Shown one piece after another: positions 1 through 64,000 of a stretch of 64,000 nt of DNA. Within the stretch, counting starts at the first letter, position 1; each line of letters begins with the position of its first letter. A program made the position numbers and the translations under genes. Source of the stretch: an uncultured Clostridia bacterium. GTDB taxonomy: Bacteria > Bacillota > Clostridia > Christensenellales > UBA1750. Location of the stretch: the NCBI GenBank assembly GCA_947625765.1, contig CANQPP010000003.1:1-64000 (forward strand), read 5' to 3'. The notes under the pieces were generated by a model, which saw only the letters and a program-made list of their open reading frames with translations, searched no databases and was not told the origin of the DNA.

Positions 1-2
1 AG

Positions 3-62
3 CAGAAGGCAGCCCAGCGGGAGGCGGCCGCCGTGGCCGCCCGCGTCCGCGCGCCCGGCTGA
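3..62 (+). CDS. C-terminal end of an upstream CDS (truncated by window start), product unknown
   Basis: Open frame from window edge (QKAAQREAAAVAARVRAPG) ending TGA at 60-62, followed by an RBS-bearing gap before the next gene. Confidence 0.4.
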   Translation, partial: QKAAQREAAAVAARVRAPG

Positions 63-99
63 CAAACATACAAACGCACATCAAGGAGGTCCGTTTCCC

Positions 100-465
100 A
101 TGATCAAAGGCATCGAGCACACCGGCATCGCGGCCAGGGACACCCACGCCCTCGCCGCCTGGTACATCCGCATGTTTGACGCAAAGACCCTGATGACCAC
201 CGACTCCGGCAACTACTTCTTAGGCTTTGCCGATGGCTCCATGATCGAGATCTACGCCGCCAACGCCTTCGACACCCCCAAGGGCAACCTGCACCAGGGT
301 GTGCGCCATTTAGCCTTCACGGTGGTGGACCTGAAGGCCGAGCGCGACCGCTTCCTGGCCGACGGCGTGGAGGCCTTCGTCGTCAGCGACAACGCGTTCT
401 TCTTCTACGACCCGGAGGGCAACGTGCTCCACTTCGTGGAGAGGGAAAAGCCCCTGGGCGCTTAA
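100..465 (+). CDS. VOC/glyoxalase family protein
   Basis: IEHTGIAARD...YDPEGNVLHFVE typical of vicinal oxygen chelate fold; AAGGAGGT RBS upstream. Confidence 0.85.
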   Translation: MIKGIEHTGIAARDTHALAAWYIRMFDAKTLMTTDSGNYFLGFADGSMIEIYAANAFDTPKGNLHQGVRHLAFTVVDLKAERDRFLADGVEAFVVSDNAFFFYDPEGNVLHFVEREKPLGA

Positions 466-473
466 AAAAAGCC

Positions 474-516
474 GCCGCGCGGCCGGGGCAGCGCTTCCCG
501 GCCGCGCTTCTTTTGG
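474..516 (+). terminator. Rho-independent terminator
   Basis: GCGCGGCCGGG...CCCGGCCGCGC followed by TTCTTTT. Confidence 0.75.
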
Positions 517-544
517 GACCTTATATAAAGGAGTTCTTATATCC

Positions 545-1459
545 ATGGGGGATGTGCTGCTCAAGGCGTTTTCCTTCGTCTTCATGATCGTATCCGGCAT
601 CGTGCTCAGGCGCGTGGGCCTGTTCAAGGAGAACGACGACCGGGTGCTCAGCCGCATCGTGCTCAACTTCACCCTGCCCTGCTCCGTCATCAACGCCTTC
701 GCGGGCTTCGACATGGAGCTGTCCCTGCTGGGCGTGGTGCTGGCGGGCATACTGGCCAACCTGGCCCTTTCCTTCTTGGGGAAGGCCGTGGCCGGGAAGG
801 ACAGGCGCGCCCAGGCCTTTAACTTCATCAACTTCTCCGGCTTTAACATCGGCTGCTTCACCATGCCCTTCGTGCAGAGCTTTTTGGGCTCCTTCGGCGT
901 GGCGGTCACCTGCCTGTTCGACACCGGCAACGCCATCATGTGCACCGGCGCGACCTACGCCATCGCATCGGGCCTCGTGGGCGGCGAAAAGCAGAGCTTC
1001 TCTTCCTTTCTAAAGAAGGCCTTCTCCTCCGCGCCCTTCGTCACCTATCTGGTGATGCTGACGCTGAACCTCTGCCGCGTCCGGCTGCCGGGCCCCGTCT
1101 ACACCGTCACCTCCGCCGTGGCGCAGGCAAACGCCTTCCTGTGCATGTTCATGATCGGCCTGATGTTCAAGGTGGAGCTCGACCGCAGCCAGCTGCTGGC
1201 CGTCGTGCGCACGCTGGCCCTGCGTCTGGGCCTCTGCTGCCTGCTTGCCCTTGCCTGCTACTTCCTTACGCCCTTCTCCGCCGCCGTCAAGCAGGTGATG
1301 GTGCTGGCGTGCTTCTCGCCCGTCTCGGCCATGGGCCCGGTGTTCACCGACCGGCTGAACCTGGACAAGGGGCTGGCCGGGGTCATCAACTCCCTTTCCA
1401 TCCCCATCTCCGTGGCGATCTTAACGGGCATCCTGCTCTTCTGGCCGCCCGTGGTGTGA
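545..1459 (+). CDS. AEC family (auxin efflux carrier-type) transporter
   Basis: About 10 hydrophobic segments; SRIVLNFTLPCSVINAF and SPVSAMGPVFTDRLNLD motifs typical of AEC permeases. Confidence 0.8.
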   Translation: MGDVLLKAFSFVFMIVSGIVLRRVGLFKENDDRVLSRIVLNFTLPCSVINAFAGFDMELSLLGVVLAGILANLALSFLGKAVAGKDRRAQAFNFINFSGFNIGCFTMPFVQSFLGSFGVAVTCLFDTGNAIMCTGATYAIASGLVGGEKQSFSSFLKKAFSSAPFVTYLVMLTLNLCRVRLPGPVYTVTSAVAQANAFLCMFMIGLMFKVELDRSQLLAVVRTLALRLGLCCLLALACYFLTPFSAAVKQVMVLACFSPVSAMGPVFTDRLNLDKGLAGVINSLSIPISVAILTGILLFWPPVV

Positions 1460-1474
1460 TGAAAAAGGCATACA

Positions 1475-2453
1475 ATGAGAACGCAAAAACGGCTGCTGAT
1501 CGTCTCGTTTTACGCAGCGCCGTTCGCGTTTGCCTCGGCGGCCCTGTTCACCTTTGTCTTAAATGCCTGGGACGGGCAGGGTTTCTGGAAAGGCCTCTCC
1601 TTCGCCGTCCTGGGCAGCGCCGCCATGGGGGTCCTTTTATCCCTGACCGAATACATGGTCATGCGCCGGACGACGCTGGAAGAATACTACCTCGCCGCCT
1701 CGGACTGCCTGCGTGCCTTTTCCAAGGCCGCATTCTTTTACGTGCGCGGACCGAAGGGGCTATTGTCGGACTATTACAGTGAAAACTTTCCTGTTTCGCC
1801 CAAAGTTCCTCACCCGGCAAAAGACGCATTGCGTAAATACATAGCCGACGAATATCTAACCTTTTTGGACAGTTCCGTGCATATCCCGGGATCTGAGCTT
1901 TCTAAGCGCATCGAAGAAAAACTCCACCAGGCTATACAGGAATGTGACGAGGCTCTCAAAAACACGCTCCGCTCCTACATCGAGATCGCCGAGTATTCGC
2001 TCGCGCCCCTGGAAAACGCCTACGGTAAGCTGGACTTTCTGTTCGGCAACCGGTCGTTCCGGGCGGATATTTATGACCGCATCCACCAGCCCCTGCAGGA
2101 ATACAAGCGCTTCGTCGAGGAAAAGGGAAGCCCACTTCCGTTTTTTCCTGCAGGCGGAGCAGGGCAATGCAGCGATGATGATGGCCCTGGTCGAGGAAAT
2201 TCAGTCCCGATGCTTCCGCATCGAGGAACGCACAGAGGAAGAAATGGCCTACACCACTGTGTACCGTTCCTCCAAAGACGGGCTGGAGGATGAGCTTGCC
2301 CGCCTCCTGTGCAGGATCTATCGCCAACAATACAAGCCGGAGGAACATTCACCCTTCTGCGGATACTCCCATAGGACGCCCGAACGCAAAAGCGCCCGCC
2401 TTCCTAAAAAGCAGGAAGGCGGGCGTTTCTTTTGGGTTTGTTTATGGCTATGA
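1475..2453 (+). pseudogene. Uncharacterised membrane-anchored protein, apparently frameshifted
   Basis: N-terminal part in ORF 1475..2293 (two TM helices, then a helical region) continues coherently in ORF 1944..2453 (FLQAEQGNAAMMMALVEEIQSRCFRIEERTEEEM); the switch lies near the AAAAGGG run at about 2120-2127. Confidence 0.6.
2393..2434 (+). terminator. Rho-independent terminator
   Basis: GCCCGCCTTCCT AAAAAGC AGGAAGGCGGGC GTTTCTTTT. Confidence 0.8.
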
Positions 2454-2487
2454 AGTATGGATCATTTCCATATAAAGGGGGCGGCTC

Positions 2488-3375
2488 TCACGCCCTGCGG
2501 ATGTAGAGGAAGCCCAGCGTATTGGGGCCGCAGTGGCTGGAGATGGTGGCCCCGGCCTCGGTGATCCGTATGTCCTCGAAGTAGCCAAGGGCCTTCAGCC
2601 GCTCGTAAGCCTCACGGACCATGGTCTCGTCCTCGCAGGTGTGGGTGATGAAGATGCGGCGGGGCTCGATCTCCTTGAGCTTGTCCTCGACCATCTTCTT
2701 CTCGTACTGCTCGATGCAGCGGGCGATGCCGCCGCGGAACTTGTCGCCCACGTGCATGGCGCCGTCGTCCATGTTGATCTGGGGATGGAGCCGCAGCATG
2801 GAGCCTGCCACGTAGGCCACCGACGAGCAGCGGCCGCCCATGTGCAAGTATTCCAGCGTATCCACCACGAAGCTGGTGGAAAGGCGTCTCTTTAGCTCCT
2901 TCAGCCTGCGCTCGATCTCGCCCGGCTCTAAACCTTCCCTTGCCATCGCGCTGCCCTCGATCAGCAGGTGCGCGGTGCCGGTGGACAGCTGCCTGGAGTC
3001 CAGCACGTGGATGCGCTCCCGTTCGATGCCGCGCTTTGCCATCTCCTCGCGGGCGGCCAAGGCGTTTTGGTAGGCGGAGGTGAGCAGGCTGGAAAGGCCT
3101 AGGTAAAACAGGTGCCCGCAGCCCCCGTCGAAGGCGGCGGTGAAGGCGTCCAGAAACTGCTGCTCGCTCACGGCGGCGGTCTTGGGCAGCTGGCGGGTGC
3201 GCTTGGCGTAGTCGTACAGCTGCTGGCGCGTCACGTCCACGCCGTCCAGATGGTCCTGCCCGCCCAGGGCCACGTGCATGGGCAGCGCGGGTATGTTCAG
3301 CTCTGCCAGCGTTTGCGCGGGCAGGTCGCAGGTGGTGTCCGTCAGGAATCGGATCTCTTGCGGCAAGTGCCTCAT
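2488..3375 (-). CDS. DegV family (fatty-acid-binding) protein
   Basis: FLTDTTCDLP, GLSSLLTSAYQNA, VDTLEYLHMGGRCSS, ISSHCGPNTLG motifs of DegV/FakB. Confidence 0.9.
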   Translation of the reverse strand: MRHLPQEIRFLTDTTCDLPAQTLAELNIPALPMHVALGGQDHLDGVDVTRQQLYDYAKRTRQLPKTAAVSEQQFLDAFTAAFDGGCGHLFYLGLSSLLTSAYQNALAAREEMAKRGIERERIHVLDSRQLSTGTAHLLIEGSAMAREGLEPGEIERRLKELKRRLSTSFVVDTLEYLHMGGRCSSVAYVAGSMLRLHPQINMDDGAMHVGDKFRGGIARCIEQYEKKMVEDKLKEIEPRRIFITHTCEDETMVREAYERLKALGYFEDIRITEAGATISSHCGPNTLGFLYIRRA

Positions 3376-3559
3376 CTCCTCTCTTTAAGGCTAATCATAC
3401 GCCTTTTTCGACAGGAACGCAAGAAAGAAGCGCGCGCCTTTTGGGGCGTTTTCGCTCTCTTTGTAAGATTTCACAAAAAATTGTAACTTTTGGCGGTGAT
3501 TTGTCGTCAGAATTATAGTATAATAGAGCATGTGATCCTGCCCAGGAGGTGTTGGTCCC

Positions 3560-4435
3560 ATGAGAGGTCTTTTCCTGAAAACGGCGGCGCTGTGTTTGAG
3601 CCTGGCGCTCTGTCTCGTCGGGTGCTCGTCCTCCGAGCCTACCATCTCCATTGAGGCAACGCCCGCGCCCGCCGGGAGCCTGCACGTGATGCAGACGCAG
3701 GCGCAGCTGTCCGGCGCGCAGTCCCAGCCCCTGGGCGGCGAGGCATCGCCCCTGCCGGGCGAGACGCCGGCCCCTTCCGCCGAGGAGACCGCCTCCCCCT
3801 TCCCCACGGAGAACCCGGACGCGGAGAAGATCTGCTACCTGACCTTTGACGACGGCCCCTCCAAGAACACCGAGCAGCTGCTGGCCGTGCTGGCGGAAAA
3901 GCAGGTCCCCGCCACGTTCTTTATCCTGGGCACCAACGCCGACGCCCACCCCGAGCGGGTGAAGGCCATCGCCGACGCGGGGCATCTGGTGGCCAACCAC
4001 AGCTACTCCCACAAGACGGACGAGATCTACCAGAGCCTGGATGCCCTGCTGGCCGACATCCAGAAGTGCGCGGACAGCATCCACGCGATCTTGGGCGATG
4101 ACTACCCCACGGACCTGTTCCGCTTCCCCACCGGCTCCACCAACAAGAAGTGCCGCGACTACCGCGAGGGCGTCAAGGCCGCGGGCTACCGCTACTTCGA
4201 CTGGAACGCCTTGAACGGCGACGCCGAGACCCACGAAAAGCGCTCCCCAGAGGAGCTGATGGCCCGCCTCCAGGAGACCATCGAGGACGTGGACGGCCGC
4301 AAGAAGGAGGTGATCGTGCTCATGCACGACACCAACTCCAAGGAGAACACCGTGCTCATGCTGAGCGACGCCATCGACTACCTGCGCTCCCTGGGCTACG
4401 AGTTCCGCACCTTAAAGAACGCGCAGATGCACTAA
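3560..4435 (+). CDS. Polysaccharide deacetylase (NodB/CE4) lipoprotein
   Basis: Lipobox LCLVGC; YLTFDDGPSKNT and HSYSHKTDE catalytic motifs. Confidence 0.9.
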   Translation: MRGLFLKTAALCLSLALCLVGCSSSEPTISIEATPAPAGSLHVMQTQAQLSGAQSQPLGGEASPLPGETPAPSAEETASPFPTENPDAEKICYLTFDDGPSKNTEQLLAVLAEKQVPATFFILGTNADAHPERVKAIADAGHLVANHSYSHKTDEIYQSLDALLADIQKCADSIHAILGDDYPTDLFRFPTGSTNKKCRDYREGVKAAGYRYFDWNALNGDAETHEKRSPEELMARLQETIEDVDGRKKEVIVLMHDTNSKENTVLMLSDAIDYLRSLGYEFRTLKNAQMH

Positions 4436-4469
4436 AGAACCTCTTGGCAAAAACAAACATGCACAAAAG

Positions 4470-4520
4470 ATACGCCGCCGCCTTTCGGATCATGTCCAAA
4501 AAAAGGCGGCGGTTTTTATA
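4470..4520 (+). terminator. Rho-independent terminator
   Basis: CCGCCGCCTTT...AAAGGCGGCGG TTTTT. Confidence 0.75.
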
Positions 4521-4634
4521 TGGTGTTTCCATACCTTTCCGGCGCTTCCATCCATCCCCACTGGCGCGGGGGAAAAAGATGTGGTATGCTTAAGACCATC
4601 AAAAATATACGACCGCAAGGGAGGTCCAACAACC

Positions 4635-5180
4635 ATGAAACTCATGTTCGCTTCCGACATCCACGGCTCCGCCTGGGCGGCCAGGGAGCTGTGCCGGCTG
4701 TACGAGGAGGAAAAGCCGGACAGGCTGATCCTGCTGGGCGACCTGCTCTACCACGGTCCCCGCAACGACCTGCCCCGGGACTACGCGCCCAAGGAGGTCT
4801 TCGCCCTGCTCAACGGTCTGGCGGAACACATCGTCTGCGTGCGCGGCAACTGCGACAGCGAGGTGGACCAGATGGTGCTGGATTTCCCCATCCTGGCTGA
4901 CTCCCTGCTGCTCTGCCTGCCGGACGACCGCGTCTGCTTCGTCACCCACGGCCACATCTACAACGACGAGGCCCTGCCCAAGCTCCACAAGGGGGACCTG
5001 CTCATCCACGGCCACACCCATGTTTCCGGCGTCTGGCAGCACGATACCTATGTGACGATCAACCCCGGCTCCATGGCACTGCCCAAGGAGGGACAGAGCC
5101 CCTCCTACATGACCTACCAGGACGGCCTGTTCGCCATCAAGTCCCTGGGCGGTGCTCTCCTGACCAGCTACGCCCTGTAA
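4635..5180 (+). CDS. Phosphodiesterase, YfcE/MJ0936 family
   Basis: MKLMFASDIHGS, GDLLYHG, VRGNCDSEVDQ, HGHTH metallophosphatase motifs; start chosen at ATG with upstream GGGAGG. Confidence 0.9.
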   Translation: MKLMFASDIHGSAWAARELCRLYEEEKPDRLILLGDLLYHGPRNDLPRDYAPKEVFALLNGLAEHIVCVRGNCDSEVDQMVLDFPILADSLLLCLPDDRVCFVTHGHIYNDEALPKLHKGDLLIHGHTHVSGVWQHDTYVTINPGSMALPKEGQSPSYMTYQDGLFAIKSLGGALLTSYAL

Positions 5181-5205
5181 TCTACCCTATATAAATAAAT
5201 AGAAA

Positions 5206-5262
5206 AGAGACGCCTTCTTTTGAAGCCCGTGAAGGGCCGGAGAAGGCGTCTTTTTCTTTTTT
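5206..5262. terminator. Bidirectional terminator between convergent genes
   Basis: AGACGCCTTCT...AGAAGGCGTCT flanked by A- and T-rich tracts. Confidence 0.75.
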
Positions 5263-5268
5263 AAGTCT

Positions 5269-5631
5269 TTATTCCTTTGTTTTCGGCGTGAACAGCACCG
5301 CGGCCAGATACCCCAGCGCGATGGCGGCGGCGATGCCGCCCGCAGCGGCCGCCGTGCCGCCGGAGAGCGCGCCTAAAAACCCCTTTTCCCGCGCCCCGTC
5401 GATGGCGCCCTTGCCCAACAGGTAGCCAAAGCCCGTCAGCGGCACCGTGGCCCCGGCCCCGGCGAAGCTAGCGAAGGGCTCGTACACGCCGAAGAACGTC
5501 AGCGCCACGCCCAGCGTCACGAACAGCACCAGGATGCGCGCCGAGGTCAGCCGCGTATACAGGAGCAGCAGCTGCCCCGCCGTGCAGATGAGCCCGCCGA
5601 TCACGAAGGCCTTTACGTACATAAGGAGCAT
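5269..5631 (-). CDS. spoVAE: Stage V sporulation protein AE
   Basis: Hydrophobic protein with GLICTAGQLLL...FAGAGATVPLTGFGYLLGKGA; order next to spoVAD/spoVAC. Confidence 0.88.
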   Translation of the reverse strand: MLLMYVKAFVIGGLICTAGQLLLLYTRLTSARILVLFVTLGVALTFFGVYEPFASFAGAGATVPLTGFGYLLGKGAIDGAREKGFLGALSGGTAAAAGGIAAAIALGYLAAVLFTPKTKE

Positions 5632-5633
5632 TT

Positions 5634-6647
5634 TTACACCACCTCCAGGGAAACGGCGTGAGCGATGCCGGGGATGGACTCACCCTGCAGCGTCGTGGTG
5701 GGCGAGAGCAGCGCGCCTGTGGCCATGAACAGCAGGCGCCGGATCTGCCCCTTCTCCATCATGCGAAGCAAATGCCCGTTCAGCGTCACGGCGGAGCAGC
5801 CGCAGCCGCTGCCCCCGGCCAGCAGCCCCTGCTCGGGGGAGAAGATGTCGCAGCCGCAGTCCGTGTAGCGGTCGCCCAAGGCCAGCCCCTCCTTTTCGCA
5901 CAGCTCCCGCATGAGGGCGTAGCCCACCTGGCCCAGGTCGCCGGTCACGATCCGGTCGTAATACTCGAGCGGCCGCCCGCTGTCCTTTAAGTGCGCCAGC
6001 AGCGTGTCCGCGGCAGCCGGGGCCATGGCCGCGCCCATGTTGTTCTCGTCCGTCTGGCCGAAGTCCACCACGCGGCCCACGGTGAAGGATTCAACGGCGA
6101 TGGGGAAGTCCGGCTTTGCCGTGAGCAGCGTCGCGCCCGCGCCCGTCACCGTCCACTGGGCGCTGGGCGGCCTCTGGTTGCCCAGCTCTAAGGGGAAGCG
6201 GTACTGCCTCTCGGCGGTGGAGAAGTGGCTGCACGTGGCGCAGACGGCCCGGGAACCAAAGCCCCCGTCCAGCAGCGCCGCGCCCAAAAGCAGGGACTCC
6301 GCCATGGTGGAGCAGGCCCCGTACAGCCCCAGGAAGGGGATCTGCAATCCCCGCGCGGCGAAGCTGGCGGAGACGATCTGGTTGAGCAGGTCGCCGCCCA
6401 AAAAGAGGTCCACGTCCTCCTCCCGCACGCCCGCCTTGTTTAAACACAGGGTGACCGTGTCGGCCAGCATCCGCTTTTCGGCCTTCTCCCAGCTCTTTTC
6501 GCCCAGTGTGTCGTCCTTCACCACCACGTCGAACGTCTCCCGCAGGGGGCCTTCGCCCTCCTTCTTGCCCGCAGTGGAGGCAAAGGCCTGCACCCGCGGC
6601 CGGGACGGCAGGCGGCAGCTCTGCCTGCCCATGCGCTTTGCCTGCAT
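5634..6647 (-). CDS. spoVAD: Stage V sporulation protein AD (thiolase-fold)
   Basis: GACSTMAES, HFSTAERQYRFPLELGNQRPPSAQWTVTGAGA, DCGCDIFSPEQGLLAGGSGCGCSA. Confidence 0.93.
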   Translation of the reverse strand: MQAKRMGRQSCRLPSRPRVQAFASTAGKKEGEGPLRETFDVVVKDDTLGEKSWEKAEKRMLADTVTLCLNKAGVREEDVDLFLGGDLLNQIVSASFAARGLQIPFLGLYGACSTMAESLLLGAALLDGGFGSRAVCATCSHFSTAERQYRFPLELGNQRPPSAQWTVTGAGATLLTAKPDFPIAVESFTVGRVVDFGQTDENNMGAAMAPAAADTLLAHLKDSGRPLEYYDRIVTGDLGQVGYALMRELCEKEGLALGDRYTDCGCDIFSPEQGLLAGGSGCGCSAVTLNGHLLRMMEKGQIRRLLFMATGALLSPTTTLQGESIPGIAHAVSLEVV

Positions 6648-6652
6648 CTGCT

Positions 6653-7114
6653 CTACCTCCCAAGAAGCGATAGTATGTGCGCGAGCACGCCCGCCAGCAC
6701 CGAAGACGTGATGCCGTAGACCAGCACCGGCCCGGCCACCTGGAACATCTTCGCGCCCACGCCCGTGACGAAGCCCTCGCGCTTGAACTCCATAGCGGGG
6801 GAAACGATGGAATTGGCAAAGCCCGTGATGGGCACGATGGAACCGGCCCCCGCGAACTTGCCGATCTTATCGTACACCCCAAGCCCCGTGAGCAGGGCCG
6901 AGAGGAAGATCAGGCAAAAGGAGCAGAACAGGGAGGCGTCCTCCAGGTCCAGCCCCAAGGCGTAGACGCCTATGTCCTTAAGGCCCTGCCCGATCGCGCA
7001 GATGAGCCCGCCCACGAAAAAGGCCTTACACAGGCTTTTGGGCTTTTCGCTCTTGGGAGAGACCCTCTTGACCATCCGATCGTAGGCGCTTTTTTGTTTG
7101 CTTCCGTTCATCAT
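6653..7114 (-). CDS. spoVAC: Stage V sporulation protein AC
   Basis: KAFFVGGLICAIGQGL...GAGSIVPITGFANSIVSPAMEFKREGFV; start re-assigned to ATGATG at 7112-7114. Confidence 0.9.
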   Translation of the reverse strand: MMNGSKQKSAYDRMVKRVSPKSEKPKSLCKAFFVGGLICAIGQGLKDIGVYALGLDLEDASLFCSFCLIFLSALLTGLGVYDKIGKFAGAGSIVPITGFANSIVSPAMEFKREGFVTGVGAKMFQVAGPVLVYGITSSVLAGVLAHILSLLGR

Positions 7115-7308
7115 GCGTCCTTCCCGCATCCTTTCTCCATATCCTGCGCAGCTTCCCGCTTTAAGAACACCGCGTCGAACGTCCGATATGGCCCCCTGTT
7201 CTTCCAGCGGTACAGGCCCCAAAGCCCGCCCGCCAGCAGGAGCAGCCCCAGCAGGGCCAGCGCCAGCAGACACGCGCCCAGCCTTCTTTCCCTTGCAAAT
7301 GCGCGCAT
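7111..7308 (-). CDS. Small single-TM protein upstream of spoVAC
   Basis: 65-aa ORF (MRAFARERRLGACLLALALLGLLLLAGGLW...) overlapping the spoVAC start. Confidence 0.6.
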   Translation of the reverse strand: MRAFARERRLGACLLALALLGLLLLAGGLWGLYRWKNRGPYRTFDAVFLKREAAQDMEKGCGKDA

Positions 7309-7470
7309 CCCGCGCCTTCCCCCTTTTTTGAAGTCTGATCGTCCGCCCCTAGTCTGCGCCGCCGCCCTTTCGCTTATGCTTCTGAAACATGGAAGCCCCA
7401 TTAAAAACCGCTTAAATAGCGCGGCCGATCGGCGGGCGATTAAATACAAGTAAAATCGTCGGAATTGTGG

Positions 7471-7499
7471 TTGACATCTCCCCCTTGCGGTGATACTCT
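7471..7499 (+). promoter_or_regulatory. Sigma-A type promoter of the Rrf2/isc operon
   Basis: TTGACA - 17 nt - TACTCT. Confidence 0.65.
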
Positions 7500-7513
7500 T
7501 AAGGCGTCATTTC

Positions 7514-7528
7514 CGACAAGTTTTGTCG
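7514..7528. promoter_or_regulatory. Inverted repeat, candidate Rrf2 operator
   Basis: CGACAA GTT TTGTCG directly downstream of the predicted start point. Confidence 0.5.
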
Positions 7529-7574
7529 AGATTGTTCCTGCACAGGCACACGCCGGAGGAGGGAAGGGAAAGGA

Positions 7575-7994
7575 ATGAAGCTGTCCACCAAGGGGCGCTA
7601 CGGCATCCGCGCCGTGTACCAGCTGGCGCTGGACTTCGGCAAGGGCCCCCTGTCCACCAAGGAGATTGCCTCGCTCCAGGCCATCCCGGAGGCGTATCTG
7701 GAGCAGCTGATGCTGCCGCTCAAGCGCGCGGGGCTGCTGACGGCCACGCGGGGCGCCTTCGGCGGCTACAGCCTCAGCCGCCCGCCGGAGCAGGTCTCCG
7801 TGGGCGAGGTGCTCCGGGCGCTGGAGGGGCCGCTGGCTCCCGTCCACTGCGTGGTGGAGGACGAGGCCTGCGAAAACGCCGACAGCTGCGCCATGCACAA
7901 GCTGTACATGCGCATCCACGAGGGGCTCAACGACATGCTCAACGGCATCACGCTGGCCGACATGCTCGAGGACAAGCCCTGCCACTGCACCTGA
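7575..7994 (+). CDS. Rrf2 family transcriptional regulator (IscR/CymR-like)
   Basis: MKLSTKGRYGIRAVYQLAL...SLQAIPEAYLEQLMLPLKRAGLL...GAFGGYSLSRP. Confidence 0.93.
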   Translation: MKLSTKGRYGIRAVYQLALDFGKGPLSTKEIASLQAIPEAYLEQLMLPLKRAGLLTATRGAFGGYSLSRPPEQVSVGEVLRALEGPLAPVHCVVEDEACENADSCAMHKLYMRIHEGLNDMLNGITLADMLEDKPCHCT

Positions 7995-8016
7995 TCGGGA
8001 AAGCGAGGTCGTTTGC

Positions 8017-8697
8017 ATGAAGCGTTCACAGATCAACGAGGCGCTGCGCTGGGCCGAGGCCCTGCTGGAGCAGAACCGCATCCGCCTGCCGCGCTTTGCC
8101 TACTGGGACATGGAGACATGGAAAAGCCACAAGGCGGAGCTTGACGAGATCCGCGCCGTGATGCAGGGCTGGGACATCACCGACTTTGGCAGCGGCGACT
8201 TTGCCCGCACAGGCGCGGTGCTGTTCACCTCCCGCAACGGCTCCCATTTGGATCCCTCGATCGGCTCGCCCTACGCCGAAAAGTACATCCTTCTGCGGCA
8301 GGGTCAGTACCTGCCCTGCCACTACCACGCCTCCAAGACGGAGGACATCATTGACCGCGCGGGCGGCGTGATGAGCATGTACTTCTTTAACCGGGCCGCG
8401 GACGGCAGCGTGGACAGGGAAACGCCGGTGACCATCCGCTCCGACGGGCTGCCGCTGACGGTGAAGCCCGGCGAGGAGGTCCTCATCCATCCCGGCGACT
8501 CGGTGCGCATCACGCCCTTCATCTACCACATCTTCGGCGCAAAGCAGGGCGCGGGCGACCTGGTGGTGGGCGAGGTCTCCGCGGTCAACGACGACAACAC
8601 GGACAACTACTGGGAGACCCCCATGCGCCGCTTCGCCGCCATCGAGGAGGACGAGATGCCCCTGCACCCCCTCTGCAACGAGTACGACAAGCTGTGA
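8017..8697 (+). CDS. D-lyxose/D-mannose isomerase family protein (cupin)
   Basis: FAYWDMETWKSH...YAEKYILLRQGQYLPCHYHASKTEDIIDR...ITPFIYHIFGAK...VGEVSAVNDDNTDN. Confidence 0.85.
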   Translation: MKRSQINEALRWAEALLEQNRIRLPRFAYWDMETWKSHKAELDEIRAVMQGWDITDFGSGDFARTGAVLFTSRNGSHLDPSIGSPYAEKYILLRQGQYLPCHYHASKTEDIIDRAGGVMSMYFFNRAADGSVDRETPVTIRSDGLPLTVKPGEEVLIHPGDSVRITPFIYHIFGAKQGAGDLVVGEVSAVNDDNTDNYWETPMRRFAAIEEDEMPLHPLCNEYDKL

Positions 8698-8745
8698 CAC
8701 AGCTTAAACGTTTGAACGGATAAGAAAGGACGGTCAAAAACGCCT

Positions 8746-9924
8746 ATGGATCGCATCTATCTGGACAACGCCGCCACCTGCGGCCTGCTTCCCGAGGTCG
8801 TGGAAGCCATGCAGCCGGTGCTCGCCGGCAAGCCCGTGAACGCCTCCAGCGTGCACGCCTTCGGCCGCGACGCCAAGAAGCTGCTGGATGAAGCCCGCGA
8901 GAAGGTCGCCAAGGCCCTTGGCGCCAAGAAGGAGGAGATCTTCTTCACCTCCGGCGGCAGCGAGGCCGACAACTGGGCCATCAAGGGCACCGCCGGCATC
9001 AAGGGCCGCGGCCACATCATCACCTCCGCCATCGAGCACCACGCGGTGCTGCACACCTGCCAGGCGCTGGAAAAGCAGGGCTTCCAGGTGACATATCTGC
9101 CCGTGGACGAATACGGCCTGGTGGACCCCAAGGCCGTGGAGGACGCCATCCGCGAGGACACCATCCTGGTCTCCATCATGGCGGCCAACAACGAGATCGG
9201 CACCATCGAGCCCATCGAGGAGATCGGCGCCATCTGCAAGGCCCACAAGGTCCCCTTCCACACCGACGCGGTGCAGGCCGTGGGGCATATGGAGATCCGG
9301 GTGCACGAGATGAACATCGACATGCTCTCCCTCTCCGGCCACAAGCTGGGCGCTCCCCAGGGCGTGGGCGTCCTGTACGTCCGCACGGGCCTGCGCCTGC
9401 AGAACCTGATCGACGGCGGCGCCCAGGAGCGCAGCCGCCGCGCGGGCACGGAGAACATGCTGGGCATCGTGGGCCTGGGCCGCGCCATAGAGCTTGCCAC
9501 CGAGAACATGGAGAAGAACAACGCCTACGAGACCGCCCTGCGCGACAAGCTCATCCACGGCATCCTGGACACCATCCCCGATTCCCGGCTCAACGGCCAC
9601 CCCACCCGCCGCCTGCCCGGCAACGTGAACGTCTGCATCCGCTACATCGAGGGCGAATCCCTTCTGCTCCTGCTGGATATGAACGGCATCGCCGCCTCCT
9701 CCGGCTCGGCCTGCACCTCCGGCTCCCTGGACCCCAGCCACGTGCTGCTGGCCATCGGCCTGCCCCACGAGATCGCCCACGGTTCCCTGCGCTTAACGCT
9801 CAACCACCTAAACACCGAGGAGGAGATCGACCGCACCATCCAGGCCCTCAAGCCCATCGTGGAGCGCCTGCGCGCGATGTCTCCCCTGTTCAACCAGCAA
9901 AAAGGAGGAAGCCAGCTTGTATAG
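8746..9924 (+). CDS. nifS: Cysteine desulfurase
   Basis: IYLDNAATC, FTSGGSEADNWAIKG, SLSGHKLGAPQGVGVLYVR, ASSGSACTSGSLDPSHVLLAIG. Confidence 0.95.
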   Translation: MDRIYLDNAATCGLLPEVVEAMQPVLAGKPVNASSVHAFGRDAKKLLDEAREKVAKALGAKKEEIFFTSGGSEADNWAIKGTAGIKGRGHIITSAIEHHAVLHTCQALEKQGFQVTYLPVDEYGLVDPKAVEDAIREDTILVSIMAANNEIGTIEPIEEIGAICKAHKVPFHTDAVQAVGHMEIRVHEMNIDMLSLSGHKLGAPQGVGVLYVRTGLRLQNLIDGGAQERSRRAGTENMLGIVGLGRAIELATENMEKNNAYETALRDKLIHGILDTIPDSRLNGHPTRRLPGNVNVCIRYIEGESLLLLLDMNGIAASSGSACTSGSLDPSHVLLAIGLPHEIAHGSLRLTLNHLNTEEEIDRTIQALKPIVERLRAMSPLFNQQKGGSQLV

Positions 9925-10336
9925 TGAAAAAGTGATGGACCACTTCATGAACCCCCGCAACGTGGGCGAGATCGAGAACCCCTCCGGCACCGGCATCGTC
10001 GGCAACCCCAAGTGCGGCGACATCATGCAGATGTTTTTGCAGATCGAGGACAACGTGATCACGGACGTGAAGTTCAAGACCTTCGGCTGCGGCGCGGCCA
10101 TCGCCACCTCGTCCATGGCCACGGAAATGGTCAAGGGCAAGACCATCGAGGAGGCCCTGAAGCTGACCAACAAGGCCGTGGCGGAGGCGCTGGACGGCCT
10201 GCCGCCGGTCAAGATGCACTGCTCCCTGCTGGCCGAGCAGGCCTTAAAGGAAGCGCTGGAGGATTACTTTACGAAGAACAACATCCCCCTCCCCGAGGGC
10301 TTCACCAAGCCCAACGTGGAGGAGGACGAGGACTAA
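9917..10336 (+). CDS. nifU: Fe-S cluster assembly scaffold NifU/IscU
   Basis: YSEKVMDHFMNPRNVGEI, GNPKCGDIMQMFLQI, TFGCGAAIATSSMATEMVKGKT, PVKMHCSLLAEQAL. Confidence 0.95.
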   Translation: MYSEKVMDHFMNPRNVGEIENPSGTGIVGNPKCGDIMQMFLQIEDNVITDVKFKTFGCGAAIATSSMATEMVKGKTIEEALKLTNKAVAEALDGLPPVKMHCSLLAEQALKEALEDYFTKNNIPLPEGFTKPNVEEDED

Positions 10337-10372
10337 GAGTCCCAGACAAAAAACAAACGGGGGTAGATCGAT

Positions 10373-11203
10373 ATGGACCTAAACACCAGAGTGCTTCTGA
10401 ACAACGGCACCATGATGCCTGTCCTGGGCCTGGGCGTGTTCCTCTCCAAGGACGGCGAGGAGACCTACAACGCCGTGCGCTGGGCTCTGGAGGCCGGCTA
10501 CCGCCACATCGACACCGCGGCGGTGTACGGCAACGAGGAGAGCGTGGGCCGCGCCATCCGGGACAGCGGCATTCCCCGGGAAGAGCTGTTCGTGACCACC
10601 AAGCTGTGGAACACCCGCATCCGCGCCCACGAGGAGGACCAGGCCTTCGCCGAGAGCCTCAAGAAGCTGCGGATGGACTACGTGGATCTGTACCTCATCC
10701 ACTGGCCCGTGCGCGAGGAGCAGGGCTACCTGCGCGCCTGGAGCAAGCTGGAGAGCTACGCCAAGCAGGGCCGCGCCAAGGCCATCGGCGTGAGCAACTA
10801 CCACATCCACCACCTGCAGGACGTTCTGGACCACTGCGAGATCAAGCCCGCCGTGGACCAGGTGGAGTGCCACCCGGAGCTGAGCCAGGTGGAGCTTGCC
10901 GACTTCTGCCAGAAGAACGGCATCGTGTTCGAGCCCTGGAGCCCCTTGGGCCGCGGCAAGCTGCTCTCCAACGAGACGCTCACCGCCATCGCACAGGCCC
11001 ACGGCAAGACGAGCGCGCAGGTGATCCTGCGCTGGGACATCCAGCGGGGCTTCGTGAACATCCCCAAGTCCGTGCACAGGGAGCGCATCATCGAGAACGC
11101 CGACGTGTTCGACTTCTCCCTGACCCCCGAGGAGATGGAGGCCATCTTCGCCCTCAACAAGAACGAGAGGATCGGCTCCGACCCCGAGACCTTCACCTTC
11201 TAA
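10373..11203 (+). CDS. Aldo/keto reductase
   Basis: LGLGVFLSKDGEETYNAVRWALEAGYRHIDTAAVYGNEE; YVDLYLIHWPV; AIGVSNYHIHHL. Confidence 0.93.
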   Translation: MDLNTRVLLNNGTMMPVLGLGVFLSKDGEETYNAVRWALEAGYRHIDTAAVYGNEESVGRAIRDSGIPREELFVTTKLWNTRIRAHEEDQAFAESLKKLRMDYVDLYLIHWPVREEQGYLRAWSKLESYAKQGRAKAIGVSNYHIHHLQDVLDHCEIKPAVDQVECHPELSQVELADFCQKNGIVFEPWSPLGRGKLLSNETLTAIAQAHGKTSAQVILRWDIQRGFVNIPKSVHRERIIENADVFDFSLTPEEMEAIFALNKNERIGSDPETFTF

Positions 11204-11287
11204 GGCGCGTTTTCTTGGCGGCGCAGCCAGCCAAAAGCGGCTCCTACGCATTTTTCACGCGGAGGGGCCGCTTTTTGGCCGTATCTC

Positions 11288-11316
11288 TTGACAGGGGCTG
11301 GGAAATGGCATATACT
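11288..11316 (+). promoter_or_regulatory. Sigma-A type promoter of the fab/acc operon
   Basis: TTGACA - 17 nt - TATACT. Confidence 0.8.
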
Positions 11317-11321
11317 TTGTT

Positions 11322-11336
11322 TTGCTAACTAATCAA
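11322..11336. promoter_or_regulatory. Imperfect palindrome, candidate MarR/FabT operator
   Basis: TTGCTAACTAATCAA immediately after the -10, upstream of the MarR-family gene. Confidence 0.35.
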
Positions 11337-11365
11337 TTCCCGGCAAAGGCAGGCGGCGGCGGACC

Positions 11366-11842
11366 ATGGACGAATTTCAGCGGGCGCTCAACGTCCTTCT
11401 GACGGAGACCTATCGCTCCATCCTCAAGGTCGAGGAGGGGATGGCCCGCGAGCAGTCGCACATGGACGTCACCATCAGCGAGCTGCACATGATCGAGGCC
11501 ATCGCCAAGGCCAAGGAAAAGGGCCTGACCATCACGGACATCGCCCAGGACCAGTCCCTGTCCCTGCCCACGGTCACCGTGGCCATCAACAAGCTGGTCA
11601 AGAAGGGGCTGGTGGAGAAGGTCCGCAGCGACCGGGACGGCCGCGTGGTGCACGTGCGCTGCACGCGCCAGGGCGAGCGGGCCAACACCGCCCACCGCTT
11701 TTTTCACAGAAATATGCTGCTGGAAGTGACCGATGGCCTGGACCAGGCGGAACGGGACGCGCTCCTGAACGGGACGCGGAAGATCCACCGCTTCTTCCGG
11801 GACGCGGAACTCCGGCTTGCCGAAAAGGAGAAACGCCCATGA
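11366..11842 (+). CDS. MarR family transcriptional regulator (FabT-like by context)
   Basis: ISELHMIEAIAKAKEKGLTITDIAQDQSLSLPTVTVAINKLVKKGLVEKVRSDRDGR wHTH; first gene of fab operon. Confidence 0.85.
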   Translation: MDEFQRALNVLLTETYRSILKVEEGMAREQSHMDVTISELHMIEAIAKAKEKGLTITDIAQDQSLSLPTVTVAINKLVKKGLVEKVRSDRDGRVVHVRCTRQGERANTAHRFFHRNMLLEVTDGLDQAERDALLNGTRKIHRFFRDAELRLAEKEKRP

Positions 11843-12804
11843 GCCTTCGCATACTGGGTACGGGCAGCGCCCTGCCCGCCCACGTGGTCACCAACGAGGA
11901 CATGACCCATCTGGTGGAGACCAGCGACGAATGGATCACCACGCGCACGGGCATCCGGGAGCGCCGGGTGCTGACGGACGAGAGCCTGACGGACCTGTCC
12001 GTCCTGGCCGCCGAGCGCGCCCTGCAGGATGCGAGTATCCCGAAGGAGAGCATCGACCTAGTCCTCTGCACCACCGTCCGGGGCGAGGCCGTCACCCCCG
12101 CGCAGGCCTGTCTGACCTCCCTACGCTTAGGTCTCTCCTGCCCCGCCTTCGACATCAACGCCGCCTGCGCGGGCTTCATCTACGCCCTGCAGCTGGCCGC
12201 CGCCTATCTGCAGGCGGGCTTCGCCAAACGCATCCTGCTGCTCAGCGCCGAGGCGGTCTCCTCCCTCTGCGACTGGACGGACCGCGCCACCTGCGTGCTG
12301 TTCGGCGACGCGGCCACGGCTGTGGTGCTGGAGAAGGGCGGCTGCCTGCTGGACATACTGACCGCCTGCCAGCCGGACGATGAGCTGCTCTTCGCCGGCG
12401 CGCCCTACGGCAACAGCCCCTTCCGCAAGGGCCAGCCGCGCAGCCCCTACCTCTACATGAACGGGCAGGAGGTCTACAAGTTCGCGGTGCACGCGGTGGT
12501 GAGCAGCCTGACCACGCTTCTGGAACGCAACCTCTTAGACCCCTCGGACGTGGACCACTACATACTCCACCAGGCCAACTACCGCATCCTGGAGGCCGCG
12601 CGGACCCGCCTGCACCAGCCGAGGGAGAAGTTCCCCCTGATCCTGGACAAGTGCGGCAACACCTCGTCCGCCTCCGCGCCCCTGGCGCTGGACAAGGCCA
12701 ACCGCGAGGGGCAGTTAAAGAAGGGCGAGCTTCTGGCCTTCAGCGCCTTCGGCGCGGGCCTCTCTTACGCCGCCGCCCTGCTCCGCTGGGACAAGGGAGA
12801 ATAA
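11839..12804 (+). CDS. fabH: Beta-ketoacyl-ACP synthase III
   Basis: EWITTRTGIRERR, DINAACAGFIYAL, LHQANYRILEAARTRL, KCGNTSSASAPLAL. Confidence 0.95.
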   Translation: MSLRILGTGSALPAHVVTNEDMTHLVETSDEWITTRTGIRERRVLTDESLTDLSVLAAERALQDASIPKESIDLVLCTTVRGEAVTPAQACLTSLRLGLSCPAFDINAACAGFIYALQLAAAYLQAGFAKRILLLSAEAVSSLCDWTDRATCVLFGDAATAVVLEKGGCLLDILTACQPDDELLFAGAPYGNSPFRKGQPRSPYLYMNGQEVYKFAVHAVVSSLTTLLERNLLDPSDVDHYILHQANYRILEAARTRLHQPREKFPLILDKCGNTSSASAPLALDKANREGQLKKGELLAFSAFGAGLSYAAALLRWDKGE

Positions 12805-12892
12805 ACTTAAAGCACAAGCCTTTCCTAAGGGGAACTTTTCCCCTTTCCATAAGGGAACCCACGTATACTTTTTAAAATGGAGGTAGTTTCAC

Positions 12893-13111
12893 ATGTTTGA
12901 AAAGGTAGCCCAGATCCTGGCCGATTACAAGGACATCGACGTTTCGACCATCAAGCCCGAATCCACGCTGGAGGAGCTGGAGATCGACTCCCTGGACACC
13001 GCGGAGCTCATCATGAACATGGAGGATGAGTTCGGCGTCACCATCAAGATGGACCAGCCCGTAACGACCGTGCAGGAGGTCGTCTCCCTGGTCGAGGCCA
13101 GCGTACAATGA
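12893..13111 (+). CDS. acpP: Acyl carrier protein
   Basis: EELEIDSLDTAELIMNMEDEFGV phosphopantetheine motif (DSLD). Confidence 0.95.
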   Translation: MFEKVAQILADYKDIDVSTIKPESTLEELEIDSLDTAELIMNMEDEFGVTIKMDQPVTTVQEVVSLVEASVQ

Positions 13112-14052
13112 AGACGGAGCTTTGCAGCCTCTTAGGGATCGAAAAGCCCATCCTGCAGGGCGGCATGGCCTGGATCGCCGACGCGCGCCTGGCCGCCGCG
13201 GTCTCCAACGCCGGTGGCCTTGGCATCATCTCCGCCATGAACGCCGGGCCCGACTACCTGCGGGAGCAGATCGGGCAGGCCCGGCAGCTTACGGATAAGC
13301 CCTTCGGTGTCAACATCATGCTGATGAGCCCCCACGTGGACGCGGTGGCCCAGGTGGTGATCGAGGAGCAGGTGCCCGTTCTGACCACGGGCGCGGGCCT
13401 TCCCTCCAAGTACATGAAGGGCTGGACGGCGGCCGGCATCAAGGTGCTGCCCGTCGTTCCCTCCACGGCCATGGCCAAGATGTGCCAGCGCCTGGGCGCC
13501 AGCGCGGTCATCGCCGAGGGCGGCGAGTCCGGCGGGCACGTGGGCGACCTGACCACCATGGCCTTAACGCCCCAGGTGGTGGACGCCGTCACCATCCCCG
13601 TGGTGGCCGCCGGCGGCATCGCGGACGGCCGCGGCATGGCCGCCGCCCTGGCCCTGGGCGCGGTGGGCGTGCAGATCGGCACCCGCTTCCTGGTGGCCAC
13701 GGAGTGCGGCGTGCACCCCAACTACAAGCAGAAGATCCTAAAGGCCAGGGACATCGACACCTTGGTCACCGGCCGCCGCCTGGGCCACCCGGTGCGCAGC
13801 CTCAAGACCCCCTTCTCCCGCGGCTATGCGGAGATCGAGTACGCGAGCGATACCGACGAGGAAACGCTGGAGGCCTACGCCGTGGGCGCGCTGCGCCTGG
13901 CCGCCCAGGAGGGCGACGCAGAGAAGGGCTGCTTCCTGGCCGGACAGATCGCGGGCCTAGTCAAGCAGGAACAGAGCGCACAGGAGATCGTGGATGAGAT
14001 CATGGAGCAGGCGGTGAAGGTGCTATGCAGCATGAGCCGATACGCAAACTAG
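13108..14052 (+). CDS. fabK: Enoyl-ACP reductase II (FMN)
   Basis: GIEKPILQGGMAWIADARLAAAVSNAGGLGIISA; EGGESGGHVGDLTTM; GVQIGTRFLVATEC. Confidence 0.94.
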   Translation: MKTELCSLLGIEKPILQGGMAWIADARLAAAVSNAGGLGIISAMNAGPDYLREQIGQARQLTDKPFGVNIMLMSPHVDAVAQVVIEEQVPVLTTGAGLPSKYMKGWTAAGIKVLPVVPSTAMAKMCQRLGASAVIAEGGESGGHVGDLTTMALTPQVVDAVTIPVVAAGGIADGRGMAAALALGAVGVQIGTRFLVATECGVHPNYKQKILKARDIDTLVTGRRLGHPVRSLKTPFSRGYAEIEYASDTDEETLEAYAVGALRLAAQEGDAEKGCFLAGQIAGLVKQEQSAQEIVDEIMEQAVKVLCSMSRYAN

Positions 14053-14954
14053 CCTTCGTCTTTTCCGGCCAGGGCGCCCAGCACCCCGGCATGGGGAAGG
14101 AGCTGTACGAAACGGACCCCGCCGCCCGCGCGGTCTTTGACCGGCTGGAGGCGCTGCGGCCCGGCACGATCAACAGCTGCTTTTATGGCAGCGCGGAGGA
14201 GCTGCAGGAAACGGAAGTGACCCAGCCCTGCCTCTTTGCCACGGAGCTTGCCATCGCGGCGGCGGTGGAAGCGCGGGGCCTCATCCCCGACGCCGTCGCG
14301 GGCTTCTCTCTTGGGGAGCTTTCCGCGGTCTGCTTTGCCGGCATACTGCCGCCGGAGCGCTGCTTCCCCCTGGTGTGCCTGCGCGCGCGGGAAATGGCCA
14401 GGTGCGCCGCCCAACACCCCGGCGGGATGCTGGCCGTGTTGCGCCTAAACACCCAACAGGTGGAGGAGATCTGCGCAGGGCTTGAAAACGCCTGGCCGGT
14501 CAACTACAACTGCCCGGGCCAGACGGTCTGCGCCGCCGCCCGGGAGAGCCTGCCCGTCTTGGAGGAGGCCGTGAAGGCCGCCGGCGGCCGCTGCCTGCCC
14601 CTGAAGGTGAGCGGTCCCTTCCACAGCCCGTATATGAACGGGGCCGCGGAGGCGTTGACGGCCGCCCTGCAAGCGGAGACGCCGCAGCCGCCCCGCATGC
14701 CCGTGTACGCGAACCTGACCGCCCGCCCCTACGAGGATGCGCGCGCCACGCTGCCCCCGCAGTGCTGCTCGCCCGTCCGCTGGGAGGAGAGCATCCGGGA
14801 AATGGCCAAAGAGGGCATCTGCGACTTTGTGGAGATCGGCCCCGGCAAGGTGCTCGCGGGCCTTATCAAGAAGATCGACGGGAGCCTGCGCGTATTCAGC
14901 GTAGAGGACCCGGCGGGCCTGGACCGTTTGATGGAGGAGATCCCTCATGCTTAA
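14025..14954 (+). CDS. fabD: Malonyl-CoA:ACP transacylase
   Basis: AFVFSGQGAQHPGMGKELYE; VAGFSLGELSAVCFAG; SGPFHSPYMNGAA. Confidence 0.95.
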   Translation: MQHEPIRKLAFVFSGQGAQHPGMGKELYETDPAARAVFDRLEALRPGTINSCFYGSAEELQETEVTQPCLFATELAIAAAVEARGLIPDAVAGFSLGELSAVCFAGILPPERCFPLVCLRAREMARCAAQHPGGMLAVLRLNTQQVEEICAGLENAWPVNYNCPGQTVCAAARESLPVLEEAVKAAGGRCLPLKVSGPFHSPYMNGAAEALTAALQAETPQPPRMPVYANLTARPYEDARATLPPQCCSPVRWEESIREMAKEGICDFVEIGPGKVLAGLIKKIDGSLRVFSVEDPAGLDRLMEEIPHA

Positions 14955-15687
14955 AGGACAAAACGCGCTCATCACCGGCGCATCCCGGGGCATCGGCCGC
15001 GCCGTGGCTCTGGAGCTGGCCCGGCAGGGCGCGAACGTGTGCTTCTTCTACGCGGGCAACAACGTGGCCGCGCAGGAGACGCTCTCCCTTCTGGCCGAAA
15101 CGGGCGTGAAAAGCCGCGCCATGAAGGTGGACGTATCCGACGAGCAGGCGGTCGCCCAGGCCGTCAAGGAGGCGGAGGCGGACTTCGGCCCCTTCCAGAT
15201 CCTCGTCAACAACGCCGGACGCACCGTGGACAAGCTCGCCCTGCAGCTGAGCGCGGAGGACTTTTCCGCCGTGCTGGACGTGAACCTCAAGGGCGCCTTC
15301 TTCGTCACCCGCGCCCTGTACCGCAGCTTCATGCGGCAGAAGTACGGCCGCATCGTCAACATAAGCTCCGTCGCCGGGCTGATGGGCAACCCCGGCCAGG
15401 CCGCCTACGCCGCCTCCAAGGCGGGGCTGATCGGCCTTACCAAGACCATCGCCAAGGAGCTGGCCAAGCGCGGCGTCACCTGCAACGCGGTGGCCCCCGG
15501 CTTCGTGGAGACGGACATGACCGCCTCCATGCCCAAGGCCGCGCTGGAAGCGGGCGTCGCCGCCATCCCCGCGGGCCGCATCGGCCGCCCCGAGGAGATC
15601 GCCGCCCTGTGCGCCTTCCTGGCCTCCCCGGCGGCCTCCTACATCACCGGCGAGGTGATCCGCGCGGACGGCGGCCTGGGGATGTAG
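14947..15687 (+). CDS. fabG: 3-oxoacyl-ACP reductase
   Basis: ALITGASRGIGRAVALELARQGANV; YAASKAGLIGLTKTIAKELAKRGVTCNAVAPGF. Confidence 0.95.
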   Translation: MLKGQNALITGASRGIGRAVALELARQGANVCFFYAGNNVAAQETLSLLAETGVKSRAMKVDVSDEQAVAQAVKEAEADFGPFQILVNNAGRTVDKLALQLSAEDFSAVLDVNLKGAFFVTRALYRSFMRQKYGRIVNISSVAGLMGNPGQAAYAASKAGLIGLTKTIAKELAKRGVTCNAVAPGFVETDMTASMPKAALEAGVAAIPAGRIGRPEEIAALCAFLASPAASYITGEVIRADGGLGM

Positions 15688-15740
15688 GGCCAGACCATAC
15701 GCTTCTTTACTACTTTTAGGTTTTAGGAGGATCTTGAACC

Positions 15741-16973
15741 TTGCGCAGAGTCGTTATCACCGGCGTCGGGGCGGTCACCCCCGTGGGCCTGAACGCGGAG
15801 GAGCTGTTCCGCAGTCTGACCGCGGGCGTGTGCGGCATCGGCCCCATCACCAAATTCGACACCGAGGGCTTCGAGGTCAAGCTCGCCGCCGAGGTCAAGG
15901 GCTTCGACCCCGTGCCCATCATGGGCAAGGAGATGGCCCGCAAGTCCGACCCCTTCATGGCCTACGCCTACGCCGCCGCGCTGGAAGCCATGGCGCAGAG
16001 CGGGCTGGAGGGGAACATAGAGCCCGAGCGCCTGGGCGTGTACGTGGGCTCCGGCATCGGCGGCATGCTCACCTTCATCAACGAGACCGCAAAGCTCATG
16101 AACCGCGGCCCCTCCCGCGTGTCTCCCTTCTTCATCCCCACGATGATCGCCAACATCGCCACGGGCAACATCGCCATCCGCTTTAAGGCCAAGGGCCCCA
16201 CGCTGCCCGTGACCACCGCCTGCGCCACCGGCACCAACGCCGTGGGCGAGGCCTACCGCGCCATCGCCTTTGGCTTTGCCGACGCGATCCTCTCCGGCGG
16301 GTCCGAAGCGGCCATCACGCCCCTGGGCGTCGCGGGCTTCACCAACTGCAAGGCGCTCACCCGCAGGGACGACCCCGCCACCGCCTGCGTGCCCTTCGAT
16401 AAGCGCAGGGACGGCTTCGTGATCGGCGAGGGCGCGGGAATATTGGTCCTTGAGGAGCTGGAGCACGCTAAACGCCGCGGCGCGCCGATCCTGGCCGAGG
16501 TCGTGGGCTATGGCAACACCTGCGACGCCCACCACGTCACCGCCCCGGACGAGAGCGCTCTCTCCCCCGCCGCGGCCATACGGCAGGCGCTGGAGCAGGG
16601 TGGCTACACCTCCGGCGAAACGCTGTACGTAAACGCCCACGGCACCTCCACGCCCTTAAACGACAAGACCGAGACCAAGGCCCTCAAGCTCGCCCTGGGC
16701 GAGGATGCCTACCGGGCCCAGATCAGCTCCACCAAGTCCATGACCGGCCACATGCTGGGCGCAACCGGCGCGGTGGAGGCGATCGCCTGCGCGCAGGCAC
16801 TGGCCGGAGCCGTACTGCCCCCCACCATCGGCTACGCAGAGCCGGACGAGGACTGCGACCTGGACTATATCCCGGGCCAGGCGCGCCACGTGCAGGCGGA
16901 CATCGCCATCTCCACCTCCCTGGGCTTCGGCGGCCACAACGCCTGCCTGGCCCTGCGGCCCTGGAAGGCGTAA
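15741..16973 (+). CDS. fabF: Beta-ketoacyl-ACP synthase II (TTG start)
   Basis: RRVVITGVGAVTPVGLN; TTACATGTNAVGEAYRAI; NAHGTSTPLNDKTETKAL. Confidence 0.95.
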   Translation: MRRVVITGVGAVTPVGLNAEELFRSLTAGVCGIGPITKFDTEGFEVKLAAEVKGFDPVPIMGKEMARKSDPFMAYAYAAALEAMAQSGLEGNIEPERLGVYVGSGIGGMLTFINETAKLMNRGPSRVSPFFIPTMIANIATGNIAIRFKAKGPTLPVTTACATGTNAVGEAYRAIAFGFADAILSGGSEAAITPLGVAGFTNCKALTRRDDPATACVPFDKRRDGFVIGEGAGILVLEELEHAKRRGAPILAEVVGYGNTCDAHHVTAPDESALSPAAAIRQALEQGGYTSGETLYVNAHGTSTPLNDKTETKALKLALGEDAYRAQISSTKSMTGHMLGATGAVEAIACAQALAGAVLPPTIGYAEPDEDCDLDYIPGQARHVQADIAISTSLGFGGHNACLALRPWKA

Positions 16974-17007
16974 AGGGCAAAGGCCCCAAACAAGGAGGAG
17001 AAGACGG

Positions 17008-17472
17008 ATGAACATCAACATCGAGGAGCTGCGCGCCCTGGCCGCCCTGCTAAACGAGCAGGATCTGAGCGCCCTGGAGCTGACGGAGGGGGATTCCCGC
17101 ATCCGTTTGGAGCGCGCCTGCGCCGCCGCGCCCGCGCCCGCTCCATCTCCTGCGCCCATGCCGGAGCCAGCGCCGCAGGCCGAGCCGGTCCCCGCGCCCG
17201 CGCCGGAGCCTATGCAGGGCGGCGTGGACTTTAACCGGCTGACGGAGGTCAAGTCGCCCATGGTGGGCGTGTTCTACGCCGCCAAGGACGAGAACTCCCG
17301 CCCCTTCGTCTCCGTGGGCGATTACGTCAAGAAGGGCGACACGCTCTGCATCCTGGAGGCCATGAAGCTCATGAACGAGATCCAGGCCGAGCAGGACGGG
17401 GAGATCGTGGACATCTGCGCCCAGAACGGCGAGCTGGTGGAGTACGGCCAGACGCTGTTCAAGATCTACTAA
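17008..17472 (+). CDS. accB: Acetyl-CoA carboxylase biotin carboxyl carrier protein
   Basis: Ala/Pro linker then KKGDTLCILEAMKLMNEIQAEQDGEI biotinyl domain. Confidence 0.95.
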   Translation: MNINIEELRALAALLNEQDLSALELTEGDSRIRLERACAAAPAPAPSPAPMPEPAPQAEPVPAPAPEPMQGGVDFNRLTEVKSPMVGVFYAAKDENSRPFVSVGDYVKKGDTLCILEAMKLMNEIQAEQDGEIVDICAQNGELVEYGQTLFKIY

Positions 17473-17496
17473 ATCACAGATAAGGGAGGTCTTTCC

Positions 17497-17925
17497 ATGG
17501 ACCGCGAGGAGATCAAGACCATCCTTCCCCACCGGGAGCCCATGCTGCTGGTGGACGAGGTGGAGCTGGACGAGGAAGGCGCGTCCCGGGGCAAGTATCG
17601 GGTGCGCGGGGACGAGTGGTTCCTTTCCGGCCACTTCCCCGGCCTGCCCGTGGTGCCGGGCGTGGTGCTGTGCGAGATCATCGCCCAGTCCGCCTGCGCT
17701 CTGTTCAAGGACGACATGCGCTCCGCCCTGCCCATGTACGCGGGCATCAACAACGTGCGCTTCCGCGGCAGCGTCCGCCCCGGCGACACCTTCGAGACCC
17801 GCGTCACCGTCAAGCGCCGCGTGGCCAACATCGCCTTCCTGTCGGGCGAGGGCTTCGTGGACGGCAAGCGCTGCGTGAGCGGCGAGTTCTCCTTCGCCCT
17901 GGTCCCGCGGGACCAGGTGATGTAA
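17497..17925 (+). CDS. fabZ: 3-hydroxyacyl-ACP dehydratase
   Basis: IKTILPHREPMLLVDEVE; GHFPGLPVVPGVVLCEIIAQ. Confidence 0.95.
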   Translation: MDREEIKTILPHREPMLLVDEVELDEEGASRGKYRVRGDEWFLSGHFPGLPVVPGVVLCEIIAQSACALFKDDMRSALPMYAGINNVRFRGSVRPGDTFETRVTVKRRVANIAFLSGEGFVDGKRCVSGEFSFALVPRDQVM

Positions 17926-18005
17926 GGAAAAAAGGACGCAGGAAAGGCCGCCCCTTTGAGGTCTTGACTTCCCAAAGGAGCGGGGACGGAGGAAGAAAAA
18001 GAGGC

Positions 18006-19358
<1,353 letters not shown>

Positions 19359-19381
19359 ATTAGGATGCAAGGAGGCCGAGC

Positions 19382-20260
19382 ATGGCCATCTTCAAGCAGG
19401 GCCTGTTCAAGCGGCCCAACAATCCCCTGGAGCAGGACGCCTCCGCCGGCGCCGCCGCCCCCGGCCGGGGCGAGCTGTGGCTGCGCTGCAAGGGCTGCAA
19501 GCGCGTGCTGCTTCAGGAGGAGCTGGACAAGAACGACCAGGTCTGCCCAGGCTGCGGGGCGCACTTCCGCATGGGCCCGCGGCCGCGCATCGCCTCCATC
19601 GCCGACGAGGGCAGCTTTCAGGAGCTGTTCGTGGGCATGCGCTCGGCGGACCCGCTCTCCTTCCCCGGCTATAAGGACAAGCTGGACAAGGCCCGCCGCC
19701 AGAGCGGCGAGAGCGAGGCCGTGATCTGCGGCCGCGCCACGCTGGAGCAGAAGCCCTTCTGCCTGTTCGTGATGGCCCAGAACTTCATGATGGGTTCCAT
19801 GGGCTGCGCCGTGGGCGAGAAGATCACGCTCCTGTTCGAGTATGCGTTGGAGCAGCGCCTGCCCGTTGTGGGCTTCACCGTCTCCGGCGGGGCGCGGATG
19901 CAGGAGGGCATCCTTTCCCTGATGCAGATGGCCAAGGTTTCCGGGGCCATCCGGCGCTTTTCCGACGCGGGCCTCCTGTACGTGTGCGTGCTCACCGACC
20001 CCACCACCGGCGGCGTGACGGCCAGCTTCGCCATGCAGGCGGACGTGACGCTGGCCGAGCCCGGCGCGCTCATCGGCTTCGCCGGCCCCCGCGTGATCGA
20101 ACAGACCATACGCCAGAAGCTGCCGCAGGGCTTCCAGAGCGCGGAGTTCCTGCTGGAAAAGGGCTTTCTGGACGCCATCGTGGACCGAAGGGAGCAGAGG
20201 GACTACCTGTCCCGCCTGCTGGCCCTCTATGGGGAGGCGGACAAGTGGAAAAACGGATGA
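19382..20260 (+). CDS. accD: Acetyl-CoA carboxylase carboxyltransferase beta subunit
   Basis: CKGCKRVLLQEELDKNDQVCPGCGAHFRMG zinc ribbon; SGGARMQEGILSLMQMAKVSGA. Confidence 0.95.
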   Translation: MAIFKQGLFKRPNNPLEQDASAGAAAPGRGELWLRCKGCKRVLLQEELDKNDQVCPGCGAHFRMGPRPRIASIADEGSFQELFVGMRSADPLSFPGYKDKLDKARRQSGESEAVICGRATLEQKPFCLFVMAQNFMMGSMGCAVGEKITLLFEYALEQRLPVVGFTVSGGARMQEGILSLMQMAKVSGAIRRFSDAGLLYVCVLTDPTTGGVTASFAMQADVTLAEPGALIGFAGPRVIEQTIRQKLPQGFQSAEFLLEKGFLDAIVDRREQRDYLSRLLALYGEADKWKNG

Positions 20261-21030
20261 TCGGCCCCTGGGACCGGGTGCAGGCCGCACGGGCCCAGGA
20301 CCGGCCCACCGCCCGGGACTTTATCGACAGGCTCCTGACCGGCTTTATCCCCCTGCGCGGGGATAAGCGCTTCGGCGAGGACCTGGCCGTGCTCGCGGGC
20401 GCCGCGTACCTGAACGGCCGCCCGCTGATGGTGGCGGCCCTGGAGCGGGGCCGGAGCTTTCAGGAGAAGATCGAGCACAACTTCGGCATGGCCCAGCCGG
20501 AGGGCTACCGCAAGACGCTGCGCTGCATGCAGCAGGCCGAGAAGTTCCACCTGCCGCTTTTGTGCCTGGTGGATACCTCCGGGGCCTATCCGGGCATCGG
20601 CGCGGAGGAGCGGGGCCAGGGCGAGGCCATCGCGGAGAACCTGATCACGCTGATGGGCCTGCGCACGCCCGTCGTCTCCCTGCTCATCGGCGAGGGCGGC
20701 AGCGGCGGCGCGCTGGCCCTGGCCGTGGCCGACCGGGTCTGGATGCTGGAGAACGCCTGGTACTCGGTCATCTCCCCCGAGGGCTGCGCCTCCATCCTCT
20801 GGAAGGACCCCGCGCGCACGAAGGAGGCCGCCGAGAGCCTGCACCTGACCGCGCAGGACCTGTACGGCTTCCAGGTGATAGAGCGCATCTTTCCCGAGGA
20901 CGATACGCTTTTCCCCGCCTTAAAGGAAGCCCTGGAGCGGGAGTTCCTGGCCCTTTCCCAAACGGATATAAACACGCTGCTGGAAGATCGCTACGCTAAG
21001 TACAGAAAGTTGGGGGCGGTTTTGACATGA
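20257..21030 (+). CDS. accA: Acetyl-CoA carboxylase carboxyltransferase alpha subunit
   Basis: RPTARDFIDRL; NFGMAQPEGYRKTLRCMQQAEKFHLPLLCLVDTSGAYPGIGAEERGQGEAIA; start re-assigned at ATGA overlap. Confidence 0.95.
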   Translation: MIGPWDRVQAARAQDRPTARDFIDRLLTGFIPLRGDKRFGEDLAVLAGAAYLNGRPLMVAALERGRSFQEKIEHNFGMAQPEGYRKTLRCMQQAEKFHLPLLCLVDTSGAYPGIGAEERGQGEAIAENLITLMGLRTPVVSLLIGEGGSGGALALAVADRVWMLENAWYSVISPEGCASILWKDPARTKEAAESLHLTAQDLYGFQVIERIFPEDDTLFPALKEALEREFLALSQTDINTLLEDRYAKYRKLGAVLT

Positions 21031-21872
21031 TCGCATTGGTGACCGATTCTACGACCTATTTGACCGCCCGGGAGGCGCGGGACCTGAACGTGAAGCTCAT
21101 CCCACTCTCCTATTCGGTGGACGGCCTTTCCTACAGCGAGACCTTCGTGGAGAGCAACGGGGACTACGTGAACCTCATCGCCCGTTCCAGCGCCACGGCC
21201 CACATGACCACCTCCCAGACCACGCTGTCCATGTTCATGGCCCTCTTCGAGGAGCTGGTGCAGCAGGGCATGGAGGTGCTGTGCCTGACCATCTCCTCGC
21301 GGCTGAGCGGCACCTATTCCAACGCCGCCATCGCCGCGCGCAGCGTGGGCGGCAACATACGCATCGTGGACGGCCTCTCCACCGCGGGCGGCAGCCTGTT
21401 CCTCCTGCGCCACGCGGCCCTGTGCATCCGCCAGGGCATGGAGCTGCAGGCCGTGGCCGACGAGCTGCGCACCTTGCGGGACAAGATCGGCATCGTCTTC
21501 TCCGTCACGGACATGACCTCCCTGCGCCGCAGCGGGCGGCTGGGCATCGTGCGCCAGAGCGTGGGCACCATACTGAACATCCGGCCCATCCTGCGCCTTG
21601 TGCAGGGCGGCGTGGTGGCCAGCGACACCGCCCGCGGGCACCACGACCAGATCCGCAAGCTGGTGCAGAGCGTGCCCAAGGACGCAAAACGGCTGATCGT
21701 GCAGTCGCTCAACAACGAGCGCGGCGCCGAGGACCTGACCAACCTGCTCAAGCAGACCTTCCCCGGCGTTCCCCTGGAGCGCCGCCACGCGGGCCCCATC
21801 CTGGCCATCCATTTAGGTCTGGACGCCATCGGCGTCATCTGGGACTGCGCCGATTCCGCCGAGCAGCTGTAA
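21027..21872 (+). CDS. DegV family (fatty-acid-binding) protein
   Basis: ALVTDSTTYLTA; SSRLSGTYSNAAIAA; FSVTDMTSLRRSGRLG; GPILAIHLG; ATGA overlap with accA. Confidence 0.9.
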   Translation: MIALVTDSTTYLTAREARDLNVKLIPLSYSVDGLSYSETFVESNGDYVNLIARSSATAHMTTSQTTLSMFMALFEELVQQGMEVLCLTISSRLSGTYSNAAIAARSVGGNIRIVDGLSTAGGSLFLLRHAALCIRQGMELQAVADELRTLRDKIGIVFSVTDMTSLRRSGRLGIVRQSVGTILNIRPILRLVQGGVVASDTARGHHDQIRKLVQSVPKDAKRLIVQSLNNERGAEDLTNLLKQTFPGVPLERRHAGPILAIHLGLDAIGVIWDCADSAEQL

Positions 21873-21895
21873 TTTTTCTTAAACATACATAAGTA

Positions 21896-21958
21896 AGCGG
21901 CCCGCCGGGCTCCTCCCTCGATCGTCCGATCGGAAAGGGAGGCCCGGCGGGCCGCTTG
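21896..21958. terminator. Bidirectional terminator between convergent genes
   Basis: AGCGGCCCGCCGGGC...CTCCCT...AGGGAGGCCCGGCGGGCCGCT long inverted repeat. Confidence 0.7.
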
Positions 21959-21980
21959 TCTTTGTGGGGCTTTTGTGGGA

Positions 21981-22109
21981 CTACTTCTCCTTCCTGCCGC
22001 AGCTGCGGCTGCAGTTCGCGCAGTCGCCGCCGCAGCCGGCCTTCCGGCCCCGGCGCACGGCCAGCACGACCAGCACCGCCAGAGCCGCCAGGATCAGGAT
22101 ATCGAGCAT
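21981..22109 (-). CDS. FeoB-associated Cys-rich small membrane protein
   Basis: 42-aa ORF not in the supplied track: MLDILILAALAVLVVLAVRRGRKAGCGGDCANCSRSCGRKEK; one TM helix plus Cys-rich tail, directly downstream of feoB. Confidence 0.85.
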   Translation of the reverse strand: MLDILILAALAVLVVLAVRRGRKAGCGGDCANCSRSCGRKEK

Positions 22110-22134
22110 CTTCGGCAAACCTCCTGCGCCCGTC

Positions 22135-24138
22135 TTAGAGGAACAGCGAACCTATCTGGTACACCAGGCAGGCCATCACCCAGGCAACGCCCGTCTGGGC
22201 CAGCATGTAGCCCGCGGCGCGCAGGCCGCCCACCTCCCGGCGTATGGCCGCCATGGCCGCCACGCAGGGCATGTACAGCAGCGTGAACACGATGAAGGAC
22301 AGGCCCGCCAGCGGCGAATACATGCCCGCCAGCGCGGCCGGCAGGGCCGCCGTGTCGCCGCCGCTCACCAGCACCGCCAGCGTGCTGACCACGGCCTCCT
22401 TGGCGGTCAGGCCCGTGACCAACGCCGTGGCGGAGATCCAGTCCCCAAAGCCCAGGGGCCGGAAAATGGGCGCCAGCAGGCGGCCAAGGTCCGCCAGCAT
22501 GGAGTCGGCGCCGTTGTCAACCATCAAAAGACGGGTGTCGAAGCTCTGTAGCACCCAGATCACGATGGAGGCGACGAAGATGATGGTGAAGGCCTTGACC
22601 AGAAAGTCCTTGGCCTTCTCCCAGCAGTGCAGCAGCACCGAGCGGGCCGAGGGGAAGCGGTAGGCGGGCAGCTCCATCACGAAGGGCACGGGCTTGCCGT
22701 GAAAGAACAGGCCCTTGAGCAGCAGCCCGTATAGTATGCCGCAGACGATGCCGAACACATACAGCCCGCTCATCACGAGCCCGCCGTATTTGGGGAAGAA
22801 GGCCGCCGTCAGCACCGCGTAGATGGGCAGCTTGGCCGAGCAGCTGGCAAAGGGGATGAGCAGTATGGTCATGCGCCGGTCGCGCTCGCTGGCCAGCGTG
22901 CGCGTGGCCATCACCGCGGGCACCGAGCAGCCAAAGCCCACCAAAATGGGCACGAAGCTCCGGCCGGAGAGGCCGATCTTGCGCAGCAGCTTGTCCATCA
23001 CGAAGGCCACGCGGGCCATGTAGCCTGTGTCCTCCAAAATGGACAGGAAGAAGAACAGCACCACGATCGTGGGCAGGAAGGAGAGGACCGAGCCCACGCC
23101 CGCGCACACGCCCTCGATCAAAAGGGAGTGGACCGCCTCGTTGATGGAGAGGGCGGTCAGGGCCTGATCCAGAAGCGAGGTCGCCCAGTCGATCAAGAGC
23201 GCGAACTGGTCGCTCAAGAACTTGCCGATCAGCCCGAATGTCAGTGTAAAGACCAGCACCATGATCCCTAAGAAGATGGGGATGCCCCAGACCTTGTGGG
23301 TCAGCACCCGGTCGATCTTCTCGGACCGGGCCTGCTCCTTGGACTGGCCCGTGCGGTGCACGCAGCGCTGGCACAGCTCCTCGATGAAGGCATAGCGCAT
23401 GTCCGCCAGGGCCGCCTCCCGGTCGGTGCCCAGGTTGTGCTCCATGTCCTCCACGATGTGGTGGATGATGTCCTCCTCCGGCTCGTGGAGCTTGAGCAGC
23501 TGGCTGGTGGGCTCGTCGCCCTCCACCATCTTGATGGCGGCGTATCGCTTGGGCAGCCCGGCCCGCTGGGCGTGGTCCTCGATGATGTGGGAGATGGAGT
23601 GGATGGCCTTGTGCACCTCGCCCGTGCAGGTGTCCAGAACGCTGGAGCGGTCCTGCTCCCGCACCAGGGCCTGCACCTGCTCCAGCACCGCCTCCACGCC
23701 CTCGCCCTTGGCCGCGGCGATGGGCACCACGCGCAGCCCCAGGCCGTCGGAGAGGGCCTTGACGTCGATGCTGTCGCCGTTCTCGCGCACCTCGTCCATC
23801 ATGTTGAGGGCCACCACGACGGGCATGTTCAGCTCCATGAGCTGCAGCGTCAGGTACAGGTTGCGCTCGATGTTGGTGGCGTCCACGATGTTGATGACCG
23901 CGCTGGGGTGCTGGCCGATCAGGAAGTCGCGGGTCACCACCTCCTCGGCGGTGTACGGGGAGAGGGAATAGATGCCGGGCAGGTCCACCAGGCGCATATC
24001 CGGCGCGCCCTTGATCTGCCCCTCCTTTTTTTCCACCGTGACGCCGGGAAAGTTGCCCACGTGCTGGTTGGAGCCCGTCAGGGCGTTGAACAGCGTGGTC
24101 TTTCCCGCGTTGGGGTTCCCCAGAAGCGCGATGATCAT
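22135..24138 (-). CDS. feoB: Ferrous iron transport protein B
   Basis: ALLGNPNAGKTTLFNALTGSNQHVGNFPGVTVEKKEG G1-G3 motifs; C-terminal Gate/permease domains. Confidence 0.96.
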   Translation of the reverse strand: MIIALLGNPNAGKTTLFNALTGSNQHVGNFPGVTVEKKEGQIKGAPDMRLVDLPGIYSLSPYTAEEVVTRDFLIGQHPSAVINIVDATNIERNLYLTLQLMELNMPVVVALNMMDEVRENGDSIDVKALSDGLGLRVVPIAAAKGEGVEAVLEQVQALVREQDRSSVLDTCTGEVHKAIHSISHIIEDHAQRAGLPKRYAAIKMVEGDEPTSQLLKLHEPEEDIIHHIVEDMEHNLGTDREAALADMRYAFIEELCQRCVHRTGQSKEQARSEKIDRVLTHKVWGIPIFLGIMVLVFTLTFGLIGKFLSDQFALLIDWATSLLDQALTALSINEAVHSLLIEGVCAGVGSVLSFLPTIVVLFFFLSILEDTGYMARVAFVMDKLLRKIGLSGRSFVPILVGFGCSVPAVMATRTLASERDRRMTILLIPFASCSAKLPIYAVLTAAFFPKYGGLVMSGLYVFGIVCGILYGLLLKGLFFHGKPVPFVMELPAYRFPSARSVLLHCWEKAKDFLVKAFTIIFVASIVIWVLQSFDTRLLMVDNGADSMLADLGRLLAPIFRPLGFGDWISATALVTGLTAKEAVVSTLAVLVSGGDTAALPAALAGMYSPLAGLSFIVFTLLYMPCVAAMAAIRREVGGLRAAGYMLAQTGVAWVMACLVYQIGSLFL

Positions 24139-24386
24139 GCGGGATCCTCCTCCAGGAGGATCTCCCGGGCGTCCTCCAGACGTATGGTCAGTTCATAGCC
24201 CCGCAGCGTCAGCTCGATGGGGTCGCCCATGGGTGCCACCTTGCGCACCTTCACCTTCGTGCGGGGGGTCAGTCCCATATCCAGCAGCCTGCGCCTGAGC
24301 GCGCCCTCGCCGCCCACCTGGGCGATGGTGCCGCCGCGGCCCGCGCTGAGCTTGTCCAGCGTCGTCATCAAAAAAGCCTCCCCCAT
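24135..24386 (-). CDS. feoA: Ferrous iron transport protein A
   Basis: 83-aa SH3-like FeoA: LLDMGLTPRTKVKVRKVAPMGDPIELTLRGYELTIR. Confidence 0.93.
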   Translation of the reverse strand: MGEAFLMTTLDKLSAGRGGTIAQVGGEGALRRRLLDMGLTPRTKVKVRKVAPMGDPIELTLRGYELTIRLEDAREILLEEDPA

Positions 24387-24456
24387 GGAAAAACGCTTCC
24401 CCTGCTGTTTGTCCGCCGGGACGGAAGGGGAGCAGTTACCCTACACTAACTAACAT

Positions 24457-24485
24457 AACATAGCAGACCGCGCCGCCTCTGTCAA
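24457..24485 (-). promoter_or_regulatory. Sigma-A type promoter of feoAB with adjacent AT-rich metal-repressor-like sequence
   Basis: On minus strand TTGACA - 17 nt - TATGTT followed by ATGTTAGTTAGTGTAGGG. Confidence 0.6.
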
Positions 24486-24559
24486 TAGAGATATGCCCCT
24501 TTCCTGCCTTCCATTCTAAGCGGCAAAGCGTCAAATTTCGTGGGCCGGACAGGGGTTTT

Positions 24560-24602
24560 TTCCACAAAAAAGGGGCCCGGCGGCAAGGCCGCCGGGCAGG
24601 GG
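24560..24602 (-). terminator. Rho-independent terminator
   Basis: Minus strand: GCCCGGCGGCCTTGCCGCCGGGC CCC TTTTTT. Confidence 0.75.
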
Positions 24603-24619
24603 AACTGCAAGGGTTAAAT

Positions 24620-25345
24620 TTATTTTCCGCACAGGCAGGGCATGCCCGCCGCCGCGGTGGAGCAGCCCTCGGTGCCGCAGGGGTCCTGGGGATAGATGGG
24701 CAGGGAGAAGAACTCGTCGCAGACGCTCTCGGAGAACTCCTCGCAGGGAGGCGCGGCGCACAGGCCGTAGCTGGGCACCAGCATCTCCACCTCGGCCAGC
24801 ACCTTCAGGATGATGGTGGCGCAGAGGGTGATCTCGAAGGTGCTGTCGCCGCAGTAGCAGCCGGAGACGCAGATGGCGCTGACCAACGCCTCGATGGTGA
24901 AGGGCACCACGGAGTCGTCCGGGATGCAGAGCAGCACGTCCTTCTTGACGGTCACGGTCGCCTTGCCGATGCCCTGCCGGCCGTTGAAGTCGGTGAAGAG
25001 GATGTCGATGGGGATGTCCACGTTGGCGCGGACGCGGGCGAAGTTGGGCCTGTCGCACAGCCTGTCGATGGTGAGGTTCCGGATGGCCCCGTTGATGGAG
25101 GAGGAGCGGCAGCTCTCAAAGGCGATGGGGGGCGTGAAGGGCGGCTGGGGGCAGTCGCACTCGCAGACGGGCACCATGTCCGTCAGCTTCACCTTCACGT
25201 TGGACAGCTGCTCCTGCTGCATGCAGGAGTCGTAGACCTTCTTCACCTGCACGCACACCTTCTCGCGCAGGCCCCGGGTGCAGTCGCCGGTAATGACGCC
25301 GGGACAGCTGTCCTGGTTGCAGTTTTTGTAGGAATAGAACGACAT
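24620..25345 (-). CDS. Cys-rich, probable spore surface/coat-type protein
   Basis: MSFYSYKNCNQDSCPGVITGDC...VCECDCPQPPF...CVSGCYCGDSTFEITLCATIILKVLAEVEM...GMPCLCGK; many cysteines; start re-assigned after RBS. Confidence 0.5.
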   Translation of the reverse strand: MSFYSYKNCNQDSCPGVITGDCTRGLREKVCVQVKKVYDSCMQQEQLSNVKVKLTDMVPVCECDCPQPPFTPPIAFESCRSSSINGAIRNLTIDRLCDRPNFARVRANVDIPIDILFTDFNGRQGIGKATVTVKKDVLLCIPDDSVVPFTIEALVSAICVSGCYCGDSTFEITLCATIILKVLAEVEMLVPSYGLCAAPPCEEFSESVCDEFFSLPIYPQDPCGTEGCSTAAAGMPCLCGK

Positions 25346-25552
25346 GTAAGGGACGCCTCCTTGTCCGCTTGGGATTTCGCGCCGGTCAAACGCCTCTTGG
25401 GCCGCTTGGGCCCTAAAAGGCGGGCGCACTGTACTTTATGCGCCGCCTCTCAAAGGGGTGCCGTCTTTCCCTGTCATGTCCTCCCATAAGGATGGAGAGC
25501 AAACCTTCAAACAAGCCGGAGTATTTTCTTTGCGATCCGTGTCGATTTCAAC

Positions 25553-25605
25553 ATATCCACAGAAGCGGGGCAGTTATCCACAGGTTTTCTGTGGATAACT
25601 GCCCC
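25553..25605. promoter_or_regulatory. DnaA-box palindrome (two perfect inverted DnaA boxes plus one 8/9 box)
   Basis: ATATCCACA (25553-25561), then GGGGCAG-TTATCCACA-G GTTTT C-TGTGGATAA-CTGCCCC (25567-25605). Confidence 0.7.
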
Positions 25606-25852
25606 AAGAGGCGGCAGGAAGGCGTTTTTCCCCCGCCTTTTCCTCCCTTTTCATGTGGAAAAGCCCCCGGAGTGTTTATGAGCGTCGGGCCTTTTCCTCT
25701 CCTGTAAAAAGCGTATTTCTGATTTTTTACGCTCCCGTTTTCTTAAATGAAACCCCCGCAAACCCCGTCTTTCCCCATGCGGCTTTTCAGAATATGTCCG
25801 CCTTTTTCGCAGGCCGTCCAACCTTCCGCCCTTTCTTTTTCCCGCATTTCTT

Positions 25853-26122
25853 TCAGAACAAGTTCTGCAGGATCAGCGTGAGCGCCAGCCCCGGCAGCCC
25901 CAAAAACCCCGTGAGCACCGCCGAAAAGGGGTTCGCGCAGGCGGCAAGGCCCCAGCTGCCGCCCAGGTTCTGCAGAAGCAGCAGCGCCGCGCAGCCCGCC
26001 AGCGAGTTCCCCAGGAACCAGAGCATGGACTTAAAAGGCACCAGCAGCAGCCAGCCCAGGCCGTAGAGCAGAAGCACGCCCACGGCGAAAAACAGCACCA
26101 CGTCCCACTCGATGGTCAGCAT
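25853..26122 (-). CDS. Pro-sigmaK processing inhibitor BofA family protein
   Basis: 89-aa two-TM protein: GLGWLLLVPFKSMLWFLGNSLAGCAALLLLQ...NPFSAVLTGFLGLPGLALTLIL. Confidence 0.8.
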   Translation of the reverse strand: MLTIEWDVVLFFAVGVLLLYGLGWLLLVPFKSMLWFLGNSLAGCAALLLLQNLGGSWGLAACANPFSAVLTGFLGLPGLALTLILQNLF

Positions 26123-26134
26123 CGTTTCCCCTCC

Positions 26135-27217
26135 CTATCCTTCCCCTTGGCCGCCGGGAGTTCCCTCCAGCAGCGCAGCCAGGGGGCAGATCTCCACGCC
26201 CGAATAGTAGTGGGTCAAGATCTCCTCATACCCCGCGCCGTCCTGCGCCATCGCTTCGGCGCCCGCCTGGCTCAAACCCACGCCGTGGCCGAAGCCCTGC
26301 GTGTGGATGCACACCGAATCCCCCTCAAAGCAGAAGGTCAAATTGGCCGAGTCCAGATCCAGCGCCTTGCGCACTTCCCGGCCCGTGGCCTCGCGGTTTC
26401 CGATCAGCACCGTCTCCGCCCGGCCCGACTCCGTGCGGGAGACCACCCGCAGCTTACTCTCCAGCGTCCGCGCCGTGAGGCCCGCTCCCGGGAAGGCCGC
26501 GTTGAGCCTGCGCGCCAGCTCCTCTCGGCTATACGTCACGTCCGCGCTGAAGCGGCCCGCGTCCTCCTCGCCCGCGCTCTCCACCGAGACCAGGTAGGGC
26601 AGGGCGTTCTGGAACACCGCCGCCGCGTCCTCGGTCCTGCCGCCGGAGACCGCGTGGAACAGCGCCTGGATGGGCTCGCCGTCGTAGGCGCAGACAAGGC
26701 CCGCCGTCTCCGCGACCGCCCTTTGCAGCTTCTCCCGGTTCGTTTCGTACTCGCCGCCCCAGTTCTTTTGCAGCTTTTCGTCCGAGGCGTAGGCCATGCA
26801 GTGGCCGGAGTCCGTGCAGACGTCCGCGTCCCCGCCCCGGCCGCAGCCGCCGCCGAACAGGCCGCTCTTCCACAAAGCATAGCTGCGGGCCGCCACCGCC
26901 TGGGCCTTGAGCGCCTCCAGGGGGTAGGAGGCGGGCATCTCCCCCGCAAGCACGTGGTAGATGTAGTCCTCCAGCTCCATCTCTCCCGTCCGCCCCGTCT
27001 CCTTCTCGTAGACGGTCAGATAGACCGGCTCTGCCTCCAGCGATGGCGCTGCTTCCGGCGTGGGAGCGGGCGAAGGCTCAGGCGCGGCCAGGGCGACCCG
27101 GACGAGCTCCATCCGCGTCGGCGCCTCCTGCACAGGGGCTTCCGAGGGGGAAAGGCGCAGAGCCCGGGCCCAGACCAGGCACAGGAGCAGCGGCGCGGCG
27201 AGCAGCAGGCGCTTCAT
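26135..27217 (-). CDS. spoIID: SpoIID/LytB domain sporulation protein
   Basis: EDYIYHVLAGEMPASYPLEALKAQAVAARSYAL; HAVSGGRTEDAAAVF; GFGHGVGLSQAGAEAMA. Confidence 0.9.
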   Translation of the reverse strand: MKRLLLAAPLLLCLVWARALRLSPSEAPVQEAPTRMELVRVALAAPEPSPAPTPEAAPSLEAEPVYLTVYEKETGRTGEMELEDYIYHVLAGEMPASYPLEALKAQAVAARSYALWKSGLFGGGCGRGGDADVCTDSGHCMAYASDEKLQKNWGGEYETNREKLQRAVAETAGLVCAYDGEPIQALFHAVSGGRTEDAAAVFQNALPYLVSVESAGEEDAGRFSADVTYSREELARRLNAAFPGAGLTARTLESKLRVVSRTESGRAETVLIGNREATGREVRKALDLDSANLTFCFEGDSVCIHTQGFGHGVGLSQAGAEAMAQDGAGYEEILTHYYSGVEICPLAALLEGTPGGQGEG

Positions 27218-27362
27218 GACGCCCTCCTTTCCGTTTTTAAGGAGCTTGGCAGGCAATACGCGGACGGTACAGCATACGCTTCACCGTGCCTAAAATATGC
27301 AAAGCGCGCGGCGCGGGCGGCGTTTTCCTCCGGAAAAGAGGCGCAAAGTCCGTTTTTTTGCG

Positions 27363-27391
27363 TTGACAAGCGGACAAAAAGCGAGTAGAAT
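27363..27391 (+). promoter_or_regulatory. Sigma-A type promoter for rpmG-secE-nusG
   Basis: TTGACA - 17 nt - TAGAAT. Confidence 0.7.
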
Positions 27392-27476
27392 GGTAAGGTC
27401 CGTTGAATGGGCGTTGTTTTTGTGCGCCCCAAAACGGGTAAGCAGACCTTTCAGGGAAAGGAGGAAAACAGCCGCC

Positions 27477-27626
27477 ATGCGCGTGAAAGTGACACTGGCC
27501 TGCAGCGAGTGCAAGCAGCGCAACTACAACACCATGAAGAACAAGCGCAACGACCCCGACCGCTTGACCATGCACAAGTACTGCCGCTTCTGCAAGAAGC
27601 ACACCGAACACAAGGAGACCCGCTAA
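27477..27626 (+). CDS. rpmG: 50S ribosomal protein L33
   Basis: [49 protein letters not shown]. Confidence 0.96.
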
Positions 27627-27663
27627 GACGAAAAGCCTTTAAGCGAGGAAGTGAAAGAAACCC

Positions 27664-27915
27664 ATGTCTGAAAAGAAGGTCAGCAAGAAGGACGACAAGA
27701 AGGCCGTCAAGAAGAAGGACAGCGGCAAGAAGGCGAAGTTCAGCCTGATCCAGAAATTCCGTGAGACCATCGCGGAGCTGAAGAAGGTCACCTGGCCCTC
27801 CCGCAAGGACCTCGTCCGCCACTCCATCGTGGTCGTGGTGTTCGTGATCTTGGTCACCGCGGTCATCGCCGTGTACGACCTGGCCCTGTCGAGCCTGATC
27901 CGGCTCATCATCTAG
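27664..27915 (+). CDS. secE: Preprotein translocase subunit SecE
   Basis: KFRETIAELKKVTWPSRKDLVRHSIVVVVFV. Confidence 0.94.
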   Translation: MSEKKVSKKDDKKAVKKKDSGKKAKFSLIQKFRETIAELKKVTWPSRKDLVRHSIVVVVFVILVTAVIAVYDLALSSLIRLII

Positions 27916-27952
27916 GCGGCGTTTAAGCCGTCATGGGAAGGAGCTGAGCTCA

Positions 27953-28480
27953 TTGCCCGAGGAAAACGAACTGGCCTGGTATGTGGTACACACCTATTCC
28001 GGCTATGAAAACAAGGTGATGGACTCCCTGCAGAAGACCGTGGACAACCGCGGCCTGCAGAACACCATCTGCGACATCCGCGTGCCCGTGGAAGAGGTCG
28101 TCGAGATCAAAAACGGCAGGCGGCATGTGGTGCCGCGCAAGGTGTACCCCGGGTACGTCCTTGTGCGCATGATCATGAACGACGAATCCTGGTACATCGT
28201 CAGGAACACCCGCGGCGTCACGGGTTTCGTGGGCCCGGGATCCAAACCGATCCCCTTGACCGAGGACGAGGTCAAGAACATGCTCGCCGACGGCCAGAAG
28301 CGCGTCAGCGCCGTGGAGCCGGGCGACAACGTCACCATACTGGCAGGTCCCTTTGAGAACTTCGAGGGCGTGGTGCGGGAAGTGAACATACGCGAAAAGC
28401 GCGTGAGCGTCTCCGTCATGTTCATCGGCCGTGAAACGCTGGTGGAGCTGGACCTGGACCAGGTGAACAAGGAAGAATAG
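27953..28480 (+). CDS. nusG: Transcription termination/antitermination protein NusG (TTG start)
   Basis: WYVVHTYSGYENKV; KVYPGYVLVRMIMNDESWYIVRNTRGVTGFVG; KOW domain. Confidence 0.96.
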   Translation: MPEENELAWYVVHTYSGYENKVMDSLQKTVDNRGLQNTICDIRVPVEEVVEIKNGRRHVVPRKVYPGYVLVRMIMNDESWYIVRNTRGVTGFVGPGSKPIPLTEDEVKNMLADGQKRVSAVEPGDNVTILAGPFENFEGVVREVNIREKRVSVSVMFIGRETLVELDLDQVNKEE

Positions 28481-28553
28481 CCTTCCATTCCCTTATTTCT
28501 CTACTGGAACGTCAGCAATCCGGCCCCCGAATCAAGTTTCGGACAAGGCGTTA

Positions 28554-28603
28554 GGGGCGAAAATCGCAGGGAAGAAAAAGCGCTTCCCTTCGCGTGTTCG
28601 CCC
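28554..28603 (+). promoter_or_regulatory. Structured mRNA leader hairpin upstream of rplK
   Basis: GGCGA...GGGAAG AAAAAGCG CTTCCC...TTCGCC nested hairpin in 187-nt gap nusG-rplK. Confidence 0.4.
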
Positions 28604-28667
28604 GTGGGAGGAACCGCACCGTTCCGCTTTTGACCACAAGGATATTTTTCGGAGGTGTACATCCTAA

Positions 28668-29093
28668 ATGGCTAAGAAAGTTACCGCCATCGTCAAACTT
28701 CAGGTGAACGCGGGCAAGGCCACCCCGCAGCCCCCCATCGGCCCCGTGCTCGGCCAGCACGGCGTGAACATCATGGGCTTCTGCAAGGAGTTCAACGAGC
28801 GCACCGCCAAGCAGGTGGGCTACGTGATCCCCGTGGTGCTCACCGTCTATCAGGACCGCTCCTTCACCTTCATCACCAAGACCCCTCCCGTCCCGGTCCT
28901 CATCAAGAAGGCCCTAGGCATCGAAAGCGGCTCCGCCCGCCCCAACCGCGACAAGGTCGCCCAGCTGACCCAGGACCAGGTCCGCGAGATCGCCACCATG
29001 AAGATGCCCGACCTCAACGCCGGCTCCATCGAGGCCGCCATGAGCATGGTCAAGGGCACCGCCCGCTCCATGGGCATCACCGTGGCAGAGTAA
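28668..29093 (+). CDS. rplK: 50S ribosomal protein L11
   Basis: [43 protein letters not shown]. Confidence 0.97.
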
Positions 29094-29115
29094 CAGCAGG
29101 AGGGAGATTTCGGTC

Positions 29116-29826
29116 ATGAAACACGGCAAGAAATATCAGGACAGCGTTAAGCTGATCGAGCAGAGCAACTACGATCCCGAGGCCGCCATCGAGCTGGCCT
29201 TAAAGACCGCCAAGGCCAAGTTCGACGAGACACTGGAAGTCTCCGTCCGCTTGGGCGTCGATCCCCGCCATGCGGACCAGCAGGTCCGCGGCACCGTGGT
29301 GCTGCCCAACGGCACCGGCCGCACCGTGCGCGTGCTGGTCTTCGCCAAGGGCGACAACGCCAAGGCCGCCGAGGCCGCCGGCGCGGACTACGTGGGCGCC
29401 GAGGAAATGGTCGCCAAGATCCAGCAGGAGAACTGGTTCGAGTTCGATGTCTGCGTCGCCACCCCCGACATGATGGGCGTCGTCGGCCGTCTGGGCCGCG
29501 TTTTGGGCCCCAAGGGCCTCATGCCCAACCCCAAGTCCGGCACCGTGACCACCGACGTGGCCCGCGCCATCGCCGAGATCAAAGCCGGTAAGGTCGAGTA
29601 CCGCGTGGACCGCACCGCCATCGTGCACGTTCCCTTCGGCAAGGCTTCCTTCGGCCAGGAGAAGCTCGCCGAGAACTTCCGCGTGCTGATGGACGCCATC
29701 GTCAAGGCCCGTCCTGCGGCCGCCAAGGGCACCTACGTGCGCTCCGTGGTCGTTTCCACCACCATGGGCCCCGGCATCAAGCTGAACCCCGCCCGCTTCG
29801 TCTCCGCTGCCCCCAGCGCCAACTAA
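29116..29826 (+). CDS. rplA: 50S ribosomal protein L1
   Basis: [43 protein letters not shown]. Confidence 0.97.
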
Positions 29827-29849
29827 GGCAGGGCGAAATACAGACCAAC

Positions 29850-29888
29850 GCGCTCCCGTCCGTTTTTCAGGCGGGAGCGTTTTTTTGT
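29850..29888 (+). terminator. Rho-independent terminator after rplA
   Basis: CGCTCCCGTCC GTTTTTC AGGCGGGAGCG TTTTTTT. Confidence 0.85.
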
Positions 29889-29889
29889 G

Positions 29890-30425
29890 GGGGAATATAG
29901 AAATACCCGGCAAGAAGGCCCTCCCTTTCTGGAAACCTCCGGCCCGCGCAGGGGTTTCATCGAAAATTTTGTGGGGGTATATGGAAATACCCAGCCTGCA
30001 ACCCTTCCCGCAGCGGCCCTCGCTCCTTCTATGGAGGCCTTTTCTTCCGGCGGAAAGCCCCTTCCCTTTCTGGAAATCCTCAGCCAGCGTGGGGTTTTCA
30101 TCGAAAATTTTCTGTGTGAGAAGTCTTTTTGGTAGGGAAGCTCCGGCCGCGGCGGCTTCTTCCCTTCTATAACAGCCTTTTCTTCAAGGAAAACGCCCCT
30201 TCCCTTTCTGGAAATATCCGGGCCAGCACGGGGTTTTCGACTAAAATTTTCTGTGTGAAAGGGCCTCTTGACAAGGAAGCTCCAGCTGCGGTGGGCTTTT
30301 CCCTTTCTAGGAAAGCCTTCCTTTCCGGGAGAACGCCCTTTCCTTTTCTGAAAACCCCCGGCCAGCGCGGGGTTCCTTCCGGCGATTTTCCGCACAGGGG
30401 AAAAGCCCTCGCCCGTGCGAAGGCT
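29890..30425. repeat. Degenerate tandem repeat, about 139-bp period, 4 copies
   Basis: CTTCCCTTTCTGGAAA anchor at about 29921, 30061, 30199 and 30338; GGGGTTTTCATCGAAAATTTTCTGTGTGA anchor at about 29951, 30091 and 30230. Confidence 0.85.
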
Positions 30426-30445
30426 TCTTCCCTTAAACAAAACCG

Positions 30446-31888
30446 TCAGCGGCGGCCCTGCAGCCACTCCAGCGCCCGCTGGCAGCCCTGCGCGCCCAGC
30501 GACTGCAGCAGCTCCTCGGGCTCGGCGATCCTGCCCGCGCACTTCCTGTGATAGCCCCGCAGAGCGCGCAGGAAGCCGTCGTTGCCCAGCAGCGCCCGCA
30601 GGTCGTGCCACATCGCCGCCCCCTTCTTGTAGACCAGGGCGTCGTAGAGCGCGTTGGTCGAAAAGGAGCTGATCGGCGCGTCCATGTTGACGCCCTGCAG
30701 TTCCTCGTCCTCGCAGGCGGGCCGCAGCAGCGTCTGGTACAGCGATTCCAGCGACTGCCTGCCATAGCGGGCCTCGTAATAGAGCAGCGTGGAATATTCG
30801 GCCAGGGACTCGTCCTGCCAGGGATGGCGCGCCTGGTCGCTGCCCACCTCCGCGTACCACCACTGGTGGGCGGTCTCGTGGGCCGTAACGAACTCCAGCA
30901 GCCCGCTGTCGTCCCGCAGGAGCGCGTCGTCCAGCAGCAGGAGGGAGGGATACTCCATGCCCCCGAAGGCGAAATCGCCCAGGCAGAGCAGCAGCTCCCG
31001 GCTCCTGAGCTCCCCGAACAGCTCCGCATAGGTGCCCGCCGCGCGGGCGCCCAGCTCGGCCAGGCGGCGGGCGTCCTCCTCCGAAAACGCGAAGGCCTTG
31101 ACCTGCATATCCCCCTCTTTGCACGCAAAGACGCAGTAGTCCCGGCTCAATACCAGCGGGAACTCCCGCAGGTCCTTGGCCCTAAACGTCCAAACGCCGT
31201 CCTCCCCGTCCGAGCACAGCCCCGGCCCGGCCGCCACGTAGGCCGTGGGCGCGCGCAGCGTCACCGTGTAGTCTGCCGTCTCGCTCACGAAGGGGTCGCC
31301 CACGGGCGTGTACTCCTCCAAACGCCAGGCGGAGCCGTCGTGGTAGGCCGGCACGGCGAAGGCGTTGAGCAGGCGCACGTCCCTGTCCGAGTAGCCAAAG
31401 CGCAGGCGGCTGCGGGGCAGCGTCAGCGTGTAGCGGAGGCCGATCTCCGCCCGCTGCCCGTCCTTGAGGGGCTGCTCCAGACGCACGCGCAGGAGCGTCT
31501 GCGTCTCCCCCTCCAGCGTCCAGTCGGCGGGTTTTCCCTCGCTTGTGACCTCCTCCACCGCCGCGCCGCCCGGGGAGAAGCCCTCCGGGTAGGCCTTGTC
31601 GAAGTCCGCATCCAGCACGGGCGCGCGCTCCTCTGTGGAAAAGGCGTTCGGGTAGAGGTGCAGGTACACGCAGTCCAGCTCCAGCCCGCTGCGGTTCACC
31701 CAGCGGATGGTCTGGCTGACGTGTAACATGTGGGCGTCCTCGTCGTACTCCGCCTCCAGCGCGATCTCGTTGGGCACGCGGGCGTGCAGGACCAAAAACA
31801 GCGCGAGCCCCAGAAAGAGTCCTAAACAGATCAGGGCCTTGCGGTGCGCCTTCGCCCAGCACAGGCAGCGATCCATGTGTGCCTTCAT
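30446..31888 (-). CDS. M1 family (aminopeptidase N-like) membrane-anchored metallopeptidase
   Basis: GGMEYPSLLLL exopeptidase motif; VTAHETAHQWWYAEVGSDQARHPWQDESLAEYST (HExxH...E); N-terminal TM helix. Confidence 0.93.
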   Translation of the reverse strand: MKAHMDRCLCWAKAHRKALICLGLFLGLALFLVLHARVPNEIALEAEYDEDAHMLHVSQTIRWVNRSGLELDCVYLHLYPNAFSTEERAPVLDADFDKAYPEGFSPGGAAVEEVTSEGKPADWTLEGETQTLLRVRLEQPLKDGQRAEIGLRYTLTLPRSRLRFGYSDRDVRLLNAFAVPAYHDGSAWRLEEYTPVGDPFVSETADYTVTLRAPTAYVAAGPGLCSDGEDGVWTFRAKDLREFPLVLSRDYCVFACKEGDMQVKAFAFSEEDARRLAELGARAAGTYAELFGELRSRELLLCLGDFAFGGMEYPSLLLLDDALLRDDSGLLEFVTAHETAHQWWYAEVGSDQARHPWQDESLAEYSTLLYYEARYGRQSLESLYQTLLRPACEDEELQGVNMDAPISSFSTNALYDALVYKKGAAMWHDLRALLGNDGFLRALRGYHRKCAGRIAEPEELLQSLGAQGCQRALEWLQGRR

Positions 31889-32078
31889 CCCCCGCTCCCC
31901 CTTTGTTCCGCTTCTTTGTCTGATGGGATCATTGTATGCGCGTCGCTTCGCGCTTTATGCCCCCGCGCCTCCCGGCGCGATACGCCGGAACGCGTCTGTC
32001 CACGGGCCCCGGTTTGTGGTATGATAAGGGAGCAGGCCGGGCCGCCCACGCGGCCGGGCGGGAAAGGAGGGCGAGCGG

Positions 32079-33578
32079 ATGCCCCTTTGCGTGTTCGACG
32101 ACAGCAACGCCATGTTCGGCTCCACGCCGGTGGACAACCTGTTCTTAGAGGAGTTCATGCCCCTGGCGCCGGGGGACTGCGTCAAGGTGTACCTCTACGG
32201 GCTCAAGCTCTGCCAGAGCGCCGGCCGGGAGATGACGCTCTCCGCCGTGGCCCGGGCGCTGGCGCTGGAGGAGGAGCAGGTGCTCAAGGCCTTCGGCTAC
32301 TGGGAGCGCAAGGGGCTGCTGCGCCGCCTGTCGGACAGGCCGCCTTCCTATGCCTACGTGAACCTGCAGAGGGCCGTGATGGAGGGGAAGCTGGGCGGCC
32401 GCGACCAGGCGCTGCCCTACCAGGAGTTCAACGGCGCCCTGCAGGACCTCTTCGGCGACCGGCTGCTGCACGCCGAGGAATACCAGCGGCTCTACGCCAT
32501 CGTGGAGGATCTGGGCATCCCCCAGGACGTGCTGCTGCTGCTGGTGGACTACATGATCCGTTCTTCCCCCCGCAAGCGGAACGTGACACTCAAGCAGATC
32601 GAGCGCGAGGCCCAGTTCTGGGTGAGCAAGGGCTACACCACCCGCGAGTCGGCCCAGGACTACATCCACTCCAAGGAAGCGGTCTACGAGGGCGCGCGGC
32701 AGGTGCTGCGCCAGATGGGCCAGCGCCGCGCCCCTTCTTTGGACGAGGAAGCCCTCTACCAGCGCTGGACGGAGGAGATGGGCTTCTCCCTGGAGGCGAT
32801 CCTGCTGGCCTGCAAGGAGACCACCAAGATCAGCGCCCCCAACTTCGCCTACGTGGACTCGGTGCTCACCAGCCGCTATAAGCGCGGCGCGATCCGGCCC
32901 GACCAGGCCGCGGAGGCCGAGAGGCAGCGGGCCGAACGGGTGCAGGGCCTGCGGCAGGTGCTGGAGAGCTTAGGCCTGCCCGCCTCCGCCGCAACACAGG
33001 ACAACCAGAAGCTCTATTCCTCCTGGCTGCAGATGGGCTTTGACCAGGAGGCGCTGGTGTTCATCGCCCGCTACATGCTGCGCCGGGGGGACAGGCACGA
33101 CCTGGACGCCTTCTCGGCCATGCTGGAGCGCTTCCGCTCCAAGGGGCTTTTCAAGGGAGAAGAGCTCCAAGAGAAGCTGCAGGCGCAGGGAAGGAGCGAA
33201 AGAGAGCTGGACGCCCTGTTCCACGCCGCGGACATCCGCAGGCGGCCCACGGACGCGGACATCCAGCAGCTGGAAAGCTGGAAGAAGCAAGGCGCGAGCA
33301 TGGAGCTCATGCTGCTGGCCGCGGAATACTCCCGCCACGCGGAGAACCCCTTCGCCATGATGCAGAAGATCTTAAGCGGCTGGCTGGAGGCGAGCCTGCG
33401 CGACGTGGAGAGCGCGCGCAGGGACCACGAGCAGCGCAGGCAGGCGGCAAAGCCCGCAGCGGGCGGGACGAAGGCCAATACGTGGAACAATTATCCCCAG
33501 CATAGCTACACCAAGGAAGAATACGAAGCGATGTACGACGATCTGGACGAGCTGTTGGGGGAGGAGCCGAAGACATGA
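32079..33578 (+). CDS. DnaD domain-containing replication initiation protein
   Basis: Two DnaD-like modules (KLYSSWLQMGFDQEALVFIARYMLRRG; ESWKKQGASMELMLLAAEYS); HTH N-terminus. Confidence 0.85.
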   Translation: MPLCVFDDSNAMFGSTPVDNLFLEEFMPLAPGDCVKVYLYGLKLCQSAGREMTLSAVARALALEEEQVLKAFGYWERKGLLRRLSDRPPSYAYVNLQRAVMEGKLGGRDQALPYQEFNGALQDLFGDRLLHAEEYQRLYAIVEDLGIPQDVLLLLVDYMIRSSPRKRNVTLKQIEREAQFWVSKGYTTRESAQDYIHSKEAVYEGARQVLRQMGQRRAPSLDEEALYQRWTEEMGFSLEAILLACKETTKISAPNFAYVDSVLTSRYKRGAIRPDQAAEAERQRAERVQGLRQVLESLGLPASAATQDNQKLYSSWLQMGFDQEALVFIARYMLRRGDRHDLDAFSAMLERFRSKGLFKGEELQEKLQAQGRSERELDALFHAADIRRRPTDADIQQLESWKKQGASMELMLLAAEYSRHAENPFAMMQKILSGWLEASLRDVESARRDHEQRRQAAKPAAGGTKANTWNNYPQHSYTKEEYEAMYDDLDELLGEEPKT

Positions 33579-34555
33579 TCCTTTGGGACAAAAAACAGAT
33601 ATTGCGCGATATATTGGAAGAAAAGAAGGCGAGCAAGCAGCGGGCGGAGGCCGAGGCGCTGGCGCGGCGGGACGAGATCGCGCAGCGCGCGCCCATCTAC
33701 GCCCGGCTGGACCAGGAGCTGGCCCGCATCCGGGCGCATCTGGCCCAGGACGCGCTCAGCCACCCCGGCGAGCAGGAGCGCATCAACGAGGAGGGGCGGC
33801 GGCAGGTGCTGGCCCTGCGGGACCGCGCCCGCGAGGAGTTAAAGAGCGCAGGCTTTTCCCCGGAGGACCTAAAGCCCCATTATGACTGCCCCCTCTGCCA
33901 GGACACGGGCTTCGTGGGCCCCGCGCCGCAGCGGCGCTGTACGTGCGTGGAGCGGGAGCTGCAGAGGCGGCTCTACGCCCTGGGCGGCGGGAGCGGGCAG
34001 AGCTTCCAGACGTTCGACCTGTCCCGCTTCCCGGACGAGCCGGGTCCGGACGGCGGTCTCTCCCAGCGCAAGCGCATGGAGAAGATGCGGGAGCTGGCCC
34101 TGCGCTACGTGGACGCCTTCCCGAACTATCCCAAGCGGGACATACTGCTCAGCGGCACGACGGGGCAGGGCAAGACGTTCCTGCTCAACTGCATCTCTCT
34201 GGCCGTGCTGGAGAGGGGCTTTACGGTGCTGCGGATCTCTGCCTTCGATATGTTCGAGCTGATGCGCCAGTACCACAGGGACGGAGAGATAAGCGGCATG
34301 GAGACCATGCTGAACGCCCAGCTGCTGGCCATCGACGACCTGGGCTCCGAGCCCATGATGCAGAACATCACGAAGGAGTACCTGTTCACCCTGCTTACCG
34401 AGCGCAAGGAGAAGCGGCTGAACACGCTGATCGCCACCAATTTGGATACGGCGGCGCTGATGGAGCGGTACAGCGACAGGATCTTCTCCCGCTTGACGGA
34501 CAGGGACAGTACGATGCTCCTGACCTTTCAGGGAAAGGACCTGCGCAGGCTCTGA
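33575..34555 (+). CDS. DnaC-like ATP-binding helicase loader
   Basis: LLSGTTGQGKTFLLNCI Walker A; LLAIDDLGSEPMMQN Walker B; CPLCQDTGFV. Confidence 0.9.
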   Translation: MILWDKKQILRDILEEKKASKQRAEAEALARRDEIAQRAPIYARLDQELARIRAHLAQDALSHPGEQERINEEGRRQVLALRDRAREELKSAGFSPEDLKPHYDCPLCQDTGFVGPAPQRRCTCVERELQRRLYALGGGSGQSFQTFDLSRFPDEPGPDGGLSQRKRMEKMRELALRYVDAFPNYPKRDILLSGTTGQGKTFLLNCISLAVLERGFTVLRISAFDMFELMRQYHRDGEISGMETMLNAQLLAIDDLGSEPMMQNITKEYLFTLLTERKEKRLNTLIATNLDTAALMERYSDRIFSRLTDRDSTMLLTFQGKDLRRL

Positions 34556-34567
34556 CGAACGCACAGC

Positions 34568-34612
34568 CAAAAGGACGATGCGGTTTGACCGCACCGTCCT
34601 TTTCTTTTTCAG
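34568..34612. terminator. Bidirectional terminator
   Basis: AAAAGGACGATGCGGTTTGACCGCACCGTCCTTTTCTTTTTC. Confidence 0.75.
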
Positions 34613-35301
34613 CTGCCTTTTCCGAAGCAGCTGCGCAGCTTCTCCACCGCGCGCTTCTCGATCCTCGAGACGTAGGAGCGGGAGATGCCCAGCCGCTTGG
34701 CCACCTCCCGCTGGGGCAGGGGCGGAAGGCCAGAGAGGCCGTATCTAAGCTCCACCACCAGCCGCTCCTTTTCGGAGAGCTGCCCCCGCACGATCTCCTT
34801 GACCCGGCGCAGGCTCACCCGCTGCTCCACCTCCGCCTCCACGAGCTCCGGCTCGGTGCCCAAAATGTCGGTGAGCGAGATCTCGTTCCCCTCCTTGTCC
34901 ACGCCCACGGGCTCGCTTAAGGACACCTCGCCCCGGAACTTCTTGCGAGAGCGGATGGCCATGCGGATCTCGTTCTCTACGCAGCGGGCCGCGTAGGTGG
35001 CCAGCGCCACGCCCACCCCCCGCTTGTAGGTGTTCACCGCCTTGATGAGGCCGATGGCGCCGATGGAGATGAGGTCGTCCTGGTCGATGCCGCAGCCCTG
35101 GTACTTCTTGGCCACGTGGGCCACCAGGCGCAGGTTGTGCTCCACCAGCTCCGTGCGGGCCGCCTCGGACCCCTCCGCCAGCTCCCGCAGGGCGCGCTCC
35201 TCCTCCGCGGGGCTCAGCGGCGTGGGAAAGGATTCCCGGCCGGACACGTAGGACAGCAGGAACATGAGCTCCCCAAGGCCGGACAACAGCCACTCCAGCA
35301 T
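34609..35301 (-). CDS. sigK: RNA polymerase sporulation sigma factor SigK-like (uninterrupted)
   Basis: SFPTPLSPAEEE...LVEHNLRLVAHVAKKYQGCGIDQDDLISIGAIGLIKAVNTYKRGVGVALATYAARCVENEIRM...KEGNEISLTDILGTE. Confidence 0.88.
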   Translation of the reverse strand: MLEWLLSGLGELMFLLSYVSGRESFPTPLSPAEEERALRELAEGSEAARTELVEHNLRLVAHVAKKYQGCGIDQDDLISIGAIGLIKAVNTYKRGVGVALATYAARCVENEIRMAIRSRKKFRGEVSLSEPVGVDKEGNEISLTDILGTEPELVEAEVEQRVSLRRVKEIVRGQLSEKERLVVELRYGLSGLPPLPQREVAKRLGISRSYVSRIEKRAVEKLRSCFGKGS

Positions 35302-35433
35302 CTTCTCTTTCCTTCTTCCCCGTTTCTTTTTAAGCCCTGCTATCTTTAAAGCGGGCCGTCTCCCTATCACTCTATGCCGCCCGGCCTGACCACAGGGCCT
35401 GTTTCCCTTAAGGGGAACGGAAGGAAGGGACAA

Positions 35434-35476
35434 AAAAAGGAAGGGCCGCGGAAGCTCGCCTCCGCGGCCCTCTTTG
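35434..35476 (-). terminator. Rho-independent terminator
   Basis: Minus strand AGGGCCGCGGAGGCGAGCTTCCGCGGCCCT TCC TTTTTTT. Confidence 0.7.
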
Positions 35477-35500
35477 GGTCAAATATCGATCGGGTCTGTT

Positions 35501-36145
35501 TTATTCCTGCAGGCTCCCGTTTGGGGAGACCACGACCACCCGACAGGGGATGTCCCGGCCGCTGAACTCGACGGCCCTCTTAACGGCGCTCGCCAGGCCC
35601 CCGCAGCAGGGCACCGTCATGCGCAGGACGGTCACGTCCCGCACGCGGTTCATGAGCAGGATCTGCCCCAGCTTTTCGGCGTAGTCCACGGGATCCAGCT
35701 TCGGGCAGCCGATGAGCGTGACGCGGCCCTTTAAGAAGCGCTCGTGGGCGCAGCCGCAGGCAAAGGCGGTGCAGTCCGCGGCCACCAGCAGGCTCGCGTC
35801 CTCGTAATAGGGCGCTTGCAGCGGCGCTAAGCGCAGCTGCACCGGCCAGTTGGTGAGGCGGCTCGCCTGCTCGGACGGCGCTTCTTCCCCATCCGCCGGG
35901 CGGCTCACGCCCTCCTTATGGGCCCGCACGGCCCCCTCGTTGTAGGGCGCGGCCTCGCGCTCCTCAAAGGAGATGGCGTCCGCCGGGCAGGCGGGCAGGC
36001 AGTCGCCCAGGCCGTCGCAGTAGTCCTCGCGCATAAGATGCGCCTTGCCGTTCACCATGGCGATGGCGCCCTCGTGGCAGGCCCGGGCGCAGGCGCCGCA
36101 GCCGTTGCACTTTTCCTCGTCGATCCGAACGATCCTGCGCAGCAT
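35501..36145 (-). CDS. 4Fe-4S ferredoxin-type iron-sulfur protein
   Basis: EEKCNGCGACARACHEGAIAM and CDGLGDCLPACPADAISF; C-terminal Cys motifs ACGCAHE, VPCCGGL. Confidence 0.9.
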   Translation of the reverse strand: MLRRIVRIDEEKCNGCGACARACHEGAIAMVNGKAHLMREDYCDGLGDCLPACPADAISFEEREAAPYNEGAVRAHKEGVSRPADGEEAPSEQASRLTNWPVQLRLAPLQAPYYEDASLLVAADCTAFACGCAHERFLKGRVTLIGCPKLDPVDYAEKLGQILLMNRVRDVTVLRMTVPCCGGLASAVKRAVEFSGRDIPCRVVVVSPNGSLQE

Positions 36146-36173
36146 GGCGCGTCCCTCCCTCGTGTCGTTTATC

Positions 36174-39302
<3,129 letters not shown>

Positions 39303-39336
39303 CTAAACGCGCGCGGCGAATCAATGAAAACAGCAA

Positions 39337-39435
39337 ATCTTTTTTGAAAGAAAATGCGCCTGCCCGGGAAAACGGCCGGGCTAGGCGCATTCGGACCAAA
39401 ATTTTTGTGCATACGGGCCTTTACGGCACGAGGCT
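39337..39435. repeat. Diverged copy of the 29.9-30.4 kb repeat, including a strong hairpin
   Basis: CAAAATTTTTGTGCATACGGGCCTTTACGGCACGAGGCTCCAG resembles TAAAATTTTCTGTGTGAAAGGGCCTCTTGACAAGGAAGCTCCAG at about 30243; hairpin AATGCGCCT...AGGCGCATT. Confidence 0.5.
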
Positions 39436-39473
39436 CCAGATTCAGGCGCTCAAAAACGGCTTGATAAAGAACA

Positions 39474-40010
39474 TCACAAGGGCGGCCAGGCCGCAGAGCC
39501 ACAGCGCTTCTTGGGCCTGTCTCCCTGCACTTTCAGCGGCCGCAGGCGGAGCAGGCCCTTTGCGATGAGCCAGCCCAGGCACGTTCCCGCAAGGTTGGTG
39601 AGCAGGTCGTCGACGTCCGTGGTACGGTAGGTGAACAGCTGCATGAGCTCTATGCACGCAGAGAGCGAAAGCCCATAGAGCAGCGTGTACCTCGCCTTCT
39701 GGAAGCGCTCCCAGATAAGGGGCAGCAGGAGGCCCAAAGGCAGGAAGAGCAGCACGTTGAGCAGGGCGTTGGGCAGGTCGTCCACAAGGCCGACGAAGGG
39801 AACGAGGTTCAGCGTCCAGTCGAGATGGAAGTCCTTGACGGAGGGAAAGCCCACCGCTTCAAACACCGCGCAGAGGTACAGCGCAAAGTGCGCGGAAAGG
39901 ACCGTCCGCCGAAGATCACGGAAGTACGTAAAGTGCAAGAGCACAAAGAGCACAAGCAGCGGGATAGCCGCGGCGAAAGTCCCCACGACGATGTAGACTA
40001 TCAGATGCAC
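39474..40010 (-). CDS. VanZ family protein
   Basis: LNLVPFVGL...NALLNVLLFLPLGLLLPLIW...SLSACIELMQLFTYRTTDVDDLLTNLAGTCLGWLI. Confidence 0.9.
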   Translation of the reverse strand: MHLIVYIVVGTFAAAIPLLVLFVLLHFTYFRDLRRTVLSAHFALYLCAVFEAVGFPSVKDFHLDWTLNLVPFVGLVDDLPNALLNVLLFLPLGLLLPLIWERFQKARYTLLYGLSLSACIELMQLFTYRTTDVDDLLTNLAGTCLGWLIAKGLLRLRPLKVQGDRPKKRCGSAAWPPL

Positions 40011-40024
40011 GATGGTTTCTCCAT

Positions 40025-41323
40025 TTATATTTCTTCTTTAGCGTCTTTTCCCATCTTCAGCTTGCCGGCGCCGCAGAAGCGCGACCAGGCGGGCAGCGCC
40101 GCCAGGCAGAGCGCCAGCGTCAGCAGGGCGATGACGAGCCAGCTGATCACCGTGACGGACCAGCCGAAGCGGTCCGCCAGCGCGCCGAAGCCGTAGCTGG
40201 ACAGGGCGCAGCCGATGTAGATGGTGGAGTTGAGAAGCCCGGTGACCGTGGAGGCGCGGCCGTAGGGGCCGAAGCGCACGGGCACGAGGGTGATGATCAT
40301 GTGGTTATAGCCCAGCAGTATGGAGGTGCAAATGGCCAGCAGCAGCACGCTCAAGTAGATGGGCAGCCGCATCAGGAAGCAGAGGGCGGCCAACGGCGGC
40401 AGGATCAGGACCATGCAGCCGGCGGATGTCAGGATCTCGTTGTCGCGGCACCACCTGTGCCAGGCCCAGGTGGCCGCGAAGGCCCCGCAGAGGTTCACGA
40501 TGGGCAGCGCCAGGGACAGCCCCAGGGAGAAGGAGGGCGAGACGCCGTAGCTTTCCGTGATGAGCGTGGGCACCCAGGTGGTGACGCCGTCCTTGAGCAT
40601 GCCGTGCAGCATCGTGGGCAGTATAAGGAGCACGATGCCGGAGCGGAGCAGCAGGGAGGCAAGGCCGCCCTGCTTGGGGGCCGCGGGGCTTTCGGGGTTT
40701 ATGACCTCGGATACGGGCGGGGCGGCGGGCCGCTTGTCCGCCTTCACATACATGCGCCAGACGCAGGCCCAGAGCAGGATCGCGGGCAGCATGCACAGCC
40801 CCGCCGCGCCGAATACGGCCCGCCAGGTGAAGAAACGCAGCATCCCCATGGACACCGCGTAGGCCAAACAGGTGCCCATGGGGACGGTGGAAGCGATGTG
40901 CAGGCAGGCCCGGTCCCTTTGCTCGGGCACGAGCACGGTGGAGAGTATGCGCACGATGGGCGACCAGATCATGGACTGGGCCAGGCCGTTGACGCCCCAG
41001 ACGATGGAGAGCCACAGCGGCGTGGGCATAAGGCTCATCAGAGCGTTCATGCAGGCGGAGACGGACAGGCCGATAAACACCATGGGGAAGGGCGAGAGCT
41101 TATCGCCCAGGAAGCCGTTCACCAGCTGGCCGGAGCCGTAGCAGAAGAAGAACACCGTGCCGATCACGCCGGCCTCGGCCTTGGTGAACAGCTGGGAGGC
41201 GACCATGCCTGCCAGCGCCGCGGAGTAGTTGACGCGGCCTATGTAGGTGAAGGCGTAGGCGATCCAGGCCGCCGCGAAAACCAGGGAGGACGCGCGCGCG
41301 TCCTTCAGCGTTCCGTGTTTCAT
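40025..41323 (-). CDS. MFS transporter, OPA-like family
   Basis: 12 TM pattern; YIGRVNYSAAL, GYGSGQLVNGFLGDKLSP-like motif (FFCYGSGQLVNGFLGDKLSPF), MLHGMLKDGVTTWVPTLI. Confidence 0.85.
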   Translation of the reverse strand: MKHGTLKDARASSLVFAAAWIAYAFTYIGRVNYSAALAGMVASQLFTKAEAGVIGTVFFFCYGSGQLVNGFLGDKLSPFPMVFIGLSVSACMNALMSLMPTPLWLSIVWGVNGLAQSMIWSPIVRILSTVLVPEQRDRACLHIASTVPMGTCLAYAVSMGMLRFFTWRAVFGAAGLCMLPAILLWACVWRMYVKADKRPAAPPVSEVINPESPAAPKQGGLASLLLRSGIVLLILPTMLHGMLKDGVTTWVPTLITESYGVSPSFSLGLSLALPIVNLCGAFAATWAWHRWCRDNEILTSAGCMVLILPPLAALCFLMRLPIYLSVLLLAICTSILLGYNHMIITLVPVRFGPYGRASTVTGLLNSTIYIGCALSSYGFGALADRFGWSVTVISWLVIALLTLALCLAALPAWSRFCGAGKLKMGKDAKEEI

Positions 41324-41354
41324 AAGGGAAAGATGCTCGTTTCCTTGTATTTTT

Positions 41355-42521
41355 TTAGCGCAGGTGGTAGCGGGCGCGCAGGGCGGCCGTGGCGCGGCCG
41401 GCCTCCTCGCCGGTAAAGAGCAGGCTCACCTGGATCTCGGAGCTGGTGACCAGCAGCGGGTGCACGTCCGCCTCGTCCAGCGTCTCGAAGATGCCCGCGG
41501 CGATGCCGCGCTGCTTCTCCATCCCCTGCCCCAGGATCGTGAGCTTGGTCAGGCCGAAGGTGAGCGTGGCGCACTCCAATTCCTTCGCGGCCCTGCGGGC
41601 GTGCTCCTCGGTGATGGTGAAGGAGAAGCTCTCCCGGGCGGTGGAGCGGGCCAGCATGTCGATGTTCACGTCCTGCTCGGCCAGGGAGCGCAGGAGCTTG
41701 CCCGGGTCGATGCCCGCGGGGATGGTGACCAGGGTCTGGCCGTCCTCCATGCGCAGGTGGGTGACGCCCGCGTCCTGCAGGAGCAGGTCGCGCATGTCGT
41801 AGAGGCCGGGGTTCTTCTGCGTCACGAAGGCGGCGGCCTGCAGGGCGCCTAAAGCGAAGATGCGGCGGCTGGAGGCGGAATGGGCCAGCGTCACGGTCTC
41901 GTCCTCCCCTAGGAAGAACAGCTCGTGCTCGCCGGTCACGCTGCCGCCGCGCACCGCGTGGATGCCGATCTCGCCGCTGTCGCGGGGGGCGACGCCCTGG
42001 CGGCCGAACACGTAGCTGCGGGGCTCGGCCAGCGCCTCCCGCACGCCGTCTGCCAGCAGCAGGGCCGTGCCGGAGGGGGCGTCCACCTTGGTCTTGTGGT
42101 GCTTCTCCACGATCTCCACGTCGAAGCCGGCAAGCTCGGAGGCGGCCTTCTTGGCCAGCTCCAGCAGCACGTTCACGCCCACGGACATGTTGGCGGTGCG
42201 GAAAACGGGCAGCTCCTTGGCCGCGGCCACGATGGCGGCGGACTGCTCCGGGGAATAGCCGGTGGTGGCCAGCACCAGGGGCATGGAATGAGCCCTGGCG
42301 TAGCGCAGTATATCGTCCAGTGCGTCGGGGCGGGAAAAGTCCACCAGCACGTCCGCCTGCACGGCGCAGTCGTCCAGGGACTCGTACAGGGGGAAGCTGG
42401 CCTTGGCGCCGGCGGCGTAGCGGTCCACGCCCGCGGCCACGTAGTAGCCCTGCTCCACGGCGCAGGCGGCCAGCAGGCGGCCCATCTTGCCCAAGGCGCC
42501 GTTGATGAGGATCGAGATCAT
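41355..42521 (-). CDS. dapB: 4-hydroxy-tetrahydrodipicolinate reductase fused to C-terminal aspartokinase-type ACT domains
   Basis: DapB: NGALGKMGRLLAA, DFSRPDALDDIL, EIVEKHHKTKVDAPSGTALLLADGV; C-terminal ACT: LRSLAEQDVNIDMLARS and LTKLTILGQGMEKQRGIAAGIFETLDEADVHPLLVTSSEIQVSLLF. Confidence 0.88.
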   Translation of the reverse strand: MISILINGALGKMGRLLAACAVEQGYYVAAGVDRYAAGAKASFPLYESLDDCAVQADVLVDFSRPDALDDILRYARAHSMPLVLATTGYSPEQSAAIVAAAKELPVFRTANMSVGVNVLLELAKKAASELAGFDVEIVEKHHKTKVDAPSGTALLLADGVREALAEPRSYVFGRQGVAPRDSGEIGIHAVRGGSVTGEHELFFLGEDETVTLAHSASSRRIFALGALQAAAFVTQKNPGLYDMRDLLLQDAGVTHLRMEDGQTLVTIPAGIDPGKLLRSLAEQDVNIDMLARSTARESFSFTITEEHARRAAKELECATLTFGLTKLTILGQGMEKQRGIAAGIFETLDEADVHPLLVTSSEIQVSLLFTGEEAGRATAALRARYHLR

Positions 42522-42566
42522 GGGAACACTCCTTCCGCCGGGCCGGGGTCTTCCGGCCTTCTCGGC

Positions 42567-43463
42567 CTAGTCGATCAGGGAAAAGTCGCGCAGGCAGGCA
42601 AGCAGCTTCTGAAGATGTGCCTCCTGCATATCCACAAGGGGCAGGCGCAGCGGCCCGCAGGCAAAGCCCATCTGGCGCAGCGCGGTCTTTACGGGGATCG
42701 GGTTCACCTCGCAGAACAGCGCCTCTGCCATGGGCAGCATGCGCAGCTGGGCCTGCCGGGCCTCCTCGGTGCGGCCTGCCAAATAGTCCGCGACCATGTC
42801 GTGCATGAGGCGCGGCAGCACGTTGGCCACCACGGAGATGACACCCTTGCCCCCCAAGGACAGGATGGGCACCACGCTGTCGTCGTTGCCGGAATAGATG
42901 GCAAGCTCCGGGCAGAGCCGCGCGATGCGGGCTGCCTGCACGATGTCGCCGGAGGCCTCCTTGACGGCCACGATGTTGGGATGTTCATCGCTCAAGGTCT
43001 TCAGCGTCTCCGGGGCCATGTTCAGCCCCGTGCGGGAGGGGACGTTGTAGAGGATCAGGGGTTTATCCACCGCGTCCGCCACGGCCCCGAAGTGGCGGAT
43101 GAGCCCCGCCTGCGTGGTCTTGTTGTAGTAGGGCGTCACCAGCAGGAGCGCGTCCGCGCCCAAGTCCGCGGCCTGTTTGGCGGAGCGGATGGCGAAGGCG
43201 GTGTCGTTGGAGCCCGCGCCCGCGATCACGGGCACGCGGCCGTGCACGCGCTCCACAGCCCGGGCGATCACCTGGGCCTCCTCGCTCAAGTCCATGGTGG
43301 AAGGCTCGCCGGTGGTGCCGCAGACGATCAGCGCGTCCGTGCCGCCGGAGAGCTGGAACTCGATCAGCTGGTCCAGAACGGGAAGGTTCGGGCCTCCGTC
43401 CTCTGTGAAGGGGGTGACCATGGCCGTGCCGCTGCCCTGAAACACGAGGGTCTTTTTAAGCAT
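42567..43463 (-). CDS. dapA: 4-hydroxy-tetrahydrodipicolinate synthase
   Basis: GTAMVTPFTEDG; VCGTTGEPSTMDLSE; LILYNVPSRTGLNMAPETL; VKEASGD. Confidence 0.95.
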   Translation of the reverse strand: MLKKTLVFQGSGTAMVTPFTEDGGPNLPVLDQLIEFQLSGGTDALIVCGTTGEPSTMDLSEEAQVIARAVERVHGRVPVIAGAGSNDTAFAIRSAKQAADLGADALLLVTPYYNKTTQAGLIRHFGAVADAVDKPLILYNVPSRTGLNMAPETLKTLSDEHPNIVAVKEASGDIVQAARIARLCPELAIYSGNDDSVVPILSLGGKGVISVVANVLPRLMHDMVADYLAGRTEEARQAQLRMLPMAEALFCEVNPIPVKTALRQMGFACGPLRLPLVDMQEAHLQKLLACLRDFSLID

Positions 43464-43625
43464 ACCTGCATCCTCCTTGGCGGTCGAATCGGAATACGTT
43501 TTGTAAAAGGAAGGCGGCATCTTTTTGCCGACCGTGGGCAGAAGAAAAGCGCCCGTTTCCTGCCCGAAAAACGGAGGGGCCAAGGCCGGAACGCTGTGCT
43601 TGCTGCCTGCGGACGGCGTCTCCAC

Positions 43626-43660
43626 TTAAAAATACGGGGAAAAGCCGCGCGTTTTCCTTT
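43626..43660 (-). terminator. Riboswitch expression-platform terminator
   Basis: Minus strand GGAAAACGCGCGGCTTTTCC CCG TATTTTT between aptamer and dapA. Confidence 0.6.
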
Positions 43661-43826
43661 CCAACAGCGCTCCGCCCGAAGGGACCTTCCGGGCGACAGT
43701 CGCACGGCCCTGTGCCGTGCGCCCAGGCGCGGGGCCTCTTAAGTTGCCCTTTTGAAGCGCCTTCGGCGGGCAGGCCCTTCTCCGTTTTTGTTTCGGATAC
43801 CGCGATGCCCGCGCCTCTGTCATAAG
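43661..43826 (-). ncRNA. Lysine riboswitch (L-box) aptamer upstream of dapA
   Basis: Minus strand: ACAGAGGCGCGGGCATC...GCCGAAGG...CCTGGGCGCACGGC..GCCGTGCGACTGTCGCCCGGAAGG..CCTTCGGGCGGAGCGCTGT; matches L-box landmarks (AGAGGUGCGG, GCCGAAG, CUGGG, CUGUC, GGAGUGCU). Confidence 0.85.
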
Positions 43827-43834
43827 GTACCTTG

Positions 43835-43864
43835 ATTATACCCTTGCCGCCCCGCCCTTGTCAA
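43835..43864 (-). promoter_or_regulatory. Sigma-A type promoter of the dapA operon
   Basis: Minus strand TTGACA - 18 nt - TATAAT, start point just 5' of the L-box. Confidence 0.75.
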
Positions 43865-43934
43865 CTTGAAAACCCGGCGCGGCGGGCAGACGGAAACAAG
43901 CCCCTGCCGCACACGCAAAAGGGGCGCGCCGTTC

Positions 43935-43964
43935 TTGACAAAGGCGGCCGCCCCTGCGTACAAT
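43935..43964 (+). promoter_or_regulatory. Sigma-A-like promoter pointing toward 44.3 kb
   Basis: TTGACA - 18 nt - TACAAT. Confidence 0.5.
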
Positions 43965-44006
43965 GAAAGAGCGTAAACGGATACGCTTAAAGCCCGTTTT
44001 GGCGGA

Positions 44007-44207
44007 TCACTTCTCGTTGTGGTCCACCCAGTCCTTGGCCTCCCGTATGTCCGTGGGGTTCGGGAGCGGCACGCCGCTCTGCTCCTCCCTGTTCTGCCCG
44101 TCGGTCAGGGCTAACGTGGCGTACTGGGACGCGCCCGCGTAATGCACGCTGACCCCGCTGTCCAGCGGCCGGGTCCTAACGGACATCTTCTTTCGCTTTT
44201 TCGCCAT
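44007..44207 (-). CDS. Small conserved protein (DUF3787-like)
   Basis: 66 aa, MAKKRKKMSVRTRPLD...GVPLPNPTDIREAKDWVDHNEK; C-terminal AK-WVD-N-K signature; GGAGGCAG upstream. Confidence 0.6.
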   Translation of the reverse strand: MAKKRKKMSVRTRPLDSGVSVHYAGASQYATLALTDGQNREEQSGVPLPNPTDIREAKDWVDHNEK

Positions 44208-44334
44208 GGTGGGAACGCTGCCTCCTTTCCGGGCCGGAAAACTCCTTATCCAGCCGTTTTTGATAAGGGTAGTTTGGCCGGAGGCAGGCGCGATTATGAT
44301 GAGGACCCGCATTTTCAGGAAGGGAGAGAACGAT

Positions 44335-44868
44335 ATGCTCCTTCGCCAGGCTCGGCCGGAGGACGCCGCGCGCATCGCCGAGATCTACCGCCCCTATGTG
44401 GAATACACCTGCTACACCTTCGAGTACGACGCGCCGGACGCCGAGGAGTTCAAGCGCCGTATGCGGGACATACAGTCCTTCTTCCCCTTCTTCGTCCTGG
44501 AGCAGGAGGGAAATGTGCTGGGCTATGCCTACGCCCATGCCTTCCGCGAGCGCGCCGCCTTCGACTGGTGCTGCGAGACCAGCGTGTATGTGGACTGCCG
44601 CTGCCGCATGAAGGGCGTGGGGCGCGCGGTGTATTCCGCCCTGCTGGAGGCGCTTCAAAAACAGGGCTTCACCAAGGCCTATGCGGTGCTGGGCTGCCCC
44701 AACGAGCCCTCCGAGGCCTTCCACGCGGCCTTAGGCTTTACGCTGGAAGGGGAGCTGCCGGACGTGGGCTACAAGCACGACGGCTGGCACGCGACCAAGT
44801 ACATGGCAAGGATACTCAACGAGCCAAAGCGGAACATGGCGCCGCCCAGGCCCTTTCAAAGCCTTTGA
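44335..44868 (+). CDS. GNAT N-acetyltransferase (phosphinothricin acetyltransferase-like)
   Basis: LLRQARPEDAARIAEIYRPYVEYTCYTFEYDAPDAEEF; ETSVYVDCRCRMKGVGRAVYSALLEALQKQGF. Confidence 0.9.
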   Translation: MLLRQARPEDAARIAEIYRPYVEYTCYTFEYDAPDAEEFKRRMRDIQSFFPFFVLEQEGNVLGYAYAHAFRERAAFDWCCETSVYVDCRCRMKGVGRAVYSALLEALQKQGFTKAYAVLGCPNEPSEAFHAALGFTLEGELPDVGYKHDGWHATKYMARILNEPKRNMAPPRPFQSL

Positions 44869-44911
44869 AAATCTCACATAAAGACCCGTTCACGAAAGGA
44901 GACAAACACAC

Positions 44912-45706
44912 ATGAAAGCGCGGGAACTGATGGAAAAGCTGCTCGATCTATCGCCCAGAAGGATCGAGGACACCGTGGACACCTTGAAGGCGGGCGACCC
45001 GGACAAGGAGGTCCACAAGGTCGCCACCTGCTTCATCGCCTCCGTGGAGCTCATCCGCGAGGCGGCCGCGTGGGGCGCGGACCTCATCATCGCCCACGAG
45101 CCCACGTTCTACGCCCACAGGGACGACGTGGAGGATCAGCTGGACGATCCCGTGATCGCCGCCAAGAAGGCCCTCCTGCGGGAGACGGGCCTCACCGTGT
45201 ACCGCTACCACGACCACGCCCACAGCAAGCAGCCGGACGTGATCATCGACGGCGTGTTCCGCAAGCTGGGCTGGGAGGTCGAGTTCACCGGCTACGACAA
45301 GCCCGCGTACCTGAAAGTTCCCATGACGGCCCGGCAGATGGCCGCGGACTTTGAGCAGAAGCTGGGCGTCCGCCACGTGCGCGTCGCCGGCGAGCTGGAC
45401 AAGCCCGCCACGGGCATCGCGCCCATGTTCGGCTCCCCCGGCGAGGATACGCTGGAAAAGGCCCTGCGCGACCCGCGCATCCAGGTGGTGCTGGCCGGCG
45501 AGGTGAGCGAGTGGCGCGTGTGCGAGTACGCCCGCGACGCGGCCGCCCTGGGCATGAACAAGGCTGTGCTGGCCCTGGGCCACGCGGGCAGCGAGCGCGA
45601 CGGCATGGACGACTTCCGCCGCATCCTGCTGGAGCTGGACCCCGGTCTCACCGTCCGCTACTTCGACAGCGGCGAGGTGTACCGCTATCCCGGGGACAAG
45701 GCCTGA
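44912..45706 (+). CDS. Nif3-like dinuclear metal center protein
   Basis: DLIIAHEPTFYAHRDD; LTVYRYHDHAHS; VLALGHAGSERDGM. Confidence 0.88.
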   Translation: MKARELMEKLLDLSPRRIEDTVDTLKAGDPDKEVHKVATCFIASVELIREAAAWGADLIIAHEPTFYAHRDDVEDQLDDPVIAAKKALLRETGLTVYRYHDHAHSKQPDVIIDGVFRKLGWEVEFTGYDKPAYLKVPMTARQMAADFEQKLGVRHVRVAGELDKPATGIAPMFGSPGEDTLEKALRDPRIQVVLAGEVSEWRVCEYARDAAALGMNKAVLALGHAGSERDGMDDFRRILLELDPGLTVRYFDSGEVYRYPGDKA

Positions 45707-46182
45707 TGGAAGCGCGTTACGCCTCTGCGCTCGAAAGCCCCATCGGTCCCCTGCTCGTGCTGGCGGACGAGGACGCCTTGCTGGGCATCCACATGGCACA
45801 AACGAGCGAAGCGGAAGCTGCCCTGCCGGGGAGTGGGCTCACGCGCCGGGCAGCCTTGGAGCTTGAACAGTATTTCTTAGGGAAACGCACTTCCTTCGAC
45901 CTGCCCCTGCACCTTTGCGGCACGCCCTTTCAGGAGAAGGTCTGGCGCGCCCTAGCCGAGCTGCCCTACGGGGAAGCGACGAGCTACGCCGCCATCGCCC
46001 GCCGGATCGGCAGCCCGAAGGCCGTGCGGGCCGTGGGCGGCGCGGTGGGAAGGAACCCCTTCCTGGTGGTGCTGCCCTGCCACCGGGTGCTGGCCTCGGA
46101 CGGCCGCCTGGGCGGCTTCGCCCTGGGACTGAAAGCCAAGCGGACGCTGCTGCGGCTGGAAAACATCTCCTGGCGGGAATGA
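45706..46182 (+). CDS. ogt: Methylated-DNA--protein-cysteine methyltransferase
   Basis: PFQEKVWRALAELPYGEATSYAAIARRIGSPKAVRAVGGAVGRNPFLVVLPCHRVLASDGRLGGFA. Confidence 0.95.
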   Translation: MEARYASALESPIGPLLVLADEDALLGIHMAQTSEAEAALPGSGLTRRAALELEQYFLGKRTSFDLPLHLCGTPFQEKVWRALAELPYGEATSYAAIARRIGSPKAVRAVGGAVGRNPFLVVLPCHRVLASDGRLGGFALGLKAKRTLLRLENISWRE

Positions 46183-46199
46183 GGCCGGCTCATACTTAA

Positions 46200-46245
46200 A
46201 ACCCCCAAGGCCCGCGCGTCCAACGCGCGGGCCTTCTTCTTCCCC
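46200..46245 (+). terminator. Rho-independent terminator
   Basis: AAGGCCCGCGCG TCCA ACGCGCGGGCCTT CTTCTTC. Confidence 0.75.
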
Positions 46246-46325
46246 TTCTTTCGCGGCCTTGACGGAAGGCGCGCCGCCGTGCTATGCTTCCCTTTGCTAA
46301 ATATGGAAAAAAGGGGGGCTTTGCC

Positions 46326-46706
46326 ATGCCAGACCTGTGGCAGAGCGGCATAGAAGAAGAAAGCGAGTACGCCCGGCGCATCCGGGTGACCACCACGCCT
46401 GCGCTGGAGGGGTACCGCGTCACCGCGTACTTGGGCGTCGTCTCGGCGGAAACCGTCCTTGGGACCGGCTTTTTCAGCGAGCTTGCCAGCTGGATGGCCG
46501 ACCTGTTCGGCGCAGAGAGCCGCACGCTTGCCTGGAAGATCGACCAGGCCCGGGACTCGGCCCTCAGGAAGCTGCGCGCAAAGGCGCTGGACTTAGGCGC
46601 GGACGCCGTCATCGGCACCTCCTTCGCCTATTCCTCCAACTCCCGCAGCATGGTCAGCGTGATCGTCACCGGCACCGCCGTCAACGCCGCGCCCATCCCC
46701 CGCTGA
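46326..46706 (+). CDS. YbjQ/UPF0145-like putative heavy-metal-binding protein
   Basis: RVTTTPALEGYRVTAYLGVVSAETVLGTGF...ALRKLRAKALDLGADAVIGTSFAYS. Confidence 0.8.
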   Translation: MPDLWQSGIEEESEYARRIRVTTTPALEGYRVTAYLGVVSAETVLGTGFFSELASWMADLFGAESRTLAWKIDQARDSALRKLRAKALDLGADAVIGTSFAYSSNSRSMVSVIVTGTAVNAAPIPR

Positions 46707-46833
46707 CCCCCGCCCCACCTATCCTCCGGCCCCGGGCCTCGACCCCGGGGCCGTTCTCTATTTCTCTCCCCCCGCAACGCACTTTCCTGAAGGTCCCCCC
46801 CCGAGCGGCAACACTATGCGAGCCCTCCCGCAT

Positions 46834-48606
46834 CAACGCAGCGAGCAAGCGGGTAGGCGTTTGAAAAACGCCCCGCAAGCGAGCAGGATTCGCGACGAAC
46901 GCCCCACTTTCCCTCATATCCGCCTTTTCCCAAAAATACCAACCTTTTGACAAAATCCGACATAACACAACCACGTAGCGAGCGAGCTGGCGTTTGCAAA
47001 AACGCCCCGCAAGCGAGCGGGATATACCGCGTCGCCTCTCTTTCCCCTCCTGTTCGTTCCCATTCTCTCAAGAACCGCGCTAACATCATGCCAAACCCCC
47101 GAGCCAACGCAGCGAGTGAGCGGCTGGCGTTTGCAAAACGCCCCGCAAGCGAGTGGGATTCACAACAGCCGCTCCGTTTTTCCCCAAAAATGCCATATTT
47201 TCGACATATTCCGATATTGTGCAACCGCGTAGTGAGCTATTGGCGTGTTGAAACACGCCACAAGCGAACGGAACTTGCGCTGATCATTCCCCTTTTCCCT
47301 CCTGCCCCTTCCCGCCCCACAAAGAACCGCGCCGAACTTCTACCAAACCTCAACGCCAACGCAGCGAGCAAGCGGGTAGGCGTTTGAAAAACGCCCCGCA
47401 AGCGAGCGGGATTCATGGCTAACCTCCGCTTTCCCTCATATCCGACTTCCCCAAAAATGCCGAACTTTTGACAAAATCCGACATTGCGCAGTCACGTAGT
47501 GAGCGAGTGGTGCGTTTATAAACGCGCCACAAGCGAATGGGATTTACAGCGTCCCTTTTTTCTCCTACCCGTTCCCCTCCTCCCAAGAACCGCGCCAAGA
47601 CTCTACTCCCCCTCCTGCAACGCAGTGAGCAAGCGGGCAGGCGTTTTGAAAAAACGCCCCGCAAGCGAGCGGGATTTCAGATGAAAGCCCCCGTTTTCCC
47701 CATATCCGTCTTTTTCCAAAAACGCCGAGTTTTCGACATAATCCGATATTGCGCAACCGCGCAGTGAGCGAGTGGCGTGTTTCCAAACGCGCCACAAGTG
47801 AACGGGGCTTACGACGAATGCCTCGCTTTCCCTCATATCTGTCCTTCCCTAAAAACACCAATCTTTTGACAAAATCCGACATCGCGCAGCCGTGTAGTGA
47901 GCGGGTAGGCGTTTGAAAAACGCCCCGCAAGCGAGCGGGATTCACGACGCCCCCCACTTTCCCTCATATCCGTCTTTCCCCAAAAACACCGGCCTTTTGA
48001 CAAAATCCGACATTGCGCAGCCGCGTAGTGAGCGAGTGGCGCGTTTACAAACGCGCCACAAGCGAACGGAACTTACAGCGGCGCCTCTCTTTTTCTTCCT
48101 GCCTGTTCCCATTCTCCCACGAACTGCGCTGAGATCATGCCGAACCTCCGCACCAACGCAGCGAGCAAGCGGGCAGGCGTTTGAAAAACGCCCCGCAAGC
48201 GAGCGGGACTAGCAAAGGAGCCAAACAGGAGGAAAAGCCTCCGCTCATTTTTCAGCGGCAGCTCGTTTCCCCGACGACGAGAAGGGGGGATCGCCAAGGG
48301 GGGCGGCGCTCCGCCGCCCCCCTTGGCGGAGCCTCGGCGCAGCCGAGGAGTCTCCCGTACGGGGCACAAAGGCAAGCGAACCGCTCCCCCCGTCCGTGCA
48401 TCTCACGTCCCCCGTTTTCCGTCGTATCCCTTTTCCCGCGCCCGCAGGCGCGCGTCCCCGCCAAAAGTCGGAAAGCGCAGCGGAGGCGTCGTGAGCGCGC
48501 TTGCAAGCGAACAGCCGCAGCAAGCGGGACTTTTTGCGGAAGAGGAGTCGCGACTGAGTGAGCGAGAGGTGGCGTTTTTTTACAAAAAAACGCCGCCGCG
48601 AACGAT
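46834..48606. repeat. Array of about 13 related hairpins (two alternating stem types) with homologous spacers
   Basis: Type A core GCGGG-TA-GGCGTTTGAAAAACGCC-CCGCAAGCGAGCGGGATT; type B core GAGTGGCGCGTTTACAAACGCGCCACAAGCGAACGG; spacers share CCCTCATATCCG...TTTTGACAAAATCCGACATTGCGCA. Confidence 0.9.
48292..48348. repeat. Two back-to-back perfect palindromes
   Basis: CGCCAAGGGGGGCGGCG CTC CGCCGCCCCCCTTGGCG (17-bp arms), then CCTCGGC GCA GCCGAGG. Confidence 0.85.
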
Positions 48607-48627
48607 ACGTAGTCCGCGACGACGTGG

Positions 48628-48704
48628 TGGCGTGCCTTGAGGGATTCGAACCCCCGGCCTTTTGGTCCGTAGCCAAACGCTCTATCCAGCTGAGCTAAAG
48701 GCAC
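48628..48704 (-). tRNA. tRNA-Arg (anticodon ACG), CCA encoded
   Basis: Minus strand GTGCCTTTAGCTCAGCTGGATAGAGCGTTTGGCTACGGACCAAAAGGCCGGGGGTTCGAATCCCTCAAGGCACGCCA; acceptor GTGCCTT/AAGGCAC. Confidence 0.95.
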
Positions 48705-48800
48705 ATACCATCTGCGCTTGATTTTCAAGCGCAGAATCGATTATAACGCCGGGGGATAAAAATGTCAAGGGGTTTTATGGGTCTCAAACAAGATTCTTTT

Positions 48801-51118
48801 TTACAGGAGCAGCGACGTTTCCGGCAGGCCTTCCGTGCGGACGGTCAGGAGCGGGTGGCTCGACTCGCGGCGCAGCACGGCCAGGGCGCGACCCCGCCAG
48901 AGCGCGCAGTCGGCGGCGGCGTAGCTGTCCGTTGTGCAGGGGTCCGCGGAGCCCAGTCCCAGCAGGCGGCAGCCCTGCGTGGAGACGAACACGCGCCTTT
49001 CTCCGGGACAGAGCACGCCCTTCTCGTCGCGCAGCTCGATGTGCACATAGCGCAGCTTGGTGCCGGGCATGTTCTTGTCCTCCGCCCGCAGGACAAGGCG
49101 CGCGGGCGTGCCCGCGGTCCGAAGTGTGCAGCGGCCCAGTTCCCTGCCCTGTTCGTCCAGGGAGACCGCCTCCAGGACGCCGGGGGCATAGCTGACCGTA
49201 AAGGCGGCGCGGTGCTCCCGCACAGGCTGCTCGTCCAGCGTTTCTCCGTTTAAGACAAGGCGCACGACGCCCTCCCTTGCGTACACGGTCACAGCGGCGG
49301 GCTTTCCCTCGAAGCCGGGATAGTTCCAGCACTCCAGCAGATCCGGCCAGCCCCAGCGGGTCGTATACTCCTTCTGGCCGAAGCGGGACGGGTGCTGCAC
49401 GCCCAGGAAGGGCCGGGTGCGGTCCGTCCAGAGGAAGTCGCGGTAATGGGACTGGGGCGCTTGCGGCCGGTCAGGTCCAGGTCGCCGCAGTAGGCCAGCC
49501 GCCAGGGATAGCCGCAGGGGCTCTCCTCGCTGCCGTACCAGCTGCGGCCGATGCCCGCCTCGCCGATGTAGTCCCAAGCGGTCCAGACGAAGTCGCCGAT
49601 CAGGTAGGGATGTTTCTCGACCGCGCGCCAGTTCTCCGCGGCCTCCATGGGGAAGGACTCAGTGCCCACGAACACGCGGGACGGGAACAGGCCGTGGTCC
49701 TTCTCGTAGCGGTCCAGCAGGTAGTTGTAGCCGCAGACGTCCAGCGGGGCCAGGTAGTCCTCGGACTTCATCGCCCAGTAGTCCTTGCCCTCGCCCTCCT
49801 CCAGCGTGGACATGGTGTTGAGCGCCATCTCCTGCAGCTCGGTCTCCTCGAAGAAGCCGCAGATGGCGTTGGTCACGGGGCGGGTCCTGTCCAGCGAGCG
49901 GACCTTCTCCGCCAGCCGGGCAGACCACGCGGCCCCGTCGGACATGCCACTGCGCTCCTGCACCTCGTTGCCCGTGGACCAGAGGATCACGCAGGCGTGG
50001 CGGCGGTCGCGGCGGACCATGGCCTCCAGCTGCTGCTCCCAGGTCTCCTCGAAGTAGAGGTGCTCGTCCGCGGCGCGCTTGCCCTCGCGCCAGGCGTCGA
50101 AGGCCTCGTCCACCACGTACAGCCCCAGGGCGTCGCAGGCGCGCAGGAAGCTGGCCGAGTGCGGGTCGTGGGCGCAGCGCACGGCGTTGAAGCCGTTCTC
50201 CTTCATCAGCCGGGCCTTGCGGTATTCTGCGCCGCGATGGCTGGCCGTGCCCAGAAGGCCATTGTCGTGGTGGATGCAGCCGCCCTTGAGCTTGACCGGC
50301 TGCCCGTTGATGAGCAGGCCCTGCTCGGCGTTCACGGCCACGGTGCGCACGCCGCAGGGGACCTCCTCGGTATCCAGGACCTCGCCCTTCGGCCCCAAAA
50401 CCTCGGCGCGCAGGCGGTAGAGGTGCGGGTCTTCCGCGCTCCAGAGGCGGCAGGGGGAAAGCTGCGCCTCCGCGCAGGCCTGACCGTCTTGGGCTTCGGC
50501 TTCCATATCCAGCAGCGTCTCGTCCCCGTCTATCAGAGAAAAGCGGACGCGGCCGGCCTCGGGAGAGACCTCTGCGTTCAGCCGCAGGGAGGCGCCTTCC
50601 TCCGTCAGGGAGATCGTGTCCAGCCAGAGCCCGTCGGGCAGTATGTAGGCAGGCGCGGCGGCGGAGAGCAGCTCCACGCCCCTGTACACGCCCGCGCCCG
50701 GGTACCAGCGGGAGGCGGGCAGGGGCCCTGCGTTCACGCGCAGCTGCACGGTGTTCTCGCCCTCGTGCAGCCTTCCCGTGAGCCAGACCACAAAGGGAGA
50801 ATAGCCGCTCTTGTGCAGCGTCAACAGCTGGTTGTTGACCCGCACCTCACACAGGCGGTAAACGCCGTCGAAGTACAGGCAGCAGGGGGACGCCGCGGCC
50901 TGCGCATCCACATGGAAGCGCTTCTCGTAATAGCCCATGCCGTCGGGATAGAACGCCTCGTTGGTCCCACCGGGCGAGGCCGGGTCGGGCTCCAAGGCGA
51001 TGCGGAAATCGTGGGGCAGGTCCACGGGGCGGCCCTGCCCGCGGACGGCGCGGCGGACCCAGTCCTCGTGCCGGGCATATTCAAACAGCCAGTTCGCGTT
51101 GAAATCCTGGTGGCGCAT
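48801..51118 (-). pseudogene. Glycoside hydrolase family 2 (beta-galactosidase-like), frameshifted in this sequence
   Basis: ORF 49289..51301 (LKGGCIHHDNGLLG, VILWSTGNEVQERSG, FVWTAWDYIGEAG) continues in ORF 48801..49577 (PQSHYRDFLWTDRTRPFLGVQHP...AREGVVRLVLNGE); switch at the GGGG run 49454-49457. Confidence 0.85.
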
Positions 51119-51380
51119 AAAGAATGACCTCCTTGCAGTCGAGACCGGGCCGCGCCCGGCGCTACCCGTATGATACCGCAGAACAGGGCGGCCCGTCAAT
51201 TGAAGGGGAAACAAAAACCCGCCCAGGCATCGGAAAAACGCCGGAGCGGGTGGGGGTTCAGGCACGCTTATGCAAGGGAACACCCTTGTACAGAAGCGCA
51301 TCCTTTGTTCATTGAGTCAATCGACACCAAAACCTTCTGTTAATGCTTCCAGTTTACCCTTTGGAGATACATGCTCAAAA

Positions 51381-51551
51381 TTAGCCCTCTCTCCAATAGT
51401 TGCATCCATTCCTGTCGCTCGGACGGTTATATCCACCATATCCGCCATCGCAATAAACTCTGCCATTAGAATCAGTGTTGTTCCAATCTGCGTACCGACA
51501 ATCACGACAATTCCCATAGAACGTGCCCTCTGGTAGCCTGATTTCAACCAT
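51381..51551 (-). CDS. Small Cys-rich protein with CxxCxY...C...C module
   Basis: MVEIRLPEGTFYGNCRDCRYADWNNTDSNGRVYCDGGYGGYNRPSDRNGCNYWREG; last gene of AT-rich operon. Confidence 0.65.
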   Translation of the reverse strand: MVEIRLPEGTFYGNCRDCRYADWNNTDSNGRVYCDGGYGGYNRPSDRNGCNYWREG

Positions 51552-51575
51552 GCAAGACATTATTTTCACCTCTTT

Positions 51576-52001
51576 TCATACGACATTTAGTGTGTCGCTC
51601 TTTATTTTTATTGCATCCCCATTCTGCATTGCCAAATAAGATACGATCTTTTTCTCAGGCAGCACAACAATAGGGAAATACAATTTACCAATACTCGACG
51701 GCATCGCTTGCATAATTGTTGTAATGTAAGCGATGTCTCCATCCGATAAAGTATCCACCCCCCAAAAGTGCGTATGAAAAATGCCCTGGAATGTGATTCC
51801 TTTCTGTTGCCATTTTTCAATAATCCCGTTCAAAAAAGTAACATTTGGCGTATAAAAACAGCCCTTATGCACAGAACGACTTTTATCAAACACACACTCG
51901 CAAATTGTATTGTCAACACTGCCCAAAATTCCCCCAGTTTCAGGAGGTGCAGAAGGTACAGTATTTAAAATATAATCACGAGTATTTCTCAAAATATTCA
52001 T
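51576..52001 (-). CDS. JAB/MPN (JAMM) domain metalloprotease
   Basis: PPETGGILGS (E21) and GIFHTHFWGVDTLSDGDIAYI = HxH-x7-S-x2-D JAMM motif. Confidence 0.88.
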   Translation of the reverse strand: MNILRNTRDYILNTVPSAPPETGGILGSVDNTICECVFDKSRSVHKGCFYTPNVTFLNGIIEKWQQKGITFQGIFHTHFWGVDTLSDGDIAYITTIMQAMPSSIGKLYFPIVVLPEKKIVSYLAMQNGDAIKIKSDTLNVV

Positions 52002-52014
52002 TGCATTGTCCGTC

Positions 52015-52284
52015 TTAATTCTTCCAAAAATTCACAGCAAAAGTCCAAATTTTCACAATGGCCAAGAAGAAAAGGCGCATAAGCTCTATTACTCCGAGGA
52101 AAAACGCTGAAACTATAATTAAGGTATACCGTAGCCAGCGCTTTTGAGGTGTTTGCAGTGATATATGGAACTTGTTTTCAAGATAGGCTACGAAGTTTTT
52201 TCCCGCTTTGATCCCATATATAAGGAATGAATAGATGTATGCTGCTATCAATAGAATTAATAGAACTATGTCAAATGTACTCAT
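52015..52284 (-). CDS. Small membrane protein (two TM segments)
   Basis: STFDIVLLILLIAAYIYSFLIYGI and RYTLIIVSAFFLGVIELMRLFFLAIVKIW; same strand as neighbours. Confidence 0.6.
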   Translation of the reverse strand: MSTFDIVLLILLIAAYIYSFLIYGIKAGKNFVAYLENKFHISLQTPQKRWLRYTLIIVSAFFLGVIELMRLFFLAIVKIWTFAVNFWKN

Positions 52285-52334
52285 CGATGTAAACCTCACA
52301 TTTCTTTTTTTCGTTCAAGCCTGCATTTTATCCG

Positions 52335-52559
52335 TTAATAACGCCATTCACCAGAATGATCCATATATTGCTCCCCCGGTTTGCGCCATCCACCGGCTTC
52401 GTCAACATACTCGTCATTCGGGCCTCTCCATGCTCCAGTAATATCGACATAGTCGTCATCTGGAGTCCTCCACCCGCCCGCAGAATCTACATAATCCTCA
52501 TCAGGCATGCGCCACGCGCCTGAAGCGTCCATGTACTGTTGCTTTTTCCATCTTGGCAT
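52335..52559 (-). CDS. 14-aa tandem-repeat protein (YVDxxGxWRxPxxx)
   Basis: MPRWKKQQ-YMDASGAWRMPDED-YVDSAGGWRTPDDD-YVDITGAWRGPNDE-YVDEAGGWRKPGEQ-YMDHSGEWRY. Confidence 0.75.
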   Translation of the reverse strand: MPRWKKQQYMDASGAWRMPDEDYVDSAGGWRTPDDDYVDITGAWRGPNDEYVDEAGGWRKPGEQYMDHSGEWRY

Positions 52560-52574
52560 TATGCATGTTCCTCC

Positions 52575-52961
52575 TTACTTTGTCTTGTTTTGGTCAACAA
52601 CTAATTCTGCCAATCGGGAAATCAAGACTTCCATTCCTCCATCCTTAAAATTGTCACAGATATATCCCATCGTAGAAAACCATGGTCCAAACCTTACATC
52701 GTTTCTTTTGCAGACATACGTCCTCCCTGCCTCCCCTTGAAAACTCTCACAGTAAGTACAAGTATGGCAAGAATCTGGACCAGCTTGAGATCGGAACCCT
52801 GCAATCAGCAAGGCCCTATCCCCATCCCGAACAAATTTTGTACATACATCTGACCCTCTAACTTCACAACGCCGCAGTGTACAAACAAATCTTCTTCTGC
52901 CAAAGAATTTTCTTTTTGAAATATAGTACTTACATAATCTACACTTTTTCTCAATAGTCAT
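52575..52961 (-). CDS. Cys-rich protein with two CxxCxY...C...C modules
   Basis: KCRLCKYYISKRKFFGRRRFVCTLRRCEVRGSDVCTKFV and SCHTCTYCESFQGEAGRTYVCKRNDVRFGPWFSTMGYICDNF. Confidence 0.7.
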   Translation of the reverse strand: MTIEKKCRLCKYYISKRKFFGRRRFVCTLRRCEVRGSDVCTKFVRDGDRALLIAGFRSQAGPDSCHTCTYCESFQGEAGRTYVCKRNDVRFGPWFSTMGYICDNFKDGGMEVLISRLAELVVDQNKTK

Positions 52962-52998
52962 ATCGTCTTCTCCTCTTGCTCGGCTTTCTTTGACATAT

Positions 52999-53166
52999 AA
53001 GTGTACTTTTTTGTAAGATAACTACGTAGGCTCAATTCCCTACTAATAAGCAAAAAAATAAGTATAACACTAGAAAAAGTATTGCAATTATCCTCTATCT
53101 ATGCAATAATATAGAGGTCACAACGTGTATGGCGTTTGTGTGAGGCTCTTACAAAAAAGTACACTT
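52999..53166. repeat. Perfect 20-bp inverted repeat flanking 128 bp, upstream of the AT-rich operon
   Basis: AAGTGTACTTTTTTGTAAGA (52999-53018) and TCTTACAAAAAAGTACACTT (53147-53166). Confidence 0.85.
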
Positions 53167-53222
53167 TTCTGTAAGACTTTCCAAGAAAGCGCCGCATCGC
53201 AAAAAATTCCTTTCATAAAGCC

Positions 53223-53268
53223 AAAAGCATGGCCTGTCCCTCGTAAGTCAGACAGGCCATGCTTTTTT
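53223..53268. terminator. Bidirectional terminator
   Basis: AAAAGCATGGCCTGTC CCTCGTAAGTCA GACAGGCCATGCTTTTTT. Confidence 0.85.
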
Positions 53269-53285
53269 GCATGTTTTTGTCAGTT

Positions 53286-54455
53286 TCAGCCCCAGCGCTG
53301 CCCGAGGGCCTGCAGGAGGGCCTCCAGCGTGGTATCGTCGGGCGGACCTCCTATGCAGGTGAGGGAGGCGGCGAATCTTCCCTTGACGGCCACGGCTTCC
53401 ATGCCGTTTTTGGCCAGATACACTCGATCCAGGCCGGGAACGGCCGCCGTGCTCCAGCCATCGCCGCCCGCTTGTCCCGCCAGTGCCTTCCCCTGCAGGG
53501 CGCGCGCGATGTCCTCGCCGGAGCCAAAGCGCAGGGCATAAACGCGCTCAAAGAGGGCGTAGCCCGCGCCGCCGTCGGTGCGCAGGGGCTGATACAGGTC
53601 GTACGTCTCGGCGAGCAGGGAGGCGGAGCGCTCGATCTTCCCCTCCCTGTCCGGCAGGAACACGGGCACGCGCTCGCCCGCAAGGCCCGCTTCCTCCAGC
53701 AGGACGTAAGGCCCGTCGGCTTCTTTGGGCAGGGGCGACGTCCGGCCCGTACCGACCTGGGCAAGGCAGAGCGCAAGGCTTAAAACACAGAGCAGCAGGA
53801 GCGCGCCGGCCGTGATTTTGTGCGCCTTTTGCCCGCGGCCGCTGCGGTCGATGGGCAGCCCCTTGGACAGCCGACGCCGAAGCAGGGCTAAACTTACGGC
53901 GGCGTGGATGGAAAAATACAGGTTCGCCGCCAGGAAGCAGAGGAAGAACAGCATAAGGCCCGTGGATGTGACGAAGCTCATGCGCCACTCGTCCGCAAAG
54001 TTCATGAGGGCGGCCGAAAAGCTGTCCGACGCGGCGGCGGTGAGCAGCAGGTACAGCGCGACCAGCAGGGGCACCTGCAGGAGCGTCAGCCAGGCGTTCG
54101 TCCGCAGGGCGCGCAGCGTTTCCGCCTGCTGGGCCGGGTCGCTGTACAGCTCCTGCACGGGCGCATCCGCCGGGGCGCGGAACACGTGGATAAGCCCGCG
54201 GCCGGTCACGTACTCCCAGCCGCAGTCCTCATAGAGCGCCACCTGTTCCTCCGGCAGGCCCGTCTCTTCCCCAAGCCCTGCGCGCGGGGCCAGCTCCACG
54301 CGGTACAGCGCCTTTACGGGCTCTCCTTTGCGGAAGCGGCTCAAAAACGCGCCCCGCTTTTCCAGCAGCCAGCCCTTCTCCGCCATGCGGGTGTAAAAAC
54401 GCTCCGTTTCGCCTATGGCGTGGTCGCCGGGCTGCGGCAGATAGCACCGCTTCAT
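53286..54455 (-). CDS. DUF2812 domain-containing membrane protein
   Basis: MAEKGWLLEKRGAFLSRFRKGEPVKALYRVEL...YEDCGWEYVTGRGLIHVFRAP; TM segments; adjacent to padR. Confidence 0.85.
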   Translation of the reverse strand: MKRCYLPQPGDHAIGETERFYTRMAEKGWLLEKRGAFLSRFRKGEPVKALYRVELAPRAGLGEETGLPEEQVALYEDCGWEYVTGRGLIHVFRAPADAPVQELYSDPAQQAETLRALRTNAWLTLLQVPLLVALYLLLTAAASDSFSAALMNFADEWRMSFVTSTGLMLFFLCFLAANLYFSIHAAVSLALLRRRLSKGLPIDRSGRGQKAHKITAGALLLLCVLSLALCLAQVGTGRTSPLPKEADGPYVLLEEAGLAGERVPVFLPDREGKIERSASLLAETYDLYQPLRTDGGAGYALFERVYALRFGSGEDIARALQGKALAGQAGGDGWSTAAVPGLDRVYLAKNGMEAVAVKGRFAASLTCIGGPPDDTTLEALLQALGQRWG

Positions 54456-54763
54456 GCCTCATCTTCCCCCTTTTCCAGCATCGCGCCGTCGCGCACCATC
54501 CGCTTTAGGCGCTCATATTCCGCCTGCAGTGCCTCTTTCCCTTGATCGGTGAGCAGGTAGATCTTGCGCCGCTCGTCCAGCGCCTCCAAGCGGATGAGGC
54601 CGTCCTTGCGCAGGCGCGTCAGGATCCCGTACAGCGTCCCCGGCCCCAGCAGCACCCGCCCGCCGGACAGCTCGCGGATGCGCTGCATCAGCCCGTAGCC
54701 GTGCCCGGGCGAAAGCAGGGCCAGGAAGATGTAATACATGGCCTCGCTCATGGGCTGGTCCAT
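54452..54763 (-). CDS. PadR family transcriptional regulator
   Basis: MSEAMYYIFLALLSPGHGYGLMQRIRELSGGRVLLGPGTLYGILTRLRKDGLI. Confidence 0.95.
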   Translation of the reverse strand: MDQPMSEAMYYIFLALLSPGHGYGLMQRIRELSGGRVLLGPGTLYGILTRLRKDGLIRLEALDERRKIYLLTDQGKEALQAEYERLKRMVRDGAMLEKGEDEA

Positions 54764-54785
54764 CGCGCCCGCCTCCTTGCCGTCT

Positions 54786-54828
54786 AACTATTATGCGATA
54801 CGATATATCGCGTGACACAATAGTACCA
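54786..54828. promoter_or_regulatory. Candidate PadR operator
   Basis: ACTATTATG CGATA CGATATATCG CGTGA CACAATAGT imperfect palindrome centred on CGATATATCG. Confidence 0.55.
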
Positions 54829-54874
54829 CGGCGGCGCGGGCCCGTCAAGGGCCAAACGCGCCCGCACAAACATC

Positions 54875-54906
54875 TTGACAAATCGGCAAGTATATATATA
54901 TATATA
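54875..54906 (+). promoter_or_regulatory. Promoter of ABC operon with (TA)8 tract covering the -10 region
   Basis: TTGACA (54875-54880), then (TA)8 at 54891-54906. Confidence 0.5.
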
Positions 54907-54970
54907 GAGAAAGCCTTTTTTGTGTGTCTTTCAAATCCTTTTGTCCGACCCCCAAGGAGGTTTGCCCCAC

Positions 54971-55750
54971 ATGTCCTGCCCATTTTTGCGCTGCGTTCGC
55001 TTTGAGATGCGCCGAGCGTTCCGCTCTCCCCTGTATTACCTGATGCAGCTCCTGATCCTCGCCGTCTTCTGCGCGAGTCTGCTCATGAACCGGGGAAGGA
55101 TACAGCCGGAGGCCGTCGACTGGACGTTCTGGTTCACCGCGGGCGTGACCGGCTCCTCCACGCTCCTTCCCCTGGTCGTGAGCCTTCTGTGCGTCGTACC
55201 GCACGCCGCCTGGCACAGGGCTGACCTAAGCTCCAATTTCCTGCCCTTTTATGTGTTTAGGACGGGCAAGCGAAACTACATCGCGGCCAAATGCGTTTCC
55301 ATGTTCTGCTTGGGCGCCCTGGTTGTCCTCTGCTCGCTGCTTGTCTGCCTGCTCCTCTGCCGGGTCCTGTTCCCGTCCCAGCCGACCGCGGAGGGCTGGC
55401 TGCCCACCTTCCTGTTTTCGGGCCTGTACCGCCGCTCGCCGCTGACTTACTGCCTGTTGCTGATCGGCAACGCGGGCCTGCACGCCGGGATCTTTTCCCT
55501 CGTCGGTCTGGCGCTTTCCGGGCTTTCGGCCAAGACGTACACCGCCCTCATCGGGCCCTTCGTCGTCTCCATGGTGCTGCACGTGGTCTTTAGCCTGGCG
55601 GGGCTTCCCGGGCTCTCTCCCCTGTCCCTGCTCATGCCGGAGTTCAACGCCAACACCACGGCCGCGCAGGTATACGGGGAGGCGTTTACCCTGATGGCGG
55701 TCAGCGTCCTGGCCTTCTCCTTCCTCGGGAGAAAGAACCTAACAAAATAA
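54971..55750 (+). CDS. Multi-TM ABC-2-type permease-like protein
   Basis: RCVRFEMRRAFRSPLYYLMQLLILAVFCASLLMNRG...; about 6 hydrophobic segments. Confidence 0.65.
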   Translation: MSCPFLRCVRFEMRRAFRSPLYYLMQLLILAVFCASLLMNRGRIQPEAVDWTFWFTAGVTGSSTLLPLVVSLLCVVPHAAWHRADLSSNFLPFYVFRTGKRNYIAAKCVSMFCLGALVVLCSLLVCLLLCRVLFPSQPTAEGWLPTFLFSGLYRRSPLTYCLLLIGNAGLHAGIFSLVGLALSGLSAKTYTALIGPFVVSMVLHVVFSLAGLPGLSPLSLLMPEFNANTTAAQVYGEAFTLMAVSVLAFSFLGRKNLTK

Positions 55751-55766
55751 AAGTGTGGGGGAAGCC

Positions 55767-56570
55767 ATGAAAACGATCCTCAAGCAGGCGGCGGCCGGGT
55801 TCCGCCGCACGCTGCACGACCCAGCCCTCCTCATCACCGTCCTCGTGCTTTTCTTCTTCCTGAGGTTCTTAAACGGCTCCGAAATCGCCCTCATCCGCGC
55901 GCGGGGCATCTCCCTGGCCGAGGTCGTGTTTCAGGGCCTGCAGTCCATGAACGTCGTGGCCCTGCTCTACGTCCCGCTGTTCCTGCTTTTGTGCAGGGAG
56001 CTTGCGCCCGCGCCCTTCGACCTGTTCGTCCTGCCAAGGAGCGGCGTGTGCGGATGGAGCGGGTCCCGGGTCGTCCTTGTGCTCCTGCAGGCCCTCGCGT
56101 TCGCCTCTCTTTTGGCCCTTCTCGTTTCCTTGAGCGTGTTCCCCGCCTGGCTCTGGCGGAACGAATGGGCCCTGGACGGCTTTCTGCTCGGTGGGCAGGG
56201 CTCGACCCTTTCCGACAGCTTGATCTATTCCATGACGCCGCTTTCCTGCGCGTTGGTCCAGTGGGCACAGCTTGCCTGCCTGTTTGTCCTGCTCGGGCTT
56301 TTAGCCGACCTGCTCACGCTGCTGTTCGGCCAAAGGCTCGGCATGGTCACAACGTTCCTCGTGCAGTTTCTCCTTTACGGCGCTTACTGGCTCCCCCTTC
56401 CGGGGCCTCTCCGCTGGCTTTCCTATCGTTGCTTCTTCTTGAGCGAGTACGGCAGCTTCCTAGAGCTTTTGGCCGCGGGAGGCGCGGCGCTCGCCTTCCT
56501 GACCGCGCTTACGTTTCTTTGCCAAGCGGCGGCGCGGAGATACAAATGGTACGCGGTGAAACGAACATGA
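55767..56570 (+). CDS. Multi-TM ABC-2-type permease-like protein
   Basis: About 6-7 hydrophobic segments; operon context. Confidence 0.65.
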   Translation: MKTILKQAAAGFRRTLHDPALLITVLVLFFFLRFLNGSEIALIRARGISLAEVVFQGLQSMNVVALLYVPLFLLLCRELAPAPFDLFVLPRSGVCGWSGSRVVLVLLQALAFASLLALLVSLSVFPAWLWRNEWALDGFLLGGQGSTLSDSLIYSMTPLSCALVQWAQLACLFVLLGLLADLLTLLFGQRLGMVTTFLVQFLLYGAYWLPLPGPLRWLSYRCFFLSEYGSFLELLAAGGAALAFLTALTFLCQAAARRYKWYAVKRT

Positions 56571-57331
56571 TCGGAAGAGCGCTGCGCTGGAACCTGGCGA
56601 TCCAGTTCCGCCAAAGGGAGCTGCTGTGGGCCCCCCTGGCCGGGCTGTTTTACCTTGCGGTCTCGTATGTCCAGCTCCTGCCCGCCCGCGAGGGGCTCAC
56701 GCCGCAGGCCGTTCAGTTGGTGGTCTACGGCGGCATGGCCGCGGGGGAGTTCACGCTGCTGCCGCCCGCGAAAATGGGCGTGTATCTGGCCCTGTTCGTG
56801 CGCGTTCTGGCCAATACCGCGCAGCAAAGGGACAGTGTCCTGCCCTACTGCGTGAGCCGCTGCGCCTCCTGCCGGGCCTGGGTCGCTGGGGAGCTGAACG
56901 CCTCCCTCCTGCTGGCCTGCCTCTGGGCGCTGCAGCTGCTGTGCTGCGAATTTCTGTTGTGCGCCGTGTTTCATGAAACTCCTTTTACAGGCGCGCGGGC
57001 CCTTGTGAGCGTTCAGCTTTTCTTGCTGGATACCGCCGCCTTTTTCTCGGTCGCGGCGCTGTTTGCCGCGCTCAACACGGCCGCGGGCAGGGCCTTGAGC
57101 GCCTCCCTCTGCGTCCTGTTGGGCGTTATGTCGCTTGTCTTTTATCCCCTCTGCTTCGTCCTGCCCTATGGCTTTTGCTTTGCGTTGAGGACCCGGCTGT
57201 TGGGCGGCGAGGGCTGCGCCGGGCCTCTGGCGCTTTTCGGTCTATTCGGCGTTCATTATTTGCTGCTGTTTGCATTTCTTTTTCACAAAAGGGAAGCGGG
57301 ATCAAAAGGAGGATGTTTCGATGAACGGTAA
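56567..57331 (+). CDS. Multi-TM ABC-2-type permease-like protein
   Basis: MIGRALRWNLAIQFRQRELLWAPLAGLFYLAVSYVQLLP...; ATGA overlap with upstream gene. Confidence 0.65.
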   Translation: MIGRALRWNLAIQFRQRELLWAPLAGLFYLAVSYVQLLPAREGLTPQAVQLVVYGGMAAGEFTLLPPAKMGVYLALFVRVLANTAQQRDSVLPYCVSRCASCRAWVAGELNASLLLACLWALQLLCCEFLLCAVFHETPFTGARALVSVQLFLLDTAAFFSVAALFAALNTAAGRALSASLCVLLGVMSLVFYPLCFVLPYGFCFALRTRLLGGEGCAGPLALFGLFGVHYLLLFAFLFHKREAGSKGGCFDER

Positions 57332-57971
57332 ACCCATGGCGATCTGCGTGGAAAACGCCTGCAAGACGCTGGGCGGCCAGCGGATCCTTAACGACATCAC
57401 CGTAAACTTTGAAAAGGGGAAGGCCTACGGGATCGTGGGCAGGAACGGCTCGGGCAAGAGCATGCTGTTCCAGGCCATCTGCGGTTTCCTGACGCTGGAC
57501 CGGGGCCGCGTGACGGTGGGCGGCAGGGTCGTGGGCCGGGACGTGGACTTTCCGCAGGAGGTGGGCTTCATCATCAACGCGCCCGGCTTCATCGAGAGCT
57601 TTTCCGGCCTTGCCAATCTGGAGATGCTGGCCTCCCTTCGCGGCAGGATCGGCCGGGAGGACATCCAAAGGACGATGCTGCGCGTGGGGCTGGACCCGAA
57701 GGAGCCCAAGGCCGTGCGCAAATATTCCACGGGCATGCGGCAGAGGCTGGCCCTGGCGCAGGCGCTGATGGAGGAGCCGGACATTTTAATCCTGGACGAG
57801 CCCATGAACGGGATCGACCGGGAGGGCGTGGAGGATGTGCTCGCGGTCCTGACCGAGGAAAAGGCGAAAAAGACGACGATCCTACTCTCCAGCCACATAC
57901 CGGGCGACGTCGAGTCCGTCGCGGACGAGGTATTTTTGATGGAAAAAGGGTGTTTGAGCCGGATGCGGTAG
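57321..57971 (+). CDS. ABC transporter ATP-binding protein
   Basis: YGIVGRNGSGKSMLFQAICG Walker A; YSTGMRQRLALAQALMEEPDILILDEPMNGID. Confidence 0.96.
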   Translation: MNGKPMAICVENACKTLGGQRILNDITVNFEKGKAYGIVGRNGSGKSMLFQAICGFLTLDRGRVTVGGRVVGRDVDFPQEVGFIINAPGFIESFSGLANLEMLASLRGRIGREDIQRTMLRVGLDPKEPKAVRKYSTGMRQRLALAQALMEEPDILILDEPMNGIDREGVEDVLAVLTEEKAKKTTILLSSHIPGDVESVADEVFLMEKGCLSRMR

Positions 57972-58099
57972 GGCCGGGGGCGGCAGGAAAGGGAGGAATG
58001 CGCGTCGAAATTGTATATGATGCGGGGAAAGAGAGGAGCGGCAAGGGCCGCCTTCCTCCCGTATCGGCGATGAAGACGGAAAGGTGGAGATAAGAAAAG

Positions 58100-58492
58100 A
58101 TGCAGGAAGTGTATGAGTTCCTCAAGGCCTGCGGCGTGTACTATCTGGCCACGGTGGAGAATGGCCAGCCCCGCGTGCGCCCCTTCGGCACCGTGGACCT
58201 GTTCGAGGGCAGGCTGTACATCCAGACCGGCAAGTCCAAGGCCGTGGCCCGGCAGCTGAAGGCCGACCCGCGCATCGAGATCAGCGGCATGGCCGGGGAA
58301 AAATGGATACGCTTGAGCGCCGAGGCTGTGCTGGACGAGAGGATCGAAGCCCAGGCACACATGCTGGAGGCCTATCCTTCCCTGCAGGACCGCTACCAGC
58401 CCGGCGACGGCAACACGGAGGTCTACTACCTGAAGAACGCCGTGACGAGCATCTGCTCCTTCACCGAGCCGACCAAGGAGATCCGCTTCTGA
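58100..58492 (+). CDS. Pyridoxamine 5'-phosphate oxidase family protein
   Basis: YLATVENGQPRVRPFGTVDLFEGRLYIQTGKSKAVARQLKADPRIEISG. Confidence 0.9.
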   Translation: MQEVYEFLKACGVYYLATVENGQPRVRPFGTVDLFEGRLYIQTGKSKAVARQLKADPRIEISGMAGEKWIRLSAEAVLDERIEAQAHMLEAYPSLQDRYQPGDGNTEVYYLKNAVTSICSFTEPTKEIRF

Positions 58493-58517
58493 AACTTGAG
58501 ACCTGGAGGCCAAACGC

Positions 58518-58976
58518 ATGGACGACCGCCGATACGACAGCCTGAAGCTGGACAACCAGCTGTGTTTTCCGCTGTATGCCTGCTCCAAGGAGGTCGTTCG
58601 CCGCTACCGCCCCTATCTGGACGCGCTGGACCTGACCTACACGCAGTACATCGCCATGATGGTGCTCTGGGAACAGGGCGAGCTGAACGTCAAATCCCTG
58701 GGGCAGCGGCTCTACCTGGACTCCGGCACGCTGACGCCGCTGCTCAAGAGCCTGGAGCAGAAGGGCTATGTGCGCAGGAAGCGCAGCGCGGAGGACGAGC
58801 GCGTGCTGCTGGTGCAGCTCACCGAGAAGGGCGCCGCGCTCCGGGAAAAGGCCCTCTCCGTCCCCGGCCAGCTGGCCCGCTGCGTGCACCTGGAAGGCGA
58901 GGAGGCAAGGGAGCTCTACCGCCTGCTGTACAAGCTCCTGCTCTCTTTGGACGAGGAAAGCCCCGCAAAGAAGTGA
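58518..58976 (+). CDS. MarR family regulator (OhrR-like)
   Basis: DNQLCFPLYACSKEVVRRYRPYLDALDLTYTQYIAMMVLWE...LYLDSGTLTPLLKSLEQKGYVRRKRSAEDER. Confidence 0.93.
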   Translation: MDDRRYDSLKLDNQLCFPLYACSKEVVRRYRPYLDALDLTYTQYIAMMVLWEQGELNVKSLGQRLYLDSGTLTPLLKSLEQKGYVRRKRSAEDERVLLVQLTEKGAALREKALSVPGQLARCVHLEGEEARELYRLLYKLLLSLDEESPAKK

Positions 58977-59028
58977 CCTTTCAAATCAAAGGTATACATT
59001 TTAAACACATGAAGGAGGAAACCCACAC

Positions 59029-59283
59029 ATGAAGACCGTTTATATGACCAAGGGCGTCTGTTCCACCGCCATCGAGCTGGAGGTGGAGGACGGCATCGTC
59101 AAGCACGTGAACTTCGTCGGCGGCTGCCGCGGCAACACCCAGGGCGTGGCGCGCCTGGCCGAGAACCGCCCCATCGAGGAAGTCATCCGCTTAACGCAGG
59201 GCATCCAGTGCCGCGGCGGCACCTCCTGCCCCGACCAGCTGAGCCAGGCCCTCCGCCAGATCGCGGAGAGCGCGAACGCTTGA
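59029..59283 (+). CDS. TSCPD domain protein (TIGR03905-type)
   Basis: GVCSTAIELEVEDGIVKHVNFVGGCRGNTQGVARLAENRPIEEVI...GIQCRGGTSCPDQLSQAL. Confidence 0.92.
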   Translation: MKTVYMTKGVCSTAIELEVEDGIVKHVNFVGGCRGNTQGVARLAENRPIEEVIRLTQGIQCRGGTSCPDQLSQALRQIAESANA

Positions 59284-59299
59284 ACCAAGACGCAAACAA

Positions 59300-59348
59300 C
59301 ACCAAAAGCCCCCTGCCGCAGGCACTTCCCGCGGCGGGGGGCTTTTGC
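59300..59348. terminator. Rho-independent terminator
   Basis: AAAAGCCCCCTGCCGCaggcacttcccGCGGCGGGGGGCTTTTGCTTT. Confidence 0.7.
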
Positions 59349-59365
59349 TTTGCCTCTTTATTTGT

Positions 59366-60079
59366 CTATTCTTGTCCGCTTGCAGTCAAGTCCAGGCTGT
59401 TGGCCCAGTCCATCACGTCCTCGGCGGAGGCTCCGGCGGGGAAGCGCCTGCCGTCCAGCCAGACAGCGCCGCCCGCGGCCTTGCGCAGCGCCGCATCGCT
59501 GCTGCCAAAGCCGCTGCTGCCGGAGGTGCAGAAGGGAATGAGCGTCTTGCCGGTGAAGTCATAGCTCTCGATGAAGGTGCTCAGGATCCGCGGTGCTTCT
59601 CCCCACCAGATCGGGTAGCCGATGAACACCACGTCGTATTGCTCCATGTTCTCCACCGAGCCGGAGATGGCCGGGCGGGCGTCCGGGTCATCCATCTCCG
59701 CGGAAGTGCGGCTGCCCGAATCGCCATAGTTGAGGTCAGCCTCGGTATAGGGTTCCTCCGGCACGATCTGGTAGAGCTCTGCCTTCAGCCCCTCGGCCAG
59801 CTTCTGCGCCACGCCTTCCGTGTTGTGGGTGGCGGAAAAATACGCAACGAGTATCTTGCCGCCCTTCGGCTGTTCTATCTCCTGTTCCGGCTCGGCGGAG
59901 GAGGGCTCCGGCATTTCTTCCGGCTCCGGGCTTCTTTCTGCAGGCGCAGCGGGCGTTTCGGGGGTCTCCGTTGCGCTCATGGGCGTTTCGACGCTTTTCG
60001 ATGCCTCGTTCCCGGCGGCGCAGGCCGCGAGGGTCAGGGCCAGCAGCGCCGCCAGCAGGGCAGCCGTGAACTTCCTCAT
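59366..60079 (-). CDS. Flavodoxin domain lipoprotein
   Basis: Lipobox LTLAACAAG; ILVAYFSATHNTEGVAQKLAEGL; VFIGYPIWWGEAPRILSTFIE; FCTSGSSGFGSS. Confidence 0.9.
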   Translation of the reverse strand: MRKFTAALLAALLALTLAACAAGNEASKSVETPMSATETPETPAAPAERSPEPEEMPEPSSAEPEQEIEQPKGGKILVAYFSATHNTEGVAQKLAEGLKAELYQIVPEEPYTEADLNYGDSGSRTSAEMDDPDARPAISGSVENMEQYDVVFIGYPIWWGEAPRILSTFIESYDFTGKTLIPFCTSGSSGFGSSDAALRKAAGGAVWLDGRRFPAGASAEDVMDWANSLDLTASGQE

Positions 60080-60831
60080 TTCAGGCCTCCGTACTGCTTC
60101 TCGTCCACGGGCTCCAGCCATTCGTTGGAGGCGTTCTCCCCCGGAACTTCAATAGCGAGATGACTAAACCAGCTGTCCGGCGCGGCCCCGTGCCAGTGCT
60201 TGACGCCCGCGGGGATGTTCACGCAGTCGCCGGGCTTCATCTCCACGGCCTCTTTGCCCCATTTCTGGTAGTAGCCGCGGCCGCCCACGCAGATGAGGAT
60301 CTGCCCGCCGCCCTTGTCGGCGTTGTGGATATGCCAGTTGTTCCGGCAGCCCGGCTCGAATGTCACGTTGAAGATGCCGACCTGCTCCTTCGATACCGGC
60401 GCCAGGTAGCTCTGCCCGCTGAAATACTGCTTGAAGCCGTCGTTCGGCGCGCCGATGGGGAAAAGGATGGTGTTCTGATACCTGTCCTTTTCGGTCAGCG
60501 CGGGCTCCTTCTCGTCCCACACGTTCTTGGCCAGGCGGAACACCGCCCAGGCCTTGGGCCAGCCCACGTAGAAGCCGACGTGCGTCACTATGGCGGCGAT
60601 CTCGGCGCGGGTGACGCCGTGGGCCTTGGCGTTTTCCAGATGATAGGTGAGAGACGAATCGGTGATGCCCGAACTCATCAGCGCCACCACGGTGACGATG
60701 CAGCGGGTCTTTAGGTCTATATCGTGGTTGTTCCAGTTCTCGCCAAAGAGAACGTCGTCGTTATAGTGAGCAAAGTCCGGGGCAAATGTGCTCAGCTGGT
60801 CCCTGCCCGCGGTCTGCGTGATCTTTTCCAT
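60076..60831 (-). CDS. Carboxymuconolactone decarboxylase-cupin fusion protein
   Basis: CMD: LKTRCIVTVVALMSSGITDSSLTYHLENAKAHGVTRAEIAAIVTHVGFYVGWPKAWAVF; cupin: FEPGCRNNWHIHNADKGGGQILICVGGRGYYQ...PAGVKHWHGA. Confidence 0.92.
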   Translation of the reverse strand: MEKITQTAGRDQLSTFAPDFAHYNDDVLFGENWNNHDIDLKTRCIVTVVALMSSGITDSSLTYHLENAKAHGVTRAEIAAIVTHVGFYVGWPKAWAVFRLAKNVWDEKEPALTEKDRYQNTILFPIGAPNDGFKQYFSGQSYLAPVSKEQVGIFNVTFEPGCRNNWHIHNADKGGGQILICVGGRGYYQKWGKEAVEMKPGDCVNIPAGVKHWHGAAPDSWFSHLAIEVPGENASNEWLEPVDEKQYGGLK

Positions 60832-60845
60832 GTCTCTTTTCTCCT

Positions 60846-61856
60846 TTACACTACGTTTCCGGCCTTCTGCTTGCCGTTCTGGGCCATCACGCCCACCAGC
60901 GCGTGGGGCACGTACAGCTCCTCCAGATAGTCGATCTCGTCCTGCGTGAGCTCCAGCTCCACCGCTTTCGCCGCGCCTTCCACGTGGGTTCCCTTCGTCG
61001 CTCCCACCACCGGCGAGGCCACCTTCGTCAGCAGCCAAGCAAGGGACACCTCCGTCATGGACACGCCGCGCTTCTCGGCCAGCTCCGCCACGCGGGCGAT
61101 GATCTTCCCGTCCGCCTCGGCGGTGGCGTCGTATTTGAATTTGGCGTAGGAATCCTCTTGGAGGCGCTTGCTCGTCTCGCCGGGCCGCTTGGAGAGCCGC
61201 CCTCCGGCCAGCGCGCTGTACGGCGTCATGGCGATGTTCTGGTCCCTGCAGAAGGGGGCCATCTCGCGCTCCTCCTCCCGGGCGATGAGGTTGTAATGCC
61301 CCTGCACGGAGATGAACTCCGTGAGGCCGTGTTCGCGGGCGTAGAAGTTGGCCTTGGCCAGCTGCCAGGCGAAGCAGTTGGAGATGCCGATGTATCGCGC
61401 CTTGCCCGCCTTGACGACGGCGTCCAGCCCCTCCATGATCTCCTCCATGGGCGTGTGGTAGTCCCACATGTGGTAGATGTAAAGGTCCACATGGTCCAGC
61501 CCGAGGTTCTGAAGGCTCTGGTCCAGATAATTCTCAATGTGCTTCTGCCCGCTGACGCGTGCGTCGATCTCCGCCTGCGTGCGGGGCGTGAACTTGGTGG
61601 CGAGCACGACCTCATCCCGCTTGGCAAAATCCCGCAGCGCCTTGCCCACATAGCGCTCGCTGCTGCCGTTTTGGTAGACGATGGCGGTGTCGAAGAAGTT
61701 GATCCCGAGCTCAAGGCCACGCCGGATGATCCGCCTTGTCTGTTCCTCGTCCACCGTCCAGCTGTGCTGGCCCGTGGCGGCGTCGCCAAAGCCCATACAG
61801 CCCATGCAGATGCGGGAGACGGTGAGCTCGCTTTTCCCGAGCCGAACATACTTCAT
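60846..61856 (-). CDS. Aldo/keto reductase
   Basis: VSRICMGCMGFGDA; NFFDTAIVYQNGSSERYVGKAL; HVDLYIYHMWD; ARYIGISNCFAWQLAKA. Confidence 0.94.
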   Translation of the reverse strand: MKYVRLGKSELTVSRICMGCMGFGDAATGQHSWTVDEEQTRRIIRRGLELGINFFDTAIVYQNGSSERYVGKALRDFAKRDEVVLATKFTPRTQAEIDARVSGQKHIENYLDQSLQNLGLDHVDLYIYHMWDYHTPMEEIMEGLDAVVKAGKARYIGISNCFAWQLAKANFYAREHGLTEFISVQGHYNLIAREEEREMAPFCRDQNIAMTPYSALAGGRLSKRPGETSKRLQEDSYAKFKYDATAEADGKIIARVAELAEKRGVSMTEVSLAWLLTKVASPVVGATKGTHVEGAAKAVELELTQDEIDYLEELYVPHALVGVMAQNGKQKAGNVV

Positions 61857-61870
61857 GCCCTTGTATCTCC

Positions 61871-62350
61871 TTACAGGACGGACTCGGCCCAGGCCTTTAA
61901 GTCCTTCTCCGTCTGGCGGCCGTTCAGGAGCCTGCCCTCTACGATCTCAGCATCCGCCGCAACGGAGGGTTTCAGTCCCGCCACGGTCCTGCCGAAGCCG
62001 CTGCCGCCGGAGGTCGCAAACAGCACGATCTTCTTGCCGGAGAAGTTATAGCTCTCCAAAAAGCTGTTGATGATGGTCGGGGCCACGTACCACCAGATGG
62101 GGAAGCCCAGCAGGATGGTGTCGTAGGCCTCGATGTTCGCATCCTTGTCGGCCAGCGCGGGGCGGCTGGACTTATCGTTCATCTCGATAGAGCTGCGGGA
62201 CTTTTTGTCCATCCAGTTAAGGTCCGCCTTTGTGTAGGGCACCTGGGGCCTGATCTCATAGAGCTCCGCACCCGCGGCCTTTGCCAGTTCCTTTGCGACC
62301 TGCGCCGTGGTCCCGCTGGCGCTGAAATACGCGACCAATGTCTTGCTCAT
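61871..62350 (-). CDS. Flavodoxin
   Basis: KTLVAYFSASGTTAQVAKELAKAAGAELYEI; DTILLGFPIWWYVAPTIINSFLESY; LFATSGGSGFGRT. Confidence 0.94.
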   Translation of the reverse strand: MSKTLVAYFSASGTTAQVAKELAKAAGAELYEIRPQVPYTKADLNWMDKKSRSSIEMNDKSSRPALADKDANIEAYDTILLGFPIWWYVAPTIINSFLESYNFSGKKIVLFATSGGSGFGRTVAGLKPSVAADAEIVEGRLLNGRQTEKDLKAWAESVL

Positions 62351-62372
62351 AGGTTTTCTCTCCTTTTTCGTT

Positions 62373-62996
62373 TTAGTCTCCCAGCAGTTTTCTTATGCAG
62401 TGGAAGCTGATCTCGTAGATGGACATGAACACGTAGTTGACGCCCGCCTCCTCCATCGCCGCCCGCTGCTTTGGGGTCACGTAGGTATAGGGGTAAATGC
62501 CGAACAGGAAGGGGAAAAAGGTGTAGATGAAGTCCTGCTTCTGCCGGATGCTCATCTCAGGGAAATACTGCGTCAGGCAGTCCATCACCGCGCGGATGGA
62601 GGCGCCGTAGGCGACCTTGAACGCCTCCAAATGCTCCGGCCGGCTGCCAGTCTCCATGTCGTAGTGGTTCATGGAGAGGATCTTCAGCAGCTGCGCCCGC
62701 TCCTCCAGGGAATGGGCCAGCATGGAGGCGAACTCGTCCTTCGTCATGGCCGGGACCTCCGCCATGGTTTTCTTGAGCGAGGCGATCCAAAGCTCGTACT
62801 CGCGCTTTAGGAGCGCTAAGAAGATTTCTTCCTTCGTCTGGAAGTAGTTGTAGATGGAGGTGCGCGTAAAGCTGGTGGCCCTGCCGATCTGGCCCATGGT
62901 GATCTCCTTAAAGCTCATCGTCTGGTAGAGCTTTTCGCAGGCGTTCACGATCTCCTCCCGCCGCGCCTCCGTCAGCTCCGGCGATCCCTTCGGCAT
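62373..62996 (-). CDS. TetR/AcrR family transcriptional regulator
   Basis: ARREEIVNACEKLYQTMSFKEITMGQIGRATSFTRTSIYNYFQTKEEIFLALL; start re-assigned. Confidence 0.93.
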   Translation of the reverse strand: MPKGSPELTEARREEIVNACEKLYQTMSFKEITMGQIGRATSFTRTSIYNYFQTKEEIFLALLKREYELWIASLKKTMAEVPAMTKDEFASMLAHSLEERAQLLKILSMNHYDMETGSRPEHLEAFKVAYGASIRAVMDCLTQYFPEMSIRQKQDFIYTFFPFLFGIYPYTYVTPKQRAAMEEAGVNYVFMSIYEISFHCIRKLLGD

Positions 62997-63034
62997 CTGT
63001 TTTTCTCCCTTTCCGCGATGACGGGTCACATATT

Positions 63035-63086
63035 CTGACGACCTGTCAGCGTCTCTAAGCATAGCATCCTTCTGACAGCGTGTCAA
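63035..63086 (-). promoter_or_regulatory. TetR-gene promoter overlapped by two palindromic operators
   Basis: Minus strand TTGACA - 17 nt - TATGCT (63086-63058); palindromes CTGACGACCTGTCAG (63035-63049) and TGACAGCGTGTCA (63073-63085). Confidence 0.75.
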
Positions 63087-63168
63087 CACCTTTTGCAAAA
63101 AATTTTTCGCCGCATAAAAATTCCCCCGGCCGCGGGGAACGCGGCGCAGGGGAAAATTTGTCCGTTTT

Positions 63169-64000
63169 TCAGGGAACGCGGGCGAATATGCGCACCAGCG
63201 GGCCTTTGGGCCTGTTTTCTACGACCGTCTCCGGCTGCGCGTCCGCCAGGAAGGAGAGCGCGCCGCCGCCAGCCCGCACGCTCGGCCGCCAGCCCTGCCC
63301 CTTGTCCTCGTTGACCACGTGCAGGCGGCAAGGCGCGCCGGTATAGTCCTCGCCCGTAAGGTAATAGTCCGCGCGGCAGTGCCAGGGCCAGCCCGGCCGC
63401 TTTTCCTGCCTGTCGCAGGCGCCGGGCTCCACCGCGCCGCGGAACCAGGGCGTCTGACTTTCCCCGGTGAAGGGCAGGTATTGCACGGTCTCACGCGGGC
63501 GGCAAAGGCGCTCAAAGCCCGTCAGCTCCACGTCCACACTCAAGAGCAGGTGCTTGCCCTGCAAAAAGGGGCGCAGCGCGTCCAGAAAGACGCGGTCCTC
63601 CCGGGCGTCGAAGCCATGCCCGGCTCCTTCCAGACGCACGAAGTCGCAGCGCCTCGGGGCCGCCTGCTCGTAGGCCTCAGCAGCCAAGACGGAATAGCGG
63701 ATGTCCACGCAGTCGTCGGCGTCGCCGTGCACGAGCAGCACCGGCCCCCGGTAGCGCCCGATGACCGCGTAGGGGTCGAAGCCCTGCATGCAGGCGGGGT
63801 ATTCCCTGCCGATCGTGCAGCGGCCGTCGGAGATGGTCTCCGGGATGTGTTCAGGGTCGAAGCGGAAGGCGAGCATCTTCCCCGCCCGCGCGTCGTCGGG
63901 TATGCAGAAGGCGGGGTAGAGTAGCACCAGCCCCTCGACCGCCTTGCCCAGTTCCGCGGCAGCCAGCGCGCTCACGAAGCCGCCCTGGCTCATCCCCAGC
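63169..64000 (-). CDS. Alpha/beta hydrolase with C-terminal DUF3237-like domain (5' end beyond window)
   Basis: SQGGFVSALAAAELGKAVEGLVLLYPAF; GPVLLVHGDADDCVDIRYS; LEGAGHGF; C-terminus VDVELTGFERLCRPRETVQYLPFTGESQTPWFRGAVEPGACDRQ. Confidence 0.8.
   Translation of the reverse strand, partial: LGMSQGGFVSALAAAELGKAVEGLVLLYPAFCIPDDARAGKMLAFRFDPEHIPETISDGRCTIGREYPACMQGFDPYAVIGRYRGPVLLVHGDADDCVDIRYSVLAAEAYEQAAPRRCDFVRLEGAGHGFDAREDRVFLDALRPFLQGKHLLLSVDVELTGFERLCRPRETVQYLPFTGESQTPWFRGAVEPGACDRQEKRPGWPWHCRADYYLTGEDYTGAPCRLHVVNEDKGQGWRPSVRAGGGALSFLADAQPETVVENRPKGPLVRIFARVP

Follow-up and report, generated by a model that had tools for sequence, protein, structure and literature searches.

Tandem repeats behind a tRNA gene are known from rtT of E. 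coli tyrT, where they occupy a single locus, and the large structured RNAs GOLLD and ROOL, both in Rfam, often lie near tRNAs. The CGTC-tagged REPs are single hairpins of 20 to 40 bp with stems starting in AT and without a known transposase, reported from Proteobacteria, Chlorobi, Bacteroidetes, Spirochaetes and Thermotogae (Di Nocera et al. 2013, PMC3733652).

The locus described here lies in a window of 64,000 nucleotides (contig CANQPP010000003.1, positions 1 to 64,000) from an uncultured Clostridia bacterium of the order Christensenellales (GCA_947625765.1). Like rtT, it has tandem units behind a tRNA gene, but the element involved is dispersed, being found behind many tRNAs in many families. 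It is also large, structured and tRNA-adjacent like GOLLD and ROOL, but it matches no Rfam family and its pairing statistics favour DNA. We suggest, with a probability of roughly 60%, that the locus belongs to a family of small, non-autonomous, gene-less insertion elements at tRNA 3' ends, which would be selected as a folded DNA strand, and that this member was locally expanded. No description of such an element was found in the open-access literature.

The hairpin array

Eleven homologous imperfect palindromes of two types, A and B, follow each other from 46841 to 48204 with a spacing of about 132 bp (Table 1). On the + strand, the units have the form GYgaGCra-stem-aaGCgaRC. The original prediction had counted about 13 units; each of those positions does hold a hairpin, but only 11 are homologous units, the one at 48475 being the core hairpin and the one at 48553 the terminator hairpin of a tRNA-linked element. 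It had also placed the array against the tRNA-Arg gene, while the array proper stops about 420 bp away and it is the separate element that adjoins the tRNA. Other parts of the prediction held well: the spacers are homologous to each other, the compensatory stem changes are present and the two types alternate, with unit 2 (46978) as the sole exception. The stems had been described as too short, since the real ones are longer and contain conserved 2x2 internal loops. They are more stable than dinucleotide shuffles (z as low as -3.9). By TRF, the array has periods of 131 and 264 bp with 3.4 detectable copies, so that the repeat unit is an A-spacer1-B-spacer2 composite of about 264 bp. The non-Watson-Crick variants are G.T pairs (8 against 0), all on the + strand, which is opposite the tRNA.

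As had been expected for a region with no credible protein, the ORFs of the array region have no Pfam match at E<0.1. Convergent predicted terminators enclose the array, one of a YbjQ-type gene (+) and the other at 48625-48590 (-). In a DNA similarity search of 60 relatives, the array had no match outside its own genome, and strict A/B units were found in that genome only.

Two further features were observed in the window. A perfect 17-bp inverted repeat, CGCCAAGGGGGGCGGCG (GCCAAGG..CCTTGGC), lies between the array and the tRNA-linked element (48292 to 48328). With its conserved flanks (48250-48380), it has about 10 further sites in the same genome (contigs C2, C4, C7, C13, C39, C41, C68, C71 and C94), mostly away from the listed tRNAs, and is a separate genome-specific repeat family. 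A lysine riboswitch (43657-43827, - strand) is located upstream of a dapA-like gene.

Table 1. Positions of the array units and of the tRNA-linked element within the window.
Feature	Position	Strand	Method or evidence
Predicted terminator of YbjQ-type gene (46284-46706), far boundary of array	46727-46753	+	
Array unit A1	46841-46884	+	
Array unit B1 (A-type stem in B position)	46978-47018	+	
Array unit A2	47112-47154	+	
Array unit B2 (GGCGTG/CACGCC)	47232-47269	+	
Array unit A3	47364-47407	+	
Array unit B3 (+ strand G.T pairs)	47499-47538	+	
Array unit A4 (T4/A4)	47625-47670	+	
Array unit B4 (+ strand G.T pairs)	47764-47803	+	
Array unit A5 (5' arm shortened)	47897-47936	+	
Array unit B5	48028-48067	+	
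Array unit A6 (also occurs singly at other tRNA-linked copies in the same genome)	48161-48204	+	
Small GC hairpin 3' of core (GCGC-CTGCGG-GCGC type)	48434-48455	-	
Core hairpin of about 91 nt, long, with internal loops (model R1, 99.6 bits)	48456-48547	-	Covariation
First hairpin pair: intrinsic terminator (14 pairs, T run), then T7/A7 hairpin	48566-48625	-	Terminator scan, inverted repeat
Junction: extra CCA, then CGTCG (conserved first bases of element)	48620-48627	-	
tRNA-Arg (anticodon ACG), anchor; CCA at 48628-48630	48628-48704	-	ARAGORN, Rfam RF00005

The tRNA-linked element and its core

The terminator of the first hairpin pair starts directly 3' of the CCA. This pair has homologues in other genomes, where small post-core hairpins with altered stems can also be recognized by eye. 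Related pieces are found on other contigs of the same genome, several of them terminating at tRNA genes, and these copies contain, from the tRNA outward, the terminator hairpin, the core, the small GC hairpin, a B hairpin, the GCCAAGG inverted repeat and an A hairpin. At the corresponding tRNA-Arg(ACG), the sister species has a plain terminator, and its genome has no match to R1, the covariance model of the approximately 91-nt core. Synteny beyond the tRNA is lost on the array side, and no true pair of empty and filled sites was seen within one species. Open frames running from the tRNA into the element (48252-48728, - strand, in the window) have similar ORFs at many loci, and are likely a source of spurious hypothetical proteins.

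An alignment of 13 core sequences gives a long unbranched hairpin with internal loops and compensatory changes in 16 of 25 pairs. A larger alignment holds 58 sequences, nearly all picked by sequence pattern, and was built without reference to structure. In it, 95.6% of the cells pair and 19 of the 26 pairs have changed on both sides; none of 500 shuffles and no slid register come close. The outer stem was not part of the search pattern, and its 11 covarying pairs are therefore independent of the sequence selection. The shape of the core, a long hairpin, is kept far better than its letters. The covariation sought by the original prediction is present in this tRNA-linked core, and a search of Rfam 15 matched no family.

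By eye, the A/B units and the core share 18 of the 19 bases flanking the apical stem (TTCGCTTG...CGCTCACxACG), for which reason we treat the units as derived from the core apex. When the copy behind a tRNA-Pro was used as a query, only its tRNA-proximal part was matched in other families of the order, so that the widespread entity is the element and the array would be its local elaboration.

Distribution and anchoring

The matches to the tRNA-Pro copy are located behind Ser, Met, Arg, Leu, Ala, Cys, Lys, Pro and Thr tRNAs, on the tRNA strand throughout. R1 matches were found in 30 of 248 genomes of Christensenellales and in 53 of 390 genomes of the class Clostridia. The conserved part of the locus, shared across the class, is thus the tRNA-proximal element, which the original prediction could not have seen. 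Carrier genomes have 1 to 12 copies. The spread is patchy over many families, most tRNAs and most genomes being without the element. A 25-base apical pattern recovered at least 116 stretches, nearly all from Clostridia MAGs and isolates, among them Christensenella sp. Marseille-P2438, Clostridium methylpentosum and Angelakisella massiliensis. With the same pattern, the element was found in none of 2.9 million viral contigs.

A same-strand tRNA lies within 600 nt upstream in 56 of 89 R1 hits, an opposite-strand one in none, and 7 hits are at a contig end; for hits obtained from the sequence pattern alone, the upstream same-strand tRNA is present in 42 of 85. Of the 84 close junctions between tRNA and element, 63 read exactly CCA-CGTCG and 13 more come within 3 nt, covering 25 anticodons. 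About 40% of the copies lack an intact tRNA in the nearest 500 nt, and some of these are behind tRNA 3' fragments or stop codons. Minimal copies measure about 195 bp and are gene-less.

The right ends, placed by eye in three lineages, also finish in CCA: ..AACACTCG(T/C)ACCA in one lineage, ..TTTGGTAGGTGTACCCA in Christensenella and ..CCCTGCCA in a further one. Copies can therefore abut, as CCA-CGTCG...CCA-CGTCG. Individual loci present different arrangements: tandem copies with a 195-bp period (L166), two copies behind a tRNA-Thr(CGT) (L127), a lone minimal copy between 25-bp repeats of the right end, followed by a terminator (L213), and a native tRNA-Leu terminator displaced to the far side of the element (L153). 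Many unrelated sites, a patchy distribution and tandem copies are traits of mobile elements, from which we infer that the family is mobile.

Some variants and neighbours of the element were also observed. In two genomes (G433 and G319, loci L274-L285), a variant with a lengthened apical stem, TTCGGGCCTAAAGCGGCCCTC, is present in high copy number; many of its copies have no tRNA within about 2 kb and carry mirror-image halves downstream. A nested insert, GTTACAG..GCGCGCTTCCCGCGCGTACCATG, splits the 5' arm of the core in several copies (L207 450-510, L231 2445-2510, L123, L194 and L212). The 3' ends of tRNAs also carry small elements of another kind (L153, in minus orientation at 7315-7510, L066, L059, L119 and L072), which start with an inverted T-arm-like GGGACTCGA, finish by repeating the tRNA 3' end and are sometimes nested with the CCA-CGTCG element.

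Strand of the folded form

RNA stems tolerate G.U but not A.C. In the sequence-selected core set, read on the tRNA strand, G.T occurs 13 times and A.C 35 times (p=0.002, indicative only, as the cells are mutually dependent), while the acceptor and T stems of the tRNAs at the same loci, used as a control, have 144 G.T against 11 A.C. When the model-found hits are added, the counts become equal (87 against 80); since this looser set is biased to G.U by the RNA model and holds misaligned rows, more weight is put on the sequence-selected one. Three core positions pair better on the tRNA strand (T.G at columns 46/53 and 38/61, G.T at 30/71). On the strand opposite the tRNA, the conserved 2x2 loop of the core reads GA/GA and the apical loop YTTR; on the tRNA strand, the 2x2 loop reads TC/TC. 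Ordinary pairs take the place of the 2x2 loop in some lineages (L064 and L289). Tandem sheared GA/GA pairs are a stable DNA motif. Considering the reversed G.T/A.C ratio and these two loops, the functional folded strand is likely the one opposite the tRNA, and no more than likely given the equality in the looser set. That the core does not seem to be an ordinary RNA of the tRNA strand is better supported than this assignment. Covariation alone is no proof of RNA, and a strand-resolved count of G.T against A.C, with tRNAs from the same genomes as calibration, can help in such cases.

A structured RNA, which the original prediction had named as a large ncRNA, would account for the very strong covariation of the core. 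It could be a 3' trailer cotranscribed with the tRNA, but the tRNA-strand counts are the reverse of those in the tRNA control and a terminator stands between the tRNA and the core. An antisense RNA would likewise yield G.T over A.C on the opposite strand; however, in copies of 195 bp the core is followed by only about 25 nt before the right end is reached, too little for an internal antisense promoter, and no promoter above chance was found in the window region. With the missing Rfam match and the convergent terminators around the array, we consider a structured RNA unlikely in either form. The other options of the prediction, a mobile hairpin element expanded in tandem and a single-stranded DNA hairpin or recombination site, fit the results.

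Origin of the element

We suggest that the element inserts precisely behind the CCA of a tRNA by means of an enzyme supplied in trans, which would read a folded DNA strand. The first hairpin would provide the tRNA with a terminator, so that the insertion should be harmless. The core would act as folded DNA, most likely in the strand opposite the tRNA. At the present locus, secondary copies of the apical hairpin, their loop replaced by long variable stems, may have been duplicated as A-B pairs of about 264 bp until 11 units were reached, the variation in the array again preserving the pairing on the strand opposite the tRNA. No recurring recombinase or other neighbour gene was found near the copies, the top clusters being translations of the element or tRNA read-through ORFs.

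An immobile module of transcription terminators or insulators, placed in series behind tRNA genes, would explain that most copies have a terminator as their first hairpin, that the window region contains 17 terminator-like sites against 4.2 expected and that some copies stand directly behind the stop codon of a protein gene. Terminators, on the other hand, require neither a conserved loop sequence nor a covarying 91-nt hairpin, and here the core sits past the first terminator. The copies flanked by duplicated tRNA-like ends, and the absence of the element from most tRNAs and genomes, also make such a module quite improbable.

Imperfect palindromes mobilised by a RAYT or another Y1 (HUH) transposase, as in REPs and REPINs, deserve attention due to REP-tag-like motifs: on the + strand, the array hairpins are immediately preceded by GYAG, and the element has CGTC both at its start and 5' of the core apex. 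IS200/IS605 elements insert 3' of a short fixed sequence, and the insertion behind CCA resembles this. However, a Y1 protein is missing from many carriers, among them some with 7 to 12 copies, the four Y1 matches in the genome studied look like ordinary IS200-type proteins, and the size and tRNA anchoring of the element are unlike those of REPs, so that we find this origin very unlikely. Decayed attachment sites of islands integrated by tyrosine integrases would share the tRNA 3' end as target and the tRNA 3'-like repeats flanking some copies, but they are just as improbable, since integrases need a longer shared core than the CCA common to junctions with 25 anticodons, no integrase gene recurs nearby, and the minimal copies of about 195 bp have no cargo genes and are complete, with a conserved folded core, rather than remnants.

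Returning to the mobile element, we tentatively raise the possibility, which we hold as less probable than family membership itself, that it represents a new minimal class: a gene-less cassette of about 195 bp, inserted precisely behind the universal CCA by a recombinase recognising folded single-stranded DNA and accumulating in tandem, whose recognition hairpin was amplified into an array at this locus. If so, an undescribed element family resides at the tRNA genes of Clostridia, which make up a large share of the gut flora of animals; it prefers the CCA end of almost any tRNA as its site and keeps its recognition structure as a DNA shape. Such a family would be a further candidate, beside integron attC sites and HUH elements, for recombination through a folded single strand, and its mobiliser becomes searchable.

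Comparison with known systems

By feature, the CGTC-tagged REPs are the nearest known system. Like them and the GTAG-tagged REPs, the element is palindromic, intergenic and located downstream of genes, and it shares the CGTC tag at one end, with CCA at the other. The match to a known REP family goes no further, since the element has a minimum of about 195 bp, several hairpins, stems starting in G, an anchor at the tRNA CCA and a host range in Clostridia. Unlike the GTAG REP/RAYT system, many carriers are without PF01797, which does not co-occur with the element (10 of 30 carriers against 81 of 218 non-carriers).

By way of working, the nearest system is the integron attC site, whose folded bottom strand is recombined by IntI, an analogy and not a membership. 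The element has no GTTRRRY/RYYYAAC at its CCA-CGTCG junction and no gene cassettes, and the integron integrase (TIGR02249) is above the cut-off in none of the 248 genomes of the order. The resemblance lies in the shape kept over sequence and in short tandem units. Selection for folding of one strand may be shared as well, the G.T/A.C counts favouring the strand opposite the tRNA in the sequence-selected set and in the array, and being balanced in the looser set.

Follow-up and report, generated by a model that had tools for sequence, protein, structure and literature searches.

A JAB/JAMM peptidase gene paired with a small four-cysteine protein gene in a low-GC island of a Clostridia bacterium, with candidate inverted sites upstream

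The usual explanation for JAB peptidases in bacteria is a ubiquitin-like tail that they cut. Among described systems, a JAB peptidase is also found in prokaryotic operons encoding E1, E2, JAB and ubiquitin-like (Ubl) proteins (types 6a-6e of Iyer 2006, Bil, and CBASS type II with Cap2 and Cap3), whose distribution is sporadic and mobile (PMC1779556), likewise that of the genes described below. Toxin loci with Tox-JAB domains carry small accessory partner genes (PMC3482391), a further likeness, and the architecture of the invertons of gut bacteria, in which inverted repeats flank a short piece of DNA ahead of a gene, is well known (PMC11892184). We analyzed a 64,000-nucleotide stretch of DNA from an uncultured Clostridia bacterium (the window; contig CANQPP010000003.1, positions 1 to 64,000), which contains a JAB family with an intact JAMM centre and a predicted JAMM fold, tied genetically to a small four-cysteine (Cys4) protein, SCP, and with nothing ubiquitin-like at the locus. 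JAB and SCP constitute an undescribed two-gene module without a local ubiquitin-like protein, and we regard the existence of this module as practically certain.

The GC content of the window is about 63% and drops to about 40% between positions ~51,300 and ~53,300, the GC profile showing sharp edges. Five open reading frames (52961-51381), all on the minus strand and with a GC content of 0.36-0.52 compared to about 0.63 for the window, fill this AT-rich run, confirming the five-gene, same-strand island described in the initial annotation. They encode a 128-residue Cys-rich protein with two CxxC...C...C units (52575..52961), an acidic 74-residue protein with about five 14-residue YxD..G.WR.P repeats (52335..52559), a small protein predicted to contain two membrane helices (52015..52284), a 141-residue JAB/JAMM metallopeptidase (51576..52001), and the 59-residue SCP (51381..51560). 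The positions first given for these genes hold apart from two starts, since the two-helix ORF may begin either at GTG 52299 or at ATG 52284, and for the SCP gene the most likely start is ATG 51560, which is preceded by GAGGTG, rather than 51551. None of the five proteins has a significant match in Pfam or NCBIfam, and PHROGs returned only a weak match, to the repeat protein (E 0.001). Family searches found no E1, E2, beta-grasp ubiquitin-like protein, integrase or phage gene among the five genes, as the initial annotation had noted. Elsewhere in the window, GC is also lower at positions 46700-48300, where both strands hold numerous related frames (GVFQTP / ASEWD-like motifs); this stretch is probably an array of non-coding repeats.

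The JAMM motif of the window JAB is exact, with the upstream Glu that had been recognized before (E21, H76-x-H78-x7-S86-x2-D89). The His, Ser and Asp residues of HxH-x7-S-x2-D are invariant across 14 relatives, of which only one, the divergent member L060, lacks the upstream Glu. A profile built from eight members of the family and run against solved structures matches Pyrococcus JAMM1 at E 9e-6, and the AlphaFold model of the window protein (mean pLDDT 92.0) has JAMM1 as its best PDB fold match (TM 0.77), the other matches including Cap3 and Rpn8/Rpn11-type domains. One sequence, from a phage-collection record, was left out of the structure predictions. Because the profile matches solved JAMM structures and the model folds as JAMM, the motif is more than a chance occurrence, and both point to a real JAMM protein of the peptidase type with predicted activity. 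A weak PADLOC match was also obtained (E 7e-5). About 1,200 different genomes were sampled overall. The first relative was found in a named MAG (L002), and profile and protein searches further located this JAB in five more genomes of the class, one faecal contig, one complete genome of another class, and eight genomes of a single genus belonging to the same order as that complete genome. A seventh JAB genome in the class search, G619, carries a different JAB family, with E1 and E2, and the top-scoring JABs outside the family in the genomes searched are fused to ThiF/E1 domains.

SCP, which the initial annotation had proposed as one possible target of the protease, proves to be the true genetic companion of JAB, even if a partner is not necessarily a substrate. 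In L002, JAB is followed by an SCP homolog, the two genes overlapping by 4 nt. Of the eight main-group loci besides that of the window, seven have SCP directly after JAB, and the eighth, L041, has five tandem SCP paralogs clustered upstream of JAB. At most loci the two genes are adjacent, separated by a short gap or overlapping by 4 nt. The eight-genome genus, a divergent subfamily, shows the reversed order, with SCP-like genes just before JAB; the SCP profile finds them at five loci, at two of these weakly, and similar Cys motifs were recognized by eye at other loci. Confident matches of the SCP profile among 391 genomes of the class (E 5e-15 or better) occur in exactly the six genomes with a JAB of this family, and the next match (E 4e-4) contains an in-frame stop. 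Simple combinatorics puts the probability of drawing the same six genomes by chance at about 1 in 5e12; relatedness is ignored in this figure, but the six span five families. The structure prediction for SCP is weak (pLDDT 66.7), and its alignment shows neither a conserved C-terminal Gly-Gly nor any shared tail past the last cysteine. Neither a signal peptide nor an exporter is a recurring companion of the pair, and no recurring E1, E2 or beta-grasp gene was seen at the JAB-SCP loci examined; the window operon has no E1-like (ThiF) gene next to JAB or fused to it, and none was seen at those loci either.

Two loci show particular arrangements. In another genome of the window's order, a truncated fragment of JAB lies next to an SCP-like ORF (L013:6228-6606, G109:C6); this is a decayed copy of the pair. 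In L041 (L041:1778-6866, G902:C1), 17 copies of a ~27-nt repeat (GTTAAGCATTAACATTGTACGGTCTC) form short CRISPR-like arrays interleaved with the five SCP paralogs and JAB, and an upstream promoter-like block is common to the SCP genes, JAB and a small membrane gene.

The pair is sporadic and is conserved while all of its surroundings change. Tubulin-like (PF13809) genes are the neighbors in L002, zinc-ribbon and DUF6273 proteins in L025, an AAA ATPase lies in the vicinity in L023, and a dynamin-like GTPase in L054, a variety compatible with several functions. The initial annotation regarded the five island genes as a self-contained unit and suggested examining whether they co-occur elsewhere: all five together do not, whereas JAB and SCP do so strongly. 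The 128-residue and repeat proteins were not seen beside any other JAB of the family, and the recurrence of small membrane proteins near the pair (the window, L028, and L041) is loose, with no detectable similarity. That the repeat protein, also put forward as a target of the protease, is the JAB substrate was set aside as the leading interpretation, since this JAB family occurs without it. We infer that the 128-residue, repeat and two-helix proteins are accessory to the JAB-SCP core. Homology between the two-helix protein of the window and that of L028 was considered and rejected, as BLAST gave no match. SCP units within the 128-residue protein were likewise discarded, the Cys spacing being similar but the score of 3.5 bits being reached by 14 of 500 shuffles, and homology of this protein to SCP is not established. 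Fourteen-residue repeats like those of the window form the C-terminal tail of a membrane protein in L062:5641-6204 (MT836703.1), with no JAB nearby.

The JAB of the island is absent from all ten other genomes of the window's family that were examined. This absence and the low GC content support horizontal acquisition, which had been suggested before and which we consider probable from these sequence features. An empty-site proof of insertion was sought and set aside, the flanking beta-galactosidase and DUF2812-like genes not being shown as neighbors in relatives. In IMG/VR, no relatives turned up for the JAB, repeat or Cys-rich proteins; plasmids yielded no relatives either, and the sole match in a phage collection is an unverified faecal contig.

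Upstream of the first operon gene, we identified a pair of sites that the initial annotation had missed. The first is an imperfect palindrome of 26 bp resembling a recombination site (52991..53016; + strand centre GT), and the second, also of 26 bp, is inverted with respect to it (53149..53174; + strand centre AC), with a spacing of 158 bp. The inverted match between them (24/26) is above the best value, 18, reached in 40 shuffles of the region, and the site is absent from shuffled windows. Between them lies a segment of 132 bp and 35% GC (53017..53148), predicted to be invertible, with promoter-like hexamers in both directions. The same genome contains pairs of the same site type at C29 (137 bp; L093:3463-4344, G000:C29) and C2 (138 bp; L094:3379-3542, G000:C2), and a diverged pair at C67 (130 bp; L106:3175-3950, G000:C67), all candidate invertible promoters before lipoprotein-like genes. 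The C29 and C67 pairs are directly behind small serine recombinase genes (Resolvase match of E 3e-27 for that of C29); no recombinase gene is found beside the window pair.

Inversion requires reverse-complementary central dinucleotides within a site pair, and this is observed in all four pairs (GT/AC in the window and C29, AT/AT in C2, CT/AG in C67). Between the sites, the best promoter points towards the gene at C67 (TTGAAG-17-TATAAT) and away from it at C29 and C2, the picture expected of an invertible promoter in its ON and OFF forms; in the window, promoter-like hexamers run in both directions and the promoter direction is ambiguous. These sites could instead be operators of a regulator or resolvase sites, given that each is near-palindromic by itself and that the differences of 0, 1 and 21 bp among the spacings (137, 138 and 158 bp) preserve the helical phase, as looped operators would. 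Nevertheless, the recombinase genes directly in front of two of the four pairs, the reverse-complementary centres in every pair, and the promoters pointing away from the genes at C29 and C2 argue against that explanation, which we consider rather unlikely, and we judge it likely that the paired sites bound an invertible promoter. A small serine recombinase, most likely that of C29, would then flip the upstream segment, so that the operon would be expressed by only part of the population; the operon is thus probably phase-variable. Comparable inverted sites did not turn up at the other JAB loci, which places the switch outside the conserved module.

With regard to the module itself, we propose that its core is a JAMM (JAB) zinc peptidase made together with the ~60-residue Cys4 protein, which would bind zinc and would also bind JAB as a dedicated specificity or control subunit. 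The chances that SCP acts in this way, as an adaptor or an inhibitor of JAB, seem evenly balanced. The peptidase would cut a tail or an isopeptide bond on a protein encoded outside the locus. In the window operon, the pair would have come with the CxxC protein, the WR-repeat protein and the two-helix membrane protein, the last of which may tether the pair.

The closest rivals to this proposal are a toxin-antitoxin pair and SCP as a substrate. JAB and SCP are two small, adjacent, coupled and co-inherited genes of sporadic distribution, as in toxin-antitoxin modules, and JAB might be harmful inside the cell and neutralized by SCP, as a toxin by its antitoxin or an effector by its immunity protein. 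The reversed gene order between subfamilies, the presence in L041 of five SCP paralogs next to a single JAB, and the JAB domains predicted as toxins in some polymorphic toxin systems (PMC3482391) are consistent with this idea, which overlaps with the inhibitor reading of SCP. It is nonetheless unlikely, in view of a modeled JAB structure that is nearest to Ubl-processing JAMM peptidases and not to toxin JABs, and of a JAB protein devoid of an export domain. JAB could also trim or mature SCP in the manner of peptide maturation, as the obligate pairing and the several SCP copies per JAB in L041 might suggest, but the lack of a Gly-Gly or a common tail beyond the last SCP cysteine and of an associated signal peptide or exporter makes this quite improbable. 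Even less probable is that JAB processes an endogenous ThiS/MoaD-type ubiquitin-like protein encoded elsewhere, with the help of SCP: the best fold match, JAMM1, has also been solved with its SAMP2 substrate, and the highest-scoring JABs outside the family are fused to ThiF/E1 domains, whereas the JAB-SCP loci examined have no E1, E2 or beta-grasp gene in common. A JAB-SCP module with a zinc-binding control partner and a phase-variable promoter is, on the sequence evidence, the best explanation overall, and we see it as having an even chance of being correct. That JAB-SCP is a protein-processing system whose peptidase relies on its own zinc-binding partner and on no ubiquitin-like modifier, and that some bacteria use it as a phase-variable module for conflict or immunity, is a more tentative suggestion.

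JAB-SCP offers a small and directly testable case of other roles of JAMM proteins in bacteria, and the phase switch, if true, would mean that the population gains from expression in some cells only, as with surface and conflict genes. Two other types of loci were encountered during the searches. In L027:5645-9842 (G619:C33) and L042:61-4138 (G799:C20), genes for a PycTM-like effector and a PycC-like cyclase (PADLOC E 2e-32) share an operon with those for an E2-like protein, E1 and JAB; this Pycsar-type system seems to carry conjugation genes like those of CBASS type II. JAB-E1 (ThiF) fusions that come immediately after tandem-repeat proteins in which a ..DVEFHGG.. or ..DVTFHG.. motif recurs, with ClpP-like genes a few kb away (L012:7239-9880, G248:C2; L011:~5530-8221, G132:C13), could be a repeat-peptide modifier system.

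Among solved proteins, Pyrococcus furiosus JAMM1 (PDB 5ld9; 5lda with SAMP2) is the best structural and sequence match to the window JAB, sharing its JAMM motif and predicted fold, but the identity is 19%, and the window locus has SCP instead of a SAMP-like or E1 partner. CBASS type II Cap3 is also among the fold matches, and the operons of E1, E2, JAB and Ubl have the peptidase in common with JAB-SCP, whereas no E1, E2, Ubl or nucleotide cyclase was seen in the JAB-SCP loci. Tox-JAB and RadC domains belong to the same JAB superfamily, but peptidase JAMMs lead the structure search of the window JAB, which is found without RHS repeats or export domains. The likeness to gut-bacterial invertons lies in the inverted repeats around a promoter-sized segment and in the recombinases beside the sister pairs. 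The recombinases commonly reported for those invertons are of the tyrosine type, whereas here they are serine recombinases, and the putative switch would control a protease operon.
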